From positions 1 through 64,000 of the IMG/VR virus record IMGVR_UViG_3300033182_000489: a stretch of 64,000 nucleotides of DNA, one strand, 5' to 3'. The DNA is from a virus. Position numbers and translations under genes: made by a program. Each line of letters begins with the position of its first letter. Positions within the stretch are counted from its first letter, which is position 1. Shown here piece after piece: positions 1-64,000 of this stretch. The notes beneath the pieces were generated by a model. It was not told where the DNA came from. It worked only from the letters and a program-made list of their open reading frames with translations, and searched no databases.

Positions 1-349
1 CTTCCAGCCCCTTCTTCCGCTCGCGGAGTTCCGCCTTGACCTGCTGGCTGGTGGCCGCGTGGATGGCGGCGTTCATGTTCCTGATGGAATCGGCGCGTTG
101 GGCGATGTTCCTCTGGCGTAGGTTGAACTCCTCCTCAAGGTTCTTCGCCTGTTCCTTGTGGCCGACGCGGATAGCCCCCAGCATCGCCGAGGCGTAGTCC
201 TTCTTCATCTGTTTGGCGGACTTCTTGATGCCTGCTTCGAGCCCGTCGGTCGCCGCACTGTCGATGGTGTTCTCAATGTCGCGCTGGGCGCGGTCCAGCC
301 CCTTGATGTTGAGCAGGAGGTCACCAGCGATCTGTACGGGGGTAGGCAT
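1..349 (-). CDS. N-terminal part of a tape-measure-like protein (runs off the left edge)
   Basis: The reading frame starts at an ATG (349) behind GAGGAG and stays open to the edge of the window, giving 116 codons. It opens MPTPVQIAGDLLLNIKGLDR and becomes a charged, helical, coiled-coil-like stretch rich in Lys, Glu, Gln and Ala. It directly follows a tail-tube-like gene and two chaperone-type genes, which is where tailed phages usually place the tail-length tape measure. The name is inferred from order and composition; the missing remainder should be very long if the call is right. Confidence 0.6.
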   Translation of the reverse strand, partial: MPTPVQIAGDLLLNIKGLDRAQRDIENTIDSAATDGLEAGIKKSAKQMKKDYASAMLGAIRVGHKEQAKNLEEEFNLRQRNIAQRADSIRNMNAAIHAATSQQVKAELRERKKGLE

Positions 350-373
350 GTAGGCTCCTCAACTGGGAAAGCC

Positions 374-389
374 CATAGAGAGGCTATGG
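374..389 (-). promoter_or_regulatory. Degenerate late-promoter motif before the tape-measure-like gene
   Basis: On the minus strand this reads CCATAG-CCTCT-CTATG, the geometry of the late motif (CGGTAG, 5 nt, CTAT) with two changes in the first box. The TAG is also the stop codon of the gene just upstream. It lies about 25 bp before the tape-measure-like start. Weaker than the exact copies. Confidence 0.4.
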
Positions 390-1586
390 CTTGAGGGTGG
401 GTCTTCGACGGGAGATCTTGTCCTGTAGGGACTCCTTCGGAGAGGCATTCTCCCCGATAGGCTCGGCGGCTTCGGGACGGCCCGAGGCTCCGATCCACCC
501 GACCTCCACGTCCGTCTGGACGTACTTGTCGAAGCGGTCCCTGTCGGGATCATGGTGTTGCACACGGGCTGCGGGCTGATTCAGCAGGTCAGGGTTGATC
601 TCGGCCAACTGCTCGGGCGTGTACCCGACGATGGTTGTCCGACCGCTGATCTGGCGGGCTTCCGCGTTCTCCTGCGCCTTGCGCCACGCGGCCTCGCGTT
701 CCTGGCGAGCCTTCTCCAGCCGTGCTCGGTGGTACTCCTTGTACTGCTCGACCATGAGGTCGTGGTAGTCCTTCTCGCCCCGGACGGCGCGCATCAGTTC
801 GTCCTGCATCTCGTCCACGGTCTGGGAGGCGTGGACCTTCGGCACCTCAAAGGTCTGCCCGTTGACCGTGACCGTGATGGGCTTCTGCTCCTCACGTTCG
901 CCGCTGATGATCCAGTTGACCGCTTCCTCGATGGCTCTCTGCTTGTGGGCCTTGCGTTGCTCCTCCCACCTGTCAGTGGATTTCTTGAGTTCCTTCGCGC
1001 CCTTGTTCGACATCGAGCCGACGATGCTGCGGGTGTGTGCCCACTGGCGCAGGTCCGCATCAAAGCGGTCTTCCGCCCGGTTGTAGGCCGTCCACATTCG
1101 CTGCACGACGTTCTGGGCCCTCTGTGGGGCTCCCTGGTTCTTCCACAGGGTCCGGGAGTAAGGCTCGTTGCAGAAGGCGTGCGCGATGCGTGCAGCCCGT
1201 GCGAGCCGATTCCGCAGCCCGATGATGTACGGGTGGTAGACCTCGACGTGCTCGTGCCGGGTGTTCTCCAACCACTCCTTGAAGATGTGGTAGGCGGCGT
1301 TCATGTCGCCTGAGTCGATACGGTAGCCGTTGATCATGTGGACGGATGCCGCGATGTGGTGACGCTTCCAGTTGGTCCCGTCTGCGGTCGCTCGCATCAG
1401 GAAGTCAAACCGGTTGTGCGCGGACATCGTGCGGAAGACCACCACGGAGCCTTCCATGGGCACCATCTGGTGCAGGAAGCCCGTCGTGATCAGTTCCTCT
1501 ACGTCCTGGTAGAGGAACCGTCTGTTGTCCGCCTCTTGGAGCAGCGCCTCCTCGGCGGCTTCGCGTAGGAGATCCTCACGATCCAT
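384..1586 (-). CDS. Second tail-assembly-chaperone-type protein, in frame with the gene upstream
   Basis: A 400-residue protein beginning MDREDLLREAAEEALLQEAD, mostly charged helix, with a long coiled-coil-like Arg/Glu/Gln segment around residues 200-310. It sits between a chaperone-like gene and the tape-measure-like gene, the position of the downstream half of G/GT-type tail assembly chaperone pairs. It has the same reading frame as the upstream gene, separated from it only by TGA and three codons, and its ATG lacks the clear GGAG-type ribosome binding site most genes here have. It may therefore be made wholly or partly by TGA readthrough or by coupling. No family was recognised with certainty. 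Confidence 0.6.
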   Translation of the reverse strand: MDREDLLREAAEEALLQEADNRRFLYQDVEELITTGFLHQMVPMEGSVVVFRTMSAHNRFDFLMRATADGTNWKRHHIAASVHMINGYRIDSGDMNAAYHIFKEWLENTRHEHVEVYHPYIIGLRNRLARAARIAHAFCNEPYSRTLWKNQGAPQRAQNVVQRMWTAYNRAEDRFDADLRQWAHTRSIVGSMSNKGAKELKKSTDRWEEQRKAHKQRAIEEAVNWIISGEREEQKPITVTVNGQTFEVPKVHASQTVDEMQDELMRAVRGEKDYHDLMVEQYKEYHRARLEKARQEREAAWRKAQENAEARQISGRTTIVGYTPEQLAEINPDLLNQPAARVQHHDPDRDRFDKYVQTDVEVGWIGASGRPEAAEPIGENASPKESLQDKISRRRPTLKP

Positions 1587-1595
1587 TGGGCACCA

Positions 1596-2828
1596 TCATC
1601 GCGATGGCTTGAAGTTGGGGTTCTCCGTGCTCCTCGGCCCCTTGCCTTTGCCCTTGCCCTTGCGGGCTCCCTTCTTCGGGGACGGTGCGCTCTCACGGCC
1701 ACGGGGAGTCAACTCCTCCTTCGGCAGTCGGTAGGCTTCCACGCCCTGCTCGGGAGAGGCGACCTCGACGGCCTCGCGGAAGGGGTCACGAGCCTCGGTC
1801 GCCGCGCTCTGGGCAGCCAGTGCTGCTTGCCTCCGGGCCTCCATGATCCGGGCCTCCATGATCCGGGCTTCCTCGGCAGCGAGGACTTGTGGGTCGTCCC
1901 CATCTCCGAAGGACGACATCATCTCGCCGGGGACAGGAGTGCCGCTCGACGAGGGGAACGCGGACGGCGGGGGAGACGACTGCGGGATCACGGACTTGCG
2001 CTGCTCCCTGTGTACGACCGGAGCCTCGGGCACCACCACCTTCTCCTCGACGGGAGGCTCGGGGGCGGCTTTTTGCTCAACGACAGGCTCGGCAGGCTCC
2101 TCAATGGGCTTGCCTTGCTGCTCGGGATCACGGATGGCGGCCTCTCGCCGTTCTCGGGCCAGGATGGCCTCGGCTTCGGCTCGCATCGCTGCCGTCTCGG
2201 CCTGCTCCTCCAGGGCCTTGCCCGCCTCGACGAGTTTGGTGATCTGGTGGGCCGTGATGCTGGGGTCACCCTTCGCACGGGTCTCGCGGTCCTGCTTCAA
2301 GGTCTTCAAGCGAGCCTCGACCCGCTCGATTTCTGCATCGAGGTCCGGGAGCGTGGTCTGGGCGATCTTGTCCGCCTCGTCGGCGATCTTCTGCACCAGG
2401 TCACCGTAGCGGGTGAAGCAGACGGTGATCATGGCGCGGGACCACTCCTGGACGATGCCACGCATGGCGATGCCACGCGGCACCTGGACGGGAGTACCGT
2501 TCTCCAGGGTCTCCCCGGTCGCGATGTACTTCTCGTTGCGGAGGTCCAGGTCGTTCACCTGGACGATGGCGTTGGCGATGATCTCGATGCGGAAGCGGTC
2601 GAAGTAGTCCATGGCCGCAGCGCGGGACATGTTGTCGCTGGACGACAGCCCCTCCTGCGCCTGGATGTCCTCCAGCACAGACGCGGCGTACCGCTGCACC
2701 TGCACTTCCTCCAACGGCAGCAGGGGGCGCAGCGTGACGCTGATGTCGTCCACCTCAAAGGTGAACTCCTCCCGCCCCATCTCCGAGAGTGGCTTGAGCG
2801 CGTTCTTGAGGGTGTTGAGGTCAAGCAT
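1596..2828 (-). CDS. Tail assembly chaperone-like protein
   Basis: A 410-residue protein. Residues 1-150 contain a compact segment (FTFEVDDISVTLRPLLPLEE and onwards) of the kind seen in phage tail assembly chaperones. A coiled coil follows at about 160-230, then a Pro/Glu/Val-rich linker and a Lys-Gly-rich basic tail. It starts at an ATG behind GGAGG. The gene lies just downstream of the tail tube (separated by an inserted homing endonuclease) and upstream of the tape-measure-like gene, as expected. It ends in TGA, after which the same frame continues for 403 codons. The linker contains a tandem 15-bp duplication. Confidence 0.6.
   Translation of the reverse strand: MLDLNTLKNALKPLSEMGREEFTFEVDDISVTLRPLLPLEEVQVQRYAASVLEDIQAQEGLSSSDNMSRAAAMDYFDRFRIEIIANAIVQVNDLDLRNEKYIATGETLENGTPVQVPRGIAMRGIVQEWSRAMITVCFTRYGDLVQKIADEADKIAQTTLPDLDAEIERVEARLKTLKQDRETRAKGDPSITAHQITKLVEAGKALEEQAETAAMRAEAEAILARERREAAIRDPEQQGKPIEEPAEPVVEQKAAPEPPVEEKVVVPEAPVVHREQRKSVIPQSSPPPSAFPSSSGTPVPGEMMSSFGDGDDPQVLAAEEARIMEARIMEARRQAALAAQSAATEARDPFREAVEVASPEQGVEAYRLPKEELTPRGRESAPSPKKGARKGKGKGKGPRSTENPNFKPSR
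1835..1868. repeat. Tandem 15-bp duplication inside the chaperone-like gene
   Basis: GGGCCTCCATGATCC occurs twice head to tail and begins a third time. In protein it duplicates five residues (ARIME/ARIME). It probably arose by slippage in the low-complexity linker. Confidence 0.8.
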
Positions 2829-2932
2829 AGGTGTTCCTCCGACGGGAGACTGTACCCCCGTCGCGTGACTACTGACCCCGGCGTGGTAGGGTCACGCATC
2901 GTTTTCGGCCACCCCTGATGGCCAGAAACGCA

Positions 2933-2967
2933 GAAGCCCGAGGGAGCCTCACGATCCCTCGGGCTTC
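2933..2967 (-). terminator. Hairpin terminator at the end of the first GIY-YIG gene
   Basis: A perfect 13-bp stem (GAAGCCCGAGGGA and its complement) with a 9-nt loop. On the minus strand it is followed by TGCGTTTCTGG, a weak T-rich tail. The last codons and the stop of the endonuclease lie inside the stem. Confidence 0.7.
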
Positions 2968-3761
2968 GTCCGTCTTCCGCGAGCCCATCCCGCAGCGAAC
3001 AGAGGCTGGGCCTCAGCAGGGAACACGCGGCGGTTTCTCGTCCCGTCGGTGATCCAGATGCGACCCTTCTGCTGCCGCGAGATCAAGGCACGGGTCTCGG
3101 CGCTGTGCTCTGTGGGTTGCTCGGCAGCACGGCGCTTCGCAGACTCACTCATGCGAGCCAGGGTCTCAGGGGTGTTCTTGCGGCCACGGTGCGCCGCCGC
3201 CCGCTTCTCGATGTGCTCGGGGGTCTGCTTCTTGCCCGTGTTGTGTGCCGTGGCCTTCGCCGCATTCCGGGCGAGGATCACAGGGTCGGTGCAGGTGTTC
3301 CGTGCGAGGGACTGGCGAGCCTTCTCCACGAGGTCAGGGCGTGTGCTGCGCGTCTCGGACATGCGCCGACGGGTCTCCTCGGAGTGCGACACGTTCCCGG
3401 TGTACCTCTCCGACCGACGCTTCCTACGCTCGGGCGTCCACTCGATGTGGTTGCCCCCACAAGCGTGGGGGGAGAGGTTCACACACCGTGGATTCCCATG
3501 GTGTTCGTCGAGCCATGCCTGCTCGGCTTCGGTGAGGTCGCCGTCGGTAGGCATGGCCTCGGCCCGGAACACGCCGTACTTGTCGAACGTGGCCTGCATC
3601 CGGCGGTTCGTGTGTGTCCCGCCCTGCAAGGCGACCTCGTGCTGCCGCCATCGTCGGGCATAGCAGGTCGTCCGACCACCGTAGTAGTGAGGCTCGTCCT
3701 CGTCGGAGAGCCAGATCAAGTAGAGCCCCCCACCGGACGGCGGGGTATCGTTGGGCAGCAT
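2949..3761 (-). CDS. Free-standing GIY-YIG homing endonuclease with NUMOD3-like repeats
   Basis: A 270-residue protein. Residues 12-85 form a GIY-YIG nuclease domain: GLYLIWL, then HYYGGR, an Arg-rich helix (ARRWRQH) and a conserved Glu in LTEAEQAW. From about 125 onward there are several HSEETRRRMSE- and TPEHIEKRAAAH-type units typical of NUMOD3 DNA-binding repeats, then a basic tail. Such genes copy themselves by cutting alleles that lack them. It sits between the tail tube and the chaperone gene, which are normally adjacent. Its leader resembles those of the two other free-standing endonucleases here (13041-13991 and 27647-28684). Confidence 0.9.
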   Translation of the reverse strand: MLPNDTPPSGGGLYLIWLSDEDEPHYYGGRTTCYARRWRQHEVALQGGTHTNRRMQATFDKYGVFRAEAMPTDGDLTEAEQAWLDEHHGNPRCVNLSPHACGGNHIEWTPERRKRRSERYTGNVSHSEETRRRMSETRSTRPDLVEKARQSLARNTCTDPVILARNAAKATAHNTGKKQTPEHIEKRAAAHRGRKNTPETLARMSESAKRRAAEQPTEHSAETRALISRQQKGRIWITDGTRNRRVFPAEAQPLFAAGWARGRRTKPEGS

Positions 3762-3765
3762 CGCT

Positions 3766-3825
3766 ACCTCCGTTCCAGGTTGTCGATGTCAGAGGGTCAG
3801 GGGAGTTGCCGCTCCTCTGGCCCTC
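3766..3825 (-). promoter_or_regulatory. Homing-endonuclease leader element, copy 1
   Basis: In gene orientation a 14-bp hairpin with two A/C mismatches and loop CGGCAA (3792-3825) precedes a small inverted repeat ACCT-7 nt-AGGT (3766-3780) whose second arm is the ribosome binding site, just upstream of the ATG. The same arrangement precedes the endonucleases at 13991 and 28684. It resembles ribosome-site masking used to keep homing endonucleases low. Confidence 0.55.
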
Positions 3826-3838
3826 GTCCTTTGTGGGA

Positions 3839-4594
3839 TCACCCGAAGGTCGATCCGTAGATGAGAGAGCCGGTCTGTTCGAGGCTGGGGTCATTTCCAG
3901 TCGCGAGAAACTCGCCGTACTGGACGCTGGAGAAGTCGTGGACGTCGGTGATCGTCATGGTCCCGGACTCCATGACCATCGCGGTGTCCTTCTGGAAGGA
4001 CGTGTTCCAGTCACCCCACCAGCAACCCTCGTAGTAGGTGATCAGGATCTGGTGTGCTCCCGGCTCGGCACCGCTGCCGGTCGGGCCGCCGCCACCCAGA
4101 GCGCCGTCGTACTTGAGCGTTCCGTAGGAACCGAACCCGGTCTCGACGCCCGCACCGTCACCCGAAGAAGTCAGTTCCTTGTCGGCGATGACCGAGAAGA
4201 CGATCTGCTGCTCGACGTCGAACGGCCAGCGGTGGTGCCGCAGCGACCGGACAGGGCCGGACACGCCGGAAGCGTAGCCAGTGCTCTGCCACAGGTTCGA
4301 CAGGTAGAGCATCGTGCGCTCGACGGAAGCCGTCATCGGCTCCGTGTTGCCCGGCACGAGTTCCGCGATGATGTCGCCGAAGCCGATGCCGCGCACAGGC
4401 TCGATGGTGCGGGACTCGGTGGGTCCGAAGTTGCTCAGGACGCCGATCTGGAACAGACCGCGTCCACCGTAGGCGGGGGCAAGCACGCGGACCTTCTGCG
4501 TCACAACACTCCGGGTGTTGGGCGAGGTGCCGAACTTGTAGATCTGCGACGACCCTTGGATGCCGCTCTGTGGATTGAGGTCTGTGTTCGCCAT
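3839..4594 (-). CDS. Tail-tube-like virion protein
   Basis: A 251-residue protein starting MANTDLNPQSGIQGSSQIYK at an ATG behind GGAG. Features such as RGIGFGDIIAELVPG and a Gly-rich, beta-rich body (DTAMVMESGTMTITDVHDFS) fit tail-tube proteins of contractile-tailed phages. It precedes chaperone-type and tape-measure-like genes in the usual order. An exact late-promoter motif ends about 32 bp before its ATG, as expected for an abundant virion protein. The call rests on sequence style and position. Confidence 0.6.
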   Translation of the reverse strand: MANTDLNPQSGIQGSSQIYKFGTSPNTRSVVTQKVRVLAPAYGGRGLFQIGVLSNFGPTESRTIEPVRGIGFGDIIAELVPGNTEPMTASVERTMLYLSNLWQSTGYASGVSGPVRSLRHHRWPFDVEQQIVFSVIADKELTSSGDGAGVETGFGSYGTLKYDGALGGGGPTGSGAEPGAHQILITYYEGCWWGDWNTSFQKDTAMVMESGTMTITDVHDFSSVQYGEFLATGNDPSLEQTGSLIYGSTFG

Positions 4595-4625
4595 GAGTCA
4601 CTCCGGGGTGTGTCTATGCGGGGAG

Positions 4626-4641
4626 TATAGCCGGACTACCG
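4626..4641 (-). promoter_or_regulatory. Late-promoter motif, tail-tube gene
   Basis: Minus strand CGGTAG-TCCGG-CTATA, an exact copy of the recurrent motif, ending about 32 bp upstream of the tail-tube ATG. Confidence 0.65.
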
Positions 4642-4653
4642 AACCCCCCAGGA

Positions 4654-5040
4654 TCAGGTCCAGGAGGACCATGAGATCTTCTTGCCGCCGTCGTACTCGC
4701 GGGCCAGGCCCTCGTCGATCAGCACCTGGTTGACGCATGAGCCGTCCTCGGCCCACACCTTGACCAGCAGCCTCCCGTACTTGTCGGGCTTCGCTACCGA
4801 GTGCAGGATCACCGTCTTGCCCAGGACCAGGTCTCGGACCCGATCCCTCGCCGTGTACGCGGCTTCCTTCTCGGCTGCGGACTTCGTGCGGATTTCTGGG
4901 GTGTCGATCCCCAGCAGGCGGCACTTGGCCTTGACCTCGATGGACAGACCCAGATCAAGGCTGACCGTGATGGTGTCTCCGTCGTACACGGAGAGCACCT
5001 TGGCCCGGTAGACATACGGCGTGGGAATGCTGACAGGCAA
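4654..5040 (-). CDS. Staphylococcal-nuclease-like (thermonuclease) protein
   Basis: A 128-residue protein with the SNase fold signature: YRAKVLSVYDGDTITVSLDL (metal-binding Asp residues), CRLLGIDTPEIR (catalytic Arg and DTPE), a Glu-rich helix, and KYGRLLVKVW (second Arg), then VNQVLIDEGLARE. The start is TTG with GGAGG six bases upstream. The family hydrolyses DNA and RNA using calcium. There is no signal peptide, so it probably acts inside the cell, perhaps on host DNA, but that is inferred. Confidence 0.85.
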   Translation of the reverse strand: MPVSIPTPYVYRAKVLSVYDGDTITVSLDLGLSIEVKAKCRLLGIDTPEIRTKSAAEKEAAYTARDRVRDLVLGKTVILHSVAKPDKYGRLLVKVWAEDGSCVNQVLIDEGLAREYDGGKKISWSSWT

Positions 5041-5151
5041 GGTAGTCCTCCTGTCTGAGCGGGATCATAGGCGGGGTATTGGTTTTTCTTCCTCTGGGGG
5101 GCACTGATCCTGCTGCGTTCCGGTATGAGGAGCCATCACCACGGAGGGCAT

Positions 5152-5427
5152 GTGTTCCGAAAGTACTCCTGCGACTGCATCGGCTTTGAGGTCACCGACG
5201 ACAACGGGGACCGTCACGCATACTGCGTGTGGTCCTGCGATGCCCCGACCGACAGCCCGGACGTGGGCATGTGGGAGCGCCCCGGCCTGCTGGAGAAGAC
5301 CAGCGAGCCTGTCCCCTTCAAGCGCACGGTCGAACTGCTCAATAGCATCGACCGCTACATCAGCGACGGCGACAGGTTCCGCGTCCTGTGCGCTACGCTC
5401 GGCGTCAACGCGCCAGGGCGGGGGTAG
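5152..5427 (+). CDS. Small Cys-rich protein of unknown function
   Basis: First gene of a four-gene plus-strand operon that ends at a strong terminator (6160). I place the start at GTG 5152, four bases after GGAGG; an in-frame ATG at 5125 has no such site. The 91-residue product has clustered Cys and His (YSCDCIGFEVTDDNGDRHAY, then CVWSCDAP), possibly metal-binding. Function unknown. Confidence 0.6.
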   Translation: MFRKYSCDCIGFEVTDDNGDRHAYCVWSCDAPTDSPDVGMWERPGLLEKTSEPVPFKRTVELLNSIDRYISDGDRFRVLCATLGVNAPGRG

Positions 5428-5435
5428 AGTGGCCC

Positions 5436-5801
5436 ATGGCTGACAGCGACGACAAGGTCATCGACCTCGACAGACACCGCATCCGGCTCGCCCTTGAAGG
5501 CAAGCCCGGAGCGCCGGACCTGGACACCACGCCCGTTGCCTACTTTGAGGTGGTGTGGGGCGAGGAGGTCTACGGCTGGAACGCGGTCTGCGTGGACATG
5601 GAGGAGTTGCGGAAGGGTGTCCCTGCCGCTGACCTGACCCTGCGCCAGCCTGAGCGAAGCAACGAGGTCGAGTTGATCGTCCGCCACCTGCGGACCATCG
5701 CCAACGACATCGCCCTTCAATACCGACTCAATCATCTGCTTGATCCCCACCCCGACGACGAGCCTGTGCGGCTCGGCGGACAGAAGGACGGCGAGGAATG
5801 A
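5436..5801 (+). CDS. Small acidic protein of unknown function
   Basis: A 121-residue protein, MADSDDKVIDLDRHRIRLAL, acidic and without membrane segments. The region YFEVVWGEEVYGWNAVCVDM looks beta-rich and the C-terminal half helical. It starts 8 bp after the previous stop and its TGA overlaps the next ATG (ATGA), so it is translationally coupled. No family recognised. Confidence 0.6.
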   Translation: MADSDDKVIDLDRHRIRLALEGKPGAPDLDTTPVAYFEVVWGEEVYGWNAVCVDMEELRKGVPAADLTLRQPERSNEVELIVRHLRTIANDIALQYRLNHLLDPHPDDEPVRLGGQKDGEE

Positions 5802-5956
5802 GCACTGCTGCCATCTACAAGGTTGTGTGGTCCAATGAGCACAACTCCGGCGAGTTGCCCGACGAGTACCAATGGGAGGTCGTTCGTGTTGACCCCCCGA
5901 TTCCCAACCACCCCTTACACGAGGAGAAGACCCATGAGCATGACCGACAAGATTGA
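5798..5956 (+). CDS. Very small protein (52 aa), unknown function
   Basis: It starts inside the previous stop (ATGA) and ends inside the next gene, with GAGG just upstream of its start. The product begins MSTAAIYKVVWSNEHNSGEL and ends in a His/Asp/Glu-rich stretch. The tight coupling argues that it is real. Function unknown. Confidence 0.5.
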   Translation: MSTAAIYKVVWSNEHNSGELPDEYQWEVVRVDPPIPNHPLHEEKTHEHDRQD

Positions 5957-6113
5957 CCGCATCATCGCTGACCTCCAGGCTGCCCGTGCCGACGCTGAGA
6001 AGTGCGACGGCGGCAAGGCTGGAGCACCCGGCACCCGGCTTCGCAAGGCCGCGAGCCAGGCGAGCAAGGATCTGGCCGAACTCCGCAAGGACGTTCTGGC
6101 TGCGCGGGGCTAA
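5934..6113 (+). CDS. Histone H1-like (Hc1-type) small protein
   Basis: A 59-residue protein from an ATG preceded by GAGGAG. The sequence IDRIIADLQAARADAEKCDG, then KAGAPGTRLRKAASQ, then SKDLAELRKDVLAAR, resembles short bacterial Hc1-like proteins, whose usual signature is an N-terminal helix, GNKAAGTRVRK, then a Lys-rich helix. Such proteins are thought to bind or compact DNA. Last gene of the plus operon, followed by a terminator. Homology is inferred from the motif alone. Confidence 0.5.
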   Translation: MSMTDKIDRIIADLQAARADAEKCDGGKAGAPGTRLRKAASQASKDLAELRKDVLAARG

Positions 6114-6159
6114 TCACCCCCCAGCGATCCAAAGTCGCACCGATAGCGGTGAAACTCTG

Positions 6160-6197
6160 ACCCTCTGCGCTGTAAGTGCAGAGGGTCTACTGCTTTT
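6160..6197 (+). terminator. Rho-independent terminator of the 5.1-6.1 kb operon
   Basis: A 9-bp perfect stem (ACCCTCTGC and GCAGAGGGT) with a 9-nt loop, followed by CTACTGCTTTTT on the plus strand. It lies between convergent genes and overlaps the stop of the minus-strand gene. Confidence 0.8.
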
Positions 6198-6783
6198 TGG
6201 GGCTGTGGGCCTTCCGGGTGTCCCTTGCAGCCTTCGCCATGGTGTCGGCCTTCGACTGCTCCTCACCCTTGCGGAGCCGGACCAGGGCCTTGCGGTCCTC
6301 GGCCTTCATGCGGCTGTTGCCGAACAGGGTCATCTGTCCCGTGTCTCGGTCCTGCCAGCGGGAGGTGAGGCCCGTAGCGCCCGGCTTGTACGCCTTGACC
6401 AGTTTCGGGTCCATGTGGCGGATGGCGATGTCCCAGATCATCGACAGGTGGGTGCCCGCGCTGATCAGCAACGGCTGCCCGTTGTACATGGTGCTCTGCC
6501 GCTCCTTGAACAGCAGGATGCCTGACCCGGTGCGGAGTTCCAGGTCGAAGTAGTGGACCGGCATGGGCGTGGCGGGGCGGTCGAAGTTCATGATCAGCGG
6601 GATGGCCAACCGGAGGTCACCCGCAACGCTGCCCTCGACCCCCTTGATGTGACCCCACCCCTTGATGAAGACGTCCAGGTCACGAGTGGCGATCAGCCGC
6701 TCCAGGACTTCCTGTTCCGTCTCGGACATCGGGGTGTAGTTGCTCCCCTTGATGCCTCCAAAGCGGTTCTTGTCTGCGGCCAT
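6187..6783 (-). CDS. Conserved-looking phage protein of unknown function
   Basis: A 198-residue protein with an ATG start behind AGGAG. The N-terminal half is mixed alpha/beta (SETEQEVLERLIATRDLDVF, then LRLAIPLIMNFDRP and VHYFDLELRTGSGILLF). The C-terminal 50 residues are Lys/Arg-rich and probably unstructured. No signal peptide, membrane segment or catalytic motif was found. It may start transcripts from a CGGGTA-containing leader at about 6807. Confidence 0.55.
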   Translation of the reverse strand: MAADKNRFGGIKGSNYTPMSETEQEVLERLIATRDLDVFIKGWGHIKGVEGSVAGDLRLAIPLIMNFDRPATPMPVHYFDLELRTGSGILLFKERQSTMYNGQPLLISAGTHLSMIWDIAIRHMDPKLVKAYKPGATGLTSRWQDRDTGQMTLFGNSRMKAEDRKALVRLRKGEEQSKADTMAKAARDTRKAHSPKKQ

Positions 6784-6804
6784 GGTTGCTCCTTCGCCCC
6801 CGGA

Positions 6805-7227
6805 TCATACCCGTGAGACGTAGCAGGCTCGGGGTCGGCCCTTCTTCTCCCCTGCGTAGAAATCCAGCATGGAGCCGATGACCGGAGTGAAGGGCTCTAC
6901 CAGGTCACTCCGGTGCAGGAAGTACAGGTCTGGGCCGCGCTCGATGAAGCCCCAACCCTTCACGGGGTCAAAGGACTTCACGGTCCCCCGTAGCCGCGTA
7001 GGCGGCTGCTTCCGCTGCACGGATGCTGCTCGGGGGGAGCGTCCCCCTGGGACCACGTCTGGAACCTCGACCAACTCCCCCGCGATGGGGAGCGGTTCGC
7101 CCGGATGAAGGCGCACGAAGTCCTCCACCCGAAAGTACACTCGATCTGTGATCCCGCCTTCACCGACGGGTTGGCAGAAGCCATAGCCATTCACCATCGA
7201 GTAGAGGTCCACTCGCATGGTGGGCAT
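6805..7227 (-). CDS. Protein with one clear and one probable cold-shock-like domain
   Basis: A 140-residue protein. I chose ATG 7227 because GGAGG lies five bases upstream; longer in-frame starts would overlap the next gene. Residues about 75-140 match a cold-shock domain (RLRGTVKSFDPVKGWGFIER, then LYFLHRSDL), a nucleic-acid-binding OB fold with the usual aromatic residues. The first half (VDLYSMVNGYGFCQPVGEGG and RVYFRVEDFV) looks like a diverged second copy. Likely binds single-stranded RNA or DNA. Confidence 0.75.
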   Translation of the reverse strand: MPTMRVDLYSMVNGYGFCQPVGEGGITDRVYFRVEDFVRLHPGEPLPIAGELVEVPDVVPGGRSPRAASVQRKQPPTRLRGTVKSFDPVKGWGFIERGPDLYFLHRSDLVEPFTPVIGSMLDFYAGEKKGRPRACYVSRV

Positions 7228-7256
7228 CCCGTCCTCCAATAGGTACGTCGCGGCGA

Positions 7257-7565
7257 TCACTCGCTCGCGTACAACGCATCGAGGATCTGAGCCTTCGTCC
7301 ATCCCCCCTGGAGTTCCACACCAGCGTCCTCGGCAGCAGCGATCAACTGTGCCTTCGTGTTCGCCAAGGTCAACTTCTCCGCTTCCGTCTCGGGAGCAGG
7401 GGCAGGGGCAGGAGCAGCCTCAACGGCGGGTTCCGGTGCGGGAGCAGGGGCGGGTGCTGCTTCCGGCTCGGGGGCAGGCACAGGCTTGTGCATGACGGGG
7501 GTTCCGCCACCAGTAGGGGGACGACGGACGGCCCGCTGGATGTTCTTGAGGTTGATGATTGCCAT
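7257..7565 (-). CDS. Ala/Pro-rich linker protein with a C-terminal HeH/SAP-like DNA-binding motif
   Basis: A 102-residue protein starting MAIINLKNIQRAVRRPP (ATG 7565, behind AGAGGA). The middle is a low-complexity Ala-Pro-Glu linker. The last 35 residues (NTKAQLIAAAEDAGVELQGG, then WTKAQILDALYA) form two short helices in the HeH/LEM/SAP style common in phage proteins that touch nucleic acid. The gene at 9761 ends in a comparable motif. Role unknown. Confidence 0.6.
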   Translation of the reverse strand: MAIINLKNIQRAVRRPPTGGGTPVMHKPVPAPEPEAAPAPAPAPEPAVEAAPAPAPAPETEAEKLTLANTKAQLIAAAEDAGVELQGGWTKAQILDALYASE

Positions 7566-7582
7566 GTGAGGTTCCTCTCGGT

Positions 7583-7954
7583 TCAAGGTTTCGGGACTTC
7601 CAGCCATACCCCGGCTCGGACTTCCTTCTTCTGGATGTTGTCGTCCATCGTCGTCTCGTCCACCTTCGGCCACTGGAAGTAGTCGGGGTGCTTCTGAGCG
7701 AGAGCGGTCAAACGCTCCTGTGACACCTGGTCCATGGTGGGGAGCAGGTCGAAGTACTGGCGTCGAGCCACGGGGTTGTTGCGGACGGTCCACAGAATGA
7801 ACTCGTCCTCCAGCACAGCAGGGTTGCCGGGGTACTTGACCCGCACCACGCGCCCATCCGGCAGCGTCTCAAGAGTGGTCGGACCGCCTTGCAGTCCGTT
7901 CACCTGCGCTGCGCCGAACGTCCAGAATCCGTAGGGCTGTGCTTGCTGTGCCAT
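7583..7954 (-). CDS. Probable virion-associated protein, function unknown
   Basis: A 123-residue protein starting MAQQAQPYGFWTFGAAQVNG at ATG 7954, four bases after GGAGG. It has a late-promoter motif just upstream, which supports a late structural or assembly role. No recognised domain or membrane segment. Confidence 0.55.
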   Translation of the reverse strand: MAQQAQPYGFWTFGAAQVNGLQGGPTTLETLPDGRVVRVKYPGNPAVLEDEFILWTVRNNPVARRQYFDLLPTMDQVSQERLTALAQKHPDYFQWPKVDETTMDDNIQKKEVRAGVWLEVPKP

Positions 7955-7977
7955 CTGGCCTCCACACAAGAGAATCC

Positions 7978-7993
7978 CATAGGGACACTACCG
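7978..7993 (-). promoter_or_regulatory. Late-promoter motif before the 7954 gene
   Basis: Minus strand CGGTAG-TGTCC-CTATG. The CGGTAG is also the final Arg codon and stop of the upstream gene (7988-8521). Confidence 0.65.
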
Positions 7994-8521
7994 AGGCGGG
8001 AGTTTCTTTGTGTGCAGCGGGGTGCTGGTAGACACCTCGTCCCGCAGCCGTCGGCTGGGCACGTCGTTCTCGGGCCGGGCTTCCGTGTTCCGGGCCGCAG
8101 AGATCGCTTCCATGATCTTCCGCTTCTGGCGTCCGAGGAGACTGATGTCGAGACCCAACCCTTCGGCCTCCTTCCGCAAGGCATCCAGTGAGGGGAGTCC
8201 CGCCCCTCCGGGCGCGGTCGTGACGTTGGGGTCGTGCCGTTCCTTTGCGTAGGAGATCCGCAGGCACACGGACCCGTCGGCCCCCACCTCGATGGAGGCG
8301 TTTCCACGGCGGCGGTGTCCCTTCATCATGTCCTTCGCTGCCAGAGCGACGAGGCTGTTGTCCGCGAGTGCCTCGTTGGCTCGGCGGATGGCCTCACTGG
8401 CCTCCTTGACCAACGTACCGACAGTCGTGAAGCCGTCGCCATCCGGCACGGCCACCGACAGCAGCGCGGACCGGAAGGGCTCCTGGACCGGGATGTCTAC
8501 GGGTTTGAGTTTGCGTGTCAC
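7988..8521 (-). CDS. Basic helical protein of unknown function
   Basis: A 177-residue protein. The best start is GTG 8521, with GGAGGT seven bases upstream. The body is Ala/Lys/Arg-rich and helical (KEASEAIRRANEALADNSLV, then AKDMMKGHRRRGNASIEVGA). It ends with Arg-stop formed by the CGGTAG of the next late promoter. No enzyme motif was seen. Confidence 0.55.
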   Translation of the reverse strand: MTRKLKPVDIPVQEPFRSALLSVAVPDGDGFTTVGTLVKEASEAIRRANEALADNSLVALAAKDMMKGHRRRGNASIEVGADGSVCLRISYAKERHDPNVTTAPGGAGLPSLDALRKEAEGLGLDISLLGRQKRKIMEAISAARNTEARPENDVPSRRLRDEVSTSTPLHTKKLPPR

Positions 8522-8648
8522 GGCTGTACCTCCCTCCATCTGTACCCGACAGCAACCAAAGTCCACCCCCCTGTCTCGTAAGCGGGGGTCAAACATAGCC
8601 CTCGATGGGTACATTTCTTTCACACCCACCCCAAAGTGAGGGCATCCG

Positions 8649-9311
8649 ATGAACCACAAGGCGATCTGCTTCCTGGACACTGAAACCACCGGCCTCGACC
8701 CGCAGAAGGCCGAGGTCATCGAGGTCGCGGTGATCCGCCGTGATCCTGATGGCACCGAGACTCGGTTCCACACGCTGATCAAGCCTGAGCGCATCGAGGA
8801 CGCCCACCCGAAGGCGCTGGAGGTCAACGGCTACGCTGATGATCCCTCACGCTGGGACGACGCCCCGACGATGGCCGAGGTCGGCGACCAGATCGCGGAC
8901 ATCACGAGAAACTCGGTCATCTGCGGCCACAACGTCTCGTTCGACGAGGCCATGATCTCGGCCAACTTCAAGCGGTCCGGGGTCAAGCGCCGCATCCCGT
9001 ACCACAAGATCGACACCGTGACGCTGGCCTGGGAGCACCTGGTCCCCATGGGACTGGAGCGCATGAGCATGGATCGCATCCGGGAGTTCCTCGGTTGGTC
9101 GAAGGAGGGGGCCCACACGGCGATGAAGGACGCCGAGGACGCCATGAGCCTCTACGACCTGCTGTGCAGGATCACCCCGGAGAGGCGGGAAGACCTGCGC
9201 CGCTACCTGACCATCAAGAAGATCCACGACGAGTCCGAGGAGGAGACGCCCTGGATCTGGGACGACTACCACTCCCCTCCACAGGGTGATCAGGGCAAGT
9301 CGGAGGAGTAG
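8649..9311 (+). CDS. DEDDh 3'-5' exonuclease (DnaQ/RNase T type)
   Basis: A 220-residue protein with all DnaQ-family exonuclease motifs: ExoI FLDTETTGLD (D10, E12), ExoII VICGHNVSFDEAMI (D99) and ExoIII HTAMKDAEDA (H156, D161). This is a two-metal 3'-5' exonuclease, probably for proofreading, repair or nucleotide salvage. The family A polymerase at 46.8-49.6 kb has its own exonuclease domain, so this is probably a separate activity. It is divergent from the minus gene ending at 8521, with a short promoter-bearing gap between them. Confidence 0.92.
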   Translation: MNHKAICFLDTETTGLDPQKAEVIEVAVIRRDPDGTETRFHTLIKPERIEDAHPKALEVNGYADDPSRWDDAPTMAEVGDQIADITRNSVICGHNVSFDEAMISANFKRSGVKRRIPYHKIDTVTLAWEHLVPMGLERMSMDRIREFLGWSKEGAHTAMKDAEDAMSLYDLLCRITPERREDLRRYLTIKKIHDESEEETPWIWDDYHSPPQGDQGKSEE

Positions 9312-9434
9312 GTGTCCGCAAGCACCCCTGTCGTGCGTCTCCGGGATAGCACACACCACAGGAGTGCCCATGGGGTCTTCCTGCGGTCCCCTGACCCCGA
9401 TGGTGAGGGCGGCATCTACTGGTGGTCGCGGTAG
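9312..9434 (+). CDS. Very small protein (40 aa) coupled to the exonuclease
   Basis: Starts at GTG immediately after the exonuclease stop, with GGAGG five bases upstream. The product begins with Ser/Thr/Arg-rich sequence and ends GGIYWWSR. Its last codon and stop are the CGGTAG of a plus-strand late promoter, the same gene-end arrangement as in several minus-strand genes. This makes it a likely real gene despite its size. Function unknown. Confidence 0.5.
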   Translation: MSASTPVVRLRDSTHHRSAHGVFLRSPDPDGEGGIYWWSR

Positions 9435-9444
9435 GGAGCCTATG
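9429..9444 (+). promoter_or_regulatory. Late-promoter motif on the plus strand
   Basis: CGGTAG-GGAGC-CTATG, the only exact plus-strand copy noticed. It precedes a plus-strand gene, whereas all other exact copies precede minus-strand genes, so orientation follows transcription. Confidence 0.65.
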
Positions 9445-9482
9445 GGCGATGGTTAGAGTGAACCCTCAACCCGGAGCCTCTC

Positions 9483-9695
9483 ATGCCTTCTCGTTCCACC
9501 ACTTCTGAGTACCAGCCCTCTCCCCCCTTCAACCGTCTGCGCGTCAAGGGCAGCGGATCCAGCGAGAGCGCCATGCCCGCCAACGGTGTGACGGTGGCCA
9601 ACACCACCAACACCGTGCGCCCCAACGCTTGCTGTGCGCCGACCTCGGCCACCACCGGGAACATGCCGAAGATCACGCCGCGCTTCTCGGCGTAG
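9483..9695 (+). CDS. Small single-gene late transcript, possible minor virion protein
   Basis: A 70-residue protein, MPSRSTTSEYQPSPPFNRLR, rich in Ser, Thr, Asn and Pro with two adjacent Cys. It starts seven bases after GGAG. It has its own late promoter (9429) and its own strong terminator (9727), so it forms a one-gene late unit, which suggests high or separate expression. No homology recognised. Confidence 0.6.
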   Translation: MPSRSTTSEYQPSPPFNRLRVKGSGSSESAMPANGVTVANTTNTVRPNACCAPTSATTGNMPKITPRFSA

Positions 9696-9726
9696 CCTTT
9701 CCGACTCCTGCTCCCTGCGGAGTCAG

Positions 9727-9762
9727 AAGCCCTCGCCAATCCGGCGGGGGCTTCCTCGTTTT
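9727..9762 (+). terminator. Rho-independent terminator
   Basis: An 11-bp stem with one G-T pair (AAGCCCTCGCC with GGCGGGGGCTT), 4-nt loop, then CCTCGTTTT on the plus strand. It ends the 9483-9695 unit and touches the stop codon of the convergent gene. Confidence 0.85.
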
Positions 9763-10108
9763 AGGACAGGGCAGAAATCAGGTCGGTCTTCTTCATGGAC
9801 GAGTAGCCCTTGATCCCACGCTCCTTCGCGAGGGCCTTCAACTCGGTGACCTTCATCTTGGTCAGGTCCACCGCCTCGACGACCTCCTCCACGGCGTCCT
9901 CGACGGCTTCGACAGCCTCGACGACTTCCTGCTTGATCTCCTCCACGGTCTCCTTGACCTCGGCGACATCCTCAGCGATGCGCTCGGGCGGCTTCTTGCC
10001 GAGGCGTCGGAACGCCTTGACCAGGGTGGCCCATGGGGTGCAGGTCTTCTTCCGGGAGGAGCCACGCTCGTGGCCCTTGACCATCTTCTTGGCGATGCGC
10101 TTGTTCAT
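9761..10108 (-). CDS. Coiled-coil protein with C-terminal SAP/Rho-N-like motif
   Basis: A 115-residue protein. It has a basic N-terminus (MNKRIAKKMVKGHERGSSRK), a strongly acidic coiled coil at about 45-80 (Glu/Val heptads) and a C-terminal helix pair (LTKMKVTELKALAKERGIKG, then MKKTDLISALS) of the SAP/Rho N-terminal type. It overlaps the actin-like gene upstream by one base (TGATG), so the two are co-translated. It could be a partner or DNA adaptor of that filament protein, by analogy with plasmid partition pairs; this is an inference. Confidence 0.6.
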   Translation of the reverse strand: MNKRIAKKMVKGHERGSSRKKTCTPWATLVKAFRRLGKKPPERIAEDVAEVKETVEEIKQEVVEAVEAVEDAVEEVVEAVDLTKMKVTELKALAKERGIKGYSSMKKTDLISALS

Positions 10109-11124
10109 CAGTCTTCCTCGTGCTCCTGCATGGCCTGGATCAGCAGACCTCGCGCAACAGCGTTCAATGGGTCCGAGGCATGACGGATTTCACTGACCTC
10201 GATGGGGAATCGCTTCCGCTTCTTCTCAAACACCTGCTCAAAGAAGGGCAGGAAGTTGCCAGCGAGGGACGTGCCGCCGCTGACCACGATGGGAATCGGC
10301 TTCGGCAGGGCGAAGCGGTCCTTGATCTTCATGAACTCGCGGGCCGTCTGGTCCACGCAGTACTCGATCAGGCTCTTGTAGTAGAGGGCGAGGGCTTCTT
10401 CCTCACGGGACTTCGGGTCCATGAGGTCGATGCCCTTCTCCTTGAGGGCGCAGATGCGGCTCTGGGTGCTGCCGGTCGCCTTCGCGGCCCCAGCGTCGAT
10501 CCAGTCGCCACCACGCGCCACGGAGAAGCACAGCCCCTCCACGCCCGAGACGGCGAGAGCGAGGTTGCACATGCCGGACCCGAACGAGATGCCCAGACCG
10601 GAGAAGCCGTCGGCGGCAGTCTCGGCGTAGACGATGGCCATGGCCTCGTTGCCAGCGTAGGCGTCGAACCCGCACTCGCTCACGATGCGCTCAAACACCC
10701 CTCGGTGGTAGACGACATCGCGGTCGGCATCCACGGGAGCGGCGGGCACGGAGAAATAGCAGGCTTCGTCCTCGGAGACGGGGTCACCGAGGACGTTCTT
10801 GATCATCACGCCGAGGACATCGAGAGCATCCATCTCACCCGCCGAGATCAAGCCCTGCGACAGTGGACGCCGGGCCTCGCGACCGAAGACGTTGGCCATC
10901 TCCATGGCGGCATCTCCGACGACGATGATCCCGTCCTCTCCGTGGTCAATGAAGTTGACTCCAGACAACTTGAGCATTCGCTTCGCCCCTGCGTCGAGGT
11001 CCAGGAACGCATCACGCATCCGGCTGGTCTCAACCGACCCATCCGTGGTGCGCCTGGCCGAGACGATGTTCATGGTGCCAATGTCCAGACCGACACCCAG
11101 GGGGGCTTGCTTCTTCGTTGCCAT
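10108..11124 (-). CDS. Actin-like ATPase (ParM/MreB/Hsp70 superfamily)
   Basis: A 338-residue protein, close to the usual length of bacterial actins. It shows phosphate-1 LGVGLDIGTMNIVSA (residues 9-23), phosphate-2 GISFGSGMCNLALAV (178-192), and the adenosine loop VVSGGTSLAGNF near 280-292. The GNEAMAIVYAE segment between them is also typical. Bacterial actins form ATP-driven filaments that move or position DNA or membranes. It is flanked by the coupled coiled-coil gene (9761) and a structural-looking gene. Role in this phage unknown: DNA positioning, partition of a plasmid-like state, or intracellular transport. Confidence 0.85.
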   Translation of the reverse strand: MATKKQAPLGVGLDIGTMNIVSARRTTDGSVETSRMRDAFLDLDAGAKRMLKLSGVNFIDHGEDGIIVVGDAAMEMANVFGREARRPLSQGLISAGEMDALDVLGVMIKNVLGDPVSEDEACYFSVPAAPVDADRDVVYHRGVFERIVSECGFDAYAGNEAMAIVYAETAADGFSGLGISFGSGMCNLALAVSGVEGLCFSVARGGDWIDAGAAKATGSTQSRICALKEKGIDLMDPKSREEEALALYYKSLIEYCVDQTAREFMKIKDRFALPKPIPIVVSGGTSLAGNFLPFFEQVFEKKRKRFPIEVSEIRHASDPLNAVARGLLIQAMQEHEED

Positions 11125-11133
11125 GTGATTCTC

Positions 11134-11799
11134 CTACGACTTCTTCTTGCGGAGGGCCTTGAGGGCGGATGCAGCGTCATCCAGCCCACCAGCATCAGCA
11201 GAGGAGTCGGACTTGACTGTGAGGTTTTCTGTGTCAGACCTGACAATACCCGTGGGAATGAACAAGGGCTCCTCGGGCCCGTTGACCACGAGGTCTGTAG
11301 GTGACGAGGCTGAGGATGCGGGGGCGATCTGGGCCGTCCGCAGGGCTTGTGACACGGCCTGCTGGACCACCTCCTCGATGCCCGCCGTAGGAGCGGCGCT
11401 GGGCGCGGCGTTCGCCAGGAGCGTCTGCATCTGCGAGGTCATAGCAGCGATGGCCTGTGCAGCGGCCTCGGTGGCGGCCTTCTCGACCATCGCCTGAGCC
11501 TGCTCCGCTGTGACCCCCTCCTTGACCACTTCTTTGGTCGTGTGGTGGACCGTGTTGTGGCGAGGCACCTTGCTCGGACGGGACAGCCCAACCGTGTGGA
11601 TCTTCGGCTTGTTTGGGGGGTCTTGAGACACTCGGCACCTCTGGCTGGAGGATACCCGCACCTTCCCCAGCCTTATGAGGGTCTGGAGACAGGCGGATCG
11701 CTTGAAGTCCTCCTGTTCGATCCACACCGGACCTGGCCCGACGGTGATCCCGAGGTCTTCGATGGGGGTTGGTTTGTCGGCATCCACTCGCAACGGCAT
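11134..11799 (-). CDS. Probable structural/assembly protein with Ala/Gln-rich helix
   Basis: A 221-residue protein starting MPLRVDADKPTPIEDLGITV. ATG 11799 overlaps the previous stop (TGATG) behind AAGGAG. The N-terminal 60 residues look folded. A long Ala/Gln/Glu helix follows (about 90-140), then a Pro/Ser-rich linker and a Lys-rich end (ALKALRKKKS). No family recognised; context is neck and tail genes. Confidence 0.5.
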   Translation of the reverse strand: MPLRVDADKPTPIEDLGITVGPGPVWIEQEDFKRSACLQTLIRLGKVRVSSSQRCRVSQDPPNKPKIHTVGLSRPSKVPRHNTVHHTTKEVVKEGVTAEQAQAMVEKAATEAAAQAIAAMTSQMQTLLANAAPSAAPTAGIEEVVQQAVSQALRTAQIAPASSASSPTDLVVNGPEEPLFIPTGIVRSDTENLTVKSDSSADAGGLDDAASALKALRKKKS

Positions 11800-12356
11800 C
11801 AAAACAGGTCTCCTTGAGTGAGGGCCAGTTGGACGATCTCCTCGGCCAACTCCTCCATCACCCTTACCCGCCCCTTCTTCACACCTCGCTCGATGAAGGT
11901 GTACCGAAGAAAACCGGGGTGGATCCATGCGTCGGCTGTGGTCATTGGAGCCGAACGGAAGATCACGGTCCCTTCCTGGGTCACCAGAGGCACCGTCTTG
12001 ACCTTCGGCTGCATGAGCCAGGTCATCGGGAAGGGCTTCGACGCACCCTTCTCCCCCGGCTTCGCCATGTGCTGCTCGGCTGTGGGCCAGTCCGAGACGA
12101 TCTCGATCTGCTTGTTGGAGATCCGGTACGAGAAGGACTCCACGAACTTGCGGCTGTCAGGGATCGGCACCGGCTTGCCTCGGCCCCGGAGGCCAGCCGT
12201 CTTCGCCATGTCCTTCATGATCTCCTTCTTCACGGAGTCGAGGATGATCTCGGCGGCCTTCCTGAGCATGGTCGGCGGCATCTGGACTGCGTTGGGCGCA
12301 TCCCGCTTGAGCAGGGGCTTCCCGTAGACGCCCCGGAGCCGCATGTTCTTACTCAC
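11799..12356 (-). CDS. Possible HK97-gp10-like neck/tail-completion protein
   Basis: A 185-residue protein (GTG 12356 start, overlapping the upstream stop; an ATG four codons in is an alternative). It has an N-terminal helix (LRKAAEIILDSVKKEIMKDM), a beta-rich middle with RKFVESFSYRISNKQIEIVS, and a C-terminal helix after DAWIHPGFLRYTFIERGVKK. This helix, beta-sheet, helix layout resembles small HK97-gp10-like proteins at the head-tail joint. It lies downstream of the connector-like gene 14085-16199. Tentative. Confidence 0.4.
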   Translation of the reverse strand: MSKNMRLRGVYGKPLLKRDAPNAVQMPPTMLRKAAEIILDSVKKEIMKDMAKTAGLRGRGKPVPIPDSRKFVESFSYRISNKQIEIVSDWPTAEQHMAKPGEKGASKPFPMTWLMQPKVKTVPLVTQEGTVIFRSAPMTTADAWIHPGFLRYTFIERGVKKGRVRVMEELAEEIVQLALTQGDLF

Positions 12357-12663
12357 CGAACACCTTCCATAGGGTCACACCCAGCGAGATCACCGACAGG
12401 ACGGATCCCATGATGGCCAGGCGCTTGCTGAAACGCGCCTGGGTGTAGGCGTCACCGAGGTTGTCCCGCTTGATCTTGTAGTCGAAGTGGTCCATCGGAG
12501 TCAGGCCGGGGACGCGCTCAAAGAAGTCTTTGCACTCCCGCTGCTCAAACACGTCGTCGTCCATGAGGCGGTGCTGATACCAGAGGCACACCCCTGCGTA
12601 TTTCTGCTCGTGGTGGTTGTCAGGGTACTTCGACCACAGCCCACATCGTCCGCATCTCGCCAT
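12349..12663 (-). CDS. Small zinc-finger protein with C-terminal membrane segment
   Basis: A 104-residue protein. The N-terminus has MARCGRCGLW and a later Cys/His pair (GVCLWYQHR), suggesting a metal site. The last 25 residues (RLAIMGSVLSVISLGVTLWK) form one membrane span. It overlaps the next gene by 8 bp. Probably a membrane-anchored cytoplasmic protein. Function unknown. Confidence 0.55.
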   Translation of the reverse strand: MARCGRCGLWSKYPDNHHEQKYAGVCLWYQHRLMDDDVFEQRECKDFFERVPGLTPMDHFDYKIKRDNLGDAYTQARFSKRLAIMGSVLSVISLGVTLWKVFGE

Positions 12664-12706
12664 GACGGCCTCCTACAGGGAGATCACCATAGGAAAGGTA
12701 GCGGGA

Positions 12707-13033
12707 TCAGTGCTCGCCTTCGCCCAGGATGGCGAACGTGGGAGTCCCTTCCCCCACCCATGCGCCCGACGTGTTGAAGCCGAACCAGTCACGAGCCGCG
12801 TCGAAGTCGCAGTCCAGCCACTTCATGATGGCCTCCAGGCACTTGTCGATGTCGTAGACGGCGACGTGGACGCGAGCCTGGCGGGGCCAACTGTCGTTGG
12901 GGTCATCCGTGACCCCGATCAGGGCAGGGTCGTAGACCTCACGAGGCTCCAGGAGCATCGCGTTGGGATTCAGTGTCTCCAACTCCCGTAGGACTTCCTC
13001 GACGCTCACGACCCGCTCCTTGCTATGCGCCAT
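12707..13033 (-). CDS. Protein of unknown function (108 aa)
   Basis: Starts MAHSKERVVSVEEVLRELET at an ATG behind GAGG. Mixed alpha/beta with ARVHVAVYDIDKCLEAIMKW and a Trp/Phe-rich end. No membrane span or catalytic motif. A degenerate late-type box is visible downstream at about 12690, before the next gene. Confidence 0.5.
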   Translation of the reverse strand: MAHSKERVVSVEEVLRELETLNPNAMLLEPREVYDPALIGVTDDPNDSWPRQARVHVAVYDIDKCLEAIMKWLDCDFDAARDWFGFNTSGAWVGEGTPTFAILGEGEH

Positions 13034-13040
13034 CCTACCC

Positions 13041-13991
13041 TCAGCACCACAACCGACACACCTGTGTGCCCTTGTCGAGCACCTGGAGGAGATGTGCGAT
13101 GGCGAACCCGCTCTTGATCTCGTCGCCGGAGTACCTGAGCACGGTGTAGCCCATGTCGTACATCGCCAACGCCGTTGCTTCGTCGTCCGCCATCTTCACG
13201 GCGGGGTCGCCGTGGACGGCTCCTGGACCGTGGAACGCCACGCCGTCGCACAGCACGATAGCCTTGCTTGACCCCATGACGACCTTGATGTCGGCTTCCC
13301 GGCGGACCTTCTTCCCACCGACAGTCACGGTCATCCACTCGTTACGACCACACGGCTCGACACCGCAGTCCCGCATCTGCTCCACGAACAGCCGCTCCAG
13401 ACCGCTGCCGAGGCGGGCCTTCTCCCGGTTCTTGCGGGCAGTCCTCACCCTCCGCTTCCTCACCCTCCGCTTGTACTTGTCCTCGCTGCCGACCACCTGC
13501 ACGACGAGTTCTCGCGCTGCGGTGTAGTCGAGTCCTGTGGCCATGAGGTCACGGACACCACCACCGCTGGCGATGATGTCCGCCGCACTCTGTAGATGTT
13601 CCACGGGGTCAATCTTGGGCTTGTAGCCCACAGGCCACCGCGCCTTGCTGTTCCCGCACTTGGAGTGGGTGCGAGGGTCAGGCGTCTTGTCGAAGCGAAG
13701 TGCCTCGTACTTCCGCTTGCTCATGGTCTGCCGCAGCCGCTCACACCGAGGACATCGCTTGGAGTCCTTCAACCGCTTGTCGGTGATCTCAAACAGGTCA
13801 CCGCACTTCCGGCACCGCAGGGTCGCCCGGTACTCGGCTCGCCATGCGTGCCATCGTGCCTTGAAGGCTCGGTGTGCCTCGTCGGGGTTGTGCCTCTCCG
13901 AGAGGTGTAGACCGAGGGCGTTGTAGTTGCGGCTCACCTTCCCGCAGACCTCGCATGGTCCGAGGAAGGGAAGGGTATGGTCGTCCTGCAT
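13041..13991 (-). CDS. Vsr-like (EDxHD-type) putative homing endonuclease with zinc fingers
   Basis: A 316-residue protein starting MQDDHTLPFLGPCEVCGKVS. It has a C2H2-type finger (C13, C16, H29, H34), a four-Cys ribbon (C60, C63, C80, C83) and a Lys/Arg-rich linker. The C-terminal nuclease domain at about 200-316 has SGLERLFVEQ, RREADIKVV, VLCDGVAFHG, then YTVLRYSGDEI. The Glu, Asp and DGxxFHG pattern resembles very-short-patch-repair-like nucleases, some of which are phage homing endonucleases. It lies between late structural genes and carries the same leader as the two GIY-YIG genes, which supports a homing role. Confidence 0.7.
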   Translation of the reverse strand: MQDDHTLPFLGPCEVCGKVSRNYNALGLHLSERHNPDEAHRAFKARWHAWRAEYRATLRCRKCGDLFEITDKRLKDSKRCPRCERLRQTMSKRKYEALRFDKTPDPRTHSKCGNSKARWPVGYKPKIDPVEHLQSAADIIASGGGVRDLMATGLDYTAARELVVQVVGSEDKYKRRVRKRRVRTARKNREKARLGSGLERLFVEQMRDCGVEPCGRNEWMTVTVGGKKVRREADIKVVMGSSKAIVLCDGVAFHGPGAVHGDPAVKMADDEATALAMYDMGYTVLRYSGDEIKSGFAIAHLLQVLDKGTQVCRLWC

Positions 13992-13996
13992 GGTGA

Positions 13997-14051
13997 ACCT
14001 CTGGTACAGGTTTGCTTTGCAGGAGGTCGGGTGTTGCAGCACTCGGCCTCC
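13997..14051 (-). promoter_or_regulatory. Homing-endonuclease leader element, copy 2
   Basis: A 12-bp hairpin with two A/C mismatches and loop CTGCAA (14022-14051), then the inverted repeat AACCT-7 nt-AGGTT covering the ribosome binding site, then ATG 13991. Paired changes relative to copy 3 (TACCT/AGGTA) support a real RNA stem. Confidence 0.6.
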
Positions 14052-14064
14052 ACCCTTCTGGGAT

Positions 14065-14080
14065 CATAGGATCACTACCG
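14065..14080 (-). promoter_or_regulatory. Late-promoter motif before the Vsr-like gene
   Basis: Minus strand CGGTAG-TGATC-CTATG, placed just upstream of the leader hairpin and 4 bp after the stop of the structural gene 14085-16199. Confidence 0.65.
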
Positions 14081-14084
14081 GGGG

Positions 14085-16199
14085 CTACTTCTTGCCGCCT
14101 CCAGCACCATACTGAATATGCTGCCACACGGGAGTCCTGCCCCTTTGTTCCCTTCCATCGGGAATCTTGGCAGCCTCGGACATCATCGGGGTTGCTTGAT
14201 GCGAGTAGCCAACCGGGTACGGCTCGGCGTCCTCGCACGGTGCGTCTTCGGGGTTGCTGTAGCGGGTCTCAGGCCACGGGAGGCGTTCCAACTCGCCCAT
14301 AGGCACCCGGTAGCGGATGTCGCCCGTGTCCAGGTAGCCGATGGCGAACGCTTGCTGGAGGATCAACCCACGCACCTGGGTCCGGCGCACAGGGCCTACA
14401 GCGTACCGCTCACCGTTCTGCTTCACGATGAAGTCCCGCTGGGAGAGCATCGGGGTCGGCCCGATCCAGACCTCGTACTGGTGCTCCAGTCGTCGTCCGT
14501 TGGGGGTCTGGGTCACGCGCCGGTCTGCGTCGTCCGGGGCGATGATGATGTCGATGGGCCCCTCGTAGCCTCCCACGAACCCGGTGCCGTAGCACTCCAG
14601 ACAGGTGTTGGAAGGCTGCTGGCTGTACTCTTGCAGCCGCTCGTCCCACACGCAGTCGCACTTGACCCCGGTGACCCTGCGGAGGAACAACTTCACACGC
14701 TCCCCACCCTGCTCCAGAATCCAGCGGTTCCGGCGCACAGCCTCACGCCAGATGTAGTCGAACCGCTCGCTGTTCATCGGCGAGATGGGCTCGGTGTACC
14801 CCAGCGGAGTCTCGATCAGTCCGGTCGGACTCTCGCCCGTGGGGTCAATGGCGACCGTGGTGAGGCGGTAGAAGACCTTGTGTCGCTGGTCCAGGGTGTT
14901 GACCAGGGTGTCTCCCCGCTTCCAGTAGTAGTTGATGGTGACCACGCTCGTCGCCGTGGGGGCGGTGAACGTGACCCACGACTCGGTGCTCGGATCCCAC
15001 ACCGGGGTCGTGTCGAGCGTGACCTGGCCGTTGGGGCCGAACACGGCGGCCACGGGGGTCCGTGATCCGTCGATGTAGACCTCGACGTCGAAGGGTGAGT
15101 CAGCGGCGACGGCGTTCCCGGTGCGCTTGACCATGGGCCGATTTCTCGTCTGGAGCCGCCACACGTCCTTCTGGTTGGGGGCAGAGCCTCGGTAGATCCA
15201 GCCTGTGTCCCATGGGATCACCTCGCCGGTCGTCTCCACGATGTCCGTGCGGTCCCGGTAGAAGTTCGTCATCACCGGGATGCGGTTGACCCGGAAGTAC
15301 GGGCCGCGCTCTCCGGTGTCGCTGCGGTAGACGTTGACCCCGAGGATCTGCCACTCGCTGTTGGACTTCCCCTCGCAGGGGACGCCTGTGCCGCCGGTCG
15401 TCTGAGAGTCGCTGAGGTCGAACGCCGTGGTGTTCGTCGTGGTGATGGTGATCCCATCACCCATCGTCCCGTCCTGGAACGCGGCGATCAGCACGATGTC
15501 GCCGGACACCGTGGCCGACACGAAGCCCAGGTCGTTGGTGCTGTCGTTGATGGCAGCAGCGATGCTCTCGGCGGTGTTGAAGTTGGTCGGACCGACGCCG
15601 AAGTTCATCCCGCCCGCTGTCCGGGCCGCCTCGGCGGTCAGTACCTGTCCGCCGATGGTCAGCGTGTCTGCGTCGAGGCCACCAGTGAAGGTGCTCCCGG
15701 ATGCCGTGATCCTGTCGCTGTCGGACGACAGTGTGATCCCATCGCCGACCTCGCCCGGCGTGTCCGCCGTGAGAGAAATCACATTGAGCGCCGCCGTGGC
15801 TGAGGCGATGCCCCATGCTCCGACCGATCCGCTGTTGATGGCGTTGGCGATGTTGGCGGCTACGACTGCTGTGTCTCCAGAGGAGCCGTCGAACTCGTCG
15901 GGGCCGGGCGCTGCCGCCACCGACGTGAGCACGACACCGCCAACCTCAATGGTGTCCCCCACAGCGATGGGAGCACCAGAGAGGGTGAACGTGGCCGTGG
16001 AGGCGGTGAGGACATCAGGGATGCCCGTCACCGTGATGGACACCGTGGCCCTCGTGGAGGGCGTAGACGGACCTGTCATCAGGGTCGAGGGGTCATCCCA
16101 ACGGATGTCCGCATCGGACCCATGGAAAGAGGACATCGCCGTGCCGTTGGCCGGGGGCCACGGGAATGAACCCGATACTGGTTCCCAGCCAGCCGACAT
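14085..16199 (-). CDS. Large neck/connector-type virion protein
   Basis: A 704-residue protein, ATG behind AGGAGG. Residues about 50-270 hold two or three Ala/Gly/Thr-rich modules of the DTAVVAANIANAINSG and TAESIAAAINDSTN kind, found in phage tail or fibre proteins. The C-terminal 250 residues (FLRRVTGVKCDCVWDERLQE, then NTCLECYGTGF with a CxC/CxxC metal-like cluster, then YEVWIGPTPMLSQRDFIV) look like a separate head-tail joining domain. The modules and position upstream of neck- and tail-type genes suggest a structural role. Exact role not established. Confidence 0.55.
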   Translation of the reverse strand: MSAGWEPVSGSFPWPPANGTAMSSFHGSDADIRWDDPSTLMTGPSTPSTRATVSITVTGIPDVLTASTATFTLSGAPIAVGDTIEVGGVVLTSVAAAPGPDEFDGSSGDTAVVAANIANAINSGSVGAWGIASATAALNVISLTADTPGEVGDGITLSSDSDRITASGSTFTGGLDADTLTIGGQVLTAEAARTAGGMNFGVGPTNFNTAESIAAAINDSTNDLGFVSATVSGDIVLIAAFQDGTMGDGITITTTNTTAFDLSDSQTTGGTGVPCEGKSNSEWQILGVNVYRSDTGERGPYFRVNRIPVMTNFYRDRTDIVETTGEVIPWDTGWIYRGSAPNQKDVWRLQTRNRPMVKRTGNAVAADSPFDVEVYIDGSRTPVAAVFGPNGQVTLDTTPVWDPSTESWVTFTAPTATSVVTINYYWKRGDTLVNTLDQRHKVFYRLTTVAIDPTGESPTGLIETPLGYTEPISPMNSERFDYIWREAVRRNRWILEQGGERVKLFLRRVTGVKCDCVWDERLQEYSQQPSNTCLECYGTGFVGGYEGPIDIIIAPDDADRRVTQTPNGRRLEHQYEVWIGPTPMLSQRDFIVKQNGERYAVGPVRRTQVRGLILQQAFAIGYLDTGDIRYRVPMGELERLPWPETRYSNPEDAPCEDAEPYPVGYSHQATPMMSEAAKIPDGREQRGRTPVWQHIQYGAGGGKK

Positions 16200-16200
16200 A

Positions 16201-16509
16201 TCAGTCCTCCTTGTCGATGATCACCTTCCCCTCGGGGGTGACACGCCACTGAGCCCCCTCGGGGATGCCGAGGCGCGTGCCTTCCTGTCGGAGCAGGGTG
16301 TTCGCCTGGTTGTTCATCGCCGAGATCTCGTCAACGAGGGCGGCCTTGCGGACCTCCATGCGACCGATCTCCGCGACGAAGTGGTCGCTCCGGGCGCGGA
16401 ACTGCTGGATGGCAGTCCACACTTCCTGGGAGACAGCCATCTCGTTGGTGGTCTCAGCCTTCGGCTTGGAGGTCTTCTTGCGGGTCTTGCGGGTTCGTGG
16501 GGTAGCCAT
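16201..16509 (-). CDS. Small coiled-coil protein
   Basis: A 102-residue protein. It has a basic N-terminus (MATPRTRKTRKKTSKPKAET), a coiled coil at about 30-80 and a short beta-like end (WRVTPEGKVIID). It ends 1 bp before the next start. A structural or chaperone role is possible. Confidence 0.55.
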   Translation of the reverse strand: MATPRTRKTRKKTSKPKAETTNEMAVSQEVWTAIQQFRARSDHFVAEIGRMEVRKAALVDEISAMNNQANTLLRQEGTRLGIPEGAQWRVTPEGKVIIDKED

Positions 16510-16557
16510 GAGAAATGTCTCCTTTGGGGTTCCTCACACACTACCCCGCCGATGCCG

Positions 16558-17397
16558 CTACTCCACCGCAGCCGCAGCGATCTGCATGGCTTCCCAATCC
16601 TGCTCCCACCCACGCGGACGCTTGCCGAGACGCCCGATGTAGAGCACCTCAGCCTTCGCGGGGTTGAACGAGCGGAAGGGGAAGCCCTCGGCGCACTGGT
16701 CCTGGGACGCACGCTGCTGGGCGAGGATGGAGAAGTAGAAGCCGTTGGCTCCGACCGCAGCCACGAAGACGTAGCCCGAGTAGTAGTTGAGGCTCCGCAT
16801 CTGGCCACGAGCCTCACCGCGAGCGATGTACTCGGCAGCAATCTGCTTCTGCTCCTTGGGCGGCTTACGGCTGGGGTCAGACTTGTAGATGATCTCGATG
16901 GGGCCGTAGCCCTTCATCTTGGAGTAGTCGGTCGCCTTGTACATGCCGACGTAGCGGGAACGCTGGGCGTTGGGGAACACGACCTCCTCGCTGCCGAACG
17001 CGACGGTGACCGGGGAGCCCTTGCTGCCGTCGCCTTCGTCCACGACGATGCCGATGCGGCGGTCGTTGTCCCGGTAGACCTCGATGCCGTCGCCCTTGTG
17101 CTTCTCAGCCTTGATGCAGACGCGGTAGCCCTTCTGCCAGCGGGGGCCGGGCTTCTTCGACTTCTCGCCACCGACGCGGATGCCCAGACCCTTGATGAAG
17201 CCTTCGACCTCCTTCACGGGGATGGGGTTGCCCTCTTGAGAGGAGAGGATGTAGGACGCGAACACACCAGCATCGCCAGCGGCCTCCTTGTCGAACGCGG
17301 CCTTCTCCAGAAGGACGGTACGCTCGGAGGAGTTCTCGGGGAGCAGGTAGGCCAGCCGGGTCATGGCTGCGCGATGGGCATCGGTGAGTGCGGGCAT
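16558..17397 (-). CDS. Probable late protein of unknown function (279 aa)
   Basis: Starts MPALTDAHRAAMTRLAYLLP at an ATG behind GGAG and follows an exact late-promoter motif. The middle is beta-rich and basic (PRWQKGYRVCIKAEKHKGDG, then NDRRIGIVVDEGDG). It ends with an Ala-rich helix. No family recognised. Confidence 0.55.
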   Translation of the reverse strand: MPALTDAHRAAMTRLAYLLPENSSERTVLLEKAAFDKEAAGDAGVFASYILSSQEGNPIPVKEVEGFIKGLGIRVGGEKSKKPGPRWQKGYRVCIKAEKHKGDGIEVYRDNDRRIGIVVDEGDGSKGSPVTVAFGSEEVVFPNAQRSRYVGMYKATDYSKMKGYGPIEIIYKSDPSRKPPKEQKQIAAEYIARGEARGQMRSLNYYSGYVFVAAVGANGFYFSILAQQRASQDQCAEGFPFRSFNPAKAEVLYIGRLGKRPRGWEQDWEAMQIAAAAVE

Positions 17398-17430
17398 GAT
17401 GAAGTCTCCAGAAGATACCTGTGAGGTTCG

Positions 17431-17446
17431 TATAGACCCACTACCG
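17431..17446 (-). promoter_or_regulatory. Late-promoter motif before the 17397 gene
   Basis: Minus strand CGGTAG-TGGGT-CTATA. Its CGGTAG is the last Arg codon and stop of the gene 17441-17755. Confidence 0.65.
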
Positions 17447-17755
17447 AGACGGGTGGGGGTGCCCTTGTAGGTGGTTGGTGATCTCGTCCAGGCTCCTGTT
17501 CACCGAGTCCACGTCACTGGCGATTTCTTCCAGCAGTCGGGTCTGCTCGGTGAGCGCCTGTTGCATCTCCTCTTGCTTCTCGACCAGCCCGGCCTCGGCG
17601 GGTTCCACCAGCCGGTACTGAGGCGGGGATTCGGGGGCGACGACGGCGTCGGAGATCAGGGAGGTCTTGTAGAGGTTGAGAGACAGCACCAACAGGAGCA
17701 CGATCCCCAGGGCGGCGCAGACCTTACCTCTCCAGAAGGATAGAGCGGATCTCAT
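17441..17755 (-). CDS. One-span membrane protein with coiled coil (possible inner-membrane spanin)
   Basis: A 104-residue protein with an N-terminal membrane anchor at about 10-30 (KVCAALGIVLLLVLSLNLYK), then a Pro-rich linker and a Glu/Gln/Leu coiled coil at 55-95. It overlaps the previous, similarly built gene by 32 bp in another frame. One anchor plus an extracytoplasmic coiled coil is the layout of an i-spanin, but no lipoprotein partner is nested here, so the lysis role is only a possibility. Confidence 0.5.
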   Translation of the reverse strand: MRSALSFWRGKVCAALGIVLLLVLSLNLYKTSLISDAVVAPESPPQYRLVEPAEAGLVEKQEEMQQALTEQTRLLEEIASDVDSVNRSLDEITNHLQGHPHPSR

Positions 17756-18020
17756 CGAGCCTCCCGTTGGCAGTGTCGAGTTTCCCTTCCAGCCGGGCCA
17801 GGTGCAAAGCGTTTTCCTGCACCCGTTGGTCGATGTCGCGGATTTCTTCGATCCGTTCTTCCAGCCGGGCGATCTCGGCGTTGGATTGCTGGAGGAGCAT
17901 GTCCCGCTGGGCGTTCTCCGTCTCCAACTTCACGATCCACAGGAGGGACGGGATCACGAGGATCACGAGGATGTCCTTCCCCCACTGTAGGGCTTTGGTT
18001 GTGGACGAGTTGTCTGCCAT
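17724..18020 (-). CDS. One-span membrane protein with coiled coil
   Basis: A 98-residue protein from ATG 18020 behind AGGAG. It has a membrane span at about 16-32 (DILVILVIPSLLWIVKL), then an almost continuous coiled coil (AQRDMLLQQSNAEIARLEER and onwards). Two late-promoter motifs lie upstream in tandem. Same architecture as the overlapping gene that follows; the two could form a heteromeric coiled coil at the cell envelope. Confidence 0.55.
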   Translation of the reverse strand: MADNSSTTKALQWGKDILVILVIPSLLWIVKLETENAQRDMLLQQSNAEIARLEERIEEIRDIDQRVQENALHLARLEGKLDTANGRLDEIRSILLER

Positions 18021-18047
18021 GGATGCGCTCCTTGCATGTGGGCAGCG

Positions 18048-18063
18048 CATAGTGAGGCTACCG
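18048..18063 (-). promoter_or_regulatory. Late-promoter motif, proximal of two
   Basis: Minus strand CGGTAG-CCTCA-CTATG, about 28 bp upstream of ATG 18020. Confidence 0.65.
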
Positions 18064-18122
18064 GATGGTTGTGCGAGCATCGTGACCCCAGGGGGTACAC
18101 CTGCTCTCACCCATGCACCGCG

Positions 18123-18138
18123 TATAGCGTGGCTACCG
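18123..18138 (-). promoter_or_regulatory. Late-promoter motif, distal of two
   Basis: Minus strand CGGTAG-CCACG-CTATA, 75 bp upstream of the proximal copy. It lies between the ligase terminator and the membrane-protein genes, so the late unit restarts here. Confidence 0.65.
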
Positions 18139-18166
18139 TCTGTCGATTTCTCGCCCAAACAAAGAG

Positions 18167-18205
18167 GTCGGCCCCGCGCTCCCGGTTGGGGAGCGCGGGG
18201 CCGAC
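18167..18205 (-). terminator. Strong terminator after the ligase operon
   Basis: A perfect 17-bp GC-rich stem (arms GTCGGCCCCGCGCTCCC and its complement) with a 5-nt loop, 4 bp after the ligase stop, followed on the minus strand by CTCTTTGTTTGG. Confidence 0.85.
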
Positions 18206-18209
18206 GGGG

Positions 18210-20108
18210 TCAGACGCGCTGTCGCATGTCGTCCAGCCCGATGATCTCGATGCCGAGGTCGCGGGCCTTCTTGGCCTTGCCGGACGTGCTGGTCGGGTCT
18301 TTGCAGACGAGGATGGTCACGTTCCGAGACACGGAGGACTTGATGGTCCCACCCGCAGCCACGATGGACGCCTCCAGAGCCTTGTCACGGACGCCTGTGA
18401 AGCACACAGCCTGTCCGGCCATGGACGTGCCCGTGGGGGCCGCAGGAGCCTCGTGGGGGGCCGGGACGACGCCCACGGTGTGGAGGCCGATGATGACGTC
18501 CTTCCGGGCGTCAAAGCCTGCACGGAACGCCTTGGCCTTGTCCTGACCGAAGCCCGGCACAGCCGCCAACTCGTCCACCGAGGCGCGAGCCAGATGGTCG
18601 AGGGAGGTCATGCCAGCGGCGACCAACTTGCGGACCATCCGGCGACCGCACAGCGGGATGCCGAGTGACCCGACGTAGGTCTCCAGCGGGAGCGTCTTGA
18701 GTCCGTTGAGCGAGTCGAGTGCTCGCTTGCCAGCCCCACCGACGCGCCGACCGTCCATCATCAGGTCACCGACCGGACCCGGCTGGAGCCGGTACAGGTC
18801 AGGGATGGTCTGGACCATCCCGGCATCGACTACCGCCGAGAGCAGCGCATCCCCGAAGTGAAGCACACCGACCTTGCTGATCCAGCGGCGCATGGCACCG
18901 AGAGTCTGGGCAGGGCAGGTCGCCTCGTTGGGGCAGCACAGGTACTCGCCGACCATGTGGAGGGCGGTCCCGCACTCGGGGCACTCGCTCGGGGTCTCCA
19001 GCGGGCTTCCGTGCCTCTCTGGCAGCACACCCTCGACGTAGGGGATCACGTCGTTGCGCCGGGACACGAGGATGCAATCGTCCTTGAACAGGCCGCACCC
19101 ATCGGTCAGACGCTCGATGTTCGCCACGTTGTGGAGGCTCGCCTGCTTCACGGAAGCGCCAGCGAGGTCCACGGGGTCGAACTCGGCCACCGGGGTCACG
19201 CGACCCGTGTTGCCGACCTGCCAGCGGACGTTCCGCAGCGTCGTGCTCTGCGACTCGTGGGGGAACTTGTACGCGATGGAGCCAGCGGGGCGGTTGTTCC
19301 GCTCGCCAGCCAGCGTCCAGTCGTTGGTGTCGTTGATCACCACCACCAGCCCGTCGATGTCGTAGGGCGTGGCGTCACGCTTCCCTTGGACGTAGCCCTC
19401 GTAGGCCATCTGGCAGGTGAGGAAGCCTGAAGCGGTGGCCCACTGGGGCACGGTGAAGCCGCCAGCGTCCAGCGAGGCCAACTCCTGCTCCTTGTGGGTC
19501 AGGGTGCCGACGTCCGGGATCATGCCGAAGGCGATGACGGTCAGGTGCTTGCACTTCGACGGGTCCGACTGGCGCTTCGCCGTGCCTGCCGCCGTGTTGC
19601 GGGGGTTGGACTCGCCGGGGAAGTGAGCCGCGAAGTCAGCCTTCGTGCAGACGATCTCGCCGCGCACCCAGCCAGACCACTGGCCGAGGTTGCTTGGGAT
19701 GCCCTTCATCAGGCGGACGTTGCGGGTGATGTCCTCACCCGTGATCCCGTCGCCACGGGTGATGGCTTGGGTCAGGGTGCCCTTGTCGAAGCGCAGCGCG
19801 ATGGCGATGCCGTCGCACTTGTCCATGACAATGACCTCGGGGCTGTTGCCCACGATGTCGTTGAACCACTGGACCATGTCGTTCCGGTCCTGGGCCTTGT
19901 TCAATGACCCCATCGGGATGGAGTGCTTGACCTTGGTCCAGCCGGACACGGGGGCAGCGCCGACGTTGGCGAGGACGGGGTGGTTGGGGTCGAGCGCACG
20001 GAGGCTGTCCTCCAGCGCGTCGAACTCGGCGTCGGTCATGGTGGGCGTACCTGCGTAGTACGCCTTGCGGGCCTCCGTGATCGCGGAGGCGAGGGTTGCG
20101 GGGGTCAT
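18210..20108 (-). CDS. ligA: NAD+-dependent DNA ligase
   Basis: A full-length LigA of 632 residues. It has an N-terminal domain with KAYYAGTPTMTDAEFDALED, nucleotidyltransferase motif MDKCDG (catalytic K97), an OB fold (NTGRVTPVAEFDPVDLAG), a four-Cys zinc finger (CPECG, then CCPNEATCPAQ), helix-hairpin-helix repeats and a C-terminal BRCT domain (QAVCFTGVRDK). It seals nicks using NAD+. Start ATG 20108 lies seven bases after GGAGG and overlaps the previous stop (ATGA). Last gene of an operon driven from the 38-bp element at 20918 and closed by the 18167 terminator. Confidence 0.96.
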   Translation of the reverse strand: MTPATLASAITEARKAYYAGTPTMTDAEFDALEDSLRALDPNHPVLANVGAAPVSGWTKVKHSIPMGSLNKAQDRNDMVQWFNDIVGNSPEVIVMDKCDGIAIALRFDKGTLTQAITRGDGITGEDITRNVRLMKGIPSNLGQWSGWVRGEIVCTKADFAAHFPGESNPRNTAAGTAKRQSDPSKCKHLTVIAFGMIPDVGTLTHKEQELASLDAGGFTVPQWATASGFLTCQMAYEGYVQGKRDATPYDIDGLVVVINDTNDWTLAGERNNRPAGSIAYKFPHESQSTTLRNVRWQVGNTGRVTPVAEFDPVDLAGASVKQASLHNVANIERLTDGCGLFKDDCILVSRRNDVIPYVEGVLPERHGSPLETPSECPECGTALHMVGEYLCCPNEATCPAQTLGAMRRWISKVGVLHFGDALLSAVVDAGMVQTIPDLYRLQPGPVGDLMMDGRRVGGAGKRALDSLNGLKTLPLETYVGSLGIPLCGRRMVRKLVAAGMTSLDHLARASVDELAAVPGFGQDKAKAFRAGFDARKDVIIGLHTVGVVPAPHEAPAAPTGTSMAGQAVCFTGVRDKALEASIVAAGGTIKSSVSRNVTILVCKDPTSTSGKAKKARDLGIEIIGLDDMRQRV

Positions 20109-20338
20109 GCCAGCACCTCCTGCACCCGCCACCAGCCGGGGCCGATGGGGTCGGTGTCAGCGCGGACGAGGACGAGGGTGCTCTCGCCCAGCCCGCGCAG
20201 GAAGGTGGTGTGCTGCTCGTCGTAGCCGTTGCCCTTGCTGCGGAGCAGGGTGTCGGCGGCGACGGTGAGGGTGGCGGGGCCGAAGTACTCGACCCCGAAG
20301 GCCGCGCACTGGTCGTGGTCGGTGTAGATGATGTCCAT
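20105..20338 (-). CDS. Small protein of unknown function (77 aa)
   Basis: MDIIYTDHDQCAAFGVEYFG and onwards, from ATG 20338 behind GGAG. It lies between the WGR-domain gene and the ligase and overlaps the ligase start by four bases. Likely a co-expressed early protein; no motif recognised. Confidence 0.5.
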   Translation of the reverse strand: MDIIYTDHDQCAAFGVEYFGPATLTVAADTLLRSKGNGYDEQHTTFLRGLGESTLVLVRADTDPIGPGWWRVQEVLA

Positions 20339-20349
20339 GGTGGTGTCTC

Positions 20350-20835
20350 CTACGCGCACAGGTCGTACTGTGCGCGGATGCGGTTGGCGTCCTCGACGGC
20401 CATCTGGCAGACCAGACGGCCCTTGTGGTCCGTGGCGATGCCATCGGAGTCGATGTGGGCGATGGTGTTGAAGGGGGCGGGCATGGTCGCAGCCCACTCG
20501 GAGAGGGGCGGCAGAGCAGCCGGGGTCGCAGCCGGGGGCTTCGCCACGCGCTGGAAGATCTTGTAGTAGCCCTTGGCTTCCTTGCTACGGGCGCGCTCCA
20601 GCGCGTCGTAGACGCTGATGCCCTTGTTGCGGGTCTGCCCGCAGGTTCCGATCTTGCCGAAGCGGATCTGGATGGGCGCACCGCGCCGGGGGCGCTCGAT
20701 GCACCAAAACTTGTGCGAGCGGAGGGAGGCGTTGTTGTGGTTGTAGCCGCTGTACTCGTAGTGGACGGCGAACTTGCGTCCGTCGTGGACGGCAGCGAAC
20801 AGGGCGTTGTCGTCGGCGTCAATCATCAGGGTCAT
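20350..20835 (-). CDS. WGR-domain protein
   Basis: A 161-residue protein (ATG 20835 behind AGGAG). Residues about 45-100 read FWCIERPRRGAPIQIRFGKI, then GTCGQTRNKG and ALERARSKEAKGYYKI. This matches the WGR fold (RxGxxGQ followed by a Lys-rich helix and KGY) found in poly(ADP-ribose) polymerases and in small stand-alone proteins near DNA-processing genes. WGR domains bind DNA ends or nicks, which fits co-transcription with the NAD ligase. First gene of the ligase operon. Confidence 0.75.
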   Translation of the reverse strand: MTLMIDADDNALFAAVHDGRKFAVHYEYSGYNHNNASLRSHKFWCIERPRRGAPIQIRFGKIGTCGQTRNKGISVYDALERARSKEAKGYYKIFQRVAKPPAATPAALPPLSEWAATMPAPFNTIAHIDSDGIATDHKGRLVCQMAVEDANRIRAQYDLCA

Positions 20836-20852
20836 GGGGTCTCCTTGCGCGC

Positions 20853-21164
20853 TCAATGCGCGTCGGGGTGGTGTGGATGTGGGAAGGGGATGACGTTGGA
20901 CCCCTCACAACGAGGGGCCTCTATGGAGTGACGGGAGCCGGATTCCGCTCCAACCAGAGGGGGCGAAAAAACCGGCTGCGCCCGGTGCCACGCATCGAAC
21001 GCAGCACACAGATGGATGACCCAGCCGAACAGCCCGAACGAGACCGCCCAGGTGAACAGGGCGAGCAGTCCGAAGTAGACCGCCCGGCCCGGTCGCCCGG
21101 TGAGCAGTTGGCCGAGGCCGGGGAGGAACAGGGAGCAGACCCCAGCGGAAGCGGGATCAAGCAC
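20853..21164 (-). CDS. TM2-like small membrane protein
   Basis: A 103-residue protein from GTG 21164, six bases after GGAGG and overlapping the previous stop. Residues 8-60 (GVCSLFLPGLGQLLTGRPGR, then AVYFGLLALFTWAVSFGLFG) show the PGLGQ...GR pattern and two membrane spans of TM2/DUF-type membrane proteins. The C-terminal 40 residues are polar and are encoded across the 20918 promoter element, so the end may be poorly conserved. Confidence 0.55.
   Translation of the reverse strand: MLDPASAGVCSLFLPGLGQLLTGRPGRAVYFGLLALFTWAVSFGLFGWVIHLCAAFDAWHRAQPVFSPPLVGAESGSRHSIEAPRCEGSNVIPFPHPHHPDAH
20918..20955 (-). promoter_or_regulatory. 38-bp early element, copy E1
   Basis: Minus strand GGTTGGAGCG, 8 variable bases, CTCCCGT, then CACTCCATAGAGG. 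One of seven copies. An A-run lies upstream, and the predicted transcript would begin with a hairpin (GGCCCCTC / GAGGGGTCC). Drives the WGR-ligase operon. Confidence 0.6.
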
Positions 21165-21759
21165 CCTGGACCTCCTGAGCCACGAGCCACTCCAGCACCC
21201 GCCGCCAGCGGTCGGCGATGTCGCGCTGGACGCTCTCGACGGAGCCACTGAGCAGGAGTTCCGGCTCCTCGCGGAGGGCCTCGACGAAGCGGGCCTGCAT
21301 ACGGACCTGGACAGCCACGAGGACTGCCGGGGGCAGTGCGAGGATCGCGGCGTCGTCCTCGTCGATCTCGCCGTCCTCGCGGGCGTCGATGATGGCCTGC
21401 CGGGTCGCCTCGATGGTCTCCTCGGCGGTCGCGTCGAAGGACGGAGCCGTCGCCATGGCGACGAAGCCCGACCCAGCGAGTTCAAGGGCGCGGGACAGAC
21501 AGTCCCGGAAGTCGTGCCCCTTCATGAAGGGGGCGAGGCTGCGCCACTCAGCGATGGCGTCCCCGACCATGTGCCAGGGAGCGAAGTCGCGGCCCTGACC
21601 CCAGCGGGTCTTCCACTCGATGGTGGTGGTCATGAAGCGGACCACGGCTTCGCGGTCTGCGGGGGAAACGCTGGTCTCCCCCGTGTAGGAAAGGGTGGGA
21701 AGGCGGCGAGCGGTCGCCGCGATGTGGTCGGCGGCGCGGTCGAAGGGTTGAACAGTCAT
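21157..21759 (-). CDS. Helical protein of unknown function (200 aa)
   Basis: Starts MTVQPFDRAADHIAATARRL at ATG 21759 behind GGAG. Mostly helical and acidic, with TTTIEWKTRWGQGRDFAPWH near 45-65. First gene after early element E2. It overlaps the membrane gene downstream. No family recognised. Confidence 0.5.
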   Translation of the reverse strand: MTVQPFDRAADHIAATARRLPTLSYTGETSVSPADREAVVRFMTTTIEWKTRWGQGRDFAPWHMVGDAIAEWRSLAPFMKGHDFRDCLSRALELAGSGFVAMATAPSFDATAEETIEATRQAIIDAREDGEIDEDDAAILALPPAVLVAVQVRMQARFVEALREEPELLLSGSVESVQRDIADRWRRVLEWLVAQEVQGA

Positions 21760-21803
21760 GGTGTCTCCGTTGGCCCCATGGGGGCGCGGGTGAAGGGAAG
21801 GGG

Positions 21804-21841
21804 TCTCACAGTAGGTACGGGAACCGAGCGCCGCTCCAACC
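21804..21841 (-). promoter_or_regulatory. 38-bp early element, copy E2
   Basis: Minus strand GGTTGGAGCGGCGCTCGGTT, then CCCGTACCTACTGTGAGA. Back-to-back with E3, with an A-run of six between them. About 45 bp upstream of ATG 21759. Its first 28 bases are identical to E4, so the two may share recent ancestry. Confidence 0.65.
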
Positions 21842-21898
21842 ACCGAGGGCGAAAAAACATTTCTGTCCGGGCATTTCGGACTTTTCGGAGGGTCGCTT

Positions 21899-21936
21899 GG
21901 TTGGAGCGTCGGTGGGCTTCCGTCTCTCTACGAGGG
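21899..21936 (+). promoter_or_regulatory. 38-bp early element, copy E3
   Basis: GGTTGGAGCG, variable block, CTTCCGTCTCTCTACGAGGG. Divergent from E2. Drives the plus operon 22001-24343. Confidence 0.65.
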
Positions 21937-22000
21937 GGTCGATCCTGACCCCTGCTCAACCACCCCGTGCCGCACCGAGCGGCCAACACTGGAGTCCCCC

Positions 22001-22411
22001 ATGAACACCACCTTCAACGTCGGCGACATCGTGATCTTCGGTCGCCCCAACGGCGAGCAGACCCGTGGCCGGGTCGTTCGCGTCAACCGCAAGTCCATCA
22101 GCATCGAGCAGGTCGAGGTGCGCGGATCCCAGCGCATCCGCCAGGCCGGAACGAAGTGGCGCGTCCACCCGTCCTTCGTCCGTCTCGCCGACGGCCCGGC
22201 TCCCGCTCCGAAGGCGAAGCGCCCGGACAGCGAGATCCTGTCGGACCTGCGCCGGGTCGAGAGCGGCCTGTCCCCCGAAAACCTGTGGTGGGACGGAGAG
22301 CGTTCCGCCTCTCAGGCCCGTGCCGCCGAGCGTCGGCTCAACGCTGAAAAGCGTCGGCTCCTCCGGGAGTTGGGCCGCACCCCCACCTTCGCCGAGACGT
22401 GGGGGCTGTGA
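22001..22411 (+). CDS. Small basic protein with an SH3/KOW-like N-terminus
   Basis: A 136-residue protein. Residues 5-65 (FNVGDIVIFGRPNGEQTRGR, then VVRVNRKSISIEQVEV and KWRVHPSFVRL) form a short beta-barrel-like unit of the kind seen in many phage proteins. The C-terminal half is helical and basic (ARAAERRLNAEKRRLLRELG). First gene of the early plus operon; its stop overlaps the next start (TGATG). Probable nucleic-acid contact, function unknown. Confidence 0.55.
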   Translation: MNTTFNVGDIVIFGRPNGEQTRGRVVRVNRKSISIEQVEVRGSQRIRQAGTKWRVHPSFVRLADGPAPAPKAKRPDSEILSDLRRVESGLSPENLWWDGERSASQARAAERRLNAEKRRLLRELGRTPTFAETWGL

Positions 22412-22563
22412 TGCACATGCACCTGACCAACTGCCACGGCGAGTGGACCGCACTCGCCGTGATCCTCGCCCACGCCCCGCTCGTCGGGTTGTGGGTCCGT
22501 TCCCTGCTCAGGGGCGTGATCCTGCGCCCCATCCCGTACAACCCCACACAGGAGACTGACTGA
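22411..22563 (+). CDS. Very small membrane-like protein (50 aa)
   Basis: Starts and ends in TGATG overlaps with its neighbours, so it is clearly part of the operon. The product has a hydrophobic middle (TALAVILAHAPLVGLWVRSL) long enough for one membrane span. Function unknown. Confidence 0.5.
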   Translation: MHMHLTNCHGEWTALAVILAHAPLVGLWVRSLLRGVILRPIPYNPTQETD

Positions 22564-23303
22564 TGCTGCTCTACCACGGAACCAGCGAGCGAGTCGCACG
22601 GCTCGCCTTGACCGAAGGACTGGTCCCCCGCTTTGAGTCGGGGGTCGAGTCCGTCTGGGAGGCCCACCCCTCCAACGAACACTGCGTCTACCTCACCTCG
22701 GCCTACGCCGGGTACTTCGCCATGAACGCCACCGAGGGCGACGAGCGGTGGGCGATCATCGAGATCGACACCGACCTCCTGCCCGACTTCGCTGGCTTGA
22801 TGCCCGACGAGGACTGGCTGGAGCAGGTCACCCGCACCCAGGAACTCCCCGAAGACTGGGGCGTCAACGGGGCCTCGATGAAGGTCCGCACGGAGTGGTT
22901 CCGCCGCAACCTCTGGCGCTTCTCCCACCTGTGGGAAGACAGCGTCAAAGGGCTGGGCAACTGCGCCTACGAGGGCGCGATCCCGCCCGAAGCCATCACC
23001 CGTGTCTCGTTCGTGGACCCGAAGGGGAACCCGAGCATGGCCCTCATGGCGTCGGACCCCTGCGTCACCCTGATGAACTACGCGCTCTGCCGAGACAAGT
23101 ACCAGAGCCTGATGCGCTGGCTCATGGGTGACCCGGTTGACCCTGCTGCGTTCCTGCCCGCTGGTGGGGGCGCGATCCTGTCCGAGCGCGCCCCTCTCCC
23201 TCCCGAGTTGCAGGCGCTGGCCTCGACCTTCCATGACCAAGCAGAGCGTCTCCGCACCATCACGGCGGACCGCACTGGCGTAGAGGTGCATCATGCAAAG
23301 TAG
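22563..23303 (+). CDS. ADP-ribosyltransferase-like fold protein
   Basis: A 246-residue protein opening MLLYHGTSERVARLALTEGL. The YHGTS motif followed by a helix and G, then VYLTSAYAGYFA, then YEGAIPPEAITRVSFVD, matches the order of motifs in ART-fold enzymes (Tpt1/KptA, DarT and related), in which His and a late acidic residue bind NAD+. Phages such as T4 use ARTs to modify host proteins. Substrate and activity are unknown; fold assignment is by motif only. Coupled to neighbours in the early operon. Confidence 0.5.
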   Translation: MLLYHGTSERVARLALTEGLVPRFESGVESVWEAHPSNEHCVYLTSAYAGYFAMNATEGDERWAIIEIDTDLLPDFAGLMPDEDWLEQVTRTQELPEDWGVNGASMKVRTEWFRRNLWRFSHLWEDSVKGLGNCAYEGAIPPEAITRVSFVDPKGNPSMALMASDPCVTLMNYALCRDKYQSLMRWLMGDPVDPAAFLPAGGGAILSERAPLPPELQALASTFHDQAERLRTITADRTGVEVHHAK

Positions 23304-23586
23304 GTACGTCCTTCCCTTTGAGGTCGAGGGCCTCGGCCTTCCCGAAGGCTCTTTCGCGGCGTGGGGTGAGCACCTCGTCACCGTGAACGAAGCGTTCGAC
23401 CCCGAAGACGGGTTCCCCGTCCCCGCCGACGAGCAGCACCGCCTCCGTCTGGAGGGGGTCGCCGAGATCGCCGAGGACGGCACCGAGCGGCGTCTGACCC
23501 AAGAGGAGGTCGTGGAGTGGCTCAAGCAGCACTCCGAGGCACTCCTGGAGCGCGTCAAGGACGACGAGGAGGCCGCCTATGGCTAA
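23293..23586 (+). CDS. Small acidic protein of unknown function (97 aa)
   Basis: Starts MQSRYVLPFEVEGLGLPEGS, overlapping the previous gene by 11 bp, and itself overlaps the next. Strongly acidic, with a C-terminal helix (EEVVEWLKQHSEALLERVKD). No family recognised. Confidence 0.5.
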   Translation: MQSRYVLPFEVEGLGLPEGSFAAWGEHLVTVNEAFDPEDGFPVPADEQHRLRLEGVAEIAEDGTERRLTQEEVVEWLKQHSEALLERVKDDEEAAYG

Positions 23587-24343
23587 ACCCCGAATGCCCG
23601 TCCCCCGCCTGACCGAAGACGAGATGCGCGAGATCGTCCTTGACCGTCTCGCCTGCAAGGTCATGTTTTCCTGCGAGATCCCCATCGCCACCCGGAGCAT
23701 GTGTCTGCTTCCGGTGGCGATGGGGGCCTTTTCGGTTCCCGGAGAAATCCGGGAGGCTGTGCTGGGATCAGCCGAGCCTCCTGACTCGCTGCCCGACGAG
23801 CCGGACAAGCCTGCCCATCCCGGCTACCCGGACCCCGTGGGTGACCCTCCCGCGAGGCCCGTGCTGGCGAAGGTGCCTGACTCGGTCCTCAGCGACTACG
23901 ACTACGGCGACATCACCGAGGACCAGATGGTCGAGATCCGTGCCGAGATCGAGGCCACGAACAAAGCCCGCATCCGTGCGTGGGACGACGCCTCCCACGC
24001 TTGGCACGAGGCACTGGACGAGGAGCGCCGGGTCCGACGCGAGATCGACGAGGCTCACGCCGAGGCCGTCGAGGCATGGGAGGCCAGCCTCCCCCAACAC
24101 GCCGAGGCCGTCGAGGCTCGTGAGGCCGCCATCAAGGACTGGGTGACCCGCCACGACGAAGCCTTCTCCGAGTGGGGGGCCGACGTCGGGGTGATCATGG
24201 GCCGCATGACGGACACGCTCCCTCGTAGCGTCAACGGCTACCCGATGTTCCACCGCGTCACCGTGATCCACAGGGACGACTGGTCACGCATCGAAGCGGC
24301 CATCATCCGGGAGCAGAAGCGCGGCAGTCAGATCCAGGTCTGA
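23579..24343 (+). CDS. Protein with a long acidic helix, function unknown (254 aa)
   Basis: Starts MAKPRMPVPRLTEDEMREIV. Pro-rich around 70-95, then a long charged helix at about 115-200 with repeated AHAEAVEAWEAS-type segments, and a short folded end. Last gene of the early plus operon. No terminator hairpin was seen after it; the convergent minus gene begins at the next base. Confidence 0.5.
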   Translation: MAKPRMPVPRLTEDEMREIVLDRLACKVMFSCEIPIATRSMCLLPVAMGAFSVPGEIREAVLGSAEPPDSLPDEPDKPAHPGYPDPVGDPPARPVLAKVPDSVLSDYDYGDITEDQMVEIRAEIEATNKARIRAWDDASHAWHEALDEERRVRREIDEAHAEAVEAWEASLPQHAEAVEAREAAIKDWVTRHDEAFSEWGADVGVIMGRMTDTLPRSVNGYPMFHRVTVIHRDDWSRIEAAIIREQKRGSQIQV

Positions 24344-24478
24344 TCAGGACGTGTAGAGCAGCAGCCCCACGAGGCCGAGGATCACACCGAAGCCCGCCCA
24401 TGCGAAGACCACAGCGCACCCCCGGCTCTCGTTGTCTCCCGACAGCCCCAGGAGGAGGGCTTTCCAGAAATCTTCCAC
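24344..24478 (-). CDS. Small membrane protein next to the endolysin (candidate holin)
   Basis: A 44-residue protein from GTG 24478, starting 2 bp after the endolysin stop codon. It has a polar N-terminus (VEDFWKALLLGLSGDNESRG) and one membrane span (CAVVFAWAGFGVILGLVGLL). Position after the endolysin and size suggest a holin or other lysis membrane protein. Only one clear span is visible, so the call is tentative. Confidence 0.4.
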   Translation of the reverse strand: MEDFWKALLLGLSGDNESRGCAVVFAWAGFGVILGLVGLLLYTS

Positions 24479-24479
24479 G

Positions 24480-25343
24480 TCATCCCTGCCCGGCGATCCA
24501 ATCGAGGACGCTCTGATGGTCAATGGCGAGGCGGCACATGGAGATCTCGGTCGCGCTGGCGATGCGCTCGTCCCACGTCGTGTGGACCCGCTCCTTCCAG
24601 TTGGCCGCGTTCGTGCTGCGGATCGGCCCCAGGTTCCAGAAGCCCACGCCGTTGAGGCCCGTGCCGCTGGTGTTGCTCTCCAGGGTCAGGATCTTGCCTG
24701 TCGCCTCGTCGTAGTCGAGGATCATCCACGAGTGGCCGCTGGGCCATCCCCGGATCGTCTGGAGCAGGTAGACCCCATCCTTCGGCACCGCACCCGGAGG
24801 CATCATTTCTCCGACACCCCATTCAACACAGACCCCAGGACCGTAGCCCCGGTAGTCGTAGCCTTCGGGCTGGGTCAGCGCCCACCGTGCCCACTGGTCA
24901 CCAGAGAAGGGTCCGCCGAAGCCGTTGCCGAGCAGGTAGCCCGTGAACATCACGCAGTTGGTGGCCGCTTCGCCGATGTAGCGGCTGTTCAACCGCAGCC
25001 CCGGCGGGAGTTGCGGCATCTGTGCGCCTGACAGGGCGTAGGTGGCGTTCATGGCCGGGCCGAGCAGCGGGACGAAGTCGCTCCAGTCCTTCTCACCTCC
25101 CCACGTCGTGGGGTCGTCTACCGGCTCCTCGGTGTCGGGATCAGCCTCCAGCGCAGCCCAGGTGTTCGGGCCGACGATGCCGTCCGCCGCGAGGCCCTGC
25201 TCCTTCTGGAACGCGATGACCTGAGCCTGTGTCCCGGACCCGAAGATCCCATCCACAGCACAGAGAAATCCGTGCGCGTTCAAGCCCTCCTGACAGAGGG
25301 AGACGTCGCTCCCGGTGTCCCCCTTGCGAATCGTTGCTGGCAT
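24480..25343 (-). CDS. Endolysin: peptidoglycan-binding domain plus cysteine-peptidase-like domain
   Basis: A 287-residue protein. Residues 3-64 are a PG_binding_1 domain (IRKGDTGSDVSLCQEGLNAH, then DGIFGSGTQAQVIAFQKEQG and ADGIVGPNTWAAL). After a linker, residues about 115-260 carry an NlpC/P60- or CHAP-like order of residues: C130 (EAATNCVMFTGYLLG), H204 (PSGHSWMILDYD) and E222/N224 (LTLESN). This would cut peptide bonds in the cell wall. No signal peptide, so release needs a holin-type pore. The exact peptidase family is inferred. Confidence 0.75.
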   Translation of the reverse strand: MPATIRKGDTGSDVSLCQEGLNAHGFLCAVDGIFGSGTQAQVIAFQKEQGLAADGIVGPNTWAALEADPDTEEPVDDPTTWGGEKDWSDFVPLLGPAMNATYALSGAQMPQLPPGLRLNSRYIGEAATNCVMFTGYLLGNGFGGPFSGDQWARWALTQPEGYDYRGYGPGVCVEWGVGEMMPPGAVPKDGVYLLQTIRGWPSGHSWMILDYDEATGKILTLESNTSGTGLNGVGFWNLGPIRSTNAANWKERVHTTWDERIASATEISMCRLAIDHQSVLDWIAGQG

Positions 25344-25353
25344 CCTCTCCCCT

Positions 25354-25740
25354 CTACGCCGGTCTCACGGACGAGTGATGGGTTGAAGCGACCCACTTGT
25401 CCCCGACCTGCGCCACGGCGAAGGTGTACCGGGCGTGAAGGTGAGTCATGTCGTTCGCGTTGGTGCCCCAACTAAACTCGTAGTCGCCGGACAGGACACG
25501 GTGACCCGTCGTGGCGTTCTGGTTGATTTCCACATCCTCGCCGTGGACTGTCAGGTTGGGGCGCTCCAGGAGCGTGGTGAAGTAGGCTCGCAGTTGCTCC
25601 TGGCCTCGGAGGACTTCTGACCCAAAGATCGGAAGGAGCACCGCGTCCTCCTCGTACATCGCCATGATCTCGTCGAGATCACCGCTGCCGATGGCGTGGC
25701 ACCAATCACTGAGGAAGTGCAGCGCGTAGGGATCAGACAT
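25354..25740 (-). CDS. SnoaL/NTF2-like fold protein
   Basis: A 128-residue protein from ATG 25740 behind GGAGG. The order FLSDWCHAIGSGDLDEIMAM, then LLPIFGSEVLRGQEQLRAYF, then THLHARYTFAVAQVGDKWVA, then STHHSSVRP matches the SgcJ/EcaC-type NTF2-like fold, a cone-shaped domain used as an enzyme or a binding scaffold. Catalytic role not predictable. It looks like a host-derived accessory gene and is co-directional with the endolysin. Confidence 0.7.
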   Translation of the reverse strand: MSDPYALHFLSDWCHAIGSGDLDEIMAMYEEDAVLLPIFGSEVLRGQEQLRAYFTTLLERPNLTVHGEDVEINQNATTGHRVLSGDYEFSWGTNANDMTHLHARYTFAVAQVGDKWVASTHHSSVRPA

Positions 25741-25842
25741 TAGGGGGCCTCCGGTACAGTTGCTTTGATGCGCCACGGCGATCTCCCACCGCTCGACGCA
25801 GCGCGAGTTTTTGTGGCGTGAACCGCTCGACCAGAAATGCCG

Positions 25843-25858
25843 TATAGAGCAACTAATG
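25843..25858 (-). promoter_or_regulatory. Degenerate late-promoter motif in the 25.74-25.98 kb gap
   Basis: Minus strand CATTAG-TTGCT-CTATA, two changes from the motif. It lies about 100 bp upstream of the NTF2-like gene. The rest of this 235-bp divergent gap shows no gene; a TATTGTGGGATAACGG stretch near 25912 may serve the plus-strand sigma gene. Confidence 0.4.
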
Positions 25859-25975
25859 GCTCGTCACGTCAAGACTTGATAGTGGGGGGTTAGGCTTCAC
25901 TCTGTGTCGGTATTGTGGGATAACGGACCACCCTGAGTGATTTTGCCCCACCCTTTGACATCGCTGGAGTCGCCA

Positions 25976-26884
25976 ATGCTGAGAACGAACGGAACCTACT
26001 ACGCCCGCACGGAACACGGGGGACACCCAGTGGTGGCTGATCCCAACGGATTTCTGGTGAAGTGGCCGAGTGGTTCCGTTCGCTACCCGAGTGCCCGGAA
26101 GACCATCATCGCACTGGTGAACCGAGCCCCTCAGCCAGGCCCCCAGCACCGTGACCCGAAGATCACGTTCGACAGGTACTTTCGCCGAGGCTCCTTCCAG
26201 CGCCCCGAGCCTGCGGTGACCCTCGACACGCTGACCATGTTTAGCCCCGAGTTGACGGTCGAGGTGGCGGTCCCGAAGATCAAGACCAGCACCGCCATCA
26301 CCATCGCGACCCCTCGCGGCATCGACCTGGACCGGAGAGGACACGAGGTCCGCAAGTTGTTCTACGCAGGCTACGGACGGCGTGTCATCAAGTACGGATA
26401 CGACCCAGAGGACGTGCTCCAGGAGGTCTACAAAGGGCTGCTGGTGAGGAATCAGGGCAAGTGCCCCTTCGACCCCAGCAAGTCGTCCTTCGGTCACTAC
26501 GTCCACATGGTCTGTGGGTGCATCGTGAGCAACTACCGGCGTCGGTACTCCCGCCTCAGCCGCAACGAGCAGTTCGGGGTGATGACCGTCGAAGGCGTCG
26601 TCGAGGATGTGTCCTGCGCCGACCTGGCCATCGAGGACGCGGAGCAGGAGGATCACGCAGAAATGACCTCTGCCGTGGATCGCCTCACCGCCCTGGTCCG
26701 ACACGAAGCGTGGGTCCGTGATGCTGACCCCACCGTCGCCGAGCAGGTGGCTCGCCTGATGGTGCAGGGCTACCGCAAGTCGGAGATCGCCCAGCGCATC
26801 GGAGAGACCCCGGCACTGGTGGCCTGGATGCTCCGCATGATCCGCGAAGTCGCCGCCGCATGGCGAGCGAAAGCGTCCTTCTGA
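25976..26884 (+). CDS. Phage sigma factor (ECF-like sigma-70 regions 2 and 4)
   Basis: A 302-residue protein (ATG 25976, six bases after GGAG). Residues 124-190 read EVRKLFYAGYGRRVIKYGYD, then PEDVLQEVYKGLLV and SSFGHYVHMVCGCIVSNYRR, the pattern of sigma-70 region 2 (core binding and -10 recognition). Residues 253-292 (TVAEQVARLMVQGYRKSEIA, then QRIGETPALVAWML) form a region-4-like helix-turn-helix. The first 115 residues are an unrecognised extra domain. It probably redirects host RNA polymerase to one of the phage promoter classes seen here. Confidence 0.8.
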   Translation: MLRTNGTYYARTEHGGHPVVADPNGFLVKWPSGSVRYPSARKTIIALVNRAPQPGPQHRDPKITFDRYFRRGSFQRPEPAVTLDTLTMFSPELTVEVAVPKIKTSTAITIATPRGIDLDRRGHEVRKLFYAGYGRRVIKYGYDPEDVLQEVYKGLLVRNQGKCPFDPSKSSFGHYVHMVCGCIVSNYRRRYSRLSRNEQFGVMTVEGVVEDVSCADLAIEDAEQEDHAEMTSAVDRLTALVRHEAWVRDADPTVAEQVARLMVQGYRKSEIAQRIGETPALVAWMLRMIREVAAAWRAKASF

Positions 26885-26891
26885 GGTGGGC

Positions 26892-27113
26892 ATGGCCACC
26901 TCCAACTGTCTCGTCTGTGGACGTCCCTACGCCTACTACGACGGCAACCCCTCCCACTTCTGCTCCGTGGCCTGTGCGTTGGACGCGGGGCCCGTCAAGG
27001 ACACGCTCGTCCGATTGAGAGACGAACGGACCCGTGCGGCAAAGGTTGCCCGAGCCGTCGTGGACGTCGAGAGCGCGGTGCCCCAGCCTTCGACGGAGAA
27101 GAAGGATCAGTAG
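26892..27113 (+). CDS. Small zinc-ribbon protein
   Basis: A 73-residue protein from ATG 26892 behind GAGGT. It has CLVCGRPYAYYDGNPSHFCS followed by VACALDAG, a four-Cys zinc site, then a basic helix and a polar tail. It lies 7 bp after the sigma-like gene, so it may be co-expressed. Function unknown. Confidence 0.6.
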   Translation: MATSNCLVCGRPYAYYDGNPSHFCSVACALDAGPVKDTLVRLRDERTRAAKVARAVVDVESAVPQPSTEKKDQ

Positions 27114-27146
27114 AGTGGCTATGAACCCACCATCACAGGAGGGAAC

Positions 27147-27623
27147 ATGACCCCAGACCCCAAACGTATCGCCCGCCGCCACGTCAACGCCGCCTTTGAC
27201 ATCGCCACCTACATCGAGGAGGAGAAGGAGAAGGCGCTCAAGAGCATTGACGGGAAGATCCGGCGTCATCTGGCGAAGGTCATCACGGACACCTTCAAGG
27301 CTCAGTTCCCCCTCTGGGAAATGTTCGACCTGGATTTTGATGTCTATGAGGAGTCCTATGAGCGCGACAGGCTGGCCATCACCGCCTCAGTGCGGCTGAA
27401 AGATGACGCCTTTGTCCGCCGCTACTTCAAGGCGGATCGGGACGAAGGGGACTACGCTGACTTCATGTATGTGTGGGGTTGGCACAAGGAGATGAAGCGC
27501 ATGGGGGAGTGGCTCCAGAGCATCGGGTACTCAGACATCAGCGACATCGACTACCGCCACCTCTTGGACCCCGATGACGGGACGATCCGCATCAACATCG
27601 GGCGCTACCCGTGGCTCCAGTGA
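27147..27623 (+). CDS. Protein of unknown function (158 aa)
   Basis: Starts MTPDPKRIARRHVNAAFDIA at an ATG four bases after GGAGG. N-terminal helices, then alternating beta/alpha with many aromatic residues (ADFMYVWGWHKEMKRMGEWL). Soluble. Last gene of the sigma-containing plus group. No terminator seen before the convergent endonuclease gene. Confidence 0.5.
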   Translation: MTPDPKRIARRHVNAAFDIATYIEEEKEKALKSIDGKIRRHLAKVITDTFKAQFPLWEMFDLDFDVYEESYERDRLAITASVRLKDDAFVRRYFKADRDEGDYADFMYVWGWHKEMKRMGEWLQSIGYSDISDIDYRHLLDPDDGTIRINIGRYPWLQ

Positions 27624-27646
27624 CGCATGGCGAGTGAGTACTGGGT

Positions 27647-28684
27647 CTACGTCTTGGGGGGCCTCCAGCCCACAGGATCAGCCACCCACGGGTGATTGAC
27701 CCCCTCACCACGACACAGGGGTGAGTCCTCTGGCGTCCAGTGGCACCGCGCCTTCCCGCGCTTCGACCGCTTGAGTTTGTACTCGGCCTTGAGGGCTTCG
27801 GAGCGACTGTAGTACGGGCCGTAGCAGGCTCGGGCGACCCACGGACGGTGCTTGGAAGTCCACTTTCCTCCTCCCTTCTTGCCCATCTTGCCGTTCGCGT
27901 AGCGCCCGTTGTGCTCGCGGAGCCGTCGTGCGGGGCAAGTGGTCATCCCGACATAGTAGTAGCCGGGGAGGACTCGACCCGTCTTTTTGGACACCCGCTT
28001 CTGCTCTGACTGGATCACATAGACGTAGAACGGCTTGACCCACTTCTCTTTCGTCTTTGTGTTGAGGTTCTTCGGGTCGTCCATGTTCTCCTCGATGATC
28101 CTGTACTCCGCAGCGACCGCTTCGGCTTCCGTGTCACACTCCACCAGTACCCGCCATGTGGCGGTGCTCCAGTCCTGACCGTTGAGGGCCTTCACATGCG
28201 TCCCATGCCGTGCGGCGTGACGGTGCTGGTGGAACCGCCGCTTCGGGTTGTTCGACTTGCCGATGTAGTAGCAGCCGTCCGCGAAGTCGATGCGGTACAC
28301 CTGTGGACGCTTCTCGGCCTCCCTTCTGGCTCTCTTGGCGTCCTTCCCACGCTCGACGGTGGCACGAACCCGGTCAGGGTGTTTGCGCCTGTACTCCCTC
28401 TGGTGCTCCCTCATGTAGTCGCGCCGCTTGACGCGAATCCGCTCTTTGTTCGCTTCCCTGTACGCCCGACCATAGGCAGCCGTCCGAGCCTTATTCGCTT
28501 CCCTGTAGGCTTTCAGACAAGCCTTGCAGTAGACCTGCAAGCCATCAGAAGTTGTGCGGTTGCGGTTGTACTCGGAGAGGGGTTTGTCCTCGCCGCACTT
28601 GCGACAGGTCTTCGTCGTCGGGGCAGCGGGTTCGTACTCGACCCCGAACAGATCGAACACATCAAGGGTATGGTCATCCAGCAT
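27647..28684 (-). CDS. Homing-endonuclease-like protein with two GIY-YIG domains
   Basis: A 345-residue protein, MLDDHTLDVFDLFGVEYEPA. Residues 27-57 are a zinc ribbon (CRKCGEDKPLSEYN, then YCKACLKAY), followed by a basic helix of repeated YREANK units. The first GIY-YIG domain is at 128-199 (QVYRIDFADGCYYIGKSNNP). The second, closer to the YhbQ type, is at 219-310 (FYVYVIQS, then GYYYVGMTTCPARRLREHNG). It has the shared endonuclease leader and late promoter and lies between the baseplate-J gene and the sigma operon. Two nuclease domains in one phage protein is unusual. Confidence 0.85.
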   Translation of the reverse strand: MLDDHTLDVFDLFGVEYEPAAPTTKTCRKCGEDKPLSEYNRNRTTSDGLQVYCKACLKAYREANKARTAAYGRAYREANKERIRVKRRDYMREHQREYRRKHPDRVRATVERGKDAKRARREAEKRPQVYRIDFADGCYYIGKSNNPKRRFHQHRHAARHGTHVKALNGQDWSTATWRVLVECDTEAEAVAAEYRIIEENMDDPKNLNTKTKEKWVKPFYVYVIQSEQKRVSKKTGRVLPGYYYVGMTTCPARRLREHNGRYANGKMGKKGGGKWTSKHRPWVARACYGPYYSRSEALKAEYKLKRSKRGKARCHWTPEDSPLCRGEGVNHPWVADPVGWRPPKT

Positions 28685-28689
28685 CGCTT

Positions 28690-28748
28690 ACCTCTGCTAC
28701 AGGTAGTGGTGTCAGAGACGGCGGGGTGTTGGCGCACCTCGTCGTCTC
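28690..28748 (-). promoter_or_regulatory. Homing-endonuclease leader element, copy 3
   Basis: A 14-bp hairpin with two A/C mismatches and loop CGCCAA (28715-28748), then TACCT-7 nt-AGGTA over the ribosome binding site (28690-28704), then ATG 28684. Same layout as copies 1 and 2. Confidence 0.6.
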
Positions 28749-28761
28749 GCCCTACCGGACG

Positions 28762-28777
28762 CATAGGCTGGCTACCG
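28762..28777 (-). promoter_or_regulatory. Late-promoter motif before the double GIY-YIG gene
   Basis: Minus strand CGGTAG-CCAGC-CTATG. CGGTAG is the last Arg codon and stop of the baseplate-J-like gene. Confidence 0.65.
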
Positions 28778-31700
28778 ATCCTCGTCGTAGGTGAACGTGA
28801 AGTTGCCTTCGGTGCAGTACCCCGCGTCACTCGGCTCGATGTTCTTCGCCCCAGCGTCCTGGCCCACCACATAGGTGACGGCGTACTCGTGCTCTGTGGG
28901 GGCGTCACCTGTCTCCAGCGAGACCAGCACCCGGTTCGCGGTCAGCGCCTTCCGCCGTGCGACGATGGCCCTCTCGGTGACGTACCCATCGGCCTCCAGA
29001 GTGGCGTCATCCGAGTAGCCCATGATCTGCGCCCCCTCGGAACCGATGATGAAGGCGTAGTTGGGGGCGATGCCCAGCGACTGCATCGTCTCCCCTGCGT
29101 CCAGCAGGTTCATCGCCACGTCGTCCTGGAACACCGCCCGGAAGTCGCCTTCCTTACCTCCACCGTCGATGGTGGCGGCGGACAGGGACTCGGTGAGGAT
29201 GTAGACCGTCGCGAAGTTGGTAGTGAGGCTGCTGATCAGCGCGCTCTCGGTCACCGTGTCGGTCGAGAGCGCCTCTCGGACCACGGTGGAACCCTCCTGT
29301 CGGACCAACAGGGTCAACGGAACCACGACGTAGGAGACGCCCTCGGTCTGCTCAATGAGGTCGATGACGTCCGACTGCCGCACGGGATCACCGAGCCGCA
29401 GGTTGTTGAAGTAGTTGGTCAGGTTGGTTCGCAGGGCCGCGTCCACGGTGCCCGGCTCTCGGCCCTGGATGGTGACCACGGTTGCCTCGATGTCCAGCGG
29501 GACCGGAACCGCGTCCTTCGCGACCACGTCCGCCGTAGCGTGCTTGGTCGCGTTCAAGGCGTCCTGAGTGATGGAGACGATCAGGTTCGTCTCGTAGGTG
29601 ACGGTGAAGTTCTCGTCGTGCTCGTAGGAGATCAGCACGGTGGCTCCGTTCGGGATCGTGCTCGCGTCTGTGCGGGTGATGCTCACGGCAGTCGTCTGCG
29701 AGCCGACGCTGATCTGGTAGTCGGGAGCGCCGCCGGGGTCGTTCGGACCAGCGTAGGTGATCAACCCGTCCGCGCTCTTGACCACGATGGTCAGGTAGTT
29801 GGCACCCAGGTTGTCGAGAAACTCGGGGTACTGCCCGACCATGACGTGGCTCTCGTCCGTGACGGTGATGCTCAAGCCTTGCGGGAACGGGAGGTCGCCG
29901 ACGGTCACGCCGTCGATCTGGAGGTAGTCACCCGCCAGAGTGGAGCGGCCATAGGCCAACGGAGCGTCCGGGTGGACCAGGTAGTAGGCTTCCTCCGGGA
30001 GCACACCCGAGGACGTGCCCGTCACCGAGGTGATGGACGACACCGGCTGGCGCAGGAAGACGAACTTGTTGCCCGTCCGGCGACGGTATGACCCCAGCAC
30101 CACGTCGGTGAGGTCCACCGAAGGCTGGGGGACCGCCGTGCTCAGTCGAATCGTGTCGTAGGACGTGACCGTGACTCCGGTGAGATCGAAGACCTCCCCG
30201 GTGCTGGCGTTGCGGAACTCGTAGCCGATGTTCGGGTCGTCGAGCATTTCTACGATGGGGTCCGCCGCCGAGAGGCTGGTGTCCAGTGCCCGGAAGGTGA
30301 GTTCCTCGACGTTGAGCACCTGGAACTGGATGTCCTGGCCGATCTCAAACGTGAAGGCGAAGTTGTCGGTGACCGAGGCGGTGTTGGTGCCCTGCACCCA
30401 GACATCGACCTTGCCGCCCTTGTGCTCACCCTCTGCGTTGAGGTCACGCTGCATCAGCGGGTCGCCTGCGGCTACGACGTTGGCCTTGACCACACCCGGC
30501 ACGTCGGCAGCGGTCTGGAGGTAGCCTCGTGCGGTGCCGGAGTCCACGGAAGCGAGTCGGTTCTGGACCCGCGCAGTCAGTGCGAGGTTCGACTCGCCGT
30601 CCTGACCCCCGACCATCGCCGCCAGGTTGGTCACGCTCAGGGAGACGCCCAGACTGGAGGTCACGGCGGTCACCTGACCCGCTCCGACGTTGGTCCGGCT
30701 GCCCGTGCTGGTGGCCTGGACCGGGACCGTGATCTGGTAGTAGCCGTTGGTCGGGTTGTAGAAGGACGCGGTCTGCGAGGCCGAGATCACCGCCGCACGA
30801 GTAGTCGCAAAGCCCGTGGCCCCGCCCTGTACGACCGTGCCCAGCGGAATGACCAGTGATCCCGATGGCTTTGAAGGGGTGTAAAACAACACCTCGCCTC
30901 GGGACGCGGTGCCCGACCTGCGGGTGAGGCCGAAGTTGCTGGCGTAGGCTTCAAAGGCCGAGTCGATCAGATCCTGCACCGCCTGTGCGTTCTCCAGGTA
31001 CAGCGCGGCCTGGAGGGCTCGCTTGTAGGAGGACTGAGCCACCGGAACGCTGGTCCCGGAGCCTGTGGGATCATCGACCTGGAGCAGCAGAGCCGGGGTC
31101 CGGGCGCGCTGGTAGAAATCCAGCAGGAACCGGAGCCGCTCGCTCTCGGAGGAGTAAGGGTCGATGACCGTGTCCCGGAGCACGGAACCCGCCTCGACCT
31201 TGATCTGCGGGTTGGACCGGAAGATGGCCTGGACGAACTGGGTGACGATGTTCTGCCGGGTCACCGTCGGGATGGACCCCAGAGCCGTCGTGACCTGCAT
31301 GGGGCGTCCCACCACCTCGGGGGAGTTGGCGGACTCGTACTCGGTGTTGGTGGCGCTGTCGTAGAAGACCGCCGTGACGACGTAGTAGAGGGGCACGTCC
31401 GCCGGGAGGTTGGCGAAGGACGACACCCGAGTCGTCGGCGGGGTCGAAGCGGGTCCAGCGGTTCGTGAGTGGCTGAAACTGTAGAGGGTGGTGTCCCGCA
31501 CCTGCTCCAACGTCATGTTCAACCGGATGGTTCGGGCCGTCTCAGGCACCTCGTACCGCTCGTCGTAGTCCTGGATCAGGACCGTCTCGCTCTCGTCTTC
31601 CTGTTGGCCCAGCACCCGGTAGTACAGCGGGTCCGCCACAGGTGTGCCGTCGGCGTCTACCTGCACAGGGACATCCACCTGCTGCTGGGCGAACTGCTCG

Positions 31701-32227
31701 ACCTCCTGGACGGGAGTGCCGTCGTCGATCACGTTCACGTTGATGCGGGTGTAGCCCGTGATCCCACCGCCTGCGTTGGCCGAGGCGTAGAAGTTCATGC
31801 CCTGGAACTGGGACGCCGTGGGGGCCTCGGCCCTGATCTCGACAGCGTTGTTGAGTTGGTCGATGGAGATGTTGGTGGGCGCTTCCACGGTCACGGTGAC
31901 ATCGACGTCCGTGGTGAGGCGGACCGTTGCGGTCGCCGTCCCGGTCACGGACCCGTTGCCCAGCACCGCCTTGATCTCGACGGTGTTCGACCCCTCCAGA
32001 AGCACCAGGCCGTCCGGCTCGTACAGCGGGTTGGGGAGCGTCCACCTCCCGTCGCCCCACTCGACCAGTGCATCGTCGGACGCGAAGCCCGACCCGTTGA
32101 TGGACACCAGCACCTCAACGGCTTCCTCTGGAAGGGTGCCGCCGAAGAATCGTGTCTGGAGGGTCGTGCTGAATGCCACCGTCTGGGAGAGGGTGCCATC
32201 AGGACTGTAGATCAGTGTCTCTGCCAT
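28772..32227 (-). CDS. Baseplate-J-like wedge protein
   Basis: A 1151-residue protein. The central region (NFGLTRRSGTASRGEVLFYT, then GGQDGESNLALTARVQNRLA, then GTARGYLQTAADVPGVVKAN) matches the gpJ/gp6-type baseplate core: an N-terminal barrel, the G.DGES..L..R block and a PGV.....V strand. The N-terminal 250 residues are repeated beta-sandwich-like units. The C-terminal part has VRQSDVIDLIEQTEGVSYVV, typical of the arm domain. This forms the wedge of a contractile baseplate. Start ATG 32227 behind GAGGT, 9 bp after the gp25-like gene. Confidence 0.85.
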   Translation of the reverse strand: MAETLIYSPDGTLSQTVAFSTTLQTRFFGGTLPEEAVEVLVSINGSGFASDDALVEWGDGRWTLPNPLYEPDGLVLLEGSNTVEIKAVLGNGSVTGTATATVRLTTDVDVTVTVEAPTNISIDQLNNAVEIRAEAPTASQFQGMNFYASANAGGGITGYTRINVNVIDDGTPVQEVEQFAQQQVDVPVQVDADGTPVADPLYYRVLGQQEDESETVLIQDYDERYEVPETARTIRLNMTLEQVRDTTLYSFSHSRTAGPASTPPTTRVSSFANLPADVPLYYVVTAVFYDSATNTEYESANSPEVVGRPMQVTTALGSIPTVTRQNIVTQFVQAIFRSNPQIKVEAGSVLRDTVIDPYSSESERLRFLLDFYQRARTPALLLQVDDPTGSGTSVPVAQSSYKRALQAALYLENAQAVQDLIDSAFEAYASNFGLTRRSGTASRGEVLFYTPSKPSGSLVIPLGTVVQGGATGFATTRAAVISASQTASFYNPTNGYYQITVPVQATSTGSRTNVGAGQVTAVTSSLGVSLSVTNLAAMVGGQDGESNLALTARVQNRLASVDSGTARGYLQTAADVPGVVKANVVAAGDPLMQRDLNAEGEHKGGKVDVWVQGTNTASVTDNFAFTFEIGQDIQFQVLNVEELTFRALDTSLSAADPIVEMLDDPNIGYEFRNASTGEVFDLTGVTVTSYDTIRLSTAVPQPSVDLTDVVLGSYRRRTGNKFVFLRQPVSSITSVTGTSSGVLPEEAYYLVHPDAPLAYGRSTLAGDYLQIDGVTVGDLPFPQGLSITVTDESHVMVGQYPEFLDNLGANYLTIVVKSADGLITYAGPNDPGGAPDYQISVGSQTTAVSITRTDASTIPNGATVLISYEHDENFTVTYETNLIVSITQDALNATKHATADVVAKDAVPVPLDIEATVVTIQGREPGTVDAALRTNLTNYFNNLRLGDPVRQSDVIDLIEQTEGVSYVVVPLTLLVRQEGSTVVREALSTDTVTESALISSLTTNFATVYILTESLSAATIDGGGKEGDFRAVFQDDVAMNLLDAGETMQSLGIAPNYAFIIGSEGAQIMGYSDDATLEADGYVTERAIVARRKALTANRVLVSLETGDAPTEHEYAVTYVVGQDAGAKNIEPSDAGYCTEGNFTFTYDEDR

Positions 32228-32236
32228 GCCTTACCT

Positions 32237-33409
32237 CTACCCGTCCATCAGGAACCGCTGGGCCTGCGACGGCGACAAGCCGGACACCCCGAGGGACTGT
32301 CCGTTCGTACCTGCCAACGCGATTGCACCGGGTGCGGAGTAGACGATGTTCAAAGAAACGGGGCGGTTGGAACCGTTGCGGACGGTCACGCCGACTGTGA
32401 AAACGGTCGGGTCGGTCGCCGATGGGGTCACGCTCACGTCCTCCACTCGATAGAGGCGCTCCTTGTCGGTGACCTGCTGGAACCGCCGCTGCCCGCTCTG
32501 GAGTGTTTGGACCGAGTTCAACGCTTGGATGACGTCCTCCCGGATGGCTCCTGCTGCGGCCTGGACCCGCTTCCGACCGATGCGGTCCATGATCGAGCAC
32601 CCGTAAGCGGCGTGGTACGGGTTGGAGCCCTTCATGGTGAGGATCGCCTTCAAGCAGACCTGGTACAGCAGGTCTTCATTGACGATGGTGCGGACAGACC
32701 CGGTCGCGTCGAAGCGGTAGTCGTTCTCGACGTAGGTAGCCTGACAGCGCGGACACCGCTCAGGCATCGCCGAGTAGGTGACCTTGAAGTCGGCTCCCTG
32801 GGGGACAGGCTGGTTGAACTGCGGGTAGCGAGCGGCGACTGGGATCAGCCCTACCGGCGCTGCGCTGGGGTAGACGTCCTGTCGTGCCGCCAGTGTCCAT
32901 CCGGGGAACACCTGCTTGCCTCGGGCACCACGCTGGACGAAGCCCAGCGCCTCGGCTCCGTCGCCGCTGACCCGGACGAAGGACCGTGATCCCGTCTCGT
33001 TGACGTCCCGGAAGGCGATGGCTCCGTTGACGTTGGCGATGGCTACGATTTCTCGCAGCGCCGACAACTTGAGGTGCCGGACGAGTTTGTCGGTCGAGAT
33101 CCTCGCACTGATGGGCAACTCGACCGTGACCTTGCCAGCGGAGGCGTGGACCGTGAGCAGGTTGCCGTCGGGGCCCATGACCCCGACGCATCGCTCGATG
33201 CGGTACGGGCCTACTCCTCCAGGGAGGGTGGCCTGGGAGACCAGCCCGGACGGCGGGACGTAGAACTCGTTGTTGACCAGAATCCGCACGCTGTTGGCTG
33301 CACCCACAGGTGCCTGCGTGATCAGCGATTTCTGATCTGCGGCCAGTGGCACCACCTCCTCGATCACAAGGTGTGGGCACGGGAAGCCTATCTGGATTTC
33401 TCGGCTCAC
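32237..33409 (-). CDS. Baseplate protein with gp25-like C-terminal domain
   Basis: About 390 residues. The N-terminal part is beta-rich. A CxxC pair lies at about 230 (RCPRCQATYV), and the C-terminal part (LKAILTMKGSNPYHAAYGCS, then IREDVIQALNSVQTLQSGQR and VFTVGVTVRNGSNRPVSLNI) resembles the T4 gp25/GpW lysozyme-like baseplate fold. It precedes the baseplate-J gene as expected for wedge genes. Start is uncertain: GTG 33409 has GGAGG eight bases upstream, ATG 33415 only two, TTG 33427 is before it. The ribosome site lies in a perfect hairpin. Confidence 0.65.
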   Translation of the reverse strand: MSREIQIGFPCPHLVIEEVVPLAADQKSLITQAPVGAANSVRILVNNEFYVPPSGLVSQATLPGGVGPYRIERCVGVMGPDGNLLTVHASAGKVTVELPISARISTDKLVRHLKLSALREIVAIANVNGAIAFRDVNETGSRSFVRVSGDGAEALGFVQRGARGKQVFPGWTLAARQDVYPSAAPVGLIPVAARYPQFNQPVPQGADFKVTYSAMPERCPRCQATYVENDYRFDATGSVRTIVNEDLLYQVCLKAILTMKGSNPYHAAYGCSIMDRIGRKRVQAAAGAIREDVIQALNSVQTLQSGQRRFQQVTDKERLYRVEDVSVTPSATDPTVFTVGVTVRNGSNRPVSLNIVYSAPGAIALAGTNGQSLGVSGLSPSQAQRFLMDG

Positions 33410-33413
33410 GAGC

Positions 33414-33441
33414 ATCGCCTCCGTCAAGGGACGGAGGCGAT
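33414..33441 (-). promoter_or_regulatory. Perfect 12-bp hairpin over the gp25-like ribosome binding site
   Basis: ATCGCCTCCGTC, 4-nt loop, GACGGAGGCGAT. The second arm contains GGAGG and the ATG; the first arm overlaps the CTATC box of the promoter. The transcript would begin with or close to this stem, which could protect its 5' end or mask translation. Confidence 0.6.
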
Positions 33442-33454
33442 AGCCCGACTACCG
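33439..33454 (-). promoter_or_regulatory. Late-promoter motif, baseplate unit
   Basis: Minus strand CGGTAG-TCGGG-CTATC. CGGTAG is the Arg-stop of the upstream zinc-ribbon gene. Confidence 0.65.
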
Positions 33455-33667
33455 GGTACGGAGCACCCTGCCGTTGACGCCCGGCCAACCAACGCCGACG
33501 AAGTTGAAGTCGCCCTGCTGGACTCGCTGGCGCTCGACCTCGCGAGCGTAGCCGTAGTCCGGGTGGGCTTCCTCCTGCTTCTGACAGGCGGGGCAGATGA
33601 CGTCGAGGTTGAACCACGACACCCGGTGGACGCCGAGAGGGTTCGGGCAGCGGTCGCAGATGGCCAT
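33449..33667 (-). CDS. Small phage zinc-ribbon protein
   Basis: A 72-residue protein (ATG overlaps the previous stop, TGATG). It has ICDRCPNPLGVHRVSWFNLD, then ICPACQKQEEAHPDYGYARE and GDFNFVGVGWP: a four-Cys ribbon and an aromatic tail of a type I recall from many tailed phages. Function unknown. Ends in CGGTAG, the start of the next promoter. Confidence 0.65.
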   Translation of the reverse strand: MAICDRCPNPLGVHRVSWFNLDVICPACQKQEEAHPDYGYAREVERQRVQQGDFNFVGVGWPGVNGRVLRTR

Positions 33668-33942
33668 CACGCCGCCTCTCGGTCGAGGCGGCGAGCGAGG
33701 GCGTCGAAGACCTGCCAGATGGAGTCCACGAGGTCTTCGCCTCGGCCCTGCTCAACGCAGGTGAACGAGCCTCGGGGGCAGAGCCACCAGCGCCACTCGT
33801 CATCGTCCAGACCAACGGTGAGGGTGAAGGCTCCCACGTCACGCTCGACGCTGGGCATCTCCTCGGCGGCCTCCTGGACGAAGGTCCAGCCAGCGGGGAC
33901 GGGGATCGTGGCCACGGCCACGAGGGGTTGAACAGCAGACAT
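33667..33942 (-). CDS. Small protein of unknown function (91 aa)
   Basis: Starts MSAVQPLVAVATIPVPAGWT, overlapping the previous stop (TGATG). Short beta-rich domain (GAFTLTVGLDDDEWRWWLCP) then a helix (VDSIWQVFDALARRLDREAA). Part of a tightly coupled minus-strand accessory run. No family recognised. Confidence 0.5.
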   Translation of the reverse strand: MSAVQPLVAVATIPVPAGWTFVQEAAEEMPSVERDVGAFTLTVGLDDDEWRWWLCPRGSFTCVEQGRGEDLVDSIWQVFDALARRLDREAA

Positions 33943-34808
33943 CACTTCACCTCCTTCGGTGCATGGACGACACACCGCTTGGATGTGCCGTGGTAGTGGC
34001 GACAGTTGTTGCCCAGACCTCCGATGTAGAGGCCGGTCTCGGGATCACAGCACAGCCCCGGCCAGCCGGGACCGCCCTCCCGTTCGGGGGAGCGGCGCAG
34101 GCCCATGGGGACCGGATGGGTCAGACCACGGACACGCCAGTCGATGTGCAGGTGGACGCTCCGCGTGGACATGCCGGGGTTCAACCGGGCGTGGTCCGCA
34201 GCAGCCTGCTGGGCAGCAGCACAGCAAAAGCCCTCGGCGCGGGCGGCGACCTGCTTCGGGTCGTCCTCGGTGATCCCGTGGCCCTTGTGGTTCATGTGCC
34301 CACAGGGGAAGGTCACGGGGCCGACCCAGCCCTCGGGGAGGGTGCCGAGGCGGTCGTAGTCGAAGTTGTCATCGTCCTTGACCACGCGCGGACGGGTCAC
34401 GGCGACGGGCTCCTCGACCTCGGGTTCCGGCTCGGGGTCGAGCGCGACGAGGATGGGGTGAGCCAGGGTCTCGGTGTCGATGCGGAACAGACCCGCCTCG
34501 ACGCCAGCGTCGAGGACAGCCTGCCATCGCTTCGCGAGCAACTTGCTGATGCCCAGGGCCTTCGCGGCGACGGGCTTCCAGTAGGCGACCTTCGGGCGTC
34601 GTCCGCCCTTCGCGGCCACGGCCTCGCGGACGGCCTGGGCGGCCTCCAGCGGGGTCACCGTGGGCGTGGTGGCCTTGCGGGGGGTTGCGGGCTTCGCGGA
34701 CAGGTTGAAGTCCTTGAAGCCTTCAAGGTTGCCGCTGGTCACGTCCTCGCGAGTGGAGGACTTGACCCCAGCGGCAAACTGCTCAATGAGTTTGTTGACG
34801 TCGGCCAT
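33942..34808 (-). CDS. Probable DNA-associated protein with Cys/His-rich C-terminus (288 aa)
   Basis: Starts MADVNKLIEQFAAGVKSSTR. Residues about 75-120 (KVAYWKPVAAKALGISKLLA, then KRWQAVLDAGVEAGLFRID) look like a winged-helix unit. A Pro/Glu linker follows, then a Cys/His-rich segment (TFPCGHMNHKGHG, GFCCAAAQQAAADH, GLCCDPETGLYIGG, NNCRHYHG). A metal-binding or DNA-binding role is plausible but not shown. The gap upstream holds a G-quadruplex-type repeat. Confidence 0.5.
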   Translation of the reverse strand: MADVNKLIEQFAAGVKSSTREDVTSGNLEGFKDFNLSAKPATPRKATTPTVTPLEAAQAVREAVAAKGGRRPKVAYWKPVAAKALGISKLLAKRWQAVLDAGVEAGLFRIDTETLAHPILVALDPEPEPEVEEPVAVTRPRVVKDDDNFDYDRLGTLPEGWVGPVTFPCGHMNHKGHGITEDDPKQVAARAEGFCCAAAQQAAADHARLNPGMSTRSVHLHIDWRVRGLTHPVPMGLRRSPEREGGPGWPGLCCDPETGLYIGGLGNNCRHYHGTSKRCVVHAPKEVK

Positions 34809-34822
34809 GTGGCCTCCTGTGT

Positions 34823-34846
34823 GGGGGTTGGGGTTGGGGTTGGGGG
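34823..34846 (+). repeat. Telomere-like G-quadruplex motif (four G-runs separated by TT)
   Basis: On the plus strand four runs of 5, 4, 4 and 5 G are separated by TT, an ideal intramolecular G-quadruplex pattern. It lies in the 39-bp gap between two minus-strand genes, and the G-rich strand is their template strand. Confidence 0.85.
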
Positions 34847-34847
34847 A

Positions 34848-35033
34848 TCATCGACGCCACGGCTGGCGGACACCTTCACGGTGTCCGACGCGCCGGGCGT
34901 CGTCTTGAACGGTCTGGAGCAGACGGAACAGGGCTTGTCGCTCCTGCTCCGTCAACTTGTCGAGCATCGGGATCAGCACCGCACGGTCGCAGCGCGTCCG
35001 GTGCAGCATCGCGGTCAGGTGGCGCAGGATCAT
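34848..35033 (-). CDS. Small basic helical protein (61 aa)
   Basis: Starts MILRHLTAMLHRTRCDRAVL, overlapping the previous stop (ATGA). Two helices; the second (KLTEQERQALFRLLQTVQDD) is amphipathic. Arg-rich end. Function unknown. Confidence 0.5.
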   Translation of the reverse strand: MILRHLTAMLHRTRCDRAVLIPMLDKLTEQERQALFRLLQTVQDDARRVGHREGVRQPWRR

Positions 35034-35620
35034 GGGGCCACCCCGTTGAGGGCGCACTCGATGTCGTAGGCGGTCGAGACGTAGGACGACCGACGCCGAC
35101 GCTGGTAGCCCCGACCGTAGGACCGACGAGGGTGACGGGGGGCCGGGCGGTTGCGCTCCTCGTCGGAGAGCCAGCACAGGTCCGCGCAGACCTCGTTGCC
35201 CTTCTTGGTCACGAACTTCGGAGCGCCACAGTGGCACCGCTCGCAGGTTGCGGCGGTCTTGTAGACGTCGCGCATCCGCTGGTAGGTGCGCTCGACGGTT
35301 GCCTCGATGGTGCCGGTGCGGTTGACCCGCTTGTCGGCGCGGGCGATGCCGCGCTCCTTGCCGTCCTTGCCGGTGTAGACGGCGCAGACGCGGATGGCGT
35401 CCTTGCCTTCCTTGCGGACGGCGAAGCCGCCACGGACAGGGACGACGCTGGTGTAGACCAGCACCTTGATGGTGCCGTCGGTGCCGTTGACGTCGCGGCT
35501 GTAGATGGCTTCCTTCGTCCCCTTGCGGGTGACGGGCTGGAAGCCGCACTCGGTCAAGCGAGCGCACAGTGCCGCTGCCAGGTTGCGGCGGTCGGTCAGG
35601 CTGTTGGGGTTGTAGGTCAT
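35030..35620 (-). CDS. Basic protein with CxxC-type motifs (196 aa)
   Basis: Starts MTYNPNSLTDRRNLAAALCA at ATG 35620 behind GGAG. The N-terminal half is alpha/beta (KEAIYSRDVNGTDGTIKVLV). At 125-150 CERCHCGAP and a later NEVCADLCW form a probable zinc site. An Arg-rich tail follows (HPRRSYGRGYQRRRRSSY). First gene after early element E4. It probably binds nucleic acid; no family recognised. Confidence 0.5.
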   Translation of the reverse strand: MTYNPNSLTDRRNLAAALCARLTECGFQPVTRKGTKEAIYSRDVNGTDGTIKVLVYTSVVPVRGGFAVRKEGKDAIRVCAVYTGKDGKERGIARADKRVNRTGTIEATVERTYQRMRDVYKTAATCERCHCGAPKFVTKKGNEVCADLCWLSDEERNRPAPRHPRRSYGRGYQRRRRSSYVSTAYDIECALNGVAP

Positions 35621-35668
35621 GGGTGGGTGCTCCGTTGGCCGCTGGGCGGCACTGGGTGTGGGGAGGGT

Positions 35669-35706
35669 CTCTCGTATAGGTACGGGAACCGAGCGCCGCT
35701 CCAACC
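35669..35706 (-). promoter_or_regulatory. 38-bp early element, copy E4
   Basis: Minus strand GGTTGGAGCGGCGCTCGGTT, then CCCGTACCTATACGAGAG. Near-identical to E2 and back-to-back with E5. Drives the minus genes from 35620. Confidence 0.65.
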
Positions 35707-35794
35707 ACCGGAGGCGAAAAACTTCCAAAACCCGCATAGGACGGGCGTTCTCGGGGGGATTTCTTCCGTGACCCCGAAAAAGTTGAGGTCATCT

Positions 35795-35832
35795 GGTTGG
35801 AGCGTGATCCGGCGTCCGTGACTACTACGAGA
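35795..35832 (+). promoter_or_regulatory. 38-bp early element, copy E5
   Basis: GGTTGGAGCGTGATCCGGCG, then TCCGTGACTACTACGAGA, with an A-run 15 bp upstream. Divergent from E4. Drives the gene at 35901. Confidence 0.65.
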
Positions 35833-35900
35833 GAGGGCCACAGCGGCTCTCTCAAGCATCTTCCCCCCTTCCCATGCCGCCGAGCGGCCAAGGAGCCTCC

Positions 35901-36257
35901 ATGTTCGACCTCAACACCTTCGACCTCGCCACCTCCCTCCCCACCTCCCGCGTCGAGGCGATGCCTCACGCGGTGGTCAACGGGCTCGACCTCCGCGAAG
36001 CCCTCAACTGGGGCATGGAATCCGCGCTCTCCCGCCTCGCGGCGGCGGGTGTCACCGACCTCTCCGAGTGGGAGGTCATTGGCGACCGCTTCACCGACCT
36101 GTCGGGTTGGTGCCCCTTTGAGGGCAAGATGGAGTACCACTCCGAGGAGTTGGTGCTCCTGGTCCGCAAGGCGGACCACAAGGCGGCGATGTCCGCATTC
36201 CTCGCCGAGCAGGCGAAACCCCTCACCCACAGCCCCTTCGCGGGATTGTTGCGGTGA
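35901..36257 (+). CDS. Small acidic early protein (118 aa), unknown function
   Basis: Starts MFDLNTFDLATSLPTSRVEA at ATG 35901, behind AAGGAG. Mixed alpha/beta with EYHSEELVLLVRKADHKAAM. First gene after E5. No family recognised. Confidence 0.5.
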   Translation: MFDLNTFDLATSLPTSRVEAMPHAVVNGLDLREALNWGMESALSRLAAAGVTDLSEWEVIGDRFTDLSGWCPFEGKMEYHSEELVLLVRKADHKAAMSAFLAEQAKPLTHSPFAGLLR

Positions 36258-36260
36258 TCT

Positions 36261-36298
36261 GGTTGGAGCCCAATCGGGCTCCCGTCTCCCCCCTTCCC
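36261..36298 (+). promoter_or_regulatory. 38-bp early element, degenerate copy E6
   Basis: GGTTGGAGCCCAATCGGGCT, then CCCGTCTC as in the other copies, but the TACTAT-like box is replaced by C-rich sequence. It begins 4 bp after a stop. The 212-bp gap that follows (to 36470) has no convincing gene; it holds an imperfect repeat CTGCGGC...GCCGCAG near 36350. Confidence 0.45.
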
Positions 36299-36469
36299 CA
36301 TCCCCATCAACCTCGGAGGTGCGCCTTCACCAACTTCATAGTGCCGGTAACTGCGGCGGGCTTGGATTAGCCGCAGACAGTGGCAAAGGACGGCCCGAAC
36401 AGTCCTACCACCTCCACCCCCTGACCCCACAACCACTGTGCTCCCCTGGAGCCAACCTGGAGAGTCCCC

Positions 36470-36613
36470 ATGCGACTCACGCTCGTTTCGTTCAACGGAA
36501 TCACCCGCTTCATGATGCTCCCCATCGACGCTGATGGGCGCGTCCGGGTTCCGCAGGCGACCCTGCGGAACGTCTTCGGCATCCGCCGGGGCGACTGCAT
36601 CTACCGTCGCTGA
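36470..36613 (+). CDS. Very small basic protein (47 aa)
   Basis: ATG 36470 lies seven bases after GGAG. The product MRLTLVSFNGITRFMMLPID, then a short basic helix ending GIRRGDCIYRR, looks folded and is basic, with the layout of a tiny DNA-binding or swapped-hairpin protein. Followed by a strong hairpin. Function unknown. Confidence 0.5.
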   Translation: MRLTLVSFNGITRFMMLPIDADGRVRVPQATLRNVFGIRRGDCIYRR

Positions 36614-36630
36614 TCCCGTCCACCTTCCCC

Positions 36631-36655
36631 GCCCCCGCACCCCGTGTGCGGGGGC
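36631..36655 (+). other. Intercistronic hairpin
   Basis: A 10-bp perfect GC stem (GCCCCCGCAC / GTGCGGGGGC) with a 5-nt loop between two plus-strand genes. It lacks a T-run, so it is more likely an attenuator or RNA-stability element than a full terminator. Confidence 0.5.
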
Positions 36656-36679
36656 ACCAACCCCACCCTGGAGCCTTTC

Positions 36680-36991
36680 ATGCCCTCCCTGACCCTGACC
36701 CCCGAAGACGCCGTGAGCCTGCCCGGAATGGGCATCGTGACCGGCACCGTCACCTACTCTCTCGGTTGCGCTGCGACCTGGGAGCAGCCCGGCGAGGAAG
36801 CCGGGATCGAAGACGTGTCCCTCAAGGATGCCTTCGGCATCGACCTCGACCCCGAGATGATCCTGGAGGACGACGCCCGCTCCCATGCGCTGGAGCAGGC
36901 TGTCTGGATGATCCTCTCCATCGAGGAGGCGGCGCAGTACGCCGCCTACGCCGCCGAGTTGGAGACTCACCCTGACCACAACTGGTGGTAG
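36680..36991 (+). CDS. Small acidic protein (103 aa), unknown function
   Basis: Starts MPSLTLTPEDAVSLPGMGIV at an ATG six bases after GGAG. Short beta unit (GIVTGTVTYSLGC), then acidic helices (HALEQAVWMILSIEEAAQYA). Acidic overall, as many early host-interaction proteins are. No family recognised. Confidence 0.5.
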   Translation: MPSLTLTPEDAVSLPGMGIVTGTVTYSLGCAATWEQPGEEAGIEDVSLKDAFGIDLDPEMILEDDARSHALEQAVWMILSIEEAAQYAAYAAELETHPDHNWW

Positions 36992-37059
36992 CCCCTCTAT
37001 CCGCCTCCAACGGTGTGTCGTCGGTATAGTCCGGTGAACATCGTTGGAGGCGACCCGCC

Positions 37060-37440
37060 ATGAAAGTAGAAATCACCGCGCTTCTCGTCGCTGTCAGTCT
37101 GACAGCCGGGTGCGCCCACAAGACCGTCCTGCGGGACGCCCGCGTCTATCAGGCCGAACTCGACCAGTACGACACCTGGGCTGTCCAGCAGGCCAAGTAC
37201 CTCCGAGGCTTCATCGAGGAGCACTGTGAGTGCGAGTCCGACGCCGAGGGGCCCCAGTTCTCTGATCCCGAGTGCGAGAAGGCCGCCGACTTCGTGCTGA
37301 CCATCGAGGCCCGCCACGACTGGCACAAGCAGATGTCGCTGTGGAACGCCGGGATGATCGAGGAGGAGCCGTCTGAGCAGCCGCCAGAAATCGCTCCCCT
37401 GTCCTGCCCCCTGCCATCCGCACCTGCCGAGGAGGAGTGA
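37060..37440 (+). CDS. Predicted lipoprotein (possible outer-membrane spanin or surface protein)
   Basis: A 126-residue protein, ATG 37060 behind GGAGG. MKVEITALLVAVSLTAGCAH is a short signal peptide with lipobox LTAGC, so the mature protein would start at Cys18. The body is helical with many Cys, Glu and Asp and a Pro-rich end. Lipoproteins in tailed phages include o-spanins and superinfection-exclusion proteins. A TATAGT box lies near 37021. Confidence 0.65.
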   Translation: MKVEITALLVAVSLTAGCAHKTVLRDARVYQAELDQYDTWAVQQAKYLRGFIEEHCECESDAEGPQFSDPECEKAADFVLTIEARHDWHKQMSLWNAGMIEEEPSEQPPEIAPLSCPLPSAPAEEE

Positions 37441-37443
37441 GCC

Positions 37444-37839
37444 ATGTCTGACTTCGCAAACACACTGGAATCCCTGATCCCACTCGTCGGCAACGCTGCC
37501 GTCGCAAAGGCTCAGGGGGAACTCGACGCCCTGGCTGCTGATGCCGATGATCCCACGAAGGCCCTGGTGCTCTCTCTGATGGCTGATGCCGTCGAGAACC
37601 TCGGCCCCGAGGGGGTCAAGATCGCGAAGCGTGAGATCAACAAGTTGCTCCGGGGCGAGACCCCGAAGATCGACTGGGCCAGCCCTCGTGTCGCCAGCGA
37701 CATGGTGGCCGCGCTCCAGAACGCCGAGCGAGCCGAGAAGAAGGCGGCACGGCAGGCGGTAAAGAAGGCCGGGCACGTCCTCGGCACCTTCGGGGCGTTG
37801 TTCTTCAAGGCCGCGATCTCAGGCGCTCTGAAAAAGTAG
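37444..37839 (+). CDS. Helical Ala-rich protein (131 aa), unknown function
   Basis: Starts MSDFANTLESLIPLVGNAAV, 3 bp after the lipoprotein stop. Mostly helices, with a Lys/Ala-rich basic region at about 95-115 and a weakly hydrophobic C-terminus (VLGTFGALFFKAAISGAL) that could be a membrane segment. It may act with the lipoprotein. Confidence 0.5.
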   Translation: MSDFANTLESLIPLVGNAAVAKAQGELDALAADADDPTKALVLSLMADAVENLGPEGVKIAKREINKLLRGETPKIDWASPRVASDMVAALQNAERAEKKAARQAVKKAGHVLGTFGALFFKAAISGALKK

Positions 37840-37847
37840 GCGGCTTT

Positions 37848-37885
37848 GGTTGGAGCGTAGTCGGGCTTCCGTCTCTACTATGAGG
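37848..37885 (+). promoter_or_regulatory. 38-bp early element, copy E7
   Basis: GGTTGGAGCGTAGTCGGGCT, then TCCGTCTCTACTATGAGG, the closest copy to the consensus. An A-run lies 15 bp upstream. Drives the gene at 37928. Confidence 0.65.
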
Positions 37886-37927
37886 GAGGCGTGTGCCTCT
37901 CTCGACTGATGCTGAAACGGAGATCAC

Positions 37928-38122
37928 ATGACCGATCAACTTGCTGCTGCTGCTGTCCTCGTCCTCCTCACCGCTGGAGGGCTCTACTACGTCAAGGTAG
38001 TGAAGTCCGCCGACGAGGCCCGGCTCGCCATCATGGCGTGCATGGCCGAGAAGGGCGACATGCGAGGCCCCCGCTCTCGCGAGTACTACGACGAGTGCTC
38101 GGAGGACTTGCGTCCCCGCTAA
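37928..38122 (+). CDS. Small membrane-anchored protein (64 aa)
   Basis: ATG 37928 behind GGAG. Membrane span at about 5-23 (LAAAAVLVLLTAGGLYYVKV), then a charged tail with two Cys. A one-gene unit between element E7 and the terminator at 38132. Its expression pattern suggests an early membrane-acting protein. Function unknown. Confidence 0.55.
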   Translation: MTDQLAAAAVLVLLTAGGLYYVKVVKSADEARLAIMACMAEKGDMRGPRSREYYDECSEDLRPR

Positions 38123-38131
38123 CCCCACACG

Positions 38132-38171
38132 AAACGCGCCCCCTGGACCTCACGGTCTCGGGGGCGCGTTT
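38132..38171. terminator. Bidirectional terminator between convergent genes
   Basis: A 12-bp stem (AAACGCGCCCCC / GGGGGCGCGTTT) with an inner GACC/GGTC extension. It is followed by a T-run on the plus strand and TTTCG on the minus strand, so it can serve both the 37928 gene and the 38190 gene. Confidence 0.85.
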
Positions 38172-38189
38172 TCGTCGTTGGTGGATTTC

Positions 38190-38399
38190 TCACTCCCCCT
38201 GCGGGTTCAAGACCTCACCGAGGGTGGCGTAGACCACCTTGTTGTCCAGATCCTTCTGGACCCGCTCACCGAGGACGGACTCGGGACCGCCGAACAGTGG
38301 CCGCTCGGAATCCCGCGCCTGGCGTTTCTTCGATGCGGCTCGGGTCACGACTTCGACCTCGTGCCCGTTGCGCCCTCGGATGGTTTTCATACGGCTCAC
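38190..38399 (-). CDS. Small basic protein (69 aa), unknown function
   Basis: GTG 38399 lies six bases after GAGGAG; an ATG three codons later is possible. The product begins with short, basic beta-like sequence (KTIRGRNGHEVEVVTRAASK), then RVQKDLDNKVVYATLGEVL. Last gene of the 38-46 kb minus-strand accessory run. Function unknown. Confidence 0.5.
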   Translation of the reverse strand: MSRMKTIRGRNGHEVEVVTRAASKKRQARDSERPLFGGPESVLGERVQKDLDNKVVYATLGEVLNPQGE

Positions 38400-38409
38400 T
38401 TGTCACTCC

Positions 38410-38952
38410 TCAGTCGAACAGGTCGGCCAGCCAGCCTTCCTTGTTGGCTTCGATGTCCTCGGGGTTGGAGGCGACCCGCTTGCGGATGCGGTCCAGCCCC
38501 TCCTCGGTGAACATCAGGTCCACGTCGTTGCCTTCGGGATCACGGACCTGGAAGGCGACGTAGTAGTCGTCTGCGGCGGCCTGCTTGTCCCGGTTGTCCA
38601 CGCGGGTGAAAACCCCACGCTTGAGGTCAGGAACGTCCTCGGAGTTCTTGCTGGCCCGTGTGCTGGCCTCCGCGTACTCGTAGTCCGTCATCAGCAGGTA
38701 CTCCTCGGTCTGCGCGGACCAGGATGTTTCCACCTTCACGAACAGGTACGACTCGTTCTCCCATTTCTGGGGGTCGAGGTTCGCTACGCGCTTGATCTTG
38801 CCTTTTGCCATGATGCCTCCGACGAGCACACTGTACCCACCGGAGCCGTTGCAGGGGCGGCCCTGTGCGTCGGTGACGCGCCAGCCAAGGCGGCCCTCCT
38901 TGAGGGCGAGGTAGGCGTCAGCGCGGAGGCGCTCGGGGATCAGGCCGATCAT
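38410..38952 (-). CDS. Protein of unknown function (180 aa) with an internal start site
   Basis: ATG 38952 overlaps the previous stop (TGATG). A second in-frame ATG at 38811 has its own GGAGG four bases upstream and a GGGTACAG box before it, so a 133-residue form (MAKGKIKRVANLDPQKWENE) is likely made too. The main body is alpha/beta (SYLFVKVETSWSAQTEEYLL, then DYYVAFQVRDPEGNDVDLMF). No family recognised. Confidence 0.5.
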   Translation of the reverse strand: MIGLIPERLRADAYLALKEGRLGWRVTDAQGRPCNGSGGYSVLVGGIMAKGKIKRVANLDPQKWENESYLFVKVETSWSAQTEEYLLMTDYEYAEASTRASKNSEDVPDLKRGVFTRVDNRDKQAAADDYYVAFQVRDPEGNDVDLMFTEEGLDRIRKRVASNPEDIEANKEGWLADLFD

Positions 38953-39458
38953 CACGGCTCCCCCCCATCTGCGGGGACGCCCTCACTGCGGGGAGGGAAG
39001 AACCGAAGCACATTGGCCTCGATCTCCTCGTCCGTCATCTGACCGATTTCGGCAGCGATCTGGTTGCCGATGTACTTGGTAGCCATGATGCGGGCGTCGG
39101 GCTTGGGTTCGGTGTCCTTCATGGCTTGCCACTCCTCGCGGGTCATGCCCGTAGTTACCCGCCTGCCCCCACTCAACTCGTCGCTCTCCAGCGCCCGCGT
39201 GAAGTTTGCCCACGACTGCGCTTCCTCCCGCGCCTCGCTGGCCGACACGGGAACCACCGTCGCGCCCCACGCCAGCGCCCGCTCCCGCGTCTCGGGCACG
39301 GTCTGCCGCTGGAGCATGTCCAGCAGCCACGCCCGCTCCTCATCAGTCAACGTCGGCCACAACTCCTGGATGGCTGCCTGCACCTCGCGGTAGACGCCCA
39401 AGGAGCGGAAGTGGCTGTAGCGGATGGCGCACAGCAGGGTGGTGGTGATGGCGGTCAT
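38952..39458 (-). CDS. Helical protein (168 aa), unknown function
   Basis: Starts MTAITTTLLCAIRYSHFRSL, with ATG overlapping the previous stop. Mostly helices: LTDEERAWLLDMLQRQTVPE, then REEAQSWANFTRALESDELS. Its ribosome site lies inside the 29-bp repeat that ends the upstream gene. No family recognised. Confidence 0.5.
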   Translation of the reverse strand: MTAITTTLLCAIRYSHFRSLGVYREVQAAIQELWPTLTDEERAWLLDMLQRQTVPETRERALAWGATVVPVSASEAREEAQSWANFTRALESDELSGGRRVTTGMTREEWQAMKDTEPKPDARIMATKYIGNQIAAEIGQMTDEEIEANVLRFFPPRSEGVPADGGEP

Positions 39459-39829
39459 GGCGCAGCCTCCAGCGCAGCCACGAGGGCTTCGGCCTCGGTG
39501 TCAAAGTAGGCCCACAGGGTCCAAGGCCGATAAACGAGGCTGCCGCTTTCCCATGCCTCCCGAACTTGCGCCAGCAGCACGCCCAGGGTCGCCGGGTCGC
39601 GGAAGTCGGGCCACCAGCCCGAACCTTTTGCGGGCCAGCCCCAAGACGGCGTCATCTGATGACCGCCCGCAGACATGACAGGGCACCACTCGCCCTCGTG
39701 GTCGTACCAGAAGCAGAGGCGGTGCTCCTTTGGGTCGGAGCCGTCGTACATCGCGAGCACCCCCGCCGCCCACCGGAACCCCGCCTTAAGCGCCCGCAGC
39801 CCAAACGCCTTCGCTTCGTCGTCGGTCAT
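39455..39829 (-). CDS. Member of a local paralogue family ending ALVAALEAA (124 aa)
   Basis: Starts MTDDEAKAFGLRALKAGFRW; residues about 80-124 contain DPATLGVLLAQVREAWESGS and end EALVAALEAAP. The DPATLG.LL..VREAW block and the C-terminal tail recur in the genes at 40470 and 41035, so the three are related. I recall similar small proteins in many tailed phages, without known function. Confidence 0.55.
   Translation of the reverse strand: MTDDEAKAFGLRALKAGFRWAAGVLAMYDGSDPKEHRLCFWYDHEGEWCPVMSAGGHQMTPSWGWPAKGSGWWPDFRDPATLGVLLAQVREAWESGSLVYRPWTLWAYFDTEAEALVAALEAAP
39456..39484 (-). repeat. 29-bp gene-end repeat, copy R1
   Basis: Encodes LVAALEAAP plus the next gene's GGAGG and ATG. Differs from R2-R4 at one to four positions. 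Confidence 0.75.
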
Positions 39830-40473
39830 TCCGCAGCCTCCAGCGCGGCCACGAGGGCTTGACGGGCAGCGACCCAGGCGGCGGCCTCGGCGGCCTCCTC
39901 GGCGGCCCTAGCGGCCTCCTTGGCGACCCAGGCGGCCTCCTCGGCGGCGGCCTCGGCGGCCCCCCTGGCGGCCCTAGCGGCGGCCCAGGCGGCGACCCAG
40001 GCGGCCCCCTCGGCGGCCCTAGCGGCCTCCTTGGCGACCCAGGCGGCGGCCTCGGCGGCGGCCTCGGCGGCCCTGGCGGCGGTCCTGGCGGATACATCAT
40101 CAATCACCGGCTCCAGCGCCCGGAGCGTTGCGGCTTCGCCGCGTAGACCCGCCGACTCCAGCGCCAGGGGCGCAACCACCCTGGCGGCGTGGTCGGCCAG
40201 AACGTAAGCGCGGGCCTGCTCGGCCTTCGGCGTCGAGTGCGACCCCACCAGCATAGGGGCGAGGTCGTGCAGATAGCGCGCCCGCAGCGCATCCCCTTCG
40301 GGGCCGAAGCCCATTGCATCGTTAAGGGCCGCCGCATACGCGGTCAGCACCGGACAAGCGCAGGCTGGCGCGTCGGTGTGGGGCTCTCCTGCCAGATATG
40401 CCACGGCTTCCATGAGGCACGTCCCATCCTCGCGGGTGGCGTGCGGCCCGTAAGTCAGTGTGTAGTCAGTCAT
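39826..40473 (-). CDS. Phage protein with an Ala-rich repeat helix (215 aa)
   Basis: The N-terminal 90 residues (CLMEAVAYLAGEPHTDAPAC, then LTAYAAALNDAMGFG) resemble a small protein I recall from many tailed phages. The rest is a long Ala-rich helix of imperfect units (AAEAAAWVAKEAARA) that has clearly expanded by duplication. It then ends with the LVAALEAAE tail shared with its neighbours, although the main body is unrelated to them. Function unknown. Confidence 0.55.
   Translation of the reverse strand: MTDYTLTYGPHATREDGTCLMEAVAYLAGEPHTDAPACACPVLTAYAAALNDAMGFGPEGDALRARYLHDLAPMLVGSHSTPKAEQARAYVLADHAARVVAPLALESAGLRGEAATLRALEPVIDDVSARTAARAAEAAAEAAAWVAKEAARAAEGAAWVAAWAAARAARGAAEAAAEEAAWVAKEAARAAEEAAEAAAWVAARQALVAALEAAE
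39827..39855 (-). repeat. 29-bp gene-end repeat, copy R2
   Basis: Same role and reading frame as R1: C-terminal tail plus ribosome binding site of the next gene. Confidence 0.75.
39900..40048. repeat. Imperfect GC-rich repeat array inside the Ala-rich gene
   Basis: A unit of about 36 bp (GGCGGCCCTAGCGGCCTCCT and onwards) occurs near 39901 and again near 40012, with shorter GGCGGC-type copies around it. It encodes the Ala-rich helix. Confidence 0.65.
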
Positions 40474-40874
40474 TCCGCAGCCTCCAGCGCAGCCACAAGA
40501 GCGGCGGCTTCGGTGTGGTCAGATTGCAAGGACGTGCCCACAACTCGCCAGCCATGCACGCCGCCCTCAGTCAGCAGAGGCTGGCAGGTCAGCCAGTCGC
40601 AACCCCATGCCTCCCGCACCAGCCCGAGCAGGCAGCCCAGCGTCGCGCCGTCGTCCAGGTCGGGCAGGTCTGCCTCCCAATCATCCGTCATCTCGTCCAG
40701 GCGCAAGCCGGTATCCAAAGACAGCATCCCAGGCTCCCAGCGCCAGTGTCGGCAGGCGACGGCTCGTTTTGCAAGTTCATTCATCACTCGGTCATCTCGG
40801 TCACAAGTACACTCCTGCTCCAAAGGGCCGGAGTCATAGCCCGCGTCACAGCGAGCGCATTTGTACCACTTCAT
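40470..40874 (-). CDS. Zinc-ribbon plus paralogue domain (134 aa)
   Basis: Starts MKWYKCARCDAGYDSGPLEQ at an ATG overlapping the previous stop (ATGA). Residues 1-25 form a four-Cys ribbon. From residue 31 (MNELAKRAVACRHWRWEPGM) it matches the gene at 41035, then LGCLLGLVREAWG and the LVAALEAAE tail. It appears to be a fusion of a small ribbon to the local paralogue. Confidence 0.55.
   Translation of the reverse strand: MKWYKCARCDAGYDSGPLEQECTCDRDDRVMNELAKRAVACRHWRWEPGMLSLDTGLRLDEMTDDWEADLPDLDDGATLGCLLGLVREAWGCDWLTCQPLLTEGGVHGWRVVGTSLQSDHTEAAALVAALEAAE
40471..40499 (-). repeat. 29-bp gene-end repeat, copy R3
   Basis: Same role as R1 and R2; one base from R1-like sequence in the Val/Leu codons. 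Confidence 0.75.
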
Positions 40875-41038
40875 TCTTCCTCTGCTTCCACGGGTTCCGC
40901 GCCGGTCCCCTTGCAGGTCTTCGCCATGTAGGGTTCGCGGTTGCGGGTCATTATTGAGTGTCCTGCGATGACGCCGTGCCGCGTCAACGGCAGTCGCGCC
41001 CCGCAGGCGGGACATGTTCCTTTCTTATTCTTGCTCAT
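40871..41038 (-). CDS. Small zinc-ribbon protein (55 aa)
   Basis: ATG 41038 overlaps the previous stop (ATGA). KKGTCPACGARLPLTRHGVI, later AGHSIMTR and KTCKGTG: the CPxCG ... H ... C.G.G pattern is common among small phage ribbons. Function unknown. Confidence 0.55.
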   Translation of the reverse strand: MSKNKKGTCPACGARLPLTRHGVIAGHSIMTRNREPYMAKTCKGTGAEPVEAEEE

Positions 41039-41391
41039 GGCGCAGCCTCCAGTGCGGCGACGAGCACCGCAGCGTAACTCTCGTGTCGAGTCTGCCGCTT
41101 GCGGGACGGCGGGTCGATGACCCACGCCCCAAGCGCCTCGCCGTCCAGGCAGGTCGGAAGCCACGCTGGATCGAGCCGTGCGAGCCGCACCAGCGCGAGC
41201 AGACAGCCCAGCGTGGCGGGGTCTTCGAGGTCGGGGGTTGCCCCCGCTGGGACAACCGTATGCCCGCCCTGAGTCCGCCACACACGGTCGCAGGCTACAG
41301 AATCTCCATCCTCATCGACCACCAAAGGCAGCATCCCCGGCATCCACCGCCAGCCTGGACAGGCTACGGCGCGTTTTGCAAGTTCAGTCAT
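41035..41391 (-). CDS. Local paralogue, MTELAKRAVAC type (118 aa)
   Basis: ATG 41391 behind AGGAG, overlapping the previous gene by eight bases. MTELAKRAVACPGWRWMPGM, then DPATLGCLLALVRLARLDPA and the tail LVAALEAAP. Closest relative within the window is the C-terminal part of the 40470 gene. I recall this family from many tailed phages; function unknown. Confidence 0.6.
   Translation of the reverse strand: MTELAKRAVACPGWRWMPGMLPLVVDEDGDSVACDRVWRTQGGHTVVPAGATPDLEDPATLGCLLALVRLARLDPAWLPTCLDGEALGAWVIDPPSRKRQTRHESYAAVLVAALEAAP
41036..41064 (-). repeat. 29-bp gene-end repeat, copy R4
   Basis: Most diverged copy (three changes from R1), same frame and role. Confidence 0.75.
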
Positions 41392-41572
41392 CTTGCTTCT
41401 CCTCACACCGCTCGGCCAACCACCGAATCCCCTTGCGGAGTCGGACACGCTCGTCGGGAGTCATCTTGAGAGGGATGCACCGACACCCGGCGTTGGTGTG
41501 CATCCCGACCGGAACACCGGGGACAAGCAGCACACAACCGCCGTCCCCGCAGGCATAGGGGTTCTGCTTCAA
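41384..41572 (-). CDS. Small Cys-rich phage protein (62 aa)
   Basis: TTG 41572 start (TTGA overlap with the previous stop, GGAG upstream). NPYACGDGGCVLLVPGVPVG, then HTNAGCRCI: four Cys and a Gly-rich loop, a pattern I recall as recurrent in tailed phages, then a helix. Probable metal site, function unknown. Confidence 0.55.
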   Translation of the reverse strand: MKQNPYACGDGGCVLLVPGVPVGMHTNAGCRCIPLKMTPDERVRLRKGIRWLAERCEEKQDD

Positions 41573-41772
41573 GGCTTCTTCTCCAGAAGGGTGGTTACCG
41601 TCTGCCGAAGGTCACGAACCGCCTGTCGGAACCGATGGTTGGAGTCCGAAACGACCTCCAACTCGCCTTCCGTGTAGGTCGTGGCCCCGCTCGCCGGGTA
41701 CAGGGTCATCTTGACCCCTGCCATCGGGTGCCCGTCGGGGACGATGACGGTCATGGTGTCTGAGGGGTTCAC
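41569..41772 (-). CDS. Small protein (67 aa), unknown function
   Basis: Best start GTG 41772 (GTGA overlap, GGAG five bases upstream). Beta-rich N-terminus (MTVIVPDGHPMAGVKMTLYP), then a coiled-coil-like helix (HRFRQAVRDLRQTVTTLLEK). Confidence 0.5.
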   Translation of the reverse strand: MNPSDTMTVIVPDGHPMAGVKMTLYPASGATTYTEGELEVVSDSNHRFRQAVRDLRQTVTTLLEKKP

Positions 41773-41924
41773 TTCTTCTCCGTCTGCCACAAGGCATCCG
41801 TCACCGCAGACTGGATCGCCTGCTTCACCGTGGGCGACTCGCGGGTCCACGACGACATCGCGTTCTTCACGGCCTCGTTGATGGCCGCGTCGAGGTGACT
41901 CACGCTTTCCAGTCTCGTGCTCAT
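41769..41924 (-). CDS. Very small helical protein (51 aa)
   Basis: ATG 41924 behind GGAG, overlapping its neighbour upstream (ATGA) and the next (GTGA). MSTRLESVSHLDAAINEAVK and onwards; entirely helical. Function unknown. Confidence 0.5.
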   Translation of the reverse strand: MSTRLESVSHLDAAINEAVKNAMSSWTRESPTVKQAIQSAVTDALWQTEKK

Positions 41925-41977
41925 GTGTGCTCCTGTTTGCAGGTTCCGCAGACGAGGTACACGGGTTCAGGCTTCAT
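41921..41977 (-). CDS. Tiny CxxC peptide gene (18 aa)
   Basis: ATG 41977 lies a few bases after GGAAGG and overlaps the previous stop (ATGA); its own stop overlaps the next ATG. The product MKPEPVYLVCGTCKQEHT holds half of a zinc knuckle. Coupling on both sides supports translation. Confidence 0.4.
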   Translation of the reverse strand: MKPEPVYLVCGTCKQEHT

Positions 41978-42234
41978 GGTTCCTTCCTTCGGTCGGACTC
42001 CTTGAGCCGAGCGTGGCCTGTCATGATCGGCCACCCATGCGTCGGGTGATTGCAGTCGTATTGGACCCACAGTCGGGTCTTCCCCTCTGGAAGATCCCCC
42101 GACCACTCAATCCGATCACCGGGGTTCAACACCACCTTCTCGATGCGGAGAAACAAGTCCCCCGCCTTCCCGTGAGGATGGTCGAGGGGCTCGTAGGTGA
42201 CCTGCTCCCCGTTCGCATACAGAAGAACGGTCAC
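41974..42234 (-). CDS. Small beta-rich protein (86 aa), unknown function
   Basis: GTG 42234 start (GTGA overlap, GGAGG six bases upstream). VTVLLYANGEQVTYEPLDHP, later DLFLRIEKVVLNPGDRIEWS and a Trp/His-rich end. Beta-sandwich-like. Function unknown. Confidence 0.5.
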   Translation of the reverse strand: MTVLLYANGEQVTYEPLDHPHGKAGDLFLRIEKVVLNPGDRIEWSGDLPEGKTRLWVQYDCNHPTHGWPIMTGHARLKESDRRKEP

Positions 42235-42572
42235 GCCGCACCTCCCAGCGTCCAGTCCTTCGGAGACACGCAGCCGACGTACAGACAGCCGTAGGACTTG
42301 TCGGAACTCACCGCGCCCCCGAACAGGTAGGCGTAGACGGCAACAGAACCGTCGCCTTGCCACAGGTAGTAGAGGCGGTGCTCCAGCCTCAACGGGTGCA
42401 TCGTCCCCCAAGGCTGGAGGTCGGGCACCGCGAACGTCGGCTTCGACTCGCGGAAGAACAGACACTCGGGCTTGAGGACCGGGCGGTTGCTCGCCATCCA
42501 GAGATCCCGCACCGCTTCGGGCAGAGCCTCGTTGGGCACCCGGTACTTCGGGTCAGGCACTTGGGGTTTCAT
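42231..42572 (-). CDS. Protein of unknown function (113 aa)
   Basis: Starts MKPQVPDPKYRVPNEALPEA at ATG 42572. Alpha/beta with many aromatic residues (HRLYYLWQGDGSVAVYAYLF). First gene of the coupled group running to 40470. A weak late-type box (CTATC) lies upstream within the small gene before it. Confidence 0.5.
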   Translation of the reverse strand: MKPQVPDPKYRVPNEALPEAVRDLWMASNRPVLKPECLFFRESKPTFAVPDLQPWGTMHPLRLEHRLYYLWQGDGSVAVYAYLFGGAVSSDKSYGCLYVGCVSPKDWTLGGAA

Positions 42573-42575
42573 CGT

Positions 42576-42707
42576 TCACTCCCGATGAATGGAGTCGTGG
42601 ATAGGGTCACCCGCCCGGTAGGACAGGTAGACGAGGACGAGGGCGAGCCCCATGCCCCCCGACGCGACGAGGGGGAGTAGGGCGAGTTTCTTGAGGCGGC
42701 GACACAC
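42576..42707 (-). CDS. Very small membrane protein (43 aa)
   Basis: GTG 42707 start with a weak GGCGG just upstream. A basic N-terminus precedes one membrane span (LALLPLVASGGMGLALVLVY) and a short polar tail. Placed between two longer minus-strand genes; plausible but short. Confidence 0.4.
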   Translation of the reverse strand: MCRRLKKLALLPLVASGGMGLALVLVYLSYRAGDPIHDSIHRE

Positions 42708-42711
42708 CGCC

Positions 42712-44115
42712 CTACTCGATGGTGAGGGTGAGAGTGCCCGTGAACCCAGCCGCCTTGAGCGCGGCCTTGACCTGCTCCAGCGTGGCGAGAGGGTTGGAGG
42801 GGACGTTCCCGGACGGCTGCTCGGCAGCGAGGGCGTCGAAGGCATCCGCGATGTCAGCCCGCAGTTGGTCGCCCAGGGCCTTGACCCGGCTCCCGATGTC
42901 GCTGTCGGGAGCCTGATCCGACCGAAATGCGACCCGCTCCTCCAGAGCCTTGATTCCAGCCGCCATCTGGCCGTTGGCTCGGTTGATGTGGGACTCCACC
43001 TCAGCCCGAATCTCCTTCTTGAAGGTCGAGAGGTCTTCCATGATCTCCAGGATGGCCGCCGTGTTGCTGTCCACCGCACCGTCGTGGGGCGTGGCCACCA
43101 GAGGCGTGGCCGTCGTCGTCTCGGTCCCCAGGTTCAAGTACCACTCCACGGCGTAGGACAGCCGGGTGTCGGACCCCTTGTCGGTGATCTGCTTGTAGAC
43201 CTCGTAGAGGCTCGTCTTTCGGACCTTGTGGCCTTCGGGCAGGACCAGGTAGACGAACATCGCGAACGCGAGGGGCTTACCGCTCACGAGGGGCTTCAAG
43301 GCCCGGACCAGATCGCGCTGGATGGGAGCGCCCTTCTCGGCGCGGGACTTCCACGCGGAGACGAACTTGTCCTGCTGTCGGTCGGTGAGGTCGGTCGTGA
43401 TCATGCGCTGGGCGCGCTCCCACGCCTTGTTCAACTTCGCAGGGGTGTAGACCTTGCACCAGTTTTCGGTGGCCTTCACGGTCTCCCAGGGGACAGACTG
43501 AGTGGGGTATTCGGGCATGGGCGTGGCCTCCTGGGTCACGGGAGCCTCCTGGGTCACGGGAGCCTCCTGCTGGAGAGGTGTGGGTTCCGGGGTTGTGGGT
43601 GTAGGCTCCTGGGTCACGGGAGCCGCAAAGGAAGGTGCGGCGAACAACTCGCCGACAACGCTTGCGACCAGTGCTTTGGAGTCCGCCGCCATGGACGGGA
43701 ACTGGTCGTAGAGGGTTTGGGTGAGATGGCGCGCGACGTCCCCTCGACGGTCGCTGGGCCGGGCCTCCATGAGGGCTTTCCCCCACTCCAGCATCTCGCG
43801 CCGAACGTCGCCGACCGAGATGGCAGCGGTGGGCACAGCCTTGGGCTGAGGCGCACTCTGGGCCTCGATCTTCGCCAGTTCGCGGCGCATCCCTGATAGG
43901 CCGTCCTCGTAGATCACGGGTCGCCCCGTCTCCTTGTGCCAGTGCTTGTAGGAGTCCGTGTGGCGCATGGAGGCTATGCGGACAATCAACACGTCGTAGG
44001 ACGGGGGGATCTTGGAGGGGTGACCCCCCAGGCAATAGACCTCGTGCCCATCCTTCGTAAGTTGGCGTAGGTGGGTCTTGCAGTGCTTCTGGGCAGAGAC
44101 GATTCCGATCTTCAT
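42712..44115 (-). CDS. Large accessory protein with DUF2325-like N-terminus (467 aa)
   Basis: Residues 1-85 (MKIGIVSAQKHCKTHLRQLT, then YDVLIVRIASMRHTDSYKHW and RPVIYEDGLSGMRRELA) resemble DUF2325, a small Rossmann-like domain. After a Pro/Gln/Thr linker with repeated EAPVTQ units (about 165-205), residues 210-330 form a helical domain, then a coiled coil. C-terminal LEQVKAALKAAGFTGTLTLT. Function unknown. A degenerate late motif lies near 44160. It is the largest gene of the accessory run. Confidence 0.5.
   Translation of the reverse strand: MKIGIVSAQKHCKTHLRQLTKDGHEVYCLGGHPSKIPPSYDVLIVRIASMRHTDSYKHWHKETGRPVIYEDGLSGMRRELAKIEAQSAPQPKAVPTAAISVGDVRREMLEWGKALMEARPSDRRGDVARHLTQTLYDQFPSMAADSKALVASVVGELFAAPSFAAPVTQEPTPTTPEPTPLQQEAPVTQEAPVTQEATPMPEYPTQSVPWETVKATENWCKVYTPAKLNKAWERAQRMITTDLTDRQQDKFVSAWKSRAEKGAPIQRDLVRALKPLVSGKPLAFAMFVYLVLPEGHKVRKTSLYEVYKQITDKGSDTRLSYAVEWYLNLGTETTTATPLVATPHDGAVDSNTAAILEIMEDLSTFKKEIRAEVESHINRANGQMAAGIKALEERVAFRSDQAPDSDIGSRVKALGDQLRADIADAFDALAAEQPSGNVPSNPLATLEQVKAALKAAGFTGTLTLTIE
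43526..43624. repeat. 18-bp tandem repeat in the linker of the 467-aa gene
   Basis: GCCTCCTGGGTCACGGGA occurs twice in tandem from 43526 and a close third copy starts near 43604. It encodes repeated EAPVTQ. Confidence 0.7.
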
Positions 44116-44211
44116 GGGGCAGTACCGGTTGGAGGATCACCCGCTCTCCTTTGGCGGGGTATCCGGTACTACCGATTCGGGCGGCGTTTTAGCCCCCCTC
44201 GGAAAAGTCCT

Positions 44212-45282
44212 TCAATCTCGGTGCTTTGGGTCCAGCCCCACTCGCTCCGCGATGGCGTGGAACAGGTCGTTGTGGGGCGGTCCGCCTCCACCGTTGGCCA
44301 CCGCGATGTGGACGCACTCGTGGAGGACCACCTGCCGCAGGTACCTCTTGTTCTTCGCCGCTGCGGGGTCAATCGAGGTCACCGTGTAGGGGCGACGGTC
44401 CGTGGGCGGCTCAGTGAGTCCGATGGTGTTGGGCTTCAACCGCACCGACGAGAAGCCGATGGAGACGGACCCCTTCCTCAGATCAGGGGCGGTGCCTGTG
44501 ATTTCTCGCCGGGCCTCCAGACACTCGTTGAGGCACTCGTTCAACAGAGGGACCAGCACTTGAGCCGTCGCCAGGGCCCGTGCCTTGACCCCGCGAGCCG
44601 CCTGAGCCCATGGCCAGTCGTATCGCTCGGTCATGGCTTCGGCGATGGTGTAGGTCCAGTAGAAGACCCTCGTCCAGTGATCCTCGACGGGGTTCACGAT
44701 TGGTTGCAGGCCCTCTCGGATCGGAGCGACCGTCGTGCCCACCGTCCAGAAGTTGTTGTGCTGGTAGGCGATGCAGCGGACCTGCGTGAAGTCGCCCTTC
44801 ATGGGCTCCGGCACCGCGAAGTCCCAACCCCACGGGTGCGGGGTCGCGATGGCCGCTGGGGTCACCGATGCCATCGCAAAGGCCATGGCTTCCAGCCCGT
44901 CGGTCTCGGTATGCCAGTAGTCGCGCTGCTGGCTCCAGTGGGACAGACCCTCTCGGACAGCCGCCGAGGTTGCGGTCGGAGGCTGGATGTCCTCCACCAT
45001 CGAGCGGTCCACATAGAAATCCTTGACCGGGCCGACGTACTCCTTGCCTGCGACCTTGACCTTGTAGGCCACGATCTGTCCGAACCGGGTGATGACCCCG
45101 AGGATCACAGCCTTCTTGTCGCGGTGATCCCGCAGTCCTCCGTCGGCGATGCTGGACACCTCAACGGCCTTGCCGACCATCTCGTGGTCGTAGGCCACGT
45201 CCGCGCCGAAGTCAGCCTCCAGCGGGAGATCACGCCCTCCGATAGACAGCGAGGCGGCCTGTTTGGTTAGACGGTTCCTCAC
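44212..45282 (-). CDS. Putative zinc metalloprotease (SprT/zincin-like)
   Basis: A 356-residue protein, GTG 45282 start overlapping the previous stop (GTGA). The C-terminus has LRQVVLHECVHIAVANGGGG then PPHNDLFHAIAERVGL: an HExxH zinc motif (321-325) followed by a third His 11-16 residues later and a Phe helix, as in SprT-like or other minigluzincin proteases. Residues 1-300 are unrecognised and include a Tyr/Trp-rich region. It could process virion or DNA-bound proteins. Confidence 0.6.
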   Translation of the reverse strand: MRNRLTKQAASLSIGGRDLPLEADFGADVAYDHEMVGKAVEVSSIADGGLRDHRDKKAVILGVITRFGQIVAYKVKVAGKEYVGPVKDFYVDRSMVEDIQPPTATSAAVREGLSHWSQQRDYWHTETDGLEAMAFAMASVTPAAIATPHPWGWDFAVPEPMKGDFTQVRCIAYQHNNFWTVGTTVAPIREGLQPIVNPVEDHWTRVFYWTYTIAEAMTERYDWPWAQAARGVKARALATAQVLVPLLNECLNECLEARREITGTAPDLRKGSVSIGFSSVRLKPNTIGLTEPPTDRRPYTVTSIDPAAAKNKRYLRQVVLHECVHIAVANGGGGPPHNDLFHAIAERVGLDPKHRD

Positions 45283-45611
45283 GGCGCGACCCCCAGAATG
45301 TTGAGGTTGGTGTCCTTGAACGCCTTGCGGAGCGCGTCCTTGTAGACGTCGAGGATGGGCTCCACCTTCGTCCCGATGACGTCCCCGTACTGTGGCTCCA
45401 GAGAAACGATCTCCGTGCTCCGGTCTGGGAACACCTGGACCTCGCCTTCCAGCCACAGGGGCTTCTTCTGCTCCGTCATCACACTCTCAAACGTCACCTT
45501 GACCCGGATGCGGATCAAGGGGAAGGCCGGTGCCTCGGACCACTGAGGCTGGCGGTCCACCACGTCGATCACCGTCCGCACGGGGAGGACTTTGGTGTAG
45601 ATGCGTGGCAT
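45279..45611 (-). CDS. Protein of unknown function (110 aa)
   Basis: ATG 45611 behind GGAG, under an exact late motif. MPRIYTKVLPVRTVIDVVDR, then FPLIRIRVKVTFESVMTEQK, a beta-rich fold followed by a helix. Coupled to the metalloprotease gene. No family recognised. Confidence 0.5.
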   Translation of the reverse strand: MPRIYTKVLPVRTVIDVVDRQPQWSEAPAFPLIRIRVKVTFESVMTEQKKPLWLEGEVQVFPDRSTEIVSLEPQYGDVIGTKVEPILDVYKDALRKAFKDTNLNILGVAP

Positions 45612-45663
45612 CACATGGCTCCGGGACAGGGTACGAGCATGGAGGTCTCCACCCCTCTGCCCG

Positions 45664-45679
45664 TATAGCCCCGCTACCG
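45664..45679 (-). promoter_or_regulatory. Late-promoter motif, metalloprotease unit
   Basis: Minus strand CGGTAG-CGGGG-CTATA, directly after the stop of the gene 45680-46195. Confidence 0.65.
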
Positions 45680-46195
45680 TCAATCCCGGTAGACGACCTC
45701 ACCCGTGTCGGCCAGCCAGTTGGGCGGGTAGGCGTTCGTCCAGGTTGGGCCTTCCGCCGCCTCACACTCGTCGCGGACGACGTTCTGGTAGGCGTTGAAG
45801 GCATCGAAGTGGCGGTAGCACTCAGCGGCTTCCGACCATGGCCAGTCCATCGGGAGCATGGGCACATCATCATGGAGCCTGTGACCCAGATTCCCCGCCA
45901 TGAAGATGCCCGAAGCCGTCTTGGGCATCGCCCCGAAGCGGCGGTCGTACTCCTCCACGAGGGCCATGCCGTAAAACACGACCCACATGAAGTTGTCCCA
46001 GTCCTTCGCGGCCCAGGTAGCCAGACGGCCACCAGCCCCGTCACCGAGGATGCGGTCGCGGATGCCGTGCAGGGCAAGGCTCGCCGCGAGCACCTCCCTG
46101 GTGCTCTCCAACTGAGAGGACAGGTGCTGGTCGCAGAGTGCCGCAGCGCACTGGCTGGGGTCTTCGTCGATGATGAAGATGCTTGGAGTAGTCAT
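45680..46195 (-). CDS. Pyrimidine-dimer-glycosylase-like phage protein
   Basis: A 171-residue protein (ATG 46195). SIFIIDEDPSQCAAALCDQH, then LSSQLESTREVLAASLALHG, DWDNFMWVVFYGMALVEEYD, then RRFG, and a C-terminal FNAYQNVVRDE..YPPNWL resemble phage proteins often annotated as pyrimidine dimer DNA glycosylase-like (DP..AA..LCD.H, EE..R.G, WL). That name is a family annotation, not proof of repair activity; no classic T4 DenV N-terminus is present. Confidence 0.55.
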   Translation of the reverse strand: MTTPSIFIIDEDPSQCAAALCDQHLSSQLESTREVLAASLALHGIRDRILGDGAGGRLATWAAKDWDNFMWVVFYGMALVEEYDRRFGAMPKTASGIFMAGNLGHRLHDDVPMLPMDWPWSEAAECYRHFDAFNAYQNVVRDECEAAEGPTWTNAYPPNWLADTGEVVYRD

Positions 46196-46199
46196 TGGG

Positions 46200-46589
46200 T
46201 CACCTCGTCGGCTTCTTACCGGAAACGGGGTCGGTCTGAGCCCCCTGTGACCGCACCCGGATGGCGCGTTTGTTGTAGATGGTGTGCGACATCCCCGTCC
46301 CCGCTTCGGGGGCCTTGCCGTTCTTGACGACGTGGGGGCAGGAGAGGCACTTGTCCATCGACATCCCGTCCCGCAGACCGCAGACCTGCTCCCAGGTGCG
46401 GACCCGCTGGTAGACGAGATCACTCAGCACGCCCCGGAAGGCTTCGGCGATAGGCACGCCCGGCGGGAGCGGGTCGATCAGTTCTTCCTGATAGGCGCTG
46501 ACCTCGATGGGTGGCCAGATGCCCCTGTGGGCGCACTCGTAGACGTCCCCTTCGCTGTGTACTGGTTCCAGGGGCTTACGCCTTCCCAT
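46200..46589 (-). CDS. Protein of unknown function with a CxxC pair (129 aa)
   Basis: ATG 46589 behind GGAG, overlapping the previous gene by 14 bp. MGRRKPLEPVHSEGDVYECA, later SMDKCLSCPHVVKNGKAPEA, a Cys pair and basic tail. Function unknown. Confidence 0.5.
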   Translation of the reverse strand: MGRRKPLEPVHSEGDVYECAHRGIWPPIEVSAYQEELIDPLPPGVPIAEAFRGVLSDLVYQRVRTWEQVCGLRDGMSMDKCLSCPHVVKNGKAPEAGTGMSHTIYNKRAIRVRSQGAQTDPVSGKKPTR

Positions 46590-46839
46590 GTGCTCTCCGT
46601 TGGGCCGCTGCTCGTTTCTCAAGCCGGGCCAGTGAGTCCCTCAACCCTACCCGGAGTTCATCCAGATCGTCCGACTGGTCGAGGCTCTCCAGCGTCTCGC
46701 GGATGGTCTTGATCCGGGCGGCTCGGAGGGTGCCGGAGGGCATGACTTCCTTCGACTCGGCCTCTTGAACCCACAGGAGCAACGTCGTGACGGTGTTCGT
46801 CAAGTGGGTCAGGTGTCTGAGGAGGTCGTCGTTGTCCAT
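46576..46839 (-). CDS. Small helical coiled-coil protein (87 aa)
   Basis: Starts MDNDDLLRHLTHLTNTVTTL, one base after the polymerase stop. Fully helical with amphipathic heptads. It could be a polymerase-associated small subunit by position only; no family recognised. Confidence 0.5.
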   Translation of the reverse strand: MDNDDLLRHLTHLTNTVTTLLLWVQEAESKEVMPSGTLRAARIKTIRETLESLDQSDDLDELRVGLRDSLARLEKRAAAQRRAHGKA

Positions 46840-46840
46840 G

Positions 46841-49576
46841 TCACAGGCCCTCGTAGTCGGCGATCACGCGGAACTCCTCGTAGGCCACTCGGACCGGGTG
46901 GCCCAGCAAGTCGTTCCCCTTGGTGTCGCGTACATACAAGGTATCGGTGCCCTTGCCCTCGCAGCGGAGGATCACGCGAGCCAACTTGTCTGCCCCATGG
47001 GCCGTCAAGGACCGCACACGGTAGACGTAGGACGTCCCCTCCTTCTCCGGGGCGGGCTTCGGGGCCGGGGCACTGGGTGCTGCCACAGCAGGGTGCGAGG
47101 TGCCGTTGACGGGCTTCTCCTCCGGTGCTTCCGGCGCTTCCGCTGCCGCCTCCCCCCTCCCTCCGCAGGACAGGTAGTGGGCGTAGTGCTGGGGGAACAC
47201 CCGCTTCCAGCGGTCGGTCCACTCACCGCCGCCCTGGTTCCAGGTCATCTCGGTCAGGTTGAAGGGCACGGTCCAGTTGTCGCCGAACTCGACGTCCACC
47301 TTGAGCGGGACGAGCCACTGGAGACCCCGGATGGTGTCGTTCACCATGATCTCCTCGATGACCTCGACGGCCTCGCCCGCCAGAGCCTCCTCGATCTCAA
47401 ACACCAACTCGTCGTGGATGGTGATGTTCATCAGCACCCGGTCGAGCCAGTCGCGCCGCTTGAACTCCTTGTACAACTTCGCCATGGCCAACTTCATGAT
47501 GTCGGCGCTGGTGCCCTGGACGGGTCCGTTGACGCTGTTGCGCTCGGCTTTCGACCGGAAGCCGCCCATTTCGTGGTCGATGTCCGGCAGCGGGTACTTC
47601 CTCCCGTAGGCGGTCGTGACGTACTTCTGCGACCGTGCGGTCAGGTGCTGCTTCTTCCACCACTTCCGCAGCACCTTGTAGGTCTTGTCGTACTGGTTCT
47701 TGATGCGACAGCCTTCCTCGCGGTCCACGCCGACGGCTCGCTGGGCAGCGGAGCCACCCCCGCCGTAGGCCATGGCGAAGTTGAGGGCCTTGGCCTCCTG
47801 TCGGCGCTGCTTGAACTCACCCGTGCCCTTGATCTCGTCACCGAAGACGCCGAGGGCCGTGAGGCTGTGCAGGTCGCCGATCTTGTCGGACCCACACTGA
47901 GGACAGAAGGGAGGCGGGGCTGCGTCTCGTGGGAACGTGTGCTCGCAACTGGAGCACCGGAAGAACTCGTTGATCCACTTCGGCTCGCCGCTCAGGTTGG
48001 TGACGATCCGCAACTCGACACCGGAGTAGTCGATGGCGAACAGGACGTGGCCCGGACGTGCCGTGACGACCTCTCGGATGCGTCGGACGCACTCGGGCTT
48101 CGACTTGTCGTAGGTCGCCGGGGTCATGTGGACGCCCCACCGCACCTGTCCGTGGAAGCGGTCCTTGTGCTTGTCTCGTGGCGTCGGGGTCGAGAAACGG
48201 CCCGTGTCCACCTTCTGCCCGTTGAAGTTGGCCCACACACAGCCGTCGGGGCTGCGCTCGGGCGTCGTGTCCCACCAGATCGGGAACAGGAAGGTGCCCA
48301 GACCCTTGCTGACCTCACGGAACCGCTTGACCTTCGCCATGAACGGGAACTGGTCGCCAGCCTCCGAGATCACGCGGTCCAACTCGTCCTTGCTCGTCTT
48401 GACCTGGCCGGATTTCTCGGTCACGGCGAGACCCTTGACCCCCATCTCCCGCAGCATGATCCCGAGGTTGGCCGGGATGGTCACGTCGTACACCGCAGGG
48501 AACTCGACGCTCTCCTGCTTGCGGGGATCATCGAGCCGGGGGACCGACCGCTCGACAGGCTCCAGAGTCTTGTCCTGTGACCCCACCATGGCCCGCTCAC
48601 GGACCTCCATGTAGTTGGGCTCCAGGGTGTTGGGGTCGTACCCCGTCTGCATCTCCTTGACCCACGAGGGGCGCACGTCGCGCTCCAGCATGGCCGAGGC
48701 TTCGTCGTAGACCTCGTTGATGCAGCCCCACCACTCGTCCTGTCCGAGGCGGATCAGTCCCTCCAGACGGTCGCGGTCGATGTTGATGCGGCACTGCTCC
48801 ATCCACATGGTGGCCCGGAGACACGCCTTCTCCAACTTGTAGATGCCGGTCTGGTGCCTGCCGTGCTTGTCCTTCTCGGCGACCGAGGGGTGGAGGATGT
48901 GGTAGAGCGCCAGCGTGTTCACGGCATCCGCTGCCGCGTACCAGACGACGGGTTCCCAGGTGGGGTCCAGCGTCGAGAAGTCGAGTTTCTTCGCCTTGAT
49001 GGCCTCGGGTGGGAACAACTCCTCGATCTCGATCATCTCCCGGTCGAGTTCCTTCTTCGACAGGGGCTTCAAGCCCTTCGCCCGCTCACGGGTGTTCCGC
49101 AGGTAGGCGAGGATCATGGTGTCCTCCCAGGTCGTGTTGTCGTCCCAGTCCCCAGCCCGGCCAGCAGGCTCGTAGTCGAGGAACTTCTGGTCGAACTTCG
49201 CGTTGTGGAAGACGGCGCGGGCACCGCCTTCCTGGATGCGGTTGACCAGAGCCACCACGAGCCGTGGTGGGACGTTGGCGCTTGCACCCTCCTCCCTGTG
49301 CCGCACGGGGATGTACCAACCCTTCTCCGTGCTGGGAGCGATGCAGTAGCCGACGATCTTGTCCACCGTCTCCTCGCGGCCAGACCCGCCCGCAAAGGCG
49401 CGCTGGTCCAGACCCGTTGTCTCCAGGTCCAGGCCGTAGACGCCTGCGTCGATGCACTCCTGTGCGATGGTGTCGAGGTCGTCAACCGTGGCGAGGCGTA
49501 GGTCCACGCCTTCCATCCACGCCTTCTTGGCGACCTTCGGACGGCTGATCTCTTTGAGGCTGTCCAGGATGTTCAT
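46841..49576 (-). CDS. polA: Family A DNA polymerase with 3'-5' exonuclease domain
   Basis: A 911-residue protein. Exonuclease motifs: YGLDLETTGLD (48-58) and FHNAKFDQKFL (123-133). Polymerase motifs: A, FAIDYSGVELRIV near 512; B, RRQEAKALNFAMAYGGGG near 592-610; C, ITIHDELVFEIEE near 715. A zinc ribbon (CSSCEHTFPRD...PFCPQCG) sits between motifs A and B, and a C-terminal extension of about 110 residues (linker plus a beta-rich domain) follows the palm. No 5'-3' nuclease domain. Start ATG behind AGGAG and a CGGGTACAG box. Confidence 0.95.
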   Translation of the reverse strand: MNILDSLKEISRPKVAKKAWMEGVDLRLATVDDLDTIAQECIDAGVYGLDLETTGLDQRAFAGGSGREETVDKIVGYCIAPSTEKGWYIPVRHREEGASANVPPRLVVALVNRIQEGGARAVFHNAKFDQKFLDYEPAGRAGDWDDNTTWEDTMILAYLRNTRERAKGLKPLSKKELDREMIEIEELFPPEAIKAKKLDFSTLDPTWEPVVWYAAADAVNTLALYHILHPSVAEKDKHGRHQTGIYKLEKACLRATMWMEQCRINIDRDRLEGLIRLGQDEWWGCINEVYDEASAMLERDVRPSWVKEMQTGYDPNTLEPNYMEVRERAMVGSQDKTLEPVERSVPRLDDPRKQESVEFPAVYDVTIPANLGIMLREMGVKGLAVTEKSGQVKTSKDELDRVISEAGDQFPFMAKVKRFREVSKGLGTFLFPIWWDTTPERSPDGCVWANFNGQKVDTGRFSTPTPRDKHKDRFHGQVRWGVHMTPATYDKSKPECVRRIREVVTARPGHVLFAIDYSGVELRIVTNLSGEPKWINEFFRCSSCEHTFPRDAAPPPFCPQCGSDKIGDLHSLTALGVFGDEIKGTGEFKQRRQEAKALNFAMAYGGGGSAAQRAVGVDREEGCRIKNQYDKTYKVLRKWWKKQHLTARSQKYVTTAYGRKYPLPDIDHEMGGFRSKAERNSVNGPVQGTSADIMKLAMAKLYKEFKRRDWLDRVLMNITIHDELVFEIEEALAGEAVEVIEEIMVNDTIRGLQWLVPLKVDVEFGDNWTVPFNLTEMTWNQGGGEWTDRWKRVFPQHYAHYLSCGGRGEAAAEAPEAPEEKPVNGTSHPAVAAPSAPAPKPAPEKEGTSYVYRVRSLTAHGADKLARVILRCEGKGTDTLYVRDTKGNDLLGHPVRVAYEEFRVIADYEGL

Positions 49577-49585
49577 GGGCTCTCC

Positions 49586-50206
49586 TTACAAGGCTGTACC
49601 CGACGCCTGTGGTGGAACCACCCCCAGGTATTCGCGCACGGTGCGGAGGACTTTGGCCGCAGCGGCCTTCGTCGAGGCTTCCGGGGCCTTCCCGTCACGA
49701 TGCACGAGGCTCACCTTGTCGTGGGCCTCCCAGAAGGCGGCGCATTTCTCCGGGGGGATGGACCGCTCCCGACAGCAGGAGTCGATGATCCGAGAGACCC
49801 GGTTGAGCACCTGCTCCGTCGTCTCGGTGGTGTGCTCCAGTGCCTCGTTGATCTTGTGGACCGCCTTGTCCTTGCGCGGCTCCTCGGGGCCTTCCCACGG
49901 CAGGGGGTCAAGCCCGTAGCGTGCCTCCAGCGCCTTCACCGCAGACCAGAAGTCGATCCCCTCCTTCTCACGGACCAGGGTGATGGCGTCCCGGCTCCGT
50001 CCACAGGCGAAACAGTGGAAGGACGCCGAGTCGGGGTACACGCGCGCCGAGGGCTTCGTGTCGGCCCCGTCACCGTGGAGGTCACACGAGAACTGCTGCT
50101 CCCGGTCCTCTCCGTCTGGGTGGACGTGGTAGCCGTACTCGTAGAGCACGTCCACGATGGGCACCTCGGCTCGGATGCGGTCTGCCGCCGCCTTCGCCCT
50201 ACCCAT
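49586..50206 (-). CDS. Primase-type zinc-binding domain protein, without visible TOPRIM
   Basis: A 206-residue protein (ATG 50206, eight bases after GGAGG). Residues 35-90 hold a CHC2 zinc finger of bacterial primases (FSCDLHGDGADTKPSARVYP, then ASFHCFACGRSRDAITLVRE and FWSAVKALEARYG). The TOPRIM catalytic core expected after it is absent; the rest is helical. It may recognise priming sites for a separate catalytic subunit, or be a primase fragment. Located between polymerase and helicase genes. Confidence 0.75.
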   Translation of the reverse strand: MGRAKAAADRIRAEVPIVDVLYEYGYHVHPDGEDREQQFSCDLHGDGADTKPSARVYPDSASFHCFACGRSRDAITLVREKEGIDFWSAVKALEARYGLDPLPWEGPEEPRKDKAVHKINEALEHTTETTEQVLNRVSRIIDSCCRERSIPPEKCAAFWEAHDKVSLVHRDGKAPEASTKAAAAKVLRTVREYLGVVPPQASGTAL

Positions 50207-50897
50207 CGGTCTCGCCTCCCACCTGCTTGTAGAAGCGGGAGGCTCCCCCGGTGTCGGCATAGCAGGTGGCTTCAGTGTCTCCAGAAGCACCATAGATGCC
50301 GTGTTTCCCCCAGCCACGCTGTATCCCCTTCATCACACCAGAAGTGAGGACGCCGCTCTGTTCGTCCAGTCGTGCCACGGGACAGTCGGGTTCGCAGATC
50401 CAGTTGGCTACGGTTTCCTTGCCGTCGTTGTCTATCTGTCGGGTGATGTTCGTGGGTCGATTCTGGTGTGCGTTCCACCCCGAATCCTGACCGAAGGCGT
50501 TGTCCCCAGACGAGGCACCGCCACCGATGCCCTTCACCCTCTTGACCCCATCACATCGACACCCATCGAGGTGTTGAAGGATGACGTTGGCAGGCCAGCG
50601 ACCCGAAGGCTGAACATAGCCCGTGGAGGCCGTGCTTCCCGGCTGGAACATCCCCGCAGAAGCCCCTGTCCGACTGTCGCCCGGAAGGGACGAACGCCCC
50701 CCACCTCGCTTGTACCTCCAGTTCTCGGCACCATCCCAACGCTCCGTGGGATTCTCCGCGTAGGCACCCCCGTTGAGGTTGTCGTCGGTCGAGATCCGAG
50801 AGGCGTCGATGTTCAACCCGCCTGTGCCGTGCTTGAGGGTGTTCGCAGCCACGGTGCCCTCGGACAGGGGCTTTCGGAGGACGTGGATCACGCGCAT
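50199..50897 (-). CDS. DNA-methylase-derived protein lacking visible catalytic motifs
   Basis: A 232-residue protein (ATG overlaps the previous stop, TGATG). MRVIHVLRKPLSEGTVAANT, LKHGTGGLNIDASRIS, SGRWPANVILQHLDGC and GGASRFYKQV match a segment I recall from phage DNA methyltransferases. The catalytic (D/N/S)PPY and FxGxG motifs are not visible. Possibly a specificity subunit, a remnant, or a family with a new role. Function uncertain. Confidence 0.6.
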   Translation of the reverse strand: MRVIHVLRKPLSEGTVAANTLKHGTGGLNIDASRISTDDNLNGGAYAENPTERWDGAENWRYKRGGGRSSLPGDSRTGASAGMFQPGSTASTGYVQPSGRWPANVILQHLDGCRCDGVKRVKGIGGGASSGDNAFGQDSGWNAHQNRPTNITRQIDNDGKETVANWICEPDCPVARLDEQSGVLTSGVMKGIQRGWGKHGIYGASGDTEATCYADTGGASRFYKQVGGETDG

Positions 50898-52378
50898 CAC
50901 AGGTCTCCCAGGTCGATCTCTTGCCCGACCTTCTGCGCGGTCTGTGGGCTCACGTCGTTGGACGTGACCATCCGACGGCACGGCCACAGCACACCAGCGT
51001 AGAAGTCGTCAAACGGTGCGTTGTCACGGGACTTCAAGCACTGGATCTTGACGAGGTTCCCCTCCCTCAACTCGGTGTCCACCCAGCCAGCCGTCACGAT
51101 GTCAGACGACCGCTCGGCCTCGTTGGCGTAGGAGAGGTGAGTCAGGTTGTACCTACCCCCGTTCTTCTCGGCGCTCTTGTAGCCCTCACGGCTGATCTGG
51201 AACAACGCCACCACCGCGATACCCATGCCCCGGTTGAAGTTCATCGAGAGCCGCTTGAGGTCACGCAGCACCTCGTTCAACCGCTCCGTGGTGCTGCGGT
51301 ACTTGCCACGGGACTGCATCAGCCCGGCGTGGTCCACCGTGATCATCTGGATCGCGGGGTCTTTGGAGTAGAGCAGTTCGCACCGGGACCGGAGGTCGTT
51401 CACGTTGAAGTCGCTCTTGTCGGGATCAGCCACCTCGATGTGGATGTGCCCGTACCTGTTCGCCGGGTCGTTGAAGTCCGGCACGACGTGGTCGAACATG
51501 AACTTGCGCTCGTTGTCGCTGAGTTCTCCGTCCCGCATCCGGCTGTAGTCAAGGCTCTTGCCGATGCCGAGGTCTTGCCTGATCTGGGCGAACTTCTCGT
51601 GCTGGGAGTGGATGGCGTAGATGATGCGCCGCACCTGCTGGTAGGGCATCTCCAGGGACACGAGCACGCTGCTGTGCTGGTAGTAGACCGCCTGGTTGTA
51701 GTGCCAGTTCATCGCCAGCGTGGACTTGAGGCCCCCTGTGAACGCCGCGTGGGTCCAGAGTTCTCCGCGCTTCGCGCCCTTCAAGGCCACGTCCATCTGC
51801 CGCAGACCGCTAAACTGACCGATGCCCGCGAGAGGGTCGTTCTCCACCCGCTCGTACTCCTTGAGGAAGGCATCGCCGTCGGAGGTCACGTCACCGGAGA
51901 GCCGGACGCCGTTGACTGGCGTGATGACCCGGTGGCTGTTGTCGAGGACGTAGCGGACAGCGTGGGCAGGACCACGGAGGATGCGCTCCTCGTGCCCTTC
52001 CTTGATGGTGACCCCAGTGTCCACGATGCGAGCAGCCTCACGGAGCACTTCTGTGACCACACGGATGCGGCGGTCCTGGACGCGGGACTCCAGCAGTTGC
52101 AGGAAGTCGCCCTGGGTCCGAGGCTTCTCGACGCAGAGCATGTCCAGTCGGTCCACCACAGGAACCTGACTGACCCGCTCAAAGTGACCCCGGATGGTCG
52201 AGGCGTCGGGGACGTGGTGGTGCTGGTCGATGAAGTCCGTGACGTAGGCCCAGATGGCCCCGTCTTCGGGGAGGTCGAAGCCCAGCCCGGAGTCTCGGAG
52301 CGACTGCGCGTTCCGTAGGAACAGGGTGGGGTTGTCCTTCGGGCCGTCGCGGAACGAGGAGCGCAGGAGCACCTTCAT
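50897..52378 (-). CDS. dnaB: DnaB-type replicative helicase
   Basis: A 493-residue protein. Residues 203-222 (RGELWTHAAFTGGLKSTLAM) contain a variant Walker A (GGLKST; the first Gly of the usual GxxxxGKT is Ala). Walker B is IQMITVDHAG near 347. RGMGIAVVALFQISREG and NEAERSSDIVTAGW are typical of DnaB-like helicases. The N-terminal 190 residues are the accessory domain. It unwinds DNA at the fork. Coupled to the genes either side. Confidence 0.88.
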   Translation of the reverse strand: MKVLLRSSFRDGPKDNPTLFLRNAQSLRDSGLGFDLPEDGAIWAYVTDFIDQHHHVPDASTIRGHFERVSQVPVVDRLDMLCVEKPRTQGDFLQLLESRVQDRRIRVVTEVLREAARIVDTGVTIKEGHEERILRGPAHAVRYVLDNSHRVITPVNGVRLSGDVTSDGDAFLKEYERVENDPLAGIGQFSGLRQMDVALKGAKRGELWTHAAFTGGLKSTLAMNWHYNQAVYYQHSSVLVSLEMPYQQVRRIIYAIHSQHEKFAQIRQDLGIGKSLDYSRMRDGELSDNERKFMFDHVVPDFNDPANRYGHIHIEVADPDKSDFNVNDLRSRCELLYSKDPAIQMITVDHAGLMQSRGKYRSTTERLNEVLRDLKRLSMNFNRGMGIAVVALFQISREGYKSAEKNGGRYNLTHLSYANEAERSSDIVTAGWVDTELREGNLVKIQCLKSRDNAPFDDFYAGVLWPCRRMVTSNDVSPQTAQKVGQEIDLGDL

Positions 52379-53100
52379 TCACCACCTCCCCGGAGGGTCT
52401 TCTTGCCCTTCATGCCGCTGGTCTGTCGGCGAGGCTTCTTCGCCGTCGGGTTCGTGGGGCCAGGGCCCACGTTGCTGTTCCCGATGTGCTCCCACTCTCT
52501 CAGGATGCGGGCCACGTCGTCGGACCAAAACAGGTGACCGGAGTCGAGCGGGTGCGCGGGTTCGTCCCACACCCACGTCGGCTTCCCTGCATGGAAGCGT
52601 GTGTTGATGGCCTCAGCCAACACCTCCGGGGCTGCGACGTTGCGGGCCACCTTGACCCCCATGCGGATCACCACGAGGTCCGGTGGGGTCACGAGGTCCG
52701 GGATGGTCATGTACTTCGTGCTGACCTTGTGCGCGTCCGGGTCGATGATCTCACCACCCCCCAGCCCGGCGGTCGCGAGCCATGCGGTGACCAACTCGGC
52801 GTCGGAGACCACCTTGAACGCCCACGTTGCAGGCTGGCGCACAGCGACGTGGCGCAGGTGCGAGAAGAATGTCTGCCCCGTGGTCACCCACAGGTTCTTG
52901 TTGTGCCTCCCCAGCAGGGGCGATTTCTTGATGACGGGAGCCTTCGACAGGCCCCCATAGCCGCGCTCCACGTTGGTGAGGATGTCGCCTCGGAGGGCGC
53001 ACTCACAACGGTCGTAGGCGGGAGGATGGGGTGGATCAGGCGGGGTCTCGACCATGCCCGTACCACCGCAGATCTTGCAGTCGGGGTTGGGAGCAGACAT
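52375..53100 (-). CDS. Possible helicase loader with zinc-binding N-terminus
   Basis: A 241-residue protein starting MSAPNPDCKICGGTGMVETP. Four Cys (8, 11, 32, 34) look metal-binding. The core (PDLVVIRMGVKVARNVAAPE, then GKPTWVWDEPAHPLDSGHLF, then WSDDVARIL) has the order of a small AAA+ loader but no clear Walker A. It lies just upstream of, and overlaps, the helicase gene, which supports a loader role. Tentative. Confidence 0.45.
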   Translation of the reverse strand: MSAPNPDCKICGGTGMVETPPDPPHPPAYDRCECALRGDILTNVERGYGGLSKAPVIKKSPLLGRHNKNLWVTTGQTFFSHLRHVAVRQPATWAFKVVSDAELVTAWLATAGLGGGEIIDPDAHKVSTKYMTIPDLVTPPDLVVIRMGVKVARNVAAPEVLAEAINTRFHAGKPTWVWDEPAHPLDSGHLFWSDDVARILREWEHIGNSNVGPGPTNPTAKKPRRQTSGMKGKKTLRGGGE

Positions 53101-53132
53101 CAGAGCCCCTCCTGGTTGGTTTCAAGGCTCAT
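53100..53132 (-). CDS. Possible 10-codon leader peptide before the loader-like gene
   Basis: MSLETNQEGL starts five bases after GGAGG, and its TGA overlaps the next ATG (TGATG). The good ribosome site and coupling make translation likely; it may tune the expression of the following gene. Confidence 0.4.
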   Translation of the reverse strand: MSLETNQEGL

Positions 53133-53182
53133 GTCGCCCTCCGAATAGTGTCCACCTGTAGTACCGGACCGGATGCACCGAT

Positions 53183-55792
53183 CTACCCCCTGGCGTCCTC
53201 GACCATGGCGTCGAAGATGTCCCGGACCTCGGACCCGGCGTTGAACACCACGTCCTCGCCCTTGTTGCCCTTGACCCGTTCGCCGAGCACCTGTTCGATC
53301 AGGCCCATCTTCTTGCGGACCACCTGCATGACCCGCTCGTCGATGGTGTCCCGGCACACGAGATGGATGGCGTAGCAGGTGTCGTGGTCTGACCCGATGC
53401 GGATCATGCGTCCGATGCAGTTGCCGACGATGGCTACTTTCCCATTCCGTCTGGTGATGATGGTTCCGAGGTCTGTTTCCACACACCAAACTGGCTCACC
53501 CGGTTTGGTGTGTGCCTTCTGCATCCGAGGTCGGTTCAACTTCTCGTTGCCGTTGAGCGACCAGAAGGGGGTAGGCTTGATGTGCAGGGTCCAGAAGGCG
53601 GCCCGAGTCTGAGCGAGATTGCACCGAAACCCCCGACGAACACAAAGGCTCTGAAGCCTCTCAGCGAAGGTCAGATTCGCTGTGCCAATGTGATAGGAGC
53701 GCCGGGTCCACGACTGCCCTCTTTGCTTTGCCCCGTCCCCCAAATGAAGGGCCTCCAGCAAAACAGCCAGTTGGGCTGAGGACACCGCTTCCAGACGGGG
53801 GGACAGGTCTTTATCCAGAAAGGGTTGAAGCGGTCCCCAGCCGTTTCTGGCCCGCGTCCCACCCTCACCACCCTTGGGCACCGAAAACACGGTCTGAGGC
53901 TTCCCGTTAGGGAAGCCCTTGGGGATTCGGGGGTACTCCGACCAGTCGAAACCGCAATCGGACAAGCACCGCCTCAGATCCACGATCTGAGGCTGGTGAT
54001 TCGCCTGCGAGATCACGACCTGCTGATTGGCCTGATTCAAGTACCCATCGCTGAGGAACCATCCGAGGAAACGAAGTTCCGGGTCGCTCAACTCGACTCC
54101 ATTCGACTTCTGCACCCCAGCGGCGGGCACCCGATACTCTGATGCTTCCTCGCTCATTTCCTCTGCTGTTTCGACACGCCACGGTACGGGCCACCCCTTG
54201 CGGCCTCCCTTTCTCGTAGGGCGTTTGAACAACATCCGGTGCCCACCTGTCACTCGCACGTCCATGTGCGGAGACGACACAGCAAACATCTCCTCGTCCG
54301 AGGCAAGGGGGCGGTCCACCACCGAACGTGCCGGGGTCCAGATGATTTCCTCGGTGTTGGGGTCAAAGGCACCAACGAGGTCGTCCTGCGCGATAGCCCC
54401 CCGACCACGGAAGCCGTCTGGCGTCAAAATCTCAGTGTGCTGGTCAAGACACTGGAGGTAGTCCCCCGCCGACCACGGGCTGTCGTAGAAGACCATCGCC
54501 TTCGCAGCCTGGAGGTTGATGGCATCGCCACCAGCCATGGTGATGAAGATCACCCGCGTGTCGTCGTTGGGGTCTTGGAAGGCGTTCATGGCCTCCTTGC
54601 GCTGGGCCTCGTTCTCGTCTCCCGTGACCCGGACGCACTTGATCTTCGCCTTCTCCAGCACGGGCATGGCCGTGTTGACCATCTCCTTGAACCGGGTGAA
54701 CACGATGACCTTCTCGTCGTGGAGATCACCGCCGTCGGTGACCATATCCAGCAGGGCGTCGAGTTTCTCCGAGTTGTAGTCGGGGTACTCGATCAGGGCT
54801 GGGTGGTTCACGATCTCCTGGCAGTAGATCAGCGCGGTCAACTGGGTCGTCTCCCGCTCGTCGCCGTCGCCCAACTCCAGCAGCCCGGAGAGCGCCTCCT
54901 GGTACTTCTCGTGCTGGAACTTCGTGAGGCCAACCCGGACCGTCTTCGTGGTCAGCACAGGCAAGTCCTTCGCGACCATGTGCTTCGGGCGACCCAGGTA
55001 GTAGAGGTCGATCTCGTCCCGGAACTTCGCGATGTCCGATTGCCGGTAGCCGACGATCATGGGCACCTGGCGTCCGTTCGCGACCCGCTGCATCCGGGTG
55101 ATGCAGTAGTTGTTCATAAAGCCGTTCTTCGACATGGGGAACAGCGTCGGGACCACGACCTTGTAGATGCCGTAGCCCTCCATGAGGTTGTTCTTGATCA
55201 ACGTCGCCGTGAGACCCCACACCCTCGCCGCCTGACTCCCGTAGTGGCGGCAGATCTTGTGGACCCGCGTGGTCGGGGTCTTCACCACCGTCACCTCGTC
55301 CATGATCAACGTGTAGCCCTCCCAGTGCTGGAGGGTGCCGAAGTCGTTGCAGGCCGACGAGTAGCCCTGGATCAGGACCGTCGGACCCGTGGACTGCTCC
55401 CAGGCGTCGTGTGCCTTCGCCCGCTTCTTCGGGGTGCCCACCGCCATCAGGACGTTAACCCCGGTGGTGAACCTGTCGAACTCGGCCTCCCACTGAGGGA
55501 CGCTGGACTTCTTCGTGAGCACGATCACCTTCATGTCGGGATCACGCTTCCACAACTGGCACAGCGCAGCGATGCTCTCGATGGTCTTGCCCAGCCCGCA
55601 GTCGTCGCCGACCACGAACCGCTTCATGGCCATCAGGTGGACGACCATCTGCTGCTGGTAGGGGCGCAGGATCAGCGGGGCTTCCGTGCCGTCCCGCTTC
55701 GTGAAGGTCTCTCGGAAGTTGGGCGGACACGGCAGGGCGAGGTCTTGCCGTGTCCGCACCTGCTTCAACCGTTCATGGACACTGGGCTTCAT
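53183..55792 (-). CDS. SNF2-family helicase interrupted by an intein
   Basis: 869 residues, of which 344 are an intein. Host protein: Walker A GDDCGLGKT (62-70), DEVT in place of DEAH (165-168), motif III GLTAT (193-197), IV VIVFTRF (362-368), V NLQAAKAMVFYDSPW (426-440), and VI CIGRMIRIGSDHD after the intein. It is an SF2/SNF2 DNA translocase, likely in replication or repair, placed at the head of the replication run. The intein lies exactly at motif VI, so activity depends on splicing. Confidence 0.9.
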   Translation of the reverse strand: MKPSVHERLKQVRTRQDLALPCPPNFRETFTKRDGTEAPLILRPYQQQMVVHLMAMKRFVVGDDCGLGKTIESIAALCQLWKRDPDMKVIVLTKKSSVPQWEAEFDRFTTGVNVLMAVGTPKKRAKAHDAWEQSTGPTVLIQGYSSACNDFGTLQHWEGYTLIMDEVTVVKTPTTRVHKICRHYGSQAARVWGLTATLIKNNLMEGYGIYKVVVPTLFPMSKNGFMNNYCITRMQRVANGRQVPMIVGYRQSDIAKFRDEIDLYYLGRPKHMVAKDLPVLTTKTVRVGLTKFQHEKYQEALSGLLELGDGDERETTQLTALIYCQEIVNHPALIEYPDYNSEKLDALLDMVTDGGDLHDEKVIVFTRFKEMVNTAMPVLEKAKIKCVRVTGDENEAQRKEAMNAFQDPNDDTRVIFITMAGGDAINLQAAKAMVFYDSPWSAGDYLQCLDQHTEILTPDGFRGRGAIAQDDLVGAFDPNTEEIIWTPARSVVDRPLASDEEMFAVSSPHMDVRVTGGHRMLFKRPTRKGGRKGWPVPWRVETAEEMSEEASEYRVPAAGVQKSNGVELSDPELRFLGWFLSDGYLNQANQQVVISQANHQPQIVDLRRCLSDCGFDWSEYPRIPKGFPNGKPQTVFSVPKGGEGGTRARNGWGPLQPFLDKDLSPRLEAVSSAQLAVLLEALHLGDGAKQRGQSWTRRSYHIGTANLTFAERLQSLCVRRGFRCNLAQTRAAFWTLHIKPTPFWSLNGNEKLNRPRMQKAHTKPGEPVWCVETDLGTIITRRNGKVAIVGNCIGRMIRIGSDHDTCYAIHLVCRDTIDERVMQVVRKKMGLIEQVLGERVKGNKGEDVVFNAGSEVRDIFDAMVEDARG
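53420..54451 (-). mobile_element. Intein with LAGLIDADG (DOD) homing endonuclease
   Basis: Residues 448-791 of the SNF2 gene. Cys1 in CLDQHTEILTPDGFRGRGAI; block B T-GG-H (VTGGHRMLF); DOD motifs FLGWFLSDGYL and LLEALHLGDG; C-terminal GTIITRRNGKVAIVGN followed by Cys+1. The residue before the last Asn is Gly, not the usual His. The DNA looks less GC-rich than flanks by eye. Confidence 0.88.
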
Positions 55793-55846
55793 CGGGTTCT
55801 CCTATGTCGTAGGGATACCCGTTGAGCCGCTGGCCTCACCCCCCAC

Positions 55847-56491
55847 TCAGGAGCCGTAGACCGCCGCCCAGTACTCCTGGAGGACTCTGACCCCCGTGGG
55901 GGACAGGGTGGTGAAGCGGCCAATCCTCAGCAGATCCCCGATGTCGGCCAGGGCGATCTCGGCACCTTCACCACGCTCGCACTTCTCGCCGTAGACGGCT
56001 TCGCACAAGGGCTCGATCTCTGCCCCCACCTTGTCCAGCATCTTGTTGAACGCCTTCTCGGCGTCCTTGGCCACGGGCAGCGCGTCCTTGGCGAGGAACT
56101 TGAACGCCTTGGTCATCTCCTCCTCGGTCGGGGCGTGATCCCGATGCCAGTCGGTCATGGAGATCAAGGGGCTGGGCCCGTACTGCCGCAGGCGGCGGAC
56201 GATGCGGAGGGAGTCGAGATCCTTCTCGGACAGACCCTTCGGCCACGTCTTCACGGGCTTGTAGAGGCGGTCCATGACGTACATGCGGTCCACCTTCAAC
56301 GAAGGACCGAACAGATGCTTCCACCAGGGACGCTTGCCCTGGGTCACCGCGTCGGCCTTCCCGGCCAACTTCTTCCACTCCCCCTCTACGTCCGCAAGGC
56401 CCTGTCGGACCAGTTGGTGGATGGCATCGGGGTCCAGGATGCGGCGGACCGACTCGGGGATGCCATCGGGGAAGTAAAGGGGGACACTCAT
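55847..56491 (-). CDS. Protein of unknown function (214 aa)
   Basis: Starts MSVPLYFPDGIPESVRRILD (overlaps the upstream stop, ATGA). Alpha-helical, basic in the middle (WWKHLFGPSLKVDRMYVMDR), later a Lys-rich helix (FKFLAKDALPVAKDAEKAFN). No motif. First gene downstream of the PG-binding gene; a CGGGTAT box lies after it before the SNF2 gene. Confidence 0.5.
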   Translation of the reverse strand: MSVPLYFPDGIPESVRRILDPDAIHQLVRQGLADVEGEWKKLAGKADAVTQGKRPWWKHLFGPSLKVDRMYVMDRLYKPVKTWPKGLSEKDLDSLRIVRRLRQYGPSPLISMTDWHRDHAPTEEEMTKAFKFLAKDALPVAKDAEKAFNKMLDKVGAEIEPLCEAVYGEKCERGEGAEIALADIGDLLRIGRFTTLSPTGVRVLQEYWAAVYGS

Positions 56492-57279
56492 TTCTCACCT
56501 ACCATCACGATCAGGCGTCCCGGACCATCCACCGACAGTGCATACCCGTTCCGTGTCTCCACGGTATGGACGCCTCCTGATGTGAAGGCTCGCATAGGCA
56601 CACCACCGAGGACCAGGTGCCCCTGTCGGCGCTCCTGCTCCGGCACAGGGGGTGCGCTCATGTTCACCAGGGCCTCGGCAGCCTTCACGCTCTCCACGCC
56701 GTTGAGGCCCAGCGCCTTCATCGCTGCGAGGGTCACAGGCCCCATGTTCCCATCGACGGGCCCACAGTGGATGCCCAGGCGGTGCAGGTGCGTCTGGATG
56801 GTGCGCTCCGTGGTGTGGTTGCCTCCCCATCTGCCGACGTCGATCTGAGCCGCGCAGCACATGGATGGCCACGCGAGATCACCGCGCCCCTCCCCATGTA
56901 AGAAATCCGCGACCGTGGACCATGGCCCGACGTAGTGGAACACATGGCTGGTGTCCGACGGCACCGGGTAGCGGTCCCAGGGCATGAACCCCAGAGGCAC
57001 CACGATGCTCCAGAGCACAGCCAGTCGCTGCATGGGGTCATCCAGGCCAGCCAGGCTCAGGTAGACCTCACGCCCCGTGGGGCGCATGGACAGGTGCGGG
57101 GGCAGGTCCAGAGGGCCAGCATCCTGCTTGACCCCATCCCACGAAGCGAGGTCGGCAGGCACCCCGTCGTACTCGACCTGGATGTCACCGTACTCCTTCG
57201 CCGCCATCTCCACCCGACGCATGGCGTCGTAGGTGTCTTTGGTGACGAGGGTTTTGCGGTAGGGCTGGAGTGTAGTCAT
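56488..57279 (-). CDS. Protein with a peptidoglycan-binding-like domain (263 aa)
   Basis: Start ATG 57279. The C-terminal third carries RTIQTHLHRLGIHCGPVDGN, then MGPVTLAAMKALGLNGV, the PG_binding_1 pattern (Q..L..LG...GPVDG..G..T..A). The N-terminal 130 residues are unrecognised, with YLSLAGLDDPMQRLAVLWSI. It may be a cell-wall-binding virion or lysis accessory protein. Linked to a structural run by position. Confidence 0.6.
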   Translation of the reverse strand: MTTLQPYRKTLVTKDTYDAMRRVEMAAKEYGDIQVEYDGVPADLASWDGVKQDAGPLDLPPHLSMRPTGREVYLSLAGLDDPMQRLAVLWSIVVPLGFMPWDRYPVPSDTSHVFHYVGPWSTVADFLHGEGRGDLAWPSMCCAAQIDVGRWGGNHTTERTIQTHLHRLGIHCGPVDGNMGPVTLAAMKALGLNGVESVKAAEALVNMSAPPVPEQERRQGHLVLGGVPMRAFTSGGVHTVETRNGYALSVDGPGRLIVMVGEK

Positions 57280-57306
57280 GCCCTACCTGTACCCGTCTGG
57301 GGTCAC

Positions 57307-57840
57307 TCACATGCTCTTGGAGGCGTAGCGGAGGGCAACACGGCTCACGGAGGCGGTACGCGGCACCTTCTGGGCCGCCTTGACGGCCTCGTCGATCAAG
57401 TTCTTGGTGTGTTCTCCTGCCAGGTACGCCTTCTCAAACTCGTCGGCATCCAGACCCTCGCTGATGTACTCACCGGATGCACGGGCAGCGGGCATCTTCC
57501 GCTCCGCTCTCCCCAGAGCGGTCTGAATGGCGGTGATCTTGCCCTTCGTCTTCTCCAGGTCGTCAACCCACCTGCCGATGTCCATCTCGTGCCCCTCTTG
57601 AGAGAGGTTCACGGCGGTGCGCCACGAGCGGGTCTGCTTCTCCAACGACCGGAGGGAACGCTCGATCTTCTCGCCAGCGTTGCTCAGTGAGCGGTCGTCG
57701 GAGAGGTTCATCGCCGAACCGAGGTCATACGCGAGGCTGTGGAAGGACTCTGACTCGCGCACACCACCGGAGAGGCGTTCACCAGACCACGAGTCCCAGA
57801 CCTTGTCAGTCAGATGCTCAAGCGATTGTAGGGGGGTCAT
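57307..57840 (-). CDS. Helical protein of unknown function (177 aa)
   Basis: Starts MTPLQSLEHLTDKVWDSWSG (GGAG in the end of the previous gene). Mostly helical; the middle (AGEKIERSLRSLEKQTRSWR) and KTKGKITAIQTALGRAERKM are coiled-coil-like. Probably a virion-assembly helper by context. Confidence 0.5.
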   Translation of the reverse strand: MTPLQSLEHLTDKVWDSWSGERLSGGVRESESFHSLAYDLGSAMNLSDDRSLSNAGEKIERSLRSLEKQTRSWRTAVNLSQEGHEMDIGRWVDDLEKTKGKITAIQTALGRAERKMPAARASGEYISEGLDADEFEKAYLAGEHTKNLIDEAVKAAQKVPRTASVSRVALRYASKSM

Positions 57841-57854
57841 GGTTCACTCCTCGA

Positions 57855-60800
57855 TCACGGGCACGGATCGTCGTCTGCGGGGTCTTCCGGCGGGTACGGA
57901 GCCAGCGGGATGTTAGCACTCGGCAGGGCAGCCCGGCTCTTGATCATCGGCTTGCCTTCCAGACGGTAGCGGTCGGAGGCTGCGTAGCCCTTGCCGTAGT
58001 CGGTGGGGCTGATGATCCCGTCGAGAGCGTAGCCGTGGTCGCAGTCCAGAGACTCGCCGTACACAGCGTTGGTCACGATGACCATCTGCACCTCGTCGCC
58101 GTAGGAGCGGGTCACGTTGCCCGTGAACGCATCCTCGTAGCCGTTGCGGACCAGGTAGGCCCGACCGACCAGAGCGGCACCCTTCAACACGGGATCATCA
58201 CCCTCGCTGAATCCGCCAGCGGTGAAGTCCACAGGGCCGCCAGCAGCCTCGGGAGACACGACGTAGGCCGAGCCACCGCCACGGTAGAGGCGGAACTTCT
58301 TGACCCCATCGGGAGCCGTCGTGGCGTTGTAGGCGGTGTACTGGAGGATGGCACCGTCGGCCATGCCCATGACCCCACCAGGACCACTGAGGCGCGTGTT
58401 CTCCTGCCCGTCTGCCGAGAAGGTCGTCACAGCCTGCGTGGCCTGATCCCCGCCGCCCGAGCGGACCTCGTAGGCCACACCCTTGCGGAGGGGGTCTTCA
58501 CCGAGGAAGTCCGAGTCGTTGACGAGGATGCCGAGCGGCAGGCGGTCCGTCATGCCGGTGAGGCGCATCGGAGTCGGTGCGTTGTACACCTGCTTGCCGT
58601 TGGCGGGGACGTTCTCCGAGCCGGACAGTGCCGCCTGACTCACGATGGAGAAGTTGGTGGCGTAGAGCGTGCCGTAGGGGGCGTTCTCCAGCAGCCTGAC
58701 CCCAGTGAGGGTGTAGGGCGTAGCCGTCGCCGGGCTGAGGCGGACGTCGGTGTTCGCACCCGTGTGTCCGGGCATCCGAGCGTGGATGTGGCACACAGGT
58801 CCAGCAGCCACGGCGTACACGCCGATGGCGTGCTTCGTGCCGTCGTCGGCGTTGATGGCCGTCGCAAGGTTCTGTGTAGCCTCCACAGCATCCGCGCCCA
58901 CGGTCCAGTTGGCCCCGTACTCAAAGGTAGCCGTGTCGGTGCCGCGCGAGATCACGACCTTCTGGTCGGTCAGGGCTGCGAAGTCGGAAATCAGGACGCT
59001 GATGGAGGCGTACCCCGCCGAAGCAGGCTGCCCTTCCGTGAGAGCACGGGGGCGGGGCTGCCACGGGTTCTCCGTTCCAGACTCAGGGAGGCGAGTGCCG
59101 GGGGAGGTCAGGACGCCGGGATCAGTCGGGGTGCCAGCGTAGACAGGGCCACCCATCTTGCCTGTGCCCATCGTGGTCCAGAAATCGACCGAGGCCAGCA
59201 CCTCAAGGGAGCGGGCGTTGGGGATCTCGGGGATCTGGTCGTTGTCCGTGTCGTACTGCTGGAGCGGGGTGTTGACCATGTTCGCACTGGCCGTGGGAAC
59301 CTGCCCGTACCTGTGCTGGTAGTCAGCCGTCTGGAGGGTCGCCCCGTCACGGGTCATGTAGGGGTCGCCCTGGTACACCGTCCGGGTGAAGGCCGAGTAG
59401 CCTTCAACGCCACCCATGGCAGCAGGGATGATCATCCGGCAGTCGCCGTAGAGCCCGTCGGCGGGGGCGTAGGCCAGGTTGGCGTCGGTGCGGAGCATGA
59501 CGTAGTTGTTCTTGTTGATGAAGCCCTCGGCGAAGCCGAAGACCGCGACCTCGACGACGTACTCGTAGGCGGCGAAGGTCGAAGTGGCTGGATCCCAGCC
59601 GGGGATCATCTCCAGGTTGAGTGCTTCCTCGGGGACCACATAGGTGTGCGCGTCGTGCCCAGCGAGCACGTCCGCCGCCCCATCCTTGACGATGAACAGC
59701 GTCTGCTTGTCGGCGTCGGTGCGGAGCAGGTTCGTGGCGAAGGAGCCTGTGGTCTTCGGAGTGAAGCCCTCGTCGGTCCAGGCCGAGCCTCTGGCCGCGT
59801 AGTCGGCGGCCTCGTAGACGGCGTAGACCCGTGCCGCGCCGAGGTAGGGCGGGAACTGGATGCCACGCAGAGGCTTGTTGATGTCCGAGGACCGTGCGTT
59901 CACGTCGTCGTAGAGGCGTCCCTGGAAGCCGACGGCAGCGCCACCGTATGCGCCGTAGTCCAGAGCCGTAGCGGCTGCCGTGGTGACCAACAGGGGCGCG
60001 TCCGTGACCACAGGTGCCGTGTTCGACGAGCCACCCACGACGTACCGGACGAGGTCCGTCACCACGTCGGAGTCACCAAACAGGTGGTTGATGCCCCGGA
60101 AGGGTCCGGTGAGGCCCGCCGTGGCCCGGATGGGGATGTCCTGCCGTCCGAAGCGGGGCATGTACTCGGCAGGGAGGGCGAAGATCTTGTCCTGCTTGAA
60201 CAGACCTGAGCCGCCCATGACTGCGCCTCCACCGTGGGAGGGGTCATAGAAGGCTGGAATCTGGTCTGCCGAAGCCGTGCGAAGGGGCCACGCCATGTCC
60301 ATCTGCTGGAAGGGGCGGAAGACAACCGACTTCGACCCCTCGTCCACAAAGAGTTCTGCTTCGCGGAGGGTCTCAAAGTTGTAGCGACCCTCGCCGTAGG
60401 CCGGTGCGTTGGGGGCATGGCCGCCGAGGCTGGGAAGACGGTTCCACGTCGGCACCGCCTGGGCGGGGTAGTAGTACTCGTTCTCCGGGACACCTGTCCG
60501 AGCGCGGAACTCGGTGCTGTCGGGGTCGATGTTCTCAGGGGCCTCACGCAGCACCGTGAAGCCTGCCCCCGCAGGGTCGATGACCGTGAAGCGGGAGAGG
60601 GCATCAGCCACTCGCGCCATCGCTCCACGGGAGGGTCCGTAGAGGAGGCTGGTGTCCAGCACCATCTGCCCGAGGAAGGAGGTGCCGAAGCCGTTCCATG
60701 GGTTCTCCGTCCCGCCGGTCAGCCCTTCCAGGTCGGTGAGACAGATCGCGATGGCCGGGTAGGCGTTGCCGGGGTTGTCCTCGGTGTTCATGTACCGGGT

Positions 60801-63239
60801 GCGGAACTCCACCTCCACGGTGGCCCCTACGGTCAACGCACCGCCGCTGACAGCCACACGCTCGACGACGATGCGGTTGTTGGCGGTCGCTTTGTGCCAG
60901 GTGTAGCCGACGGTCCCGGCTCCGATGACCCGGAAGCAGCCGTTGTTCGCTGTGTTCGCCTCGTCCCTCATGGTGATGAACAACTCGGAGGACTTGCCGG
61001 ACGGGTCGCTGCCCCCCTTGGTCAGGAGGTCGTAGAGGTTGCGCTTGCCGTGCAGGAGCAGGTTCGCAATCCCATCCGTGCTGAGATCATCGACGTTGGT
61101 GGCGTACCACTGCCCTGCGGTGTCGAAGTCAACGGCGATGGCCAGTTCGACCTCAAAATCACCCGAAGGGATGGCGGCTTGCGTCACGGCTCCGCTGTCT
61201 GCCAGGGGCAGGTCCGTGTTCGCCAGACCACCCAGCACGACGTAGGGGTACAAGAAATCCGTGTCGGCCAGCGGGAACATGGGGCCGGGGTGATCAGCGA
61301 TAGCCTCGCCCTTGCCGGGAGCCTGACTCCAGGAGTAGGGCGCGGTGGCTCCACCCGTCTCACCCACGAAGCGCATGAGGAAGGGGGTCTGGTTCCCGTG
61401 GACGCCCGCACCGACGTCGATGATGTCGTCCCTCGTGAGCCAGTACTCGTCGGGAGCAACGAAGCGCATGAAGCGGTCAGCCGTCTGGGACGTTGCCCGA
61501 GCGCCGTCTGTGCCCGTGGCCCCTCCGATGGAGAGCGTGATGACTGAGCCGTTGGTCCACGATCCGCCCTTGCCGGGGATCATGCCGCCCACAGCGAAGC
61601 CAGCACCAGCCTCCCAGGTATCACCAGACACGGAAGGCTCGCCGCCCACGATGGACAGGAGCAGGCTCACGTCGTTCTGGACGACTGCGCTGTCGGAGAA
61701 GACCTCACGGATGCCGTCGAAGCCGTCGAGTTGCTCCGTCTGGTTGGGGAGGGTGCCTGCGCCCTTGCCGAGGTAGGTGTCCACCTCGATGATCTGGGTG
61801 CCCTGCGTGTTGGTTCCGTTGCCCTGCTTGTAGGACGACCGGAGCGAGCCATCGAGGACACGGCCCAGGTTGTGCTTGAGGATGTCCTCGTAGGACCACT
61901 CGCCAGGCGTGACCCCACGTCGGAGGTCCAGCACGTCGTGTGCAGCGATCTGGTCGGAGAAGCGTCCGTCGGGACGGAAGTTGAAGAACTGGATGCTCGA
62001 TCCAGCCTGGTGGGGAGCAGCCTGAGAGCCGAAGCGTCCACGACCCGCCGTGGGGGTCAGGGTTGCGCCCGTCCATGGGTTCGTGGTGTCGGTCGTCGAG
62101 GCGATCATGATCTCGCCCGTGGCAGCGTTGACTGCTTGGATGACCATGATCTCGTTGTCGATCTGGAGCGCCATCGAGGACCAGTTGATGTTCACGTTGT
62201 CGAGACCGGAGCCCGACAGCCCCGTGACCGAGATCACGCCCGTCGTGGTCGCATCCAGAGCAGCAGTCAGGGTGACCGGGGTGAACGTCCGGGTGGCTTG
62301 CAGGGGATCAGTGATGCTCCCCGATACCGGATTTCTGTCCAGTCCGCCGTTCTGGTTGGCGTTGCCTGAATCCGTCCGGGCCACGAAGGCTCCGCTGTTG
62401 CGACGGAAGACCGCGCAGATCGGGATGGCGTAGACGTAGCCGTCCACAGTGCCGAGGTCCGTCCGGCTGGTGCTGTCACCCTGTCCTGCTCGCCAGAGGC
62501 CACGGTCGCCCAACTCGTCGCCCATGTTGGACCAGACGTAGCCGACCACCGGGGTGTCCATCGCGCCCTGTGCGAGCACGTTGGGGTCATCCAGGCCGTC
62601 GGGGTACTGAGCGAGGTCCACGGAGTTGCCGAGGCCCTCACCGTTGCCGTAGGTGCGGATGCGGTACTGGATCTGGACGCGCTCCGTGGTCTCAAACCCC
62701 ATGGTGGGGTCCATCATGTCGTCGTCGAAGTTCGTCCCGCCGTACTGCGTGTTGCCGTACTTGTAGATGGTGCTCGCCGAGGGCTTGTTCGCGGTGCTGG
62801 GGTTGGCGGCGATCTGCGCCTGCCACACCTCAAGGAACACCAGGTCCACACGAGCGTCGGTGCCGGGAGGGTTGTAGAGGTTGATGCGGTTGCTGGGGTC
62901 ACCGTCGCTTACCCCGGTGCCCGTGACCGGGACGAGCCAGCCATTGACGTTGGCCCACATCATGGGCGCGTCCTCACTGGCGGACGGACGCCCCAACTTG
63001 AACCAGTTGCTCCAGTTCTCGTTGGTCACGAAGTCCTGGTCCGCCATCATAGGGTCGAGCAGGAACCCCGAGTGCATCTGGGACCGCACGACCTCAGCCA
63101 TGCGGTTCATCTCCATCTGCGACATCAGGTTCAGTTCGGAGTCGAGCGGGGGCTTTGAAGCCTGCCATACCACCGTCTGAAACTGACGCTGAATGGCCGA
63201 CAGTGTGCGGCTCACGCCGTTTCCGAAGTCCTGTGCCAT
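57855..63239 (-). CDS. Very large virion structural protein (1794 aa)
   Basis: ATG 63239 behind GGAG, with an exact late motif about 60 bp upstream. The N-terminus (MAQDFGNGVSRTLSAIQRQF, then PPLDSELNLMSQMEMNRMAE) is helical; the rest is a long series of Gly/Ala/Asp-rich beta units. One module (AVEATQNLATAINADDGTKH) is the same type as in the 14085 gene. It is a probable tail-fibre or baseplate-associated structural protein; the exact role is open. Confidence 0.6.
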   Translation of the reverse strand: MAQDFGNGVSRTLSAIQRQFQTVVWQASKPPLDSELNLMSQMEMNRMAEVVRSQMHSGFLLDPMMADQDFVTNENWSNWFKLGRPSASEDAPMMWANVNGWLVPVTGTGVSDGDPSNRINLYNPPGTDARVDLVFLEVWQAQIAANPSTANKPSASTIYKYGNTQYGGTNFDDDMMDPTMGFETTERVQIQYRIRTYGNGEGLGNSVDLAQYPDGLDDPNVLAQGAMDTPVVGYVWSNMGDELGDRGLWRAGQGDSTSRTDLGTVDGYVYAIPICAVFRRNSGAFVARTDSGNANQNGGLDRNPVSGSITDPLQATRTFTPVTLTAALDATTTGVISVTGLSGSGLDNVNINWSSMALQIDNEIMVIQAVNAATGEIMIASTTDTTNPWTGATLTPTAGRGRFGSQAAPHQAGSSIQFFNFRPDGRFSDQIAAHDVLDLRRGVTPGEWSYEDILKHNLGRVLDGSLRSSYKQGNGTNTQGTQIIEVDTYLGKGAGTLPNQTEQLDGFDGIREVFSDSAVVQNDVSLLLSIVGGEPSVSGDTWEAGAGFAVGGMIPGKGGSWTNGSVITLSIGGATGTDGARATSQTADRFMRFVAPDEYWLTRDDIIDVGAGVHGNQTPFLMRFVGETGGATAPYSWSQAPGKGEAIADHPGPMFPLADTDFLYPYVVLGGLANTDLPLADSGAVTQAAIPSGDFEVELAIAVDFDTAGQWYATNVDDLSTDGIANLLLHGKRNLYDLLTKGGSDPSGKSSELFITMRDEANTANNGCFRVIGAGTVGYTWHKATANNRIVVERVAVSGGALTVGATVEVEFRTRYMNTEDNPGNAYPAIAICLTDLEGLTGGTENPWNGFGTSFLGQMVLDTSLLYGPSRGAMARVADALSRFTVIDPAGAGFTVLREAPENIDPDSTEFRARTGVPENEYYYPAQAVPTWNRLPSLGGHAPNAPAYGEGRYNFETLREAELFVDEGSKSVVFRPFQQMDMAWPLRTASADQIPAFYDPSHGGGAVMGGSGLFKQDKIFALPAEYMPRFGRQDIPIRATAGLTGPFRGINHLFGDSDVVTDLVRYVVGGSSNTAPVVTDAPLLVTTAAATALDYGAYGGAAVGFQGRLYDDVNARSSDINKPLRGIQFPPYLGAARVYAVYEAADYAARGSAWTDEGFTPKTTGSFATNLLRTDADKQTLFIVKDGAADVLAGHDAHTYVVPEEALNLEMIPGWDPATSTFAAYEYVVEVAVFGFAEGFINKNNYVMLRTDANLAYAPADGLYGDCRMIIPAAMGGVEGYSAFTRTVYQGDPYMTRDGATLQTADYQHRYGQVPTASANMVNTPLQQYDTDNDQIPEIPNARSLEVLASVDFWTTMGTGKMGGPVYAGTPTDPGVLTSPGTRLPESGTENPWQPRPRALTEGQPASAGYASISVLISDFAALTDQKVVISRGTDTATFEYGANWTVGADAVEATQNLATAINADDGTKHAIGVYAVAAGPVCHIHARMPGHTGANTDVRLSPATATPYTLTGVRLLENAPYGTLYATNFSIVSQAALSGSENVPANGKQVYNAPTPMRLTGMTDRLPLGILVNDSDFLGEDPLRKGVAYEVRSGGGDQATQAVTTFSADGQENTRLSGPGGVMGMADGAILQYTAYNATTAPDGVKKFRLYRGGGSAYVVSPEAAGGPVDFTAGGFSEGDDPVLKGAALVGRAYLVRNGYEDAFTGNVTRSYGDEVQMVIVTNAVYGESLDCDHGYALDGIISPTDYGKGYAASDRYRLEGKPMIKSRAALPSANIPLAPYPPEDPADDDPCP

Positions 63240-63297
63240 GTTCTATGTCTCCGTAAGCGATGGATCAGGCGAGCCTCACCCTTACCCCGGAGGGCTT

Positions 63298-63313
63298 GAT
63301 AGCCGGACTACCG
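63298..63313 (-). promoter_or_regulatory. Late-promoter motif, large structural gene
   Basis: Minus strand CGGTAG-TCCGG-CTATC; CGGTAG is the Arg-stop of the small gene 63308-63475. Confidence 0.65.
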
Positions 63314-63475
63314 GGAAGCGCGGTCGATAGCGTTCAACTTCGCCTGAGCGTTTCGCTTCTGATGCGCCGACGCGCCGGGATCACGAAGGACTTTGCGGTA
63401 CACGTCCTTGCGGGCATCAGCCCATCGCTGTCGCTGCTTGCCCTTGAGGTCTTTGATGGAGAGGTGCTTCATCAT
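63308..63475 (-). CDS. Very small basic protein (55 aa)
   Basis: ATG 63475 (a second ATG follows at 63472). MMKHLSIKDLKGKQRQRWAD, then a Lys/Arg/Ala-rich helix ending NAIDRASR. It lies between the partial structural gene and the large structural gene. Basic, so it may bind nucleic acid or acidic partners. Ribosome site weak. Confidence 0.5.
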   Translation of the reverse strand: MMKHLSIKDLKGKQRQRWADARKDVYRKVLRDPGASAHQKRNAQAKLNAIDRASR

Positions 63476-63478
63476 GGC

Positions 63479-64000
63479 CTACAGCGGGGGCAGAAGGTCA
63501 GGGAACAGCACACAGAAGCCCTCGACGTAGATCTTGTCGGTGCCGAGGTTGAGAAATGCGATCCGCAACTCGGTGCCTGCGTTGACCAGGTCAATCGGCT
63601 CCAGGTAGGGGATGCGATACCACGACACGCCGTCGTCCACGCTGGCGTAGACCAGCAGGCTGGGGTCTTCCTCGGCGATCTCCACCAGGCTCTTGATGGC
63701 CGGGGAGTTGCCCGTCGGAGTCGCCGCAGCGGTGATCCCCTGGTCCTCGGTGGTCGCCATGCGGTTGACCTTCCACCACATCATCACCTCGTCGGTGCCG
63801 GGGTGGGCCTCGACGATGGTGAACCCGCTGACCCCGCCAGCAGCGACGACGGTGATCTGGGTGTTGGTCGGAGGCACGGGCCGCAGTTGGATGCGACTCG
63901 GGACCGTGGGGTCAATCACCGCCTGCACCAACGTCGCGAAGGAGTTGGCAGGGTCGTTGATCGCAGCCACGATGTCCGCCGCGATGCCCGCAGCGGTTCC
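63479..64000 (-). CDS. Probable virion structural protein, partial (5' end beyond window)
   Basis: The frame is open to the right edge. Its start reads TAAGIAADIVAAINDPANSF, the same module type as in the 14085 and 57855 proteins, then PTNTQITVVAAGGVSGFTIV and YRIPYLEPIDLVNAGTELRI, and ends PDLLPPL. A GTG at 63970 is a possible internal start, but coding sequence continues above it. Likely a tail or fibre component. Confidence 0.6.
   Translation of the reverse strand, partial: GTAAGIAADIVAAINDPANSFATLVQAVIDPTVPSRIQLRPVPPTNTQITVVAAGGVSGFTIVEAHPGTDEVMMWWKVNRMATTEDQGITAAATPTGNSPAIKSLVEIAEEDPSLLVYASVDDGVSWYRIPYLEPIDLVNAGTELRIAFLNLGTDKIYVEGFCVLFPDLLPPL

What the first reader, a model, noticed from the sequence alone, without database searches (positions are those of the whole stretch)
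39455..41064. Four genes end with the same 29-bp cassette carrying the C-terminal tail and the next ribosome site
Copies at 39456, 39827, 40471 and 41036 each encode LVAALEAA(P/E) at the end of a gene and supply GGAGG and ATG for the next. Three of the host genes are paralogues but the fourth (Ala-rich) is not. The cassette therefore seems to move as a gene-end module and may let genes be swapped while keeping coupled translation.
Basis: partly seen in the sequence, partly recalled or inferred. Interest (0 to 1): 0.6.

Follow-up and report, generated by a model that had tools for sequence, protein, structure and literature searches.

The report
Phage gene-end adaptor for gene swapping
In a group of uncultured phages, many unrelated neighbouring genes end in the same short stretch, which codes the tail of one protein and the ribosome-landing site of the next, and related phages swap whole genes exactly at that stretch.

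Summary
In detail: four minus-strand genes end in LVAALEAA(P/E)*, whose DNA contains GGAGG 7 nt before an overlapping ATGA start. The tail is not a free element. It is the native last helix of a phage protein family unmatched in Pfam, PHROGs, NCBIfam or 50,697 cultured phages. In a sample picked without using the tail, 79 of 86 family genes overlap the next start. Codon use shows selection for the ribosome site. Unrelated genes carry the tail (Ala-rich, HNH endonuclease, a short membrane protein), and one ORF consists of little else. Relatives sharing the upstream gene lose homology within 3-9 nt of ATGA; relatives sharing the downstream gene lose it at the tail's upstream edge. All four window junctions show such one-sided breaks, and tails break more often than other SD-ATGA junctions. 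A second, unrelated gene-end cassette (GEHRREExx) behaves the same way, and the Ala-rich gene family carries different tails in different phages. Best reading: coupling sequences at gene ends double as short homologous recombination joints. Precedents exist (Island3 gp67/68, boundary sequences, SAS), so this is a widespread new variant of a known kind. RBS and joint function are inferred, not tested.

The parts
41036..41064 (-). gene-end tail copy 1 (ends gene A, starts gene B)
   Evidence: sequence; homology to L162 holds upstream (0.77) and in the tail (0.85) and drops to 0.27 after ATGA
40471..40499 (-). gene-end tail copy 2 (ends gene C, starts Ala-rich gene D)
   Evidence: against L183 upstream 0.97, tail 0.82, downstream 0.25; the L022 homologue of gene D follows a different paralogue
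39827..39855 (-). gene-end tail copy 3 (ends Ala-rich gene D, starts gene E)
   Evidence: L022 shares gene D including its tail, then a different paralogue follows
39456..39484 (-). gene-end tail copy 4 (ends gene E, starts gene F)
   Evidence: L098 has gene F after a different paralogue: upstream 0.33, tail 0.88, downstream 0.67
41046..41050 (-). GGAGG Shine-Dalgarno inside tail copy 1, 7 nt before the next ATG; the other copies are at 40481-40485, 39837-39841 and 39466-39470
   Evidence: sequence; codon choice in relatives keeps GGAGG
41035..41391 (-). gene A, tail-family paralogue, 118 aa; SD GGAG before ATG at 41391
   Evidence: model mean pLDDT 86.8, tail forms the last helix, residues 106-116
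40871..41038 (-). gene B, 55 aa, zinc-ribbon-like, no tail (ends EAEEE*)
   Evidence: weak sub-threshold Pfam zinc-ribbon match
40470..40874 (-). gene C, tail-family paralogue, 134 aa with a Cys-rich N-terminal extension
   Evidence: C-terminal half about 90-97% identical to L183
39826..40473 (-). gene D, Ala-rich protein, 215 aa, not related to the tail family
   Evidence: no hit to the family HMM; homologues L136, L192, L238, L240, L246 and L268 carry other or no tails, L022 the same one
39455..39829 (-). gene E, tail-family paralogue, 124 aa
38952..39458 (-). gene F, 168 aa, unrelated next gene started by tail copy 4

Best explanation
The tail is the native C-terminal helix of an abundant phage protein family. 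Its DNA doubles as the ribosome-binding site (GGAGG, 7 nt) and overlapping start (ATGA) of the next gene in a tightly packed operon. Because the next gene depends on it, its DNA is held constant at many gene ends. It therefore serves as a short stretch of homology (about 30 bp) at which recombination exchanges whole genes or gene halves without breaking coupled translation. Unrelated genes acquire it when they replace a family member's body but keep its end. Shown here: coupling geometry, codon constraint, one-sided homology breaks at the tail, unrelated hosts, ORFs that are little more than tail. Inferred: that it works as the RBS in vivo, and that homologous recombination rather than chance joining plus selection makes the junctions.
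For: (1) Coupling: in a sample chosen by a mid-gene motif, 79 of 86 distinct family genes have an ATGA/GTGA/TTGA start overlap. (2) RBS constraint: in 136 coupled tails the second Leu codon ends in G 126 times, the first Leu 19 of 129, other Leu codons in the same genes 47%; Glu is GAG in 132 versus 63% elsewhere; Fisher p 2e-27 and 6e-21. (3) Joints: pairs sharing the upstream gene stay about 90-95% identical to ATGA and fall to near baseline within 3-9 nt; pairs sharing the downstream gene stay about 85-90% identical through the tail and fall at -30 to -48. Only 5 of 50 pairs sharing the downstream gene share the upstream one, versus 64/226 at other SD-ATGA junctions and 22/39 in matched contig pairs (p 6e-3 and 4e-6). 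All four window junctions have a one-sided relative. (4) Unrelated hosts: Ala-rich (window, L022), HNH_3 endonuclease (L151), 43-aa membrane protein between two tails (L040), others. (5) Short tail ORFs: MKNHEALVAALEAAP in L141 and MTIERGEHRREEKP in L252. (6) The second cassette, GEHRREE, is start-overlapping in 57 of 58 copies and sits on several unrelated bodies. (7) The Ala-rich family carries LVAALEAA, GEHRREE or EGT-type ends, or none.
Against: Other SD-ATGA junctions in these contigs also break more than random positions, so part of the effect is general gene-boundary mosaicism. Loci were fetched by tail or family motifs, which can inflate tail breaks. When the tail lacks a following start, GGAGG is still kept in about half the few cases (p=0.08). 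No recombinase was recognised among the window proteins scanned. Non-family hosts are few for this tail (about 5 convincing bodies), and Ala-rich or coiled-coil hosts (L145, L161, L180) could be convergent.
Confidence: 0.68

Rival explanations
1. Ordinary: a conserved C-terminal helix of a gene family in compact phage genomes. Breaks at gene ends arise by illegitimate recombination with selection against broken genes, and the tail plays no part in joining.
For: The tail is native and conserved in the family; other SD-ATGA junctions also break more than random positions; ATGA overlaps are common in phages (PMC8022706).
Against: Unrelated bodies carry the same tail DNA, some ORFs are little more than tail, and breaks exceed those at other coupled junctions in matched contig pairs.
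Confidence: 0.22
2. The peptide itself is the function: a C-terminal tag (docking helix or degradation signal) shared by co-acting proteins.
For: The peptide is highly conserved and lies on some unrelated proteins.
Against: Synonymous sites are constrained in the way an SD requires; the Ala-rich family carries quite different tails in different phages; the second cassette has no peptide resemblance but the same geometry.
Confidence: 0.08
3. A site-specific, integron-like cassette system in which a recombinase acts on the 29-bp element.
For: Gene plus conserved end repeated in tandem resembles cassettes; L040 shows a small gene inserted between two tails.
Against: No inverted repeats, no unusual single-strand folding, no fixed crossover base; sequence varies and is coding.
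Confidence: 0.02

Closest known systems
Mycobacteriophage Island3 genes 67/68 (PMC3029335)
   Same: An extra gene whose last 18 residues and DNA match the end of the upstream gene; recombination between about 50-bp gene ends proposed
   Different: A single case described as the first in mycobacteriophages; here one tail recurs on about a hundred genes in some 85-100 contigs, and a second cassette exists
Short conserved boundary sequences of lambdoid phages (Susskind and Botstein 1978; Clark et al. 2001, as cited in PMC3029335)
   Same: Short homologies at module borders proposed as recombination joints
   Different: Here the joint is coding, contains the RBS, and lies between individual small genes
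Start-associated sequences (SAS) of cluster K mycobacteriophages (PMC3203893)
   Same: A repeated SD-containing sequence just before the starts of genes of different families
   Different: SAS are described as start-associated sequences (GGGATAGGAGCCC), about half with an inverted repeat upstream; here the element codes the upstream protein's tail and marks gene swaps
ATGA-interlinked nin-region genes of lambda and P22 (Kroger and Hobom 1982, cited in PMC8022706)
   Same: Tightly packed small accessory genes joined by ATGA
   Different: No shared coding tail is described in what I read; the family here is not matched by sequence to nin genes

Membership tests
Boundary-sequence recombination joints in phages | short conserved sequence at module borders, with homology ending there on one side | tested here: met
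Boundary-sequence recombination joints in phages | exchange caused by homologous recombination at that sequence | not testable with these tools
   needs crosses; about 30 bp is the minimal homology quoted for RecA and Red (PMC2327257)
Start-associated sequences (SAS) | SD-containing repeat upstream of starts of unrelated genes | tested here: met
Start-associated sequences (SAS) | the sequence GGGATAGGAGCCC | tested here: not met
   tail consensus differs: CTGGAGGCTGCGCCATGA
Integron gene cassettes | attC-like inverted-repeat recombination site | tested here: not met
Phage ABA-sandwich-like fold (1r7l; family name from memory) | sequence match to a Pfam, PHROGs or NCBIfam family or to PDB sequences | tested here: not met
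Phage ABA-sandwich-like fold (1r7l; family name from memory) | same fold | tested here: inconclusive
   best PDB hit 1r7l, Z 4.8, rmsd 3.8 over 80 residues, spanning the model; Foldseek E 1.4

The most novel reading that the evidence does not exclude
These uncultured phages use a small set of stereotyped gene ends (LVAALEAA, GEHRREE, possibly EGT-type) as standard adaptors. Any gene that acquires one can be inserted in an accessory operon with its neighbour's translation preserved, and a second conserved block inside the family genes shuffles N- and C-terminal halves. Together these would form a combinatorial gene-reassortment system selected for easy gene exchange.
Probability: 0.25. Interest if true: 0.8.

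Novelty: new variant of a known kind. Interest (0 to 1): 0.56.

Why it matters
Why mosaic phage genomes so often break at gene borders is long debated: random joining plus selection, or recombination at short shared sequences. PMC3029335 notes that such sequences cannot be found at most borders. Here is a natural set in which the shared sequence is present, is under separate selection as a ribosome site, sits at many borders, and coincides with homology breaks. That makes the question testable. It also suggests a simple rule for how small accessory genes are added to phage operons without upsetting expression.

Tried and rejected
Cultured phages: no tblastn match for two family members, and no megablast match for the first 25 kb of the window. 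Genome contigs: only one short hit, in an Actinomycetota MAG contig, so the host is unknown. Pfam, PHROGs and NCBIfam: no family. RNA folding around the four junctions is not unusual, so no structural SD switch was claimed. KVAALEAAE ends of large phage proteins matched the DNA pattern but are an unrelated coiled-coil end and were set aside. Absence of GGAGG when coupling is lost was only suggestive (p=0.08). No recombinase was found among the window proteins scanned; most window proteins have no match, so this is weak. PIPEEP ends proved to be a single family, not evidence for swapping. The structural match to 1r7l (Z 4.8) is too weak to name a function.

Full report
What is there. The window is 64 kb of a 67.9-kb IMG/VR virus record. 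It encodes a family-A DNA polymerase, a DnaB-like helicase, an SNF2-type helicase and an NAD-dependent ligase, so it is a tailed-phage-like genome. On the minus strand, genes A (41391-41035), C (40874-40470), D (40473-39826) and E (39829-39455) end with LVAALEAA(P/E)*. Gene B (41038-40871), between A and C, does not. In each tail GGAGG stands 7 nt before an ATG that overlaps the stop as ATGA. A degenerate pattern finds only these four places in the record and its reversed control none.

The tail belongs to a family. A, C and E align over their length with the tail in register. Relatives are common in uncultured viral contigs: 85 loci by protein search, 97 stretches with a degenerate tail pattern, 96 with a mid-gene motif. 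Consensus: L.RRAVAC..WRWMPGM ... PDLxDPATLGCLLALVREAWG ... TEAEALVAALEAAP. Pfam, PHROGs and NCBIfam do not know it, and two members have no tblastn match in 50,697 phage records. The AlphaFold model (pLDDT 86.8) has the tail as the last helix; the nearest solved fold is a Bacillus cereus phage protein, 1r7l, at Z 4.8, too weak to name a function. So for three of the four genes the tail is native.

It is constrained as a ribosome site. In the sample chosen by the mid-gene motif, 79 of 86 distinct genes overlap a following start. Across 136 coupled tails the Leu codon that must give the first G of GGAGG ends in G in 126 cases. The other Leu codon of the same peptide ends in G in 19 of 129, and Leu codons elsewhere in these genes in 47%. 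Glu is GAG in 132 of 136, versus 63% elsewhere.

Unrelated genes carry it. Gene D is unrelated to the family, as are an HNH_3 endonuclease with a C-terminal HTH in L151, a 43-aa hydrophobic protein lying between two tails in L040, and L107. A 15-codon ORF in L141, MKNHEALVAALEAAP with its own SD, is little more than the tail. L145, L161 and L180 are less certain because their own sequence is Ala-rich or coiled-coil.

Genes are exchanged at it. Among tail sites in different contigs, 45 pairs share only the downstream gene, 27 only the upstream gene and 5 both. Identity of the same-upstream pairs stays near 0.9-0.95 up to ATGA and reaches about 0.35-0.45 within 9 nt. Identity of the same-downstream pairs is about 0.85-0.9 through the tail and reaches 0.27 at -48. 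The chance that a pair sharing the downstream gene also shares the upstream one is 0.10 at tails, 0.28 at other SD-ATGA junctions and 0.56 in matched contig pairs. Every window junction has a one-sided relative: A|B with L162, C|D with L183, D|E with L022, E|F with L098. Selection of loci by tail or family motif is a possible bias, and ordinary coupled junctions also break more than random positions.

A second joint and a second cassette. Inside the family genes the PDLxDPATLG block is about 75% identical in DNA between genes whose halves are otherwise unrelated (0.28-0.29). Of 15 pairs sharing the C-half and 17 sharing the N-half, only 2 share both. A different gene end, (IER)GEHRREExx*, occurs in 49 stretches. 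It overlaps the next start in 57 of 58 distinct copies and sits on its own ERAAVVAWLR family and on several unrelated bodies. A 14-codon ORF in L252 is nearly all this tail. The Ala-rich family shows the point best: its native end appears to be ...TVETLQxSALDLLERM. It is uncoupled in L268, followed by GEHRREE in L136, L192 and L246, by EGT-type ends in L238 and L240, and replaced by LVAALEAA in the window and L022. In L238 the gene before it also ends in EGT.

How it most likely works. Translation of each gene delivers ribosomes to the SD-ATGA of the next (inferred from geometry and codon constraint). Because the downstream gene needs that sequence, it stays constant at many borders. Its 29-33 bp are near the minimal homology quoted for RecA- and Red-dependent recombination (about 30 bp, PMC2327257). 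Exchange at such joints would keep reading frame, stop, SD and start intact. Whether the exchange is homologous or the survivors are simply selected was not tested.

What is known. Island3 gene 68 of mycobacteriophages is a single case of the same thing (PMC3029335). Boundary sequences and SAS are the general precedents (PMC3029335, PMC3203893), and ATGA chains are classic in the nin region (PMC8022706). The novelty is the scale, the dual coding and RBS nature of the joint, the recurrence on unrelated genes, and a second cassette of the same design.

Noticed in passing
L010, L073, L136, L151, L192, L224, L246, L248, L252, L273: A second gene-end cassette, GEHRREExx* (GGCGAGCACCGCCGCGAGGAG), with start overlap in 57 of 58 copies and on several unrelated proteins, including Ala-rich proteins; L017 has a related end (GEHRREGEP) on a methylase-like protein.
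   Followed up: partly
L151, about 439-1278 (- strand): An HNH_3 endonuclease with NUMOD4-like and HTH parts ends in LVAALEAAP and follows a family gene with an altered tail (LVAALEASPTE): perhaps a homing endonuclease inserted at the tail.
   Followed up: partly
L141 274-321; L252 about 376-420: Tiny coupled ORFs made almost only of a gene-end tail (MKNHEALVAALEAAP, MTIERGEHRREEKP).
   Followed up: partly
tail-family genes, e.g. window 40470-40874 versus L183: N- and C-terminal halves are shuffled at a conserved mid-gene DNA block (DPATLGCLLALVREAW); function of the shuffled halves unknown.
   Followed up: partly
window 39826-40473; L022, L136, L192, L238, L240, L246, L268: Ala-rich phage protein family with conserved N-terminal domain (CxMEAVAYxAGEPHTDxPxC) and long ARAAAWDAA-type repeats of varying length; a homologue is in human faecal phage record MT835534.
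   Followed up: partly
window 40784-40874: Gene C seems to fuse a small Cys-rich (CxxC) segment to the tail-family domain, right after a separate zinc-ribbon-like gene.
   Followed up: no
L090, L109, L132, L137, L139, L140, L152, L159: Several large phage proteins, tail-fibre-like by sequence, end in ETKVAALEAAE with a following overlapping start; the end looks convergent with the tail, not homologous.
   Followed up: no
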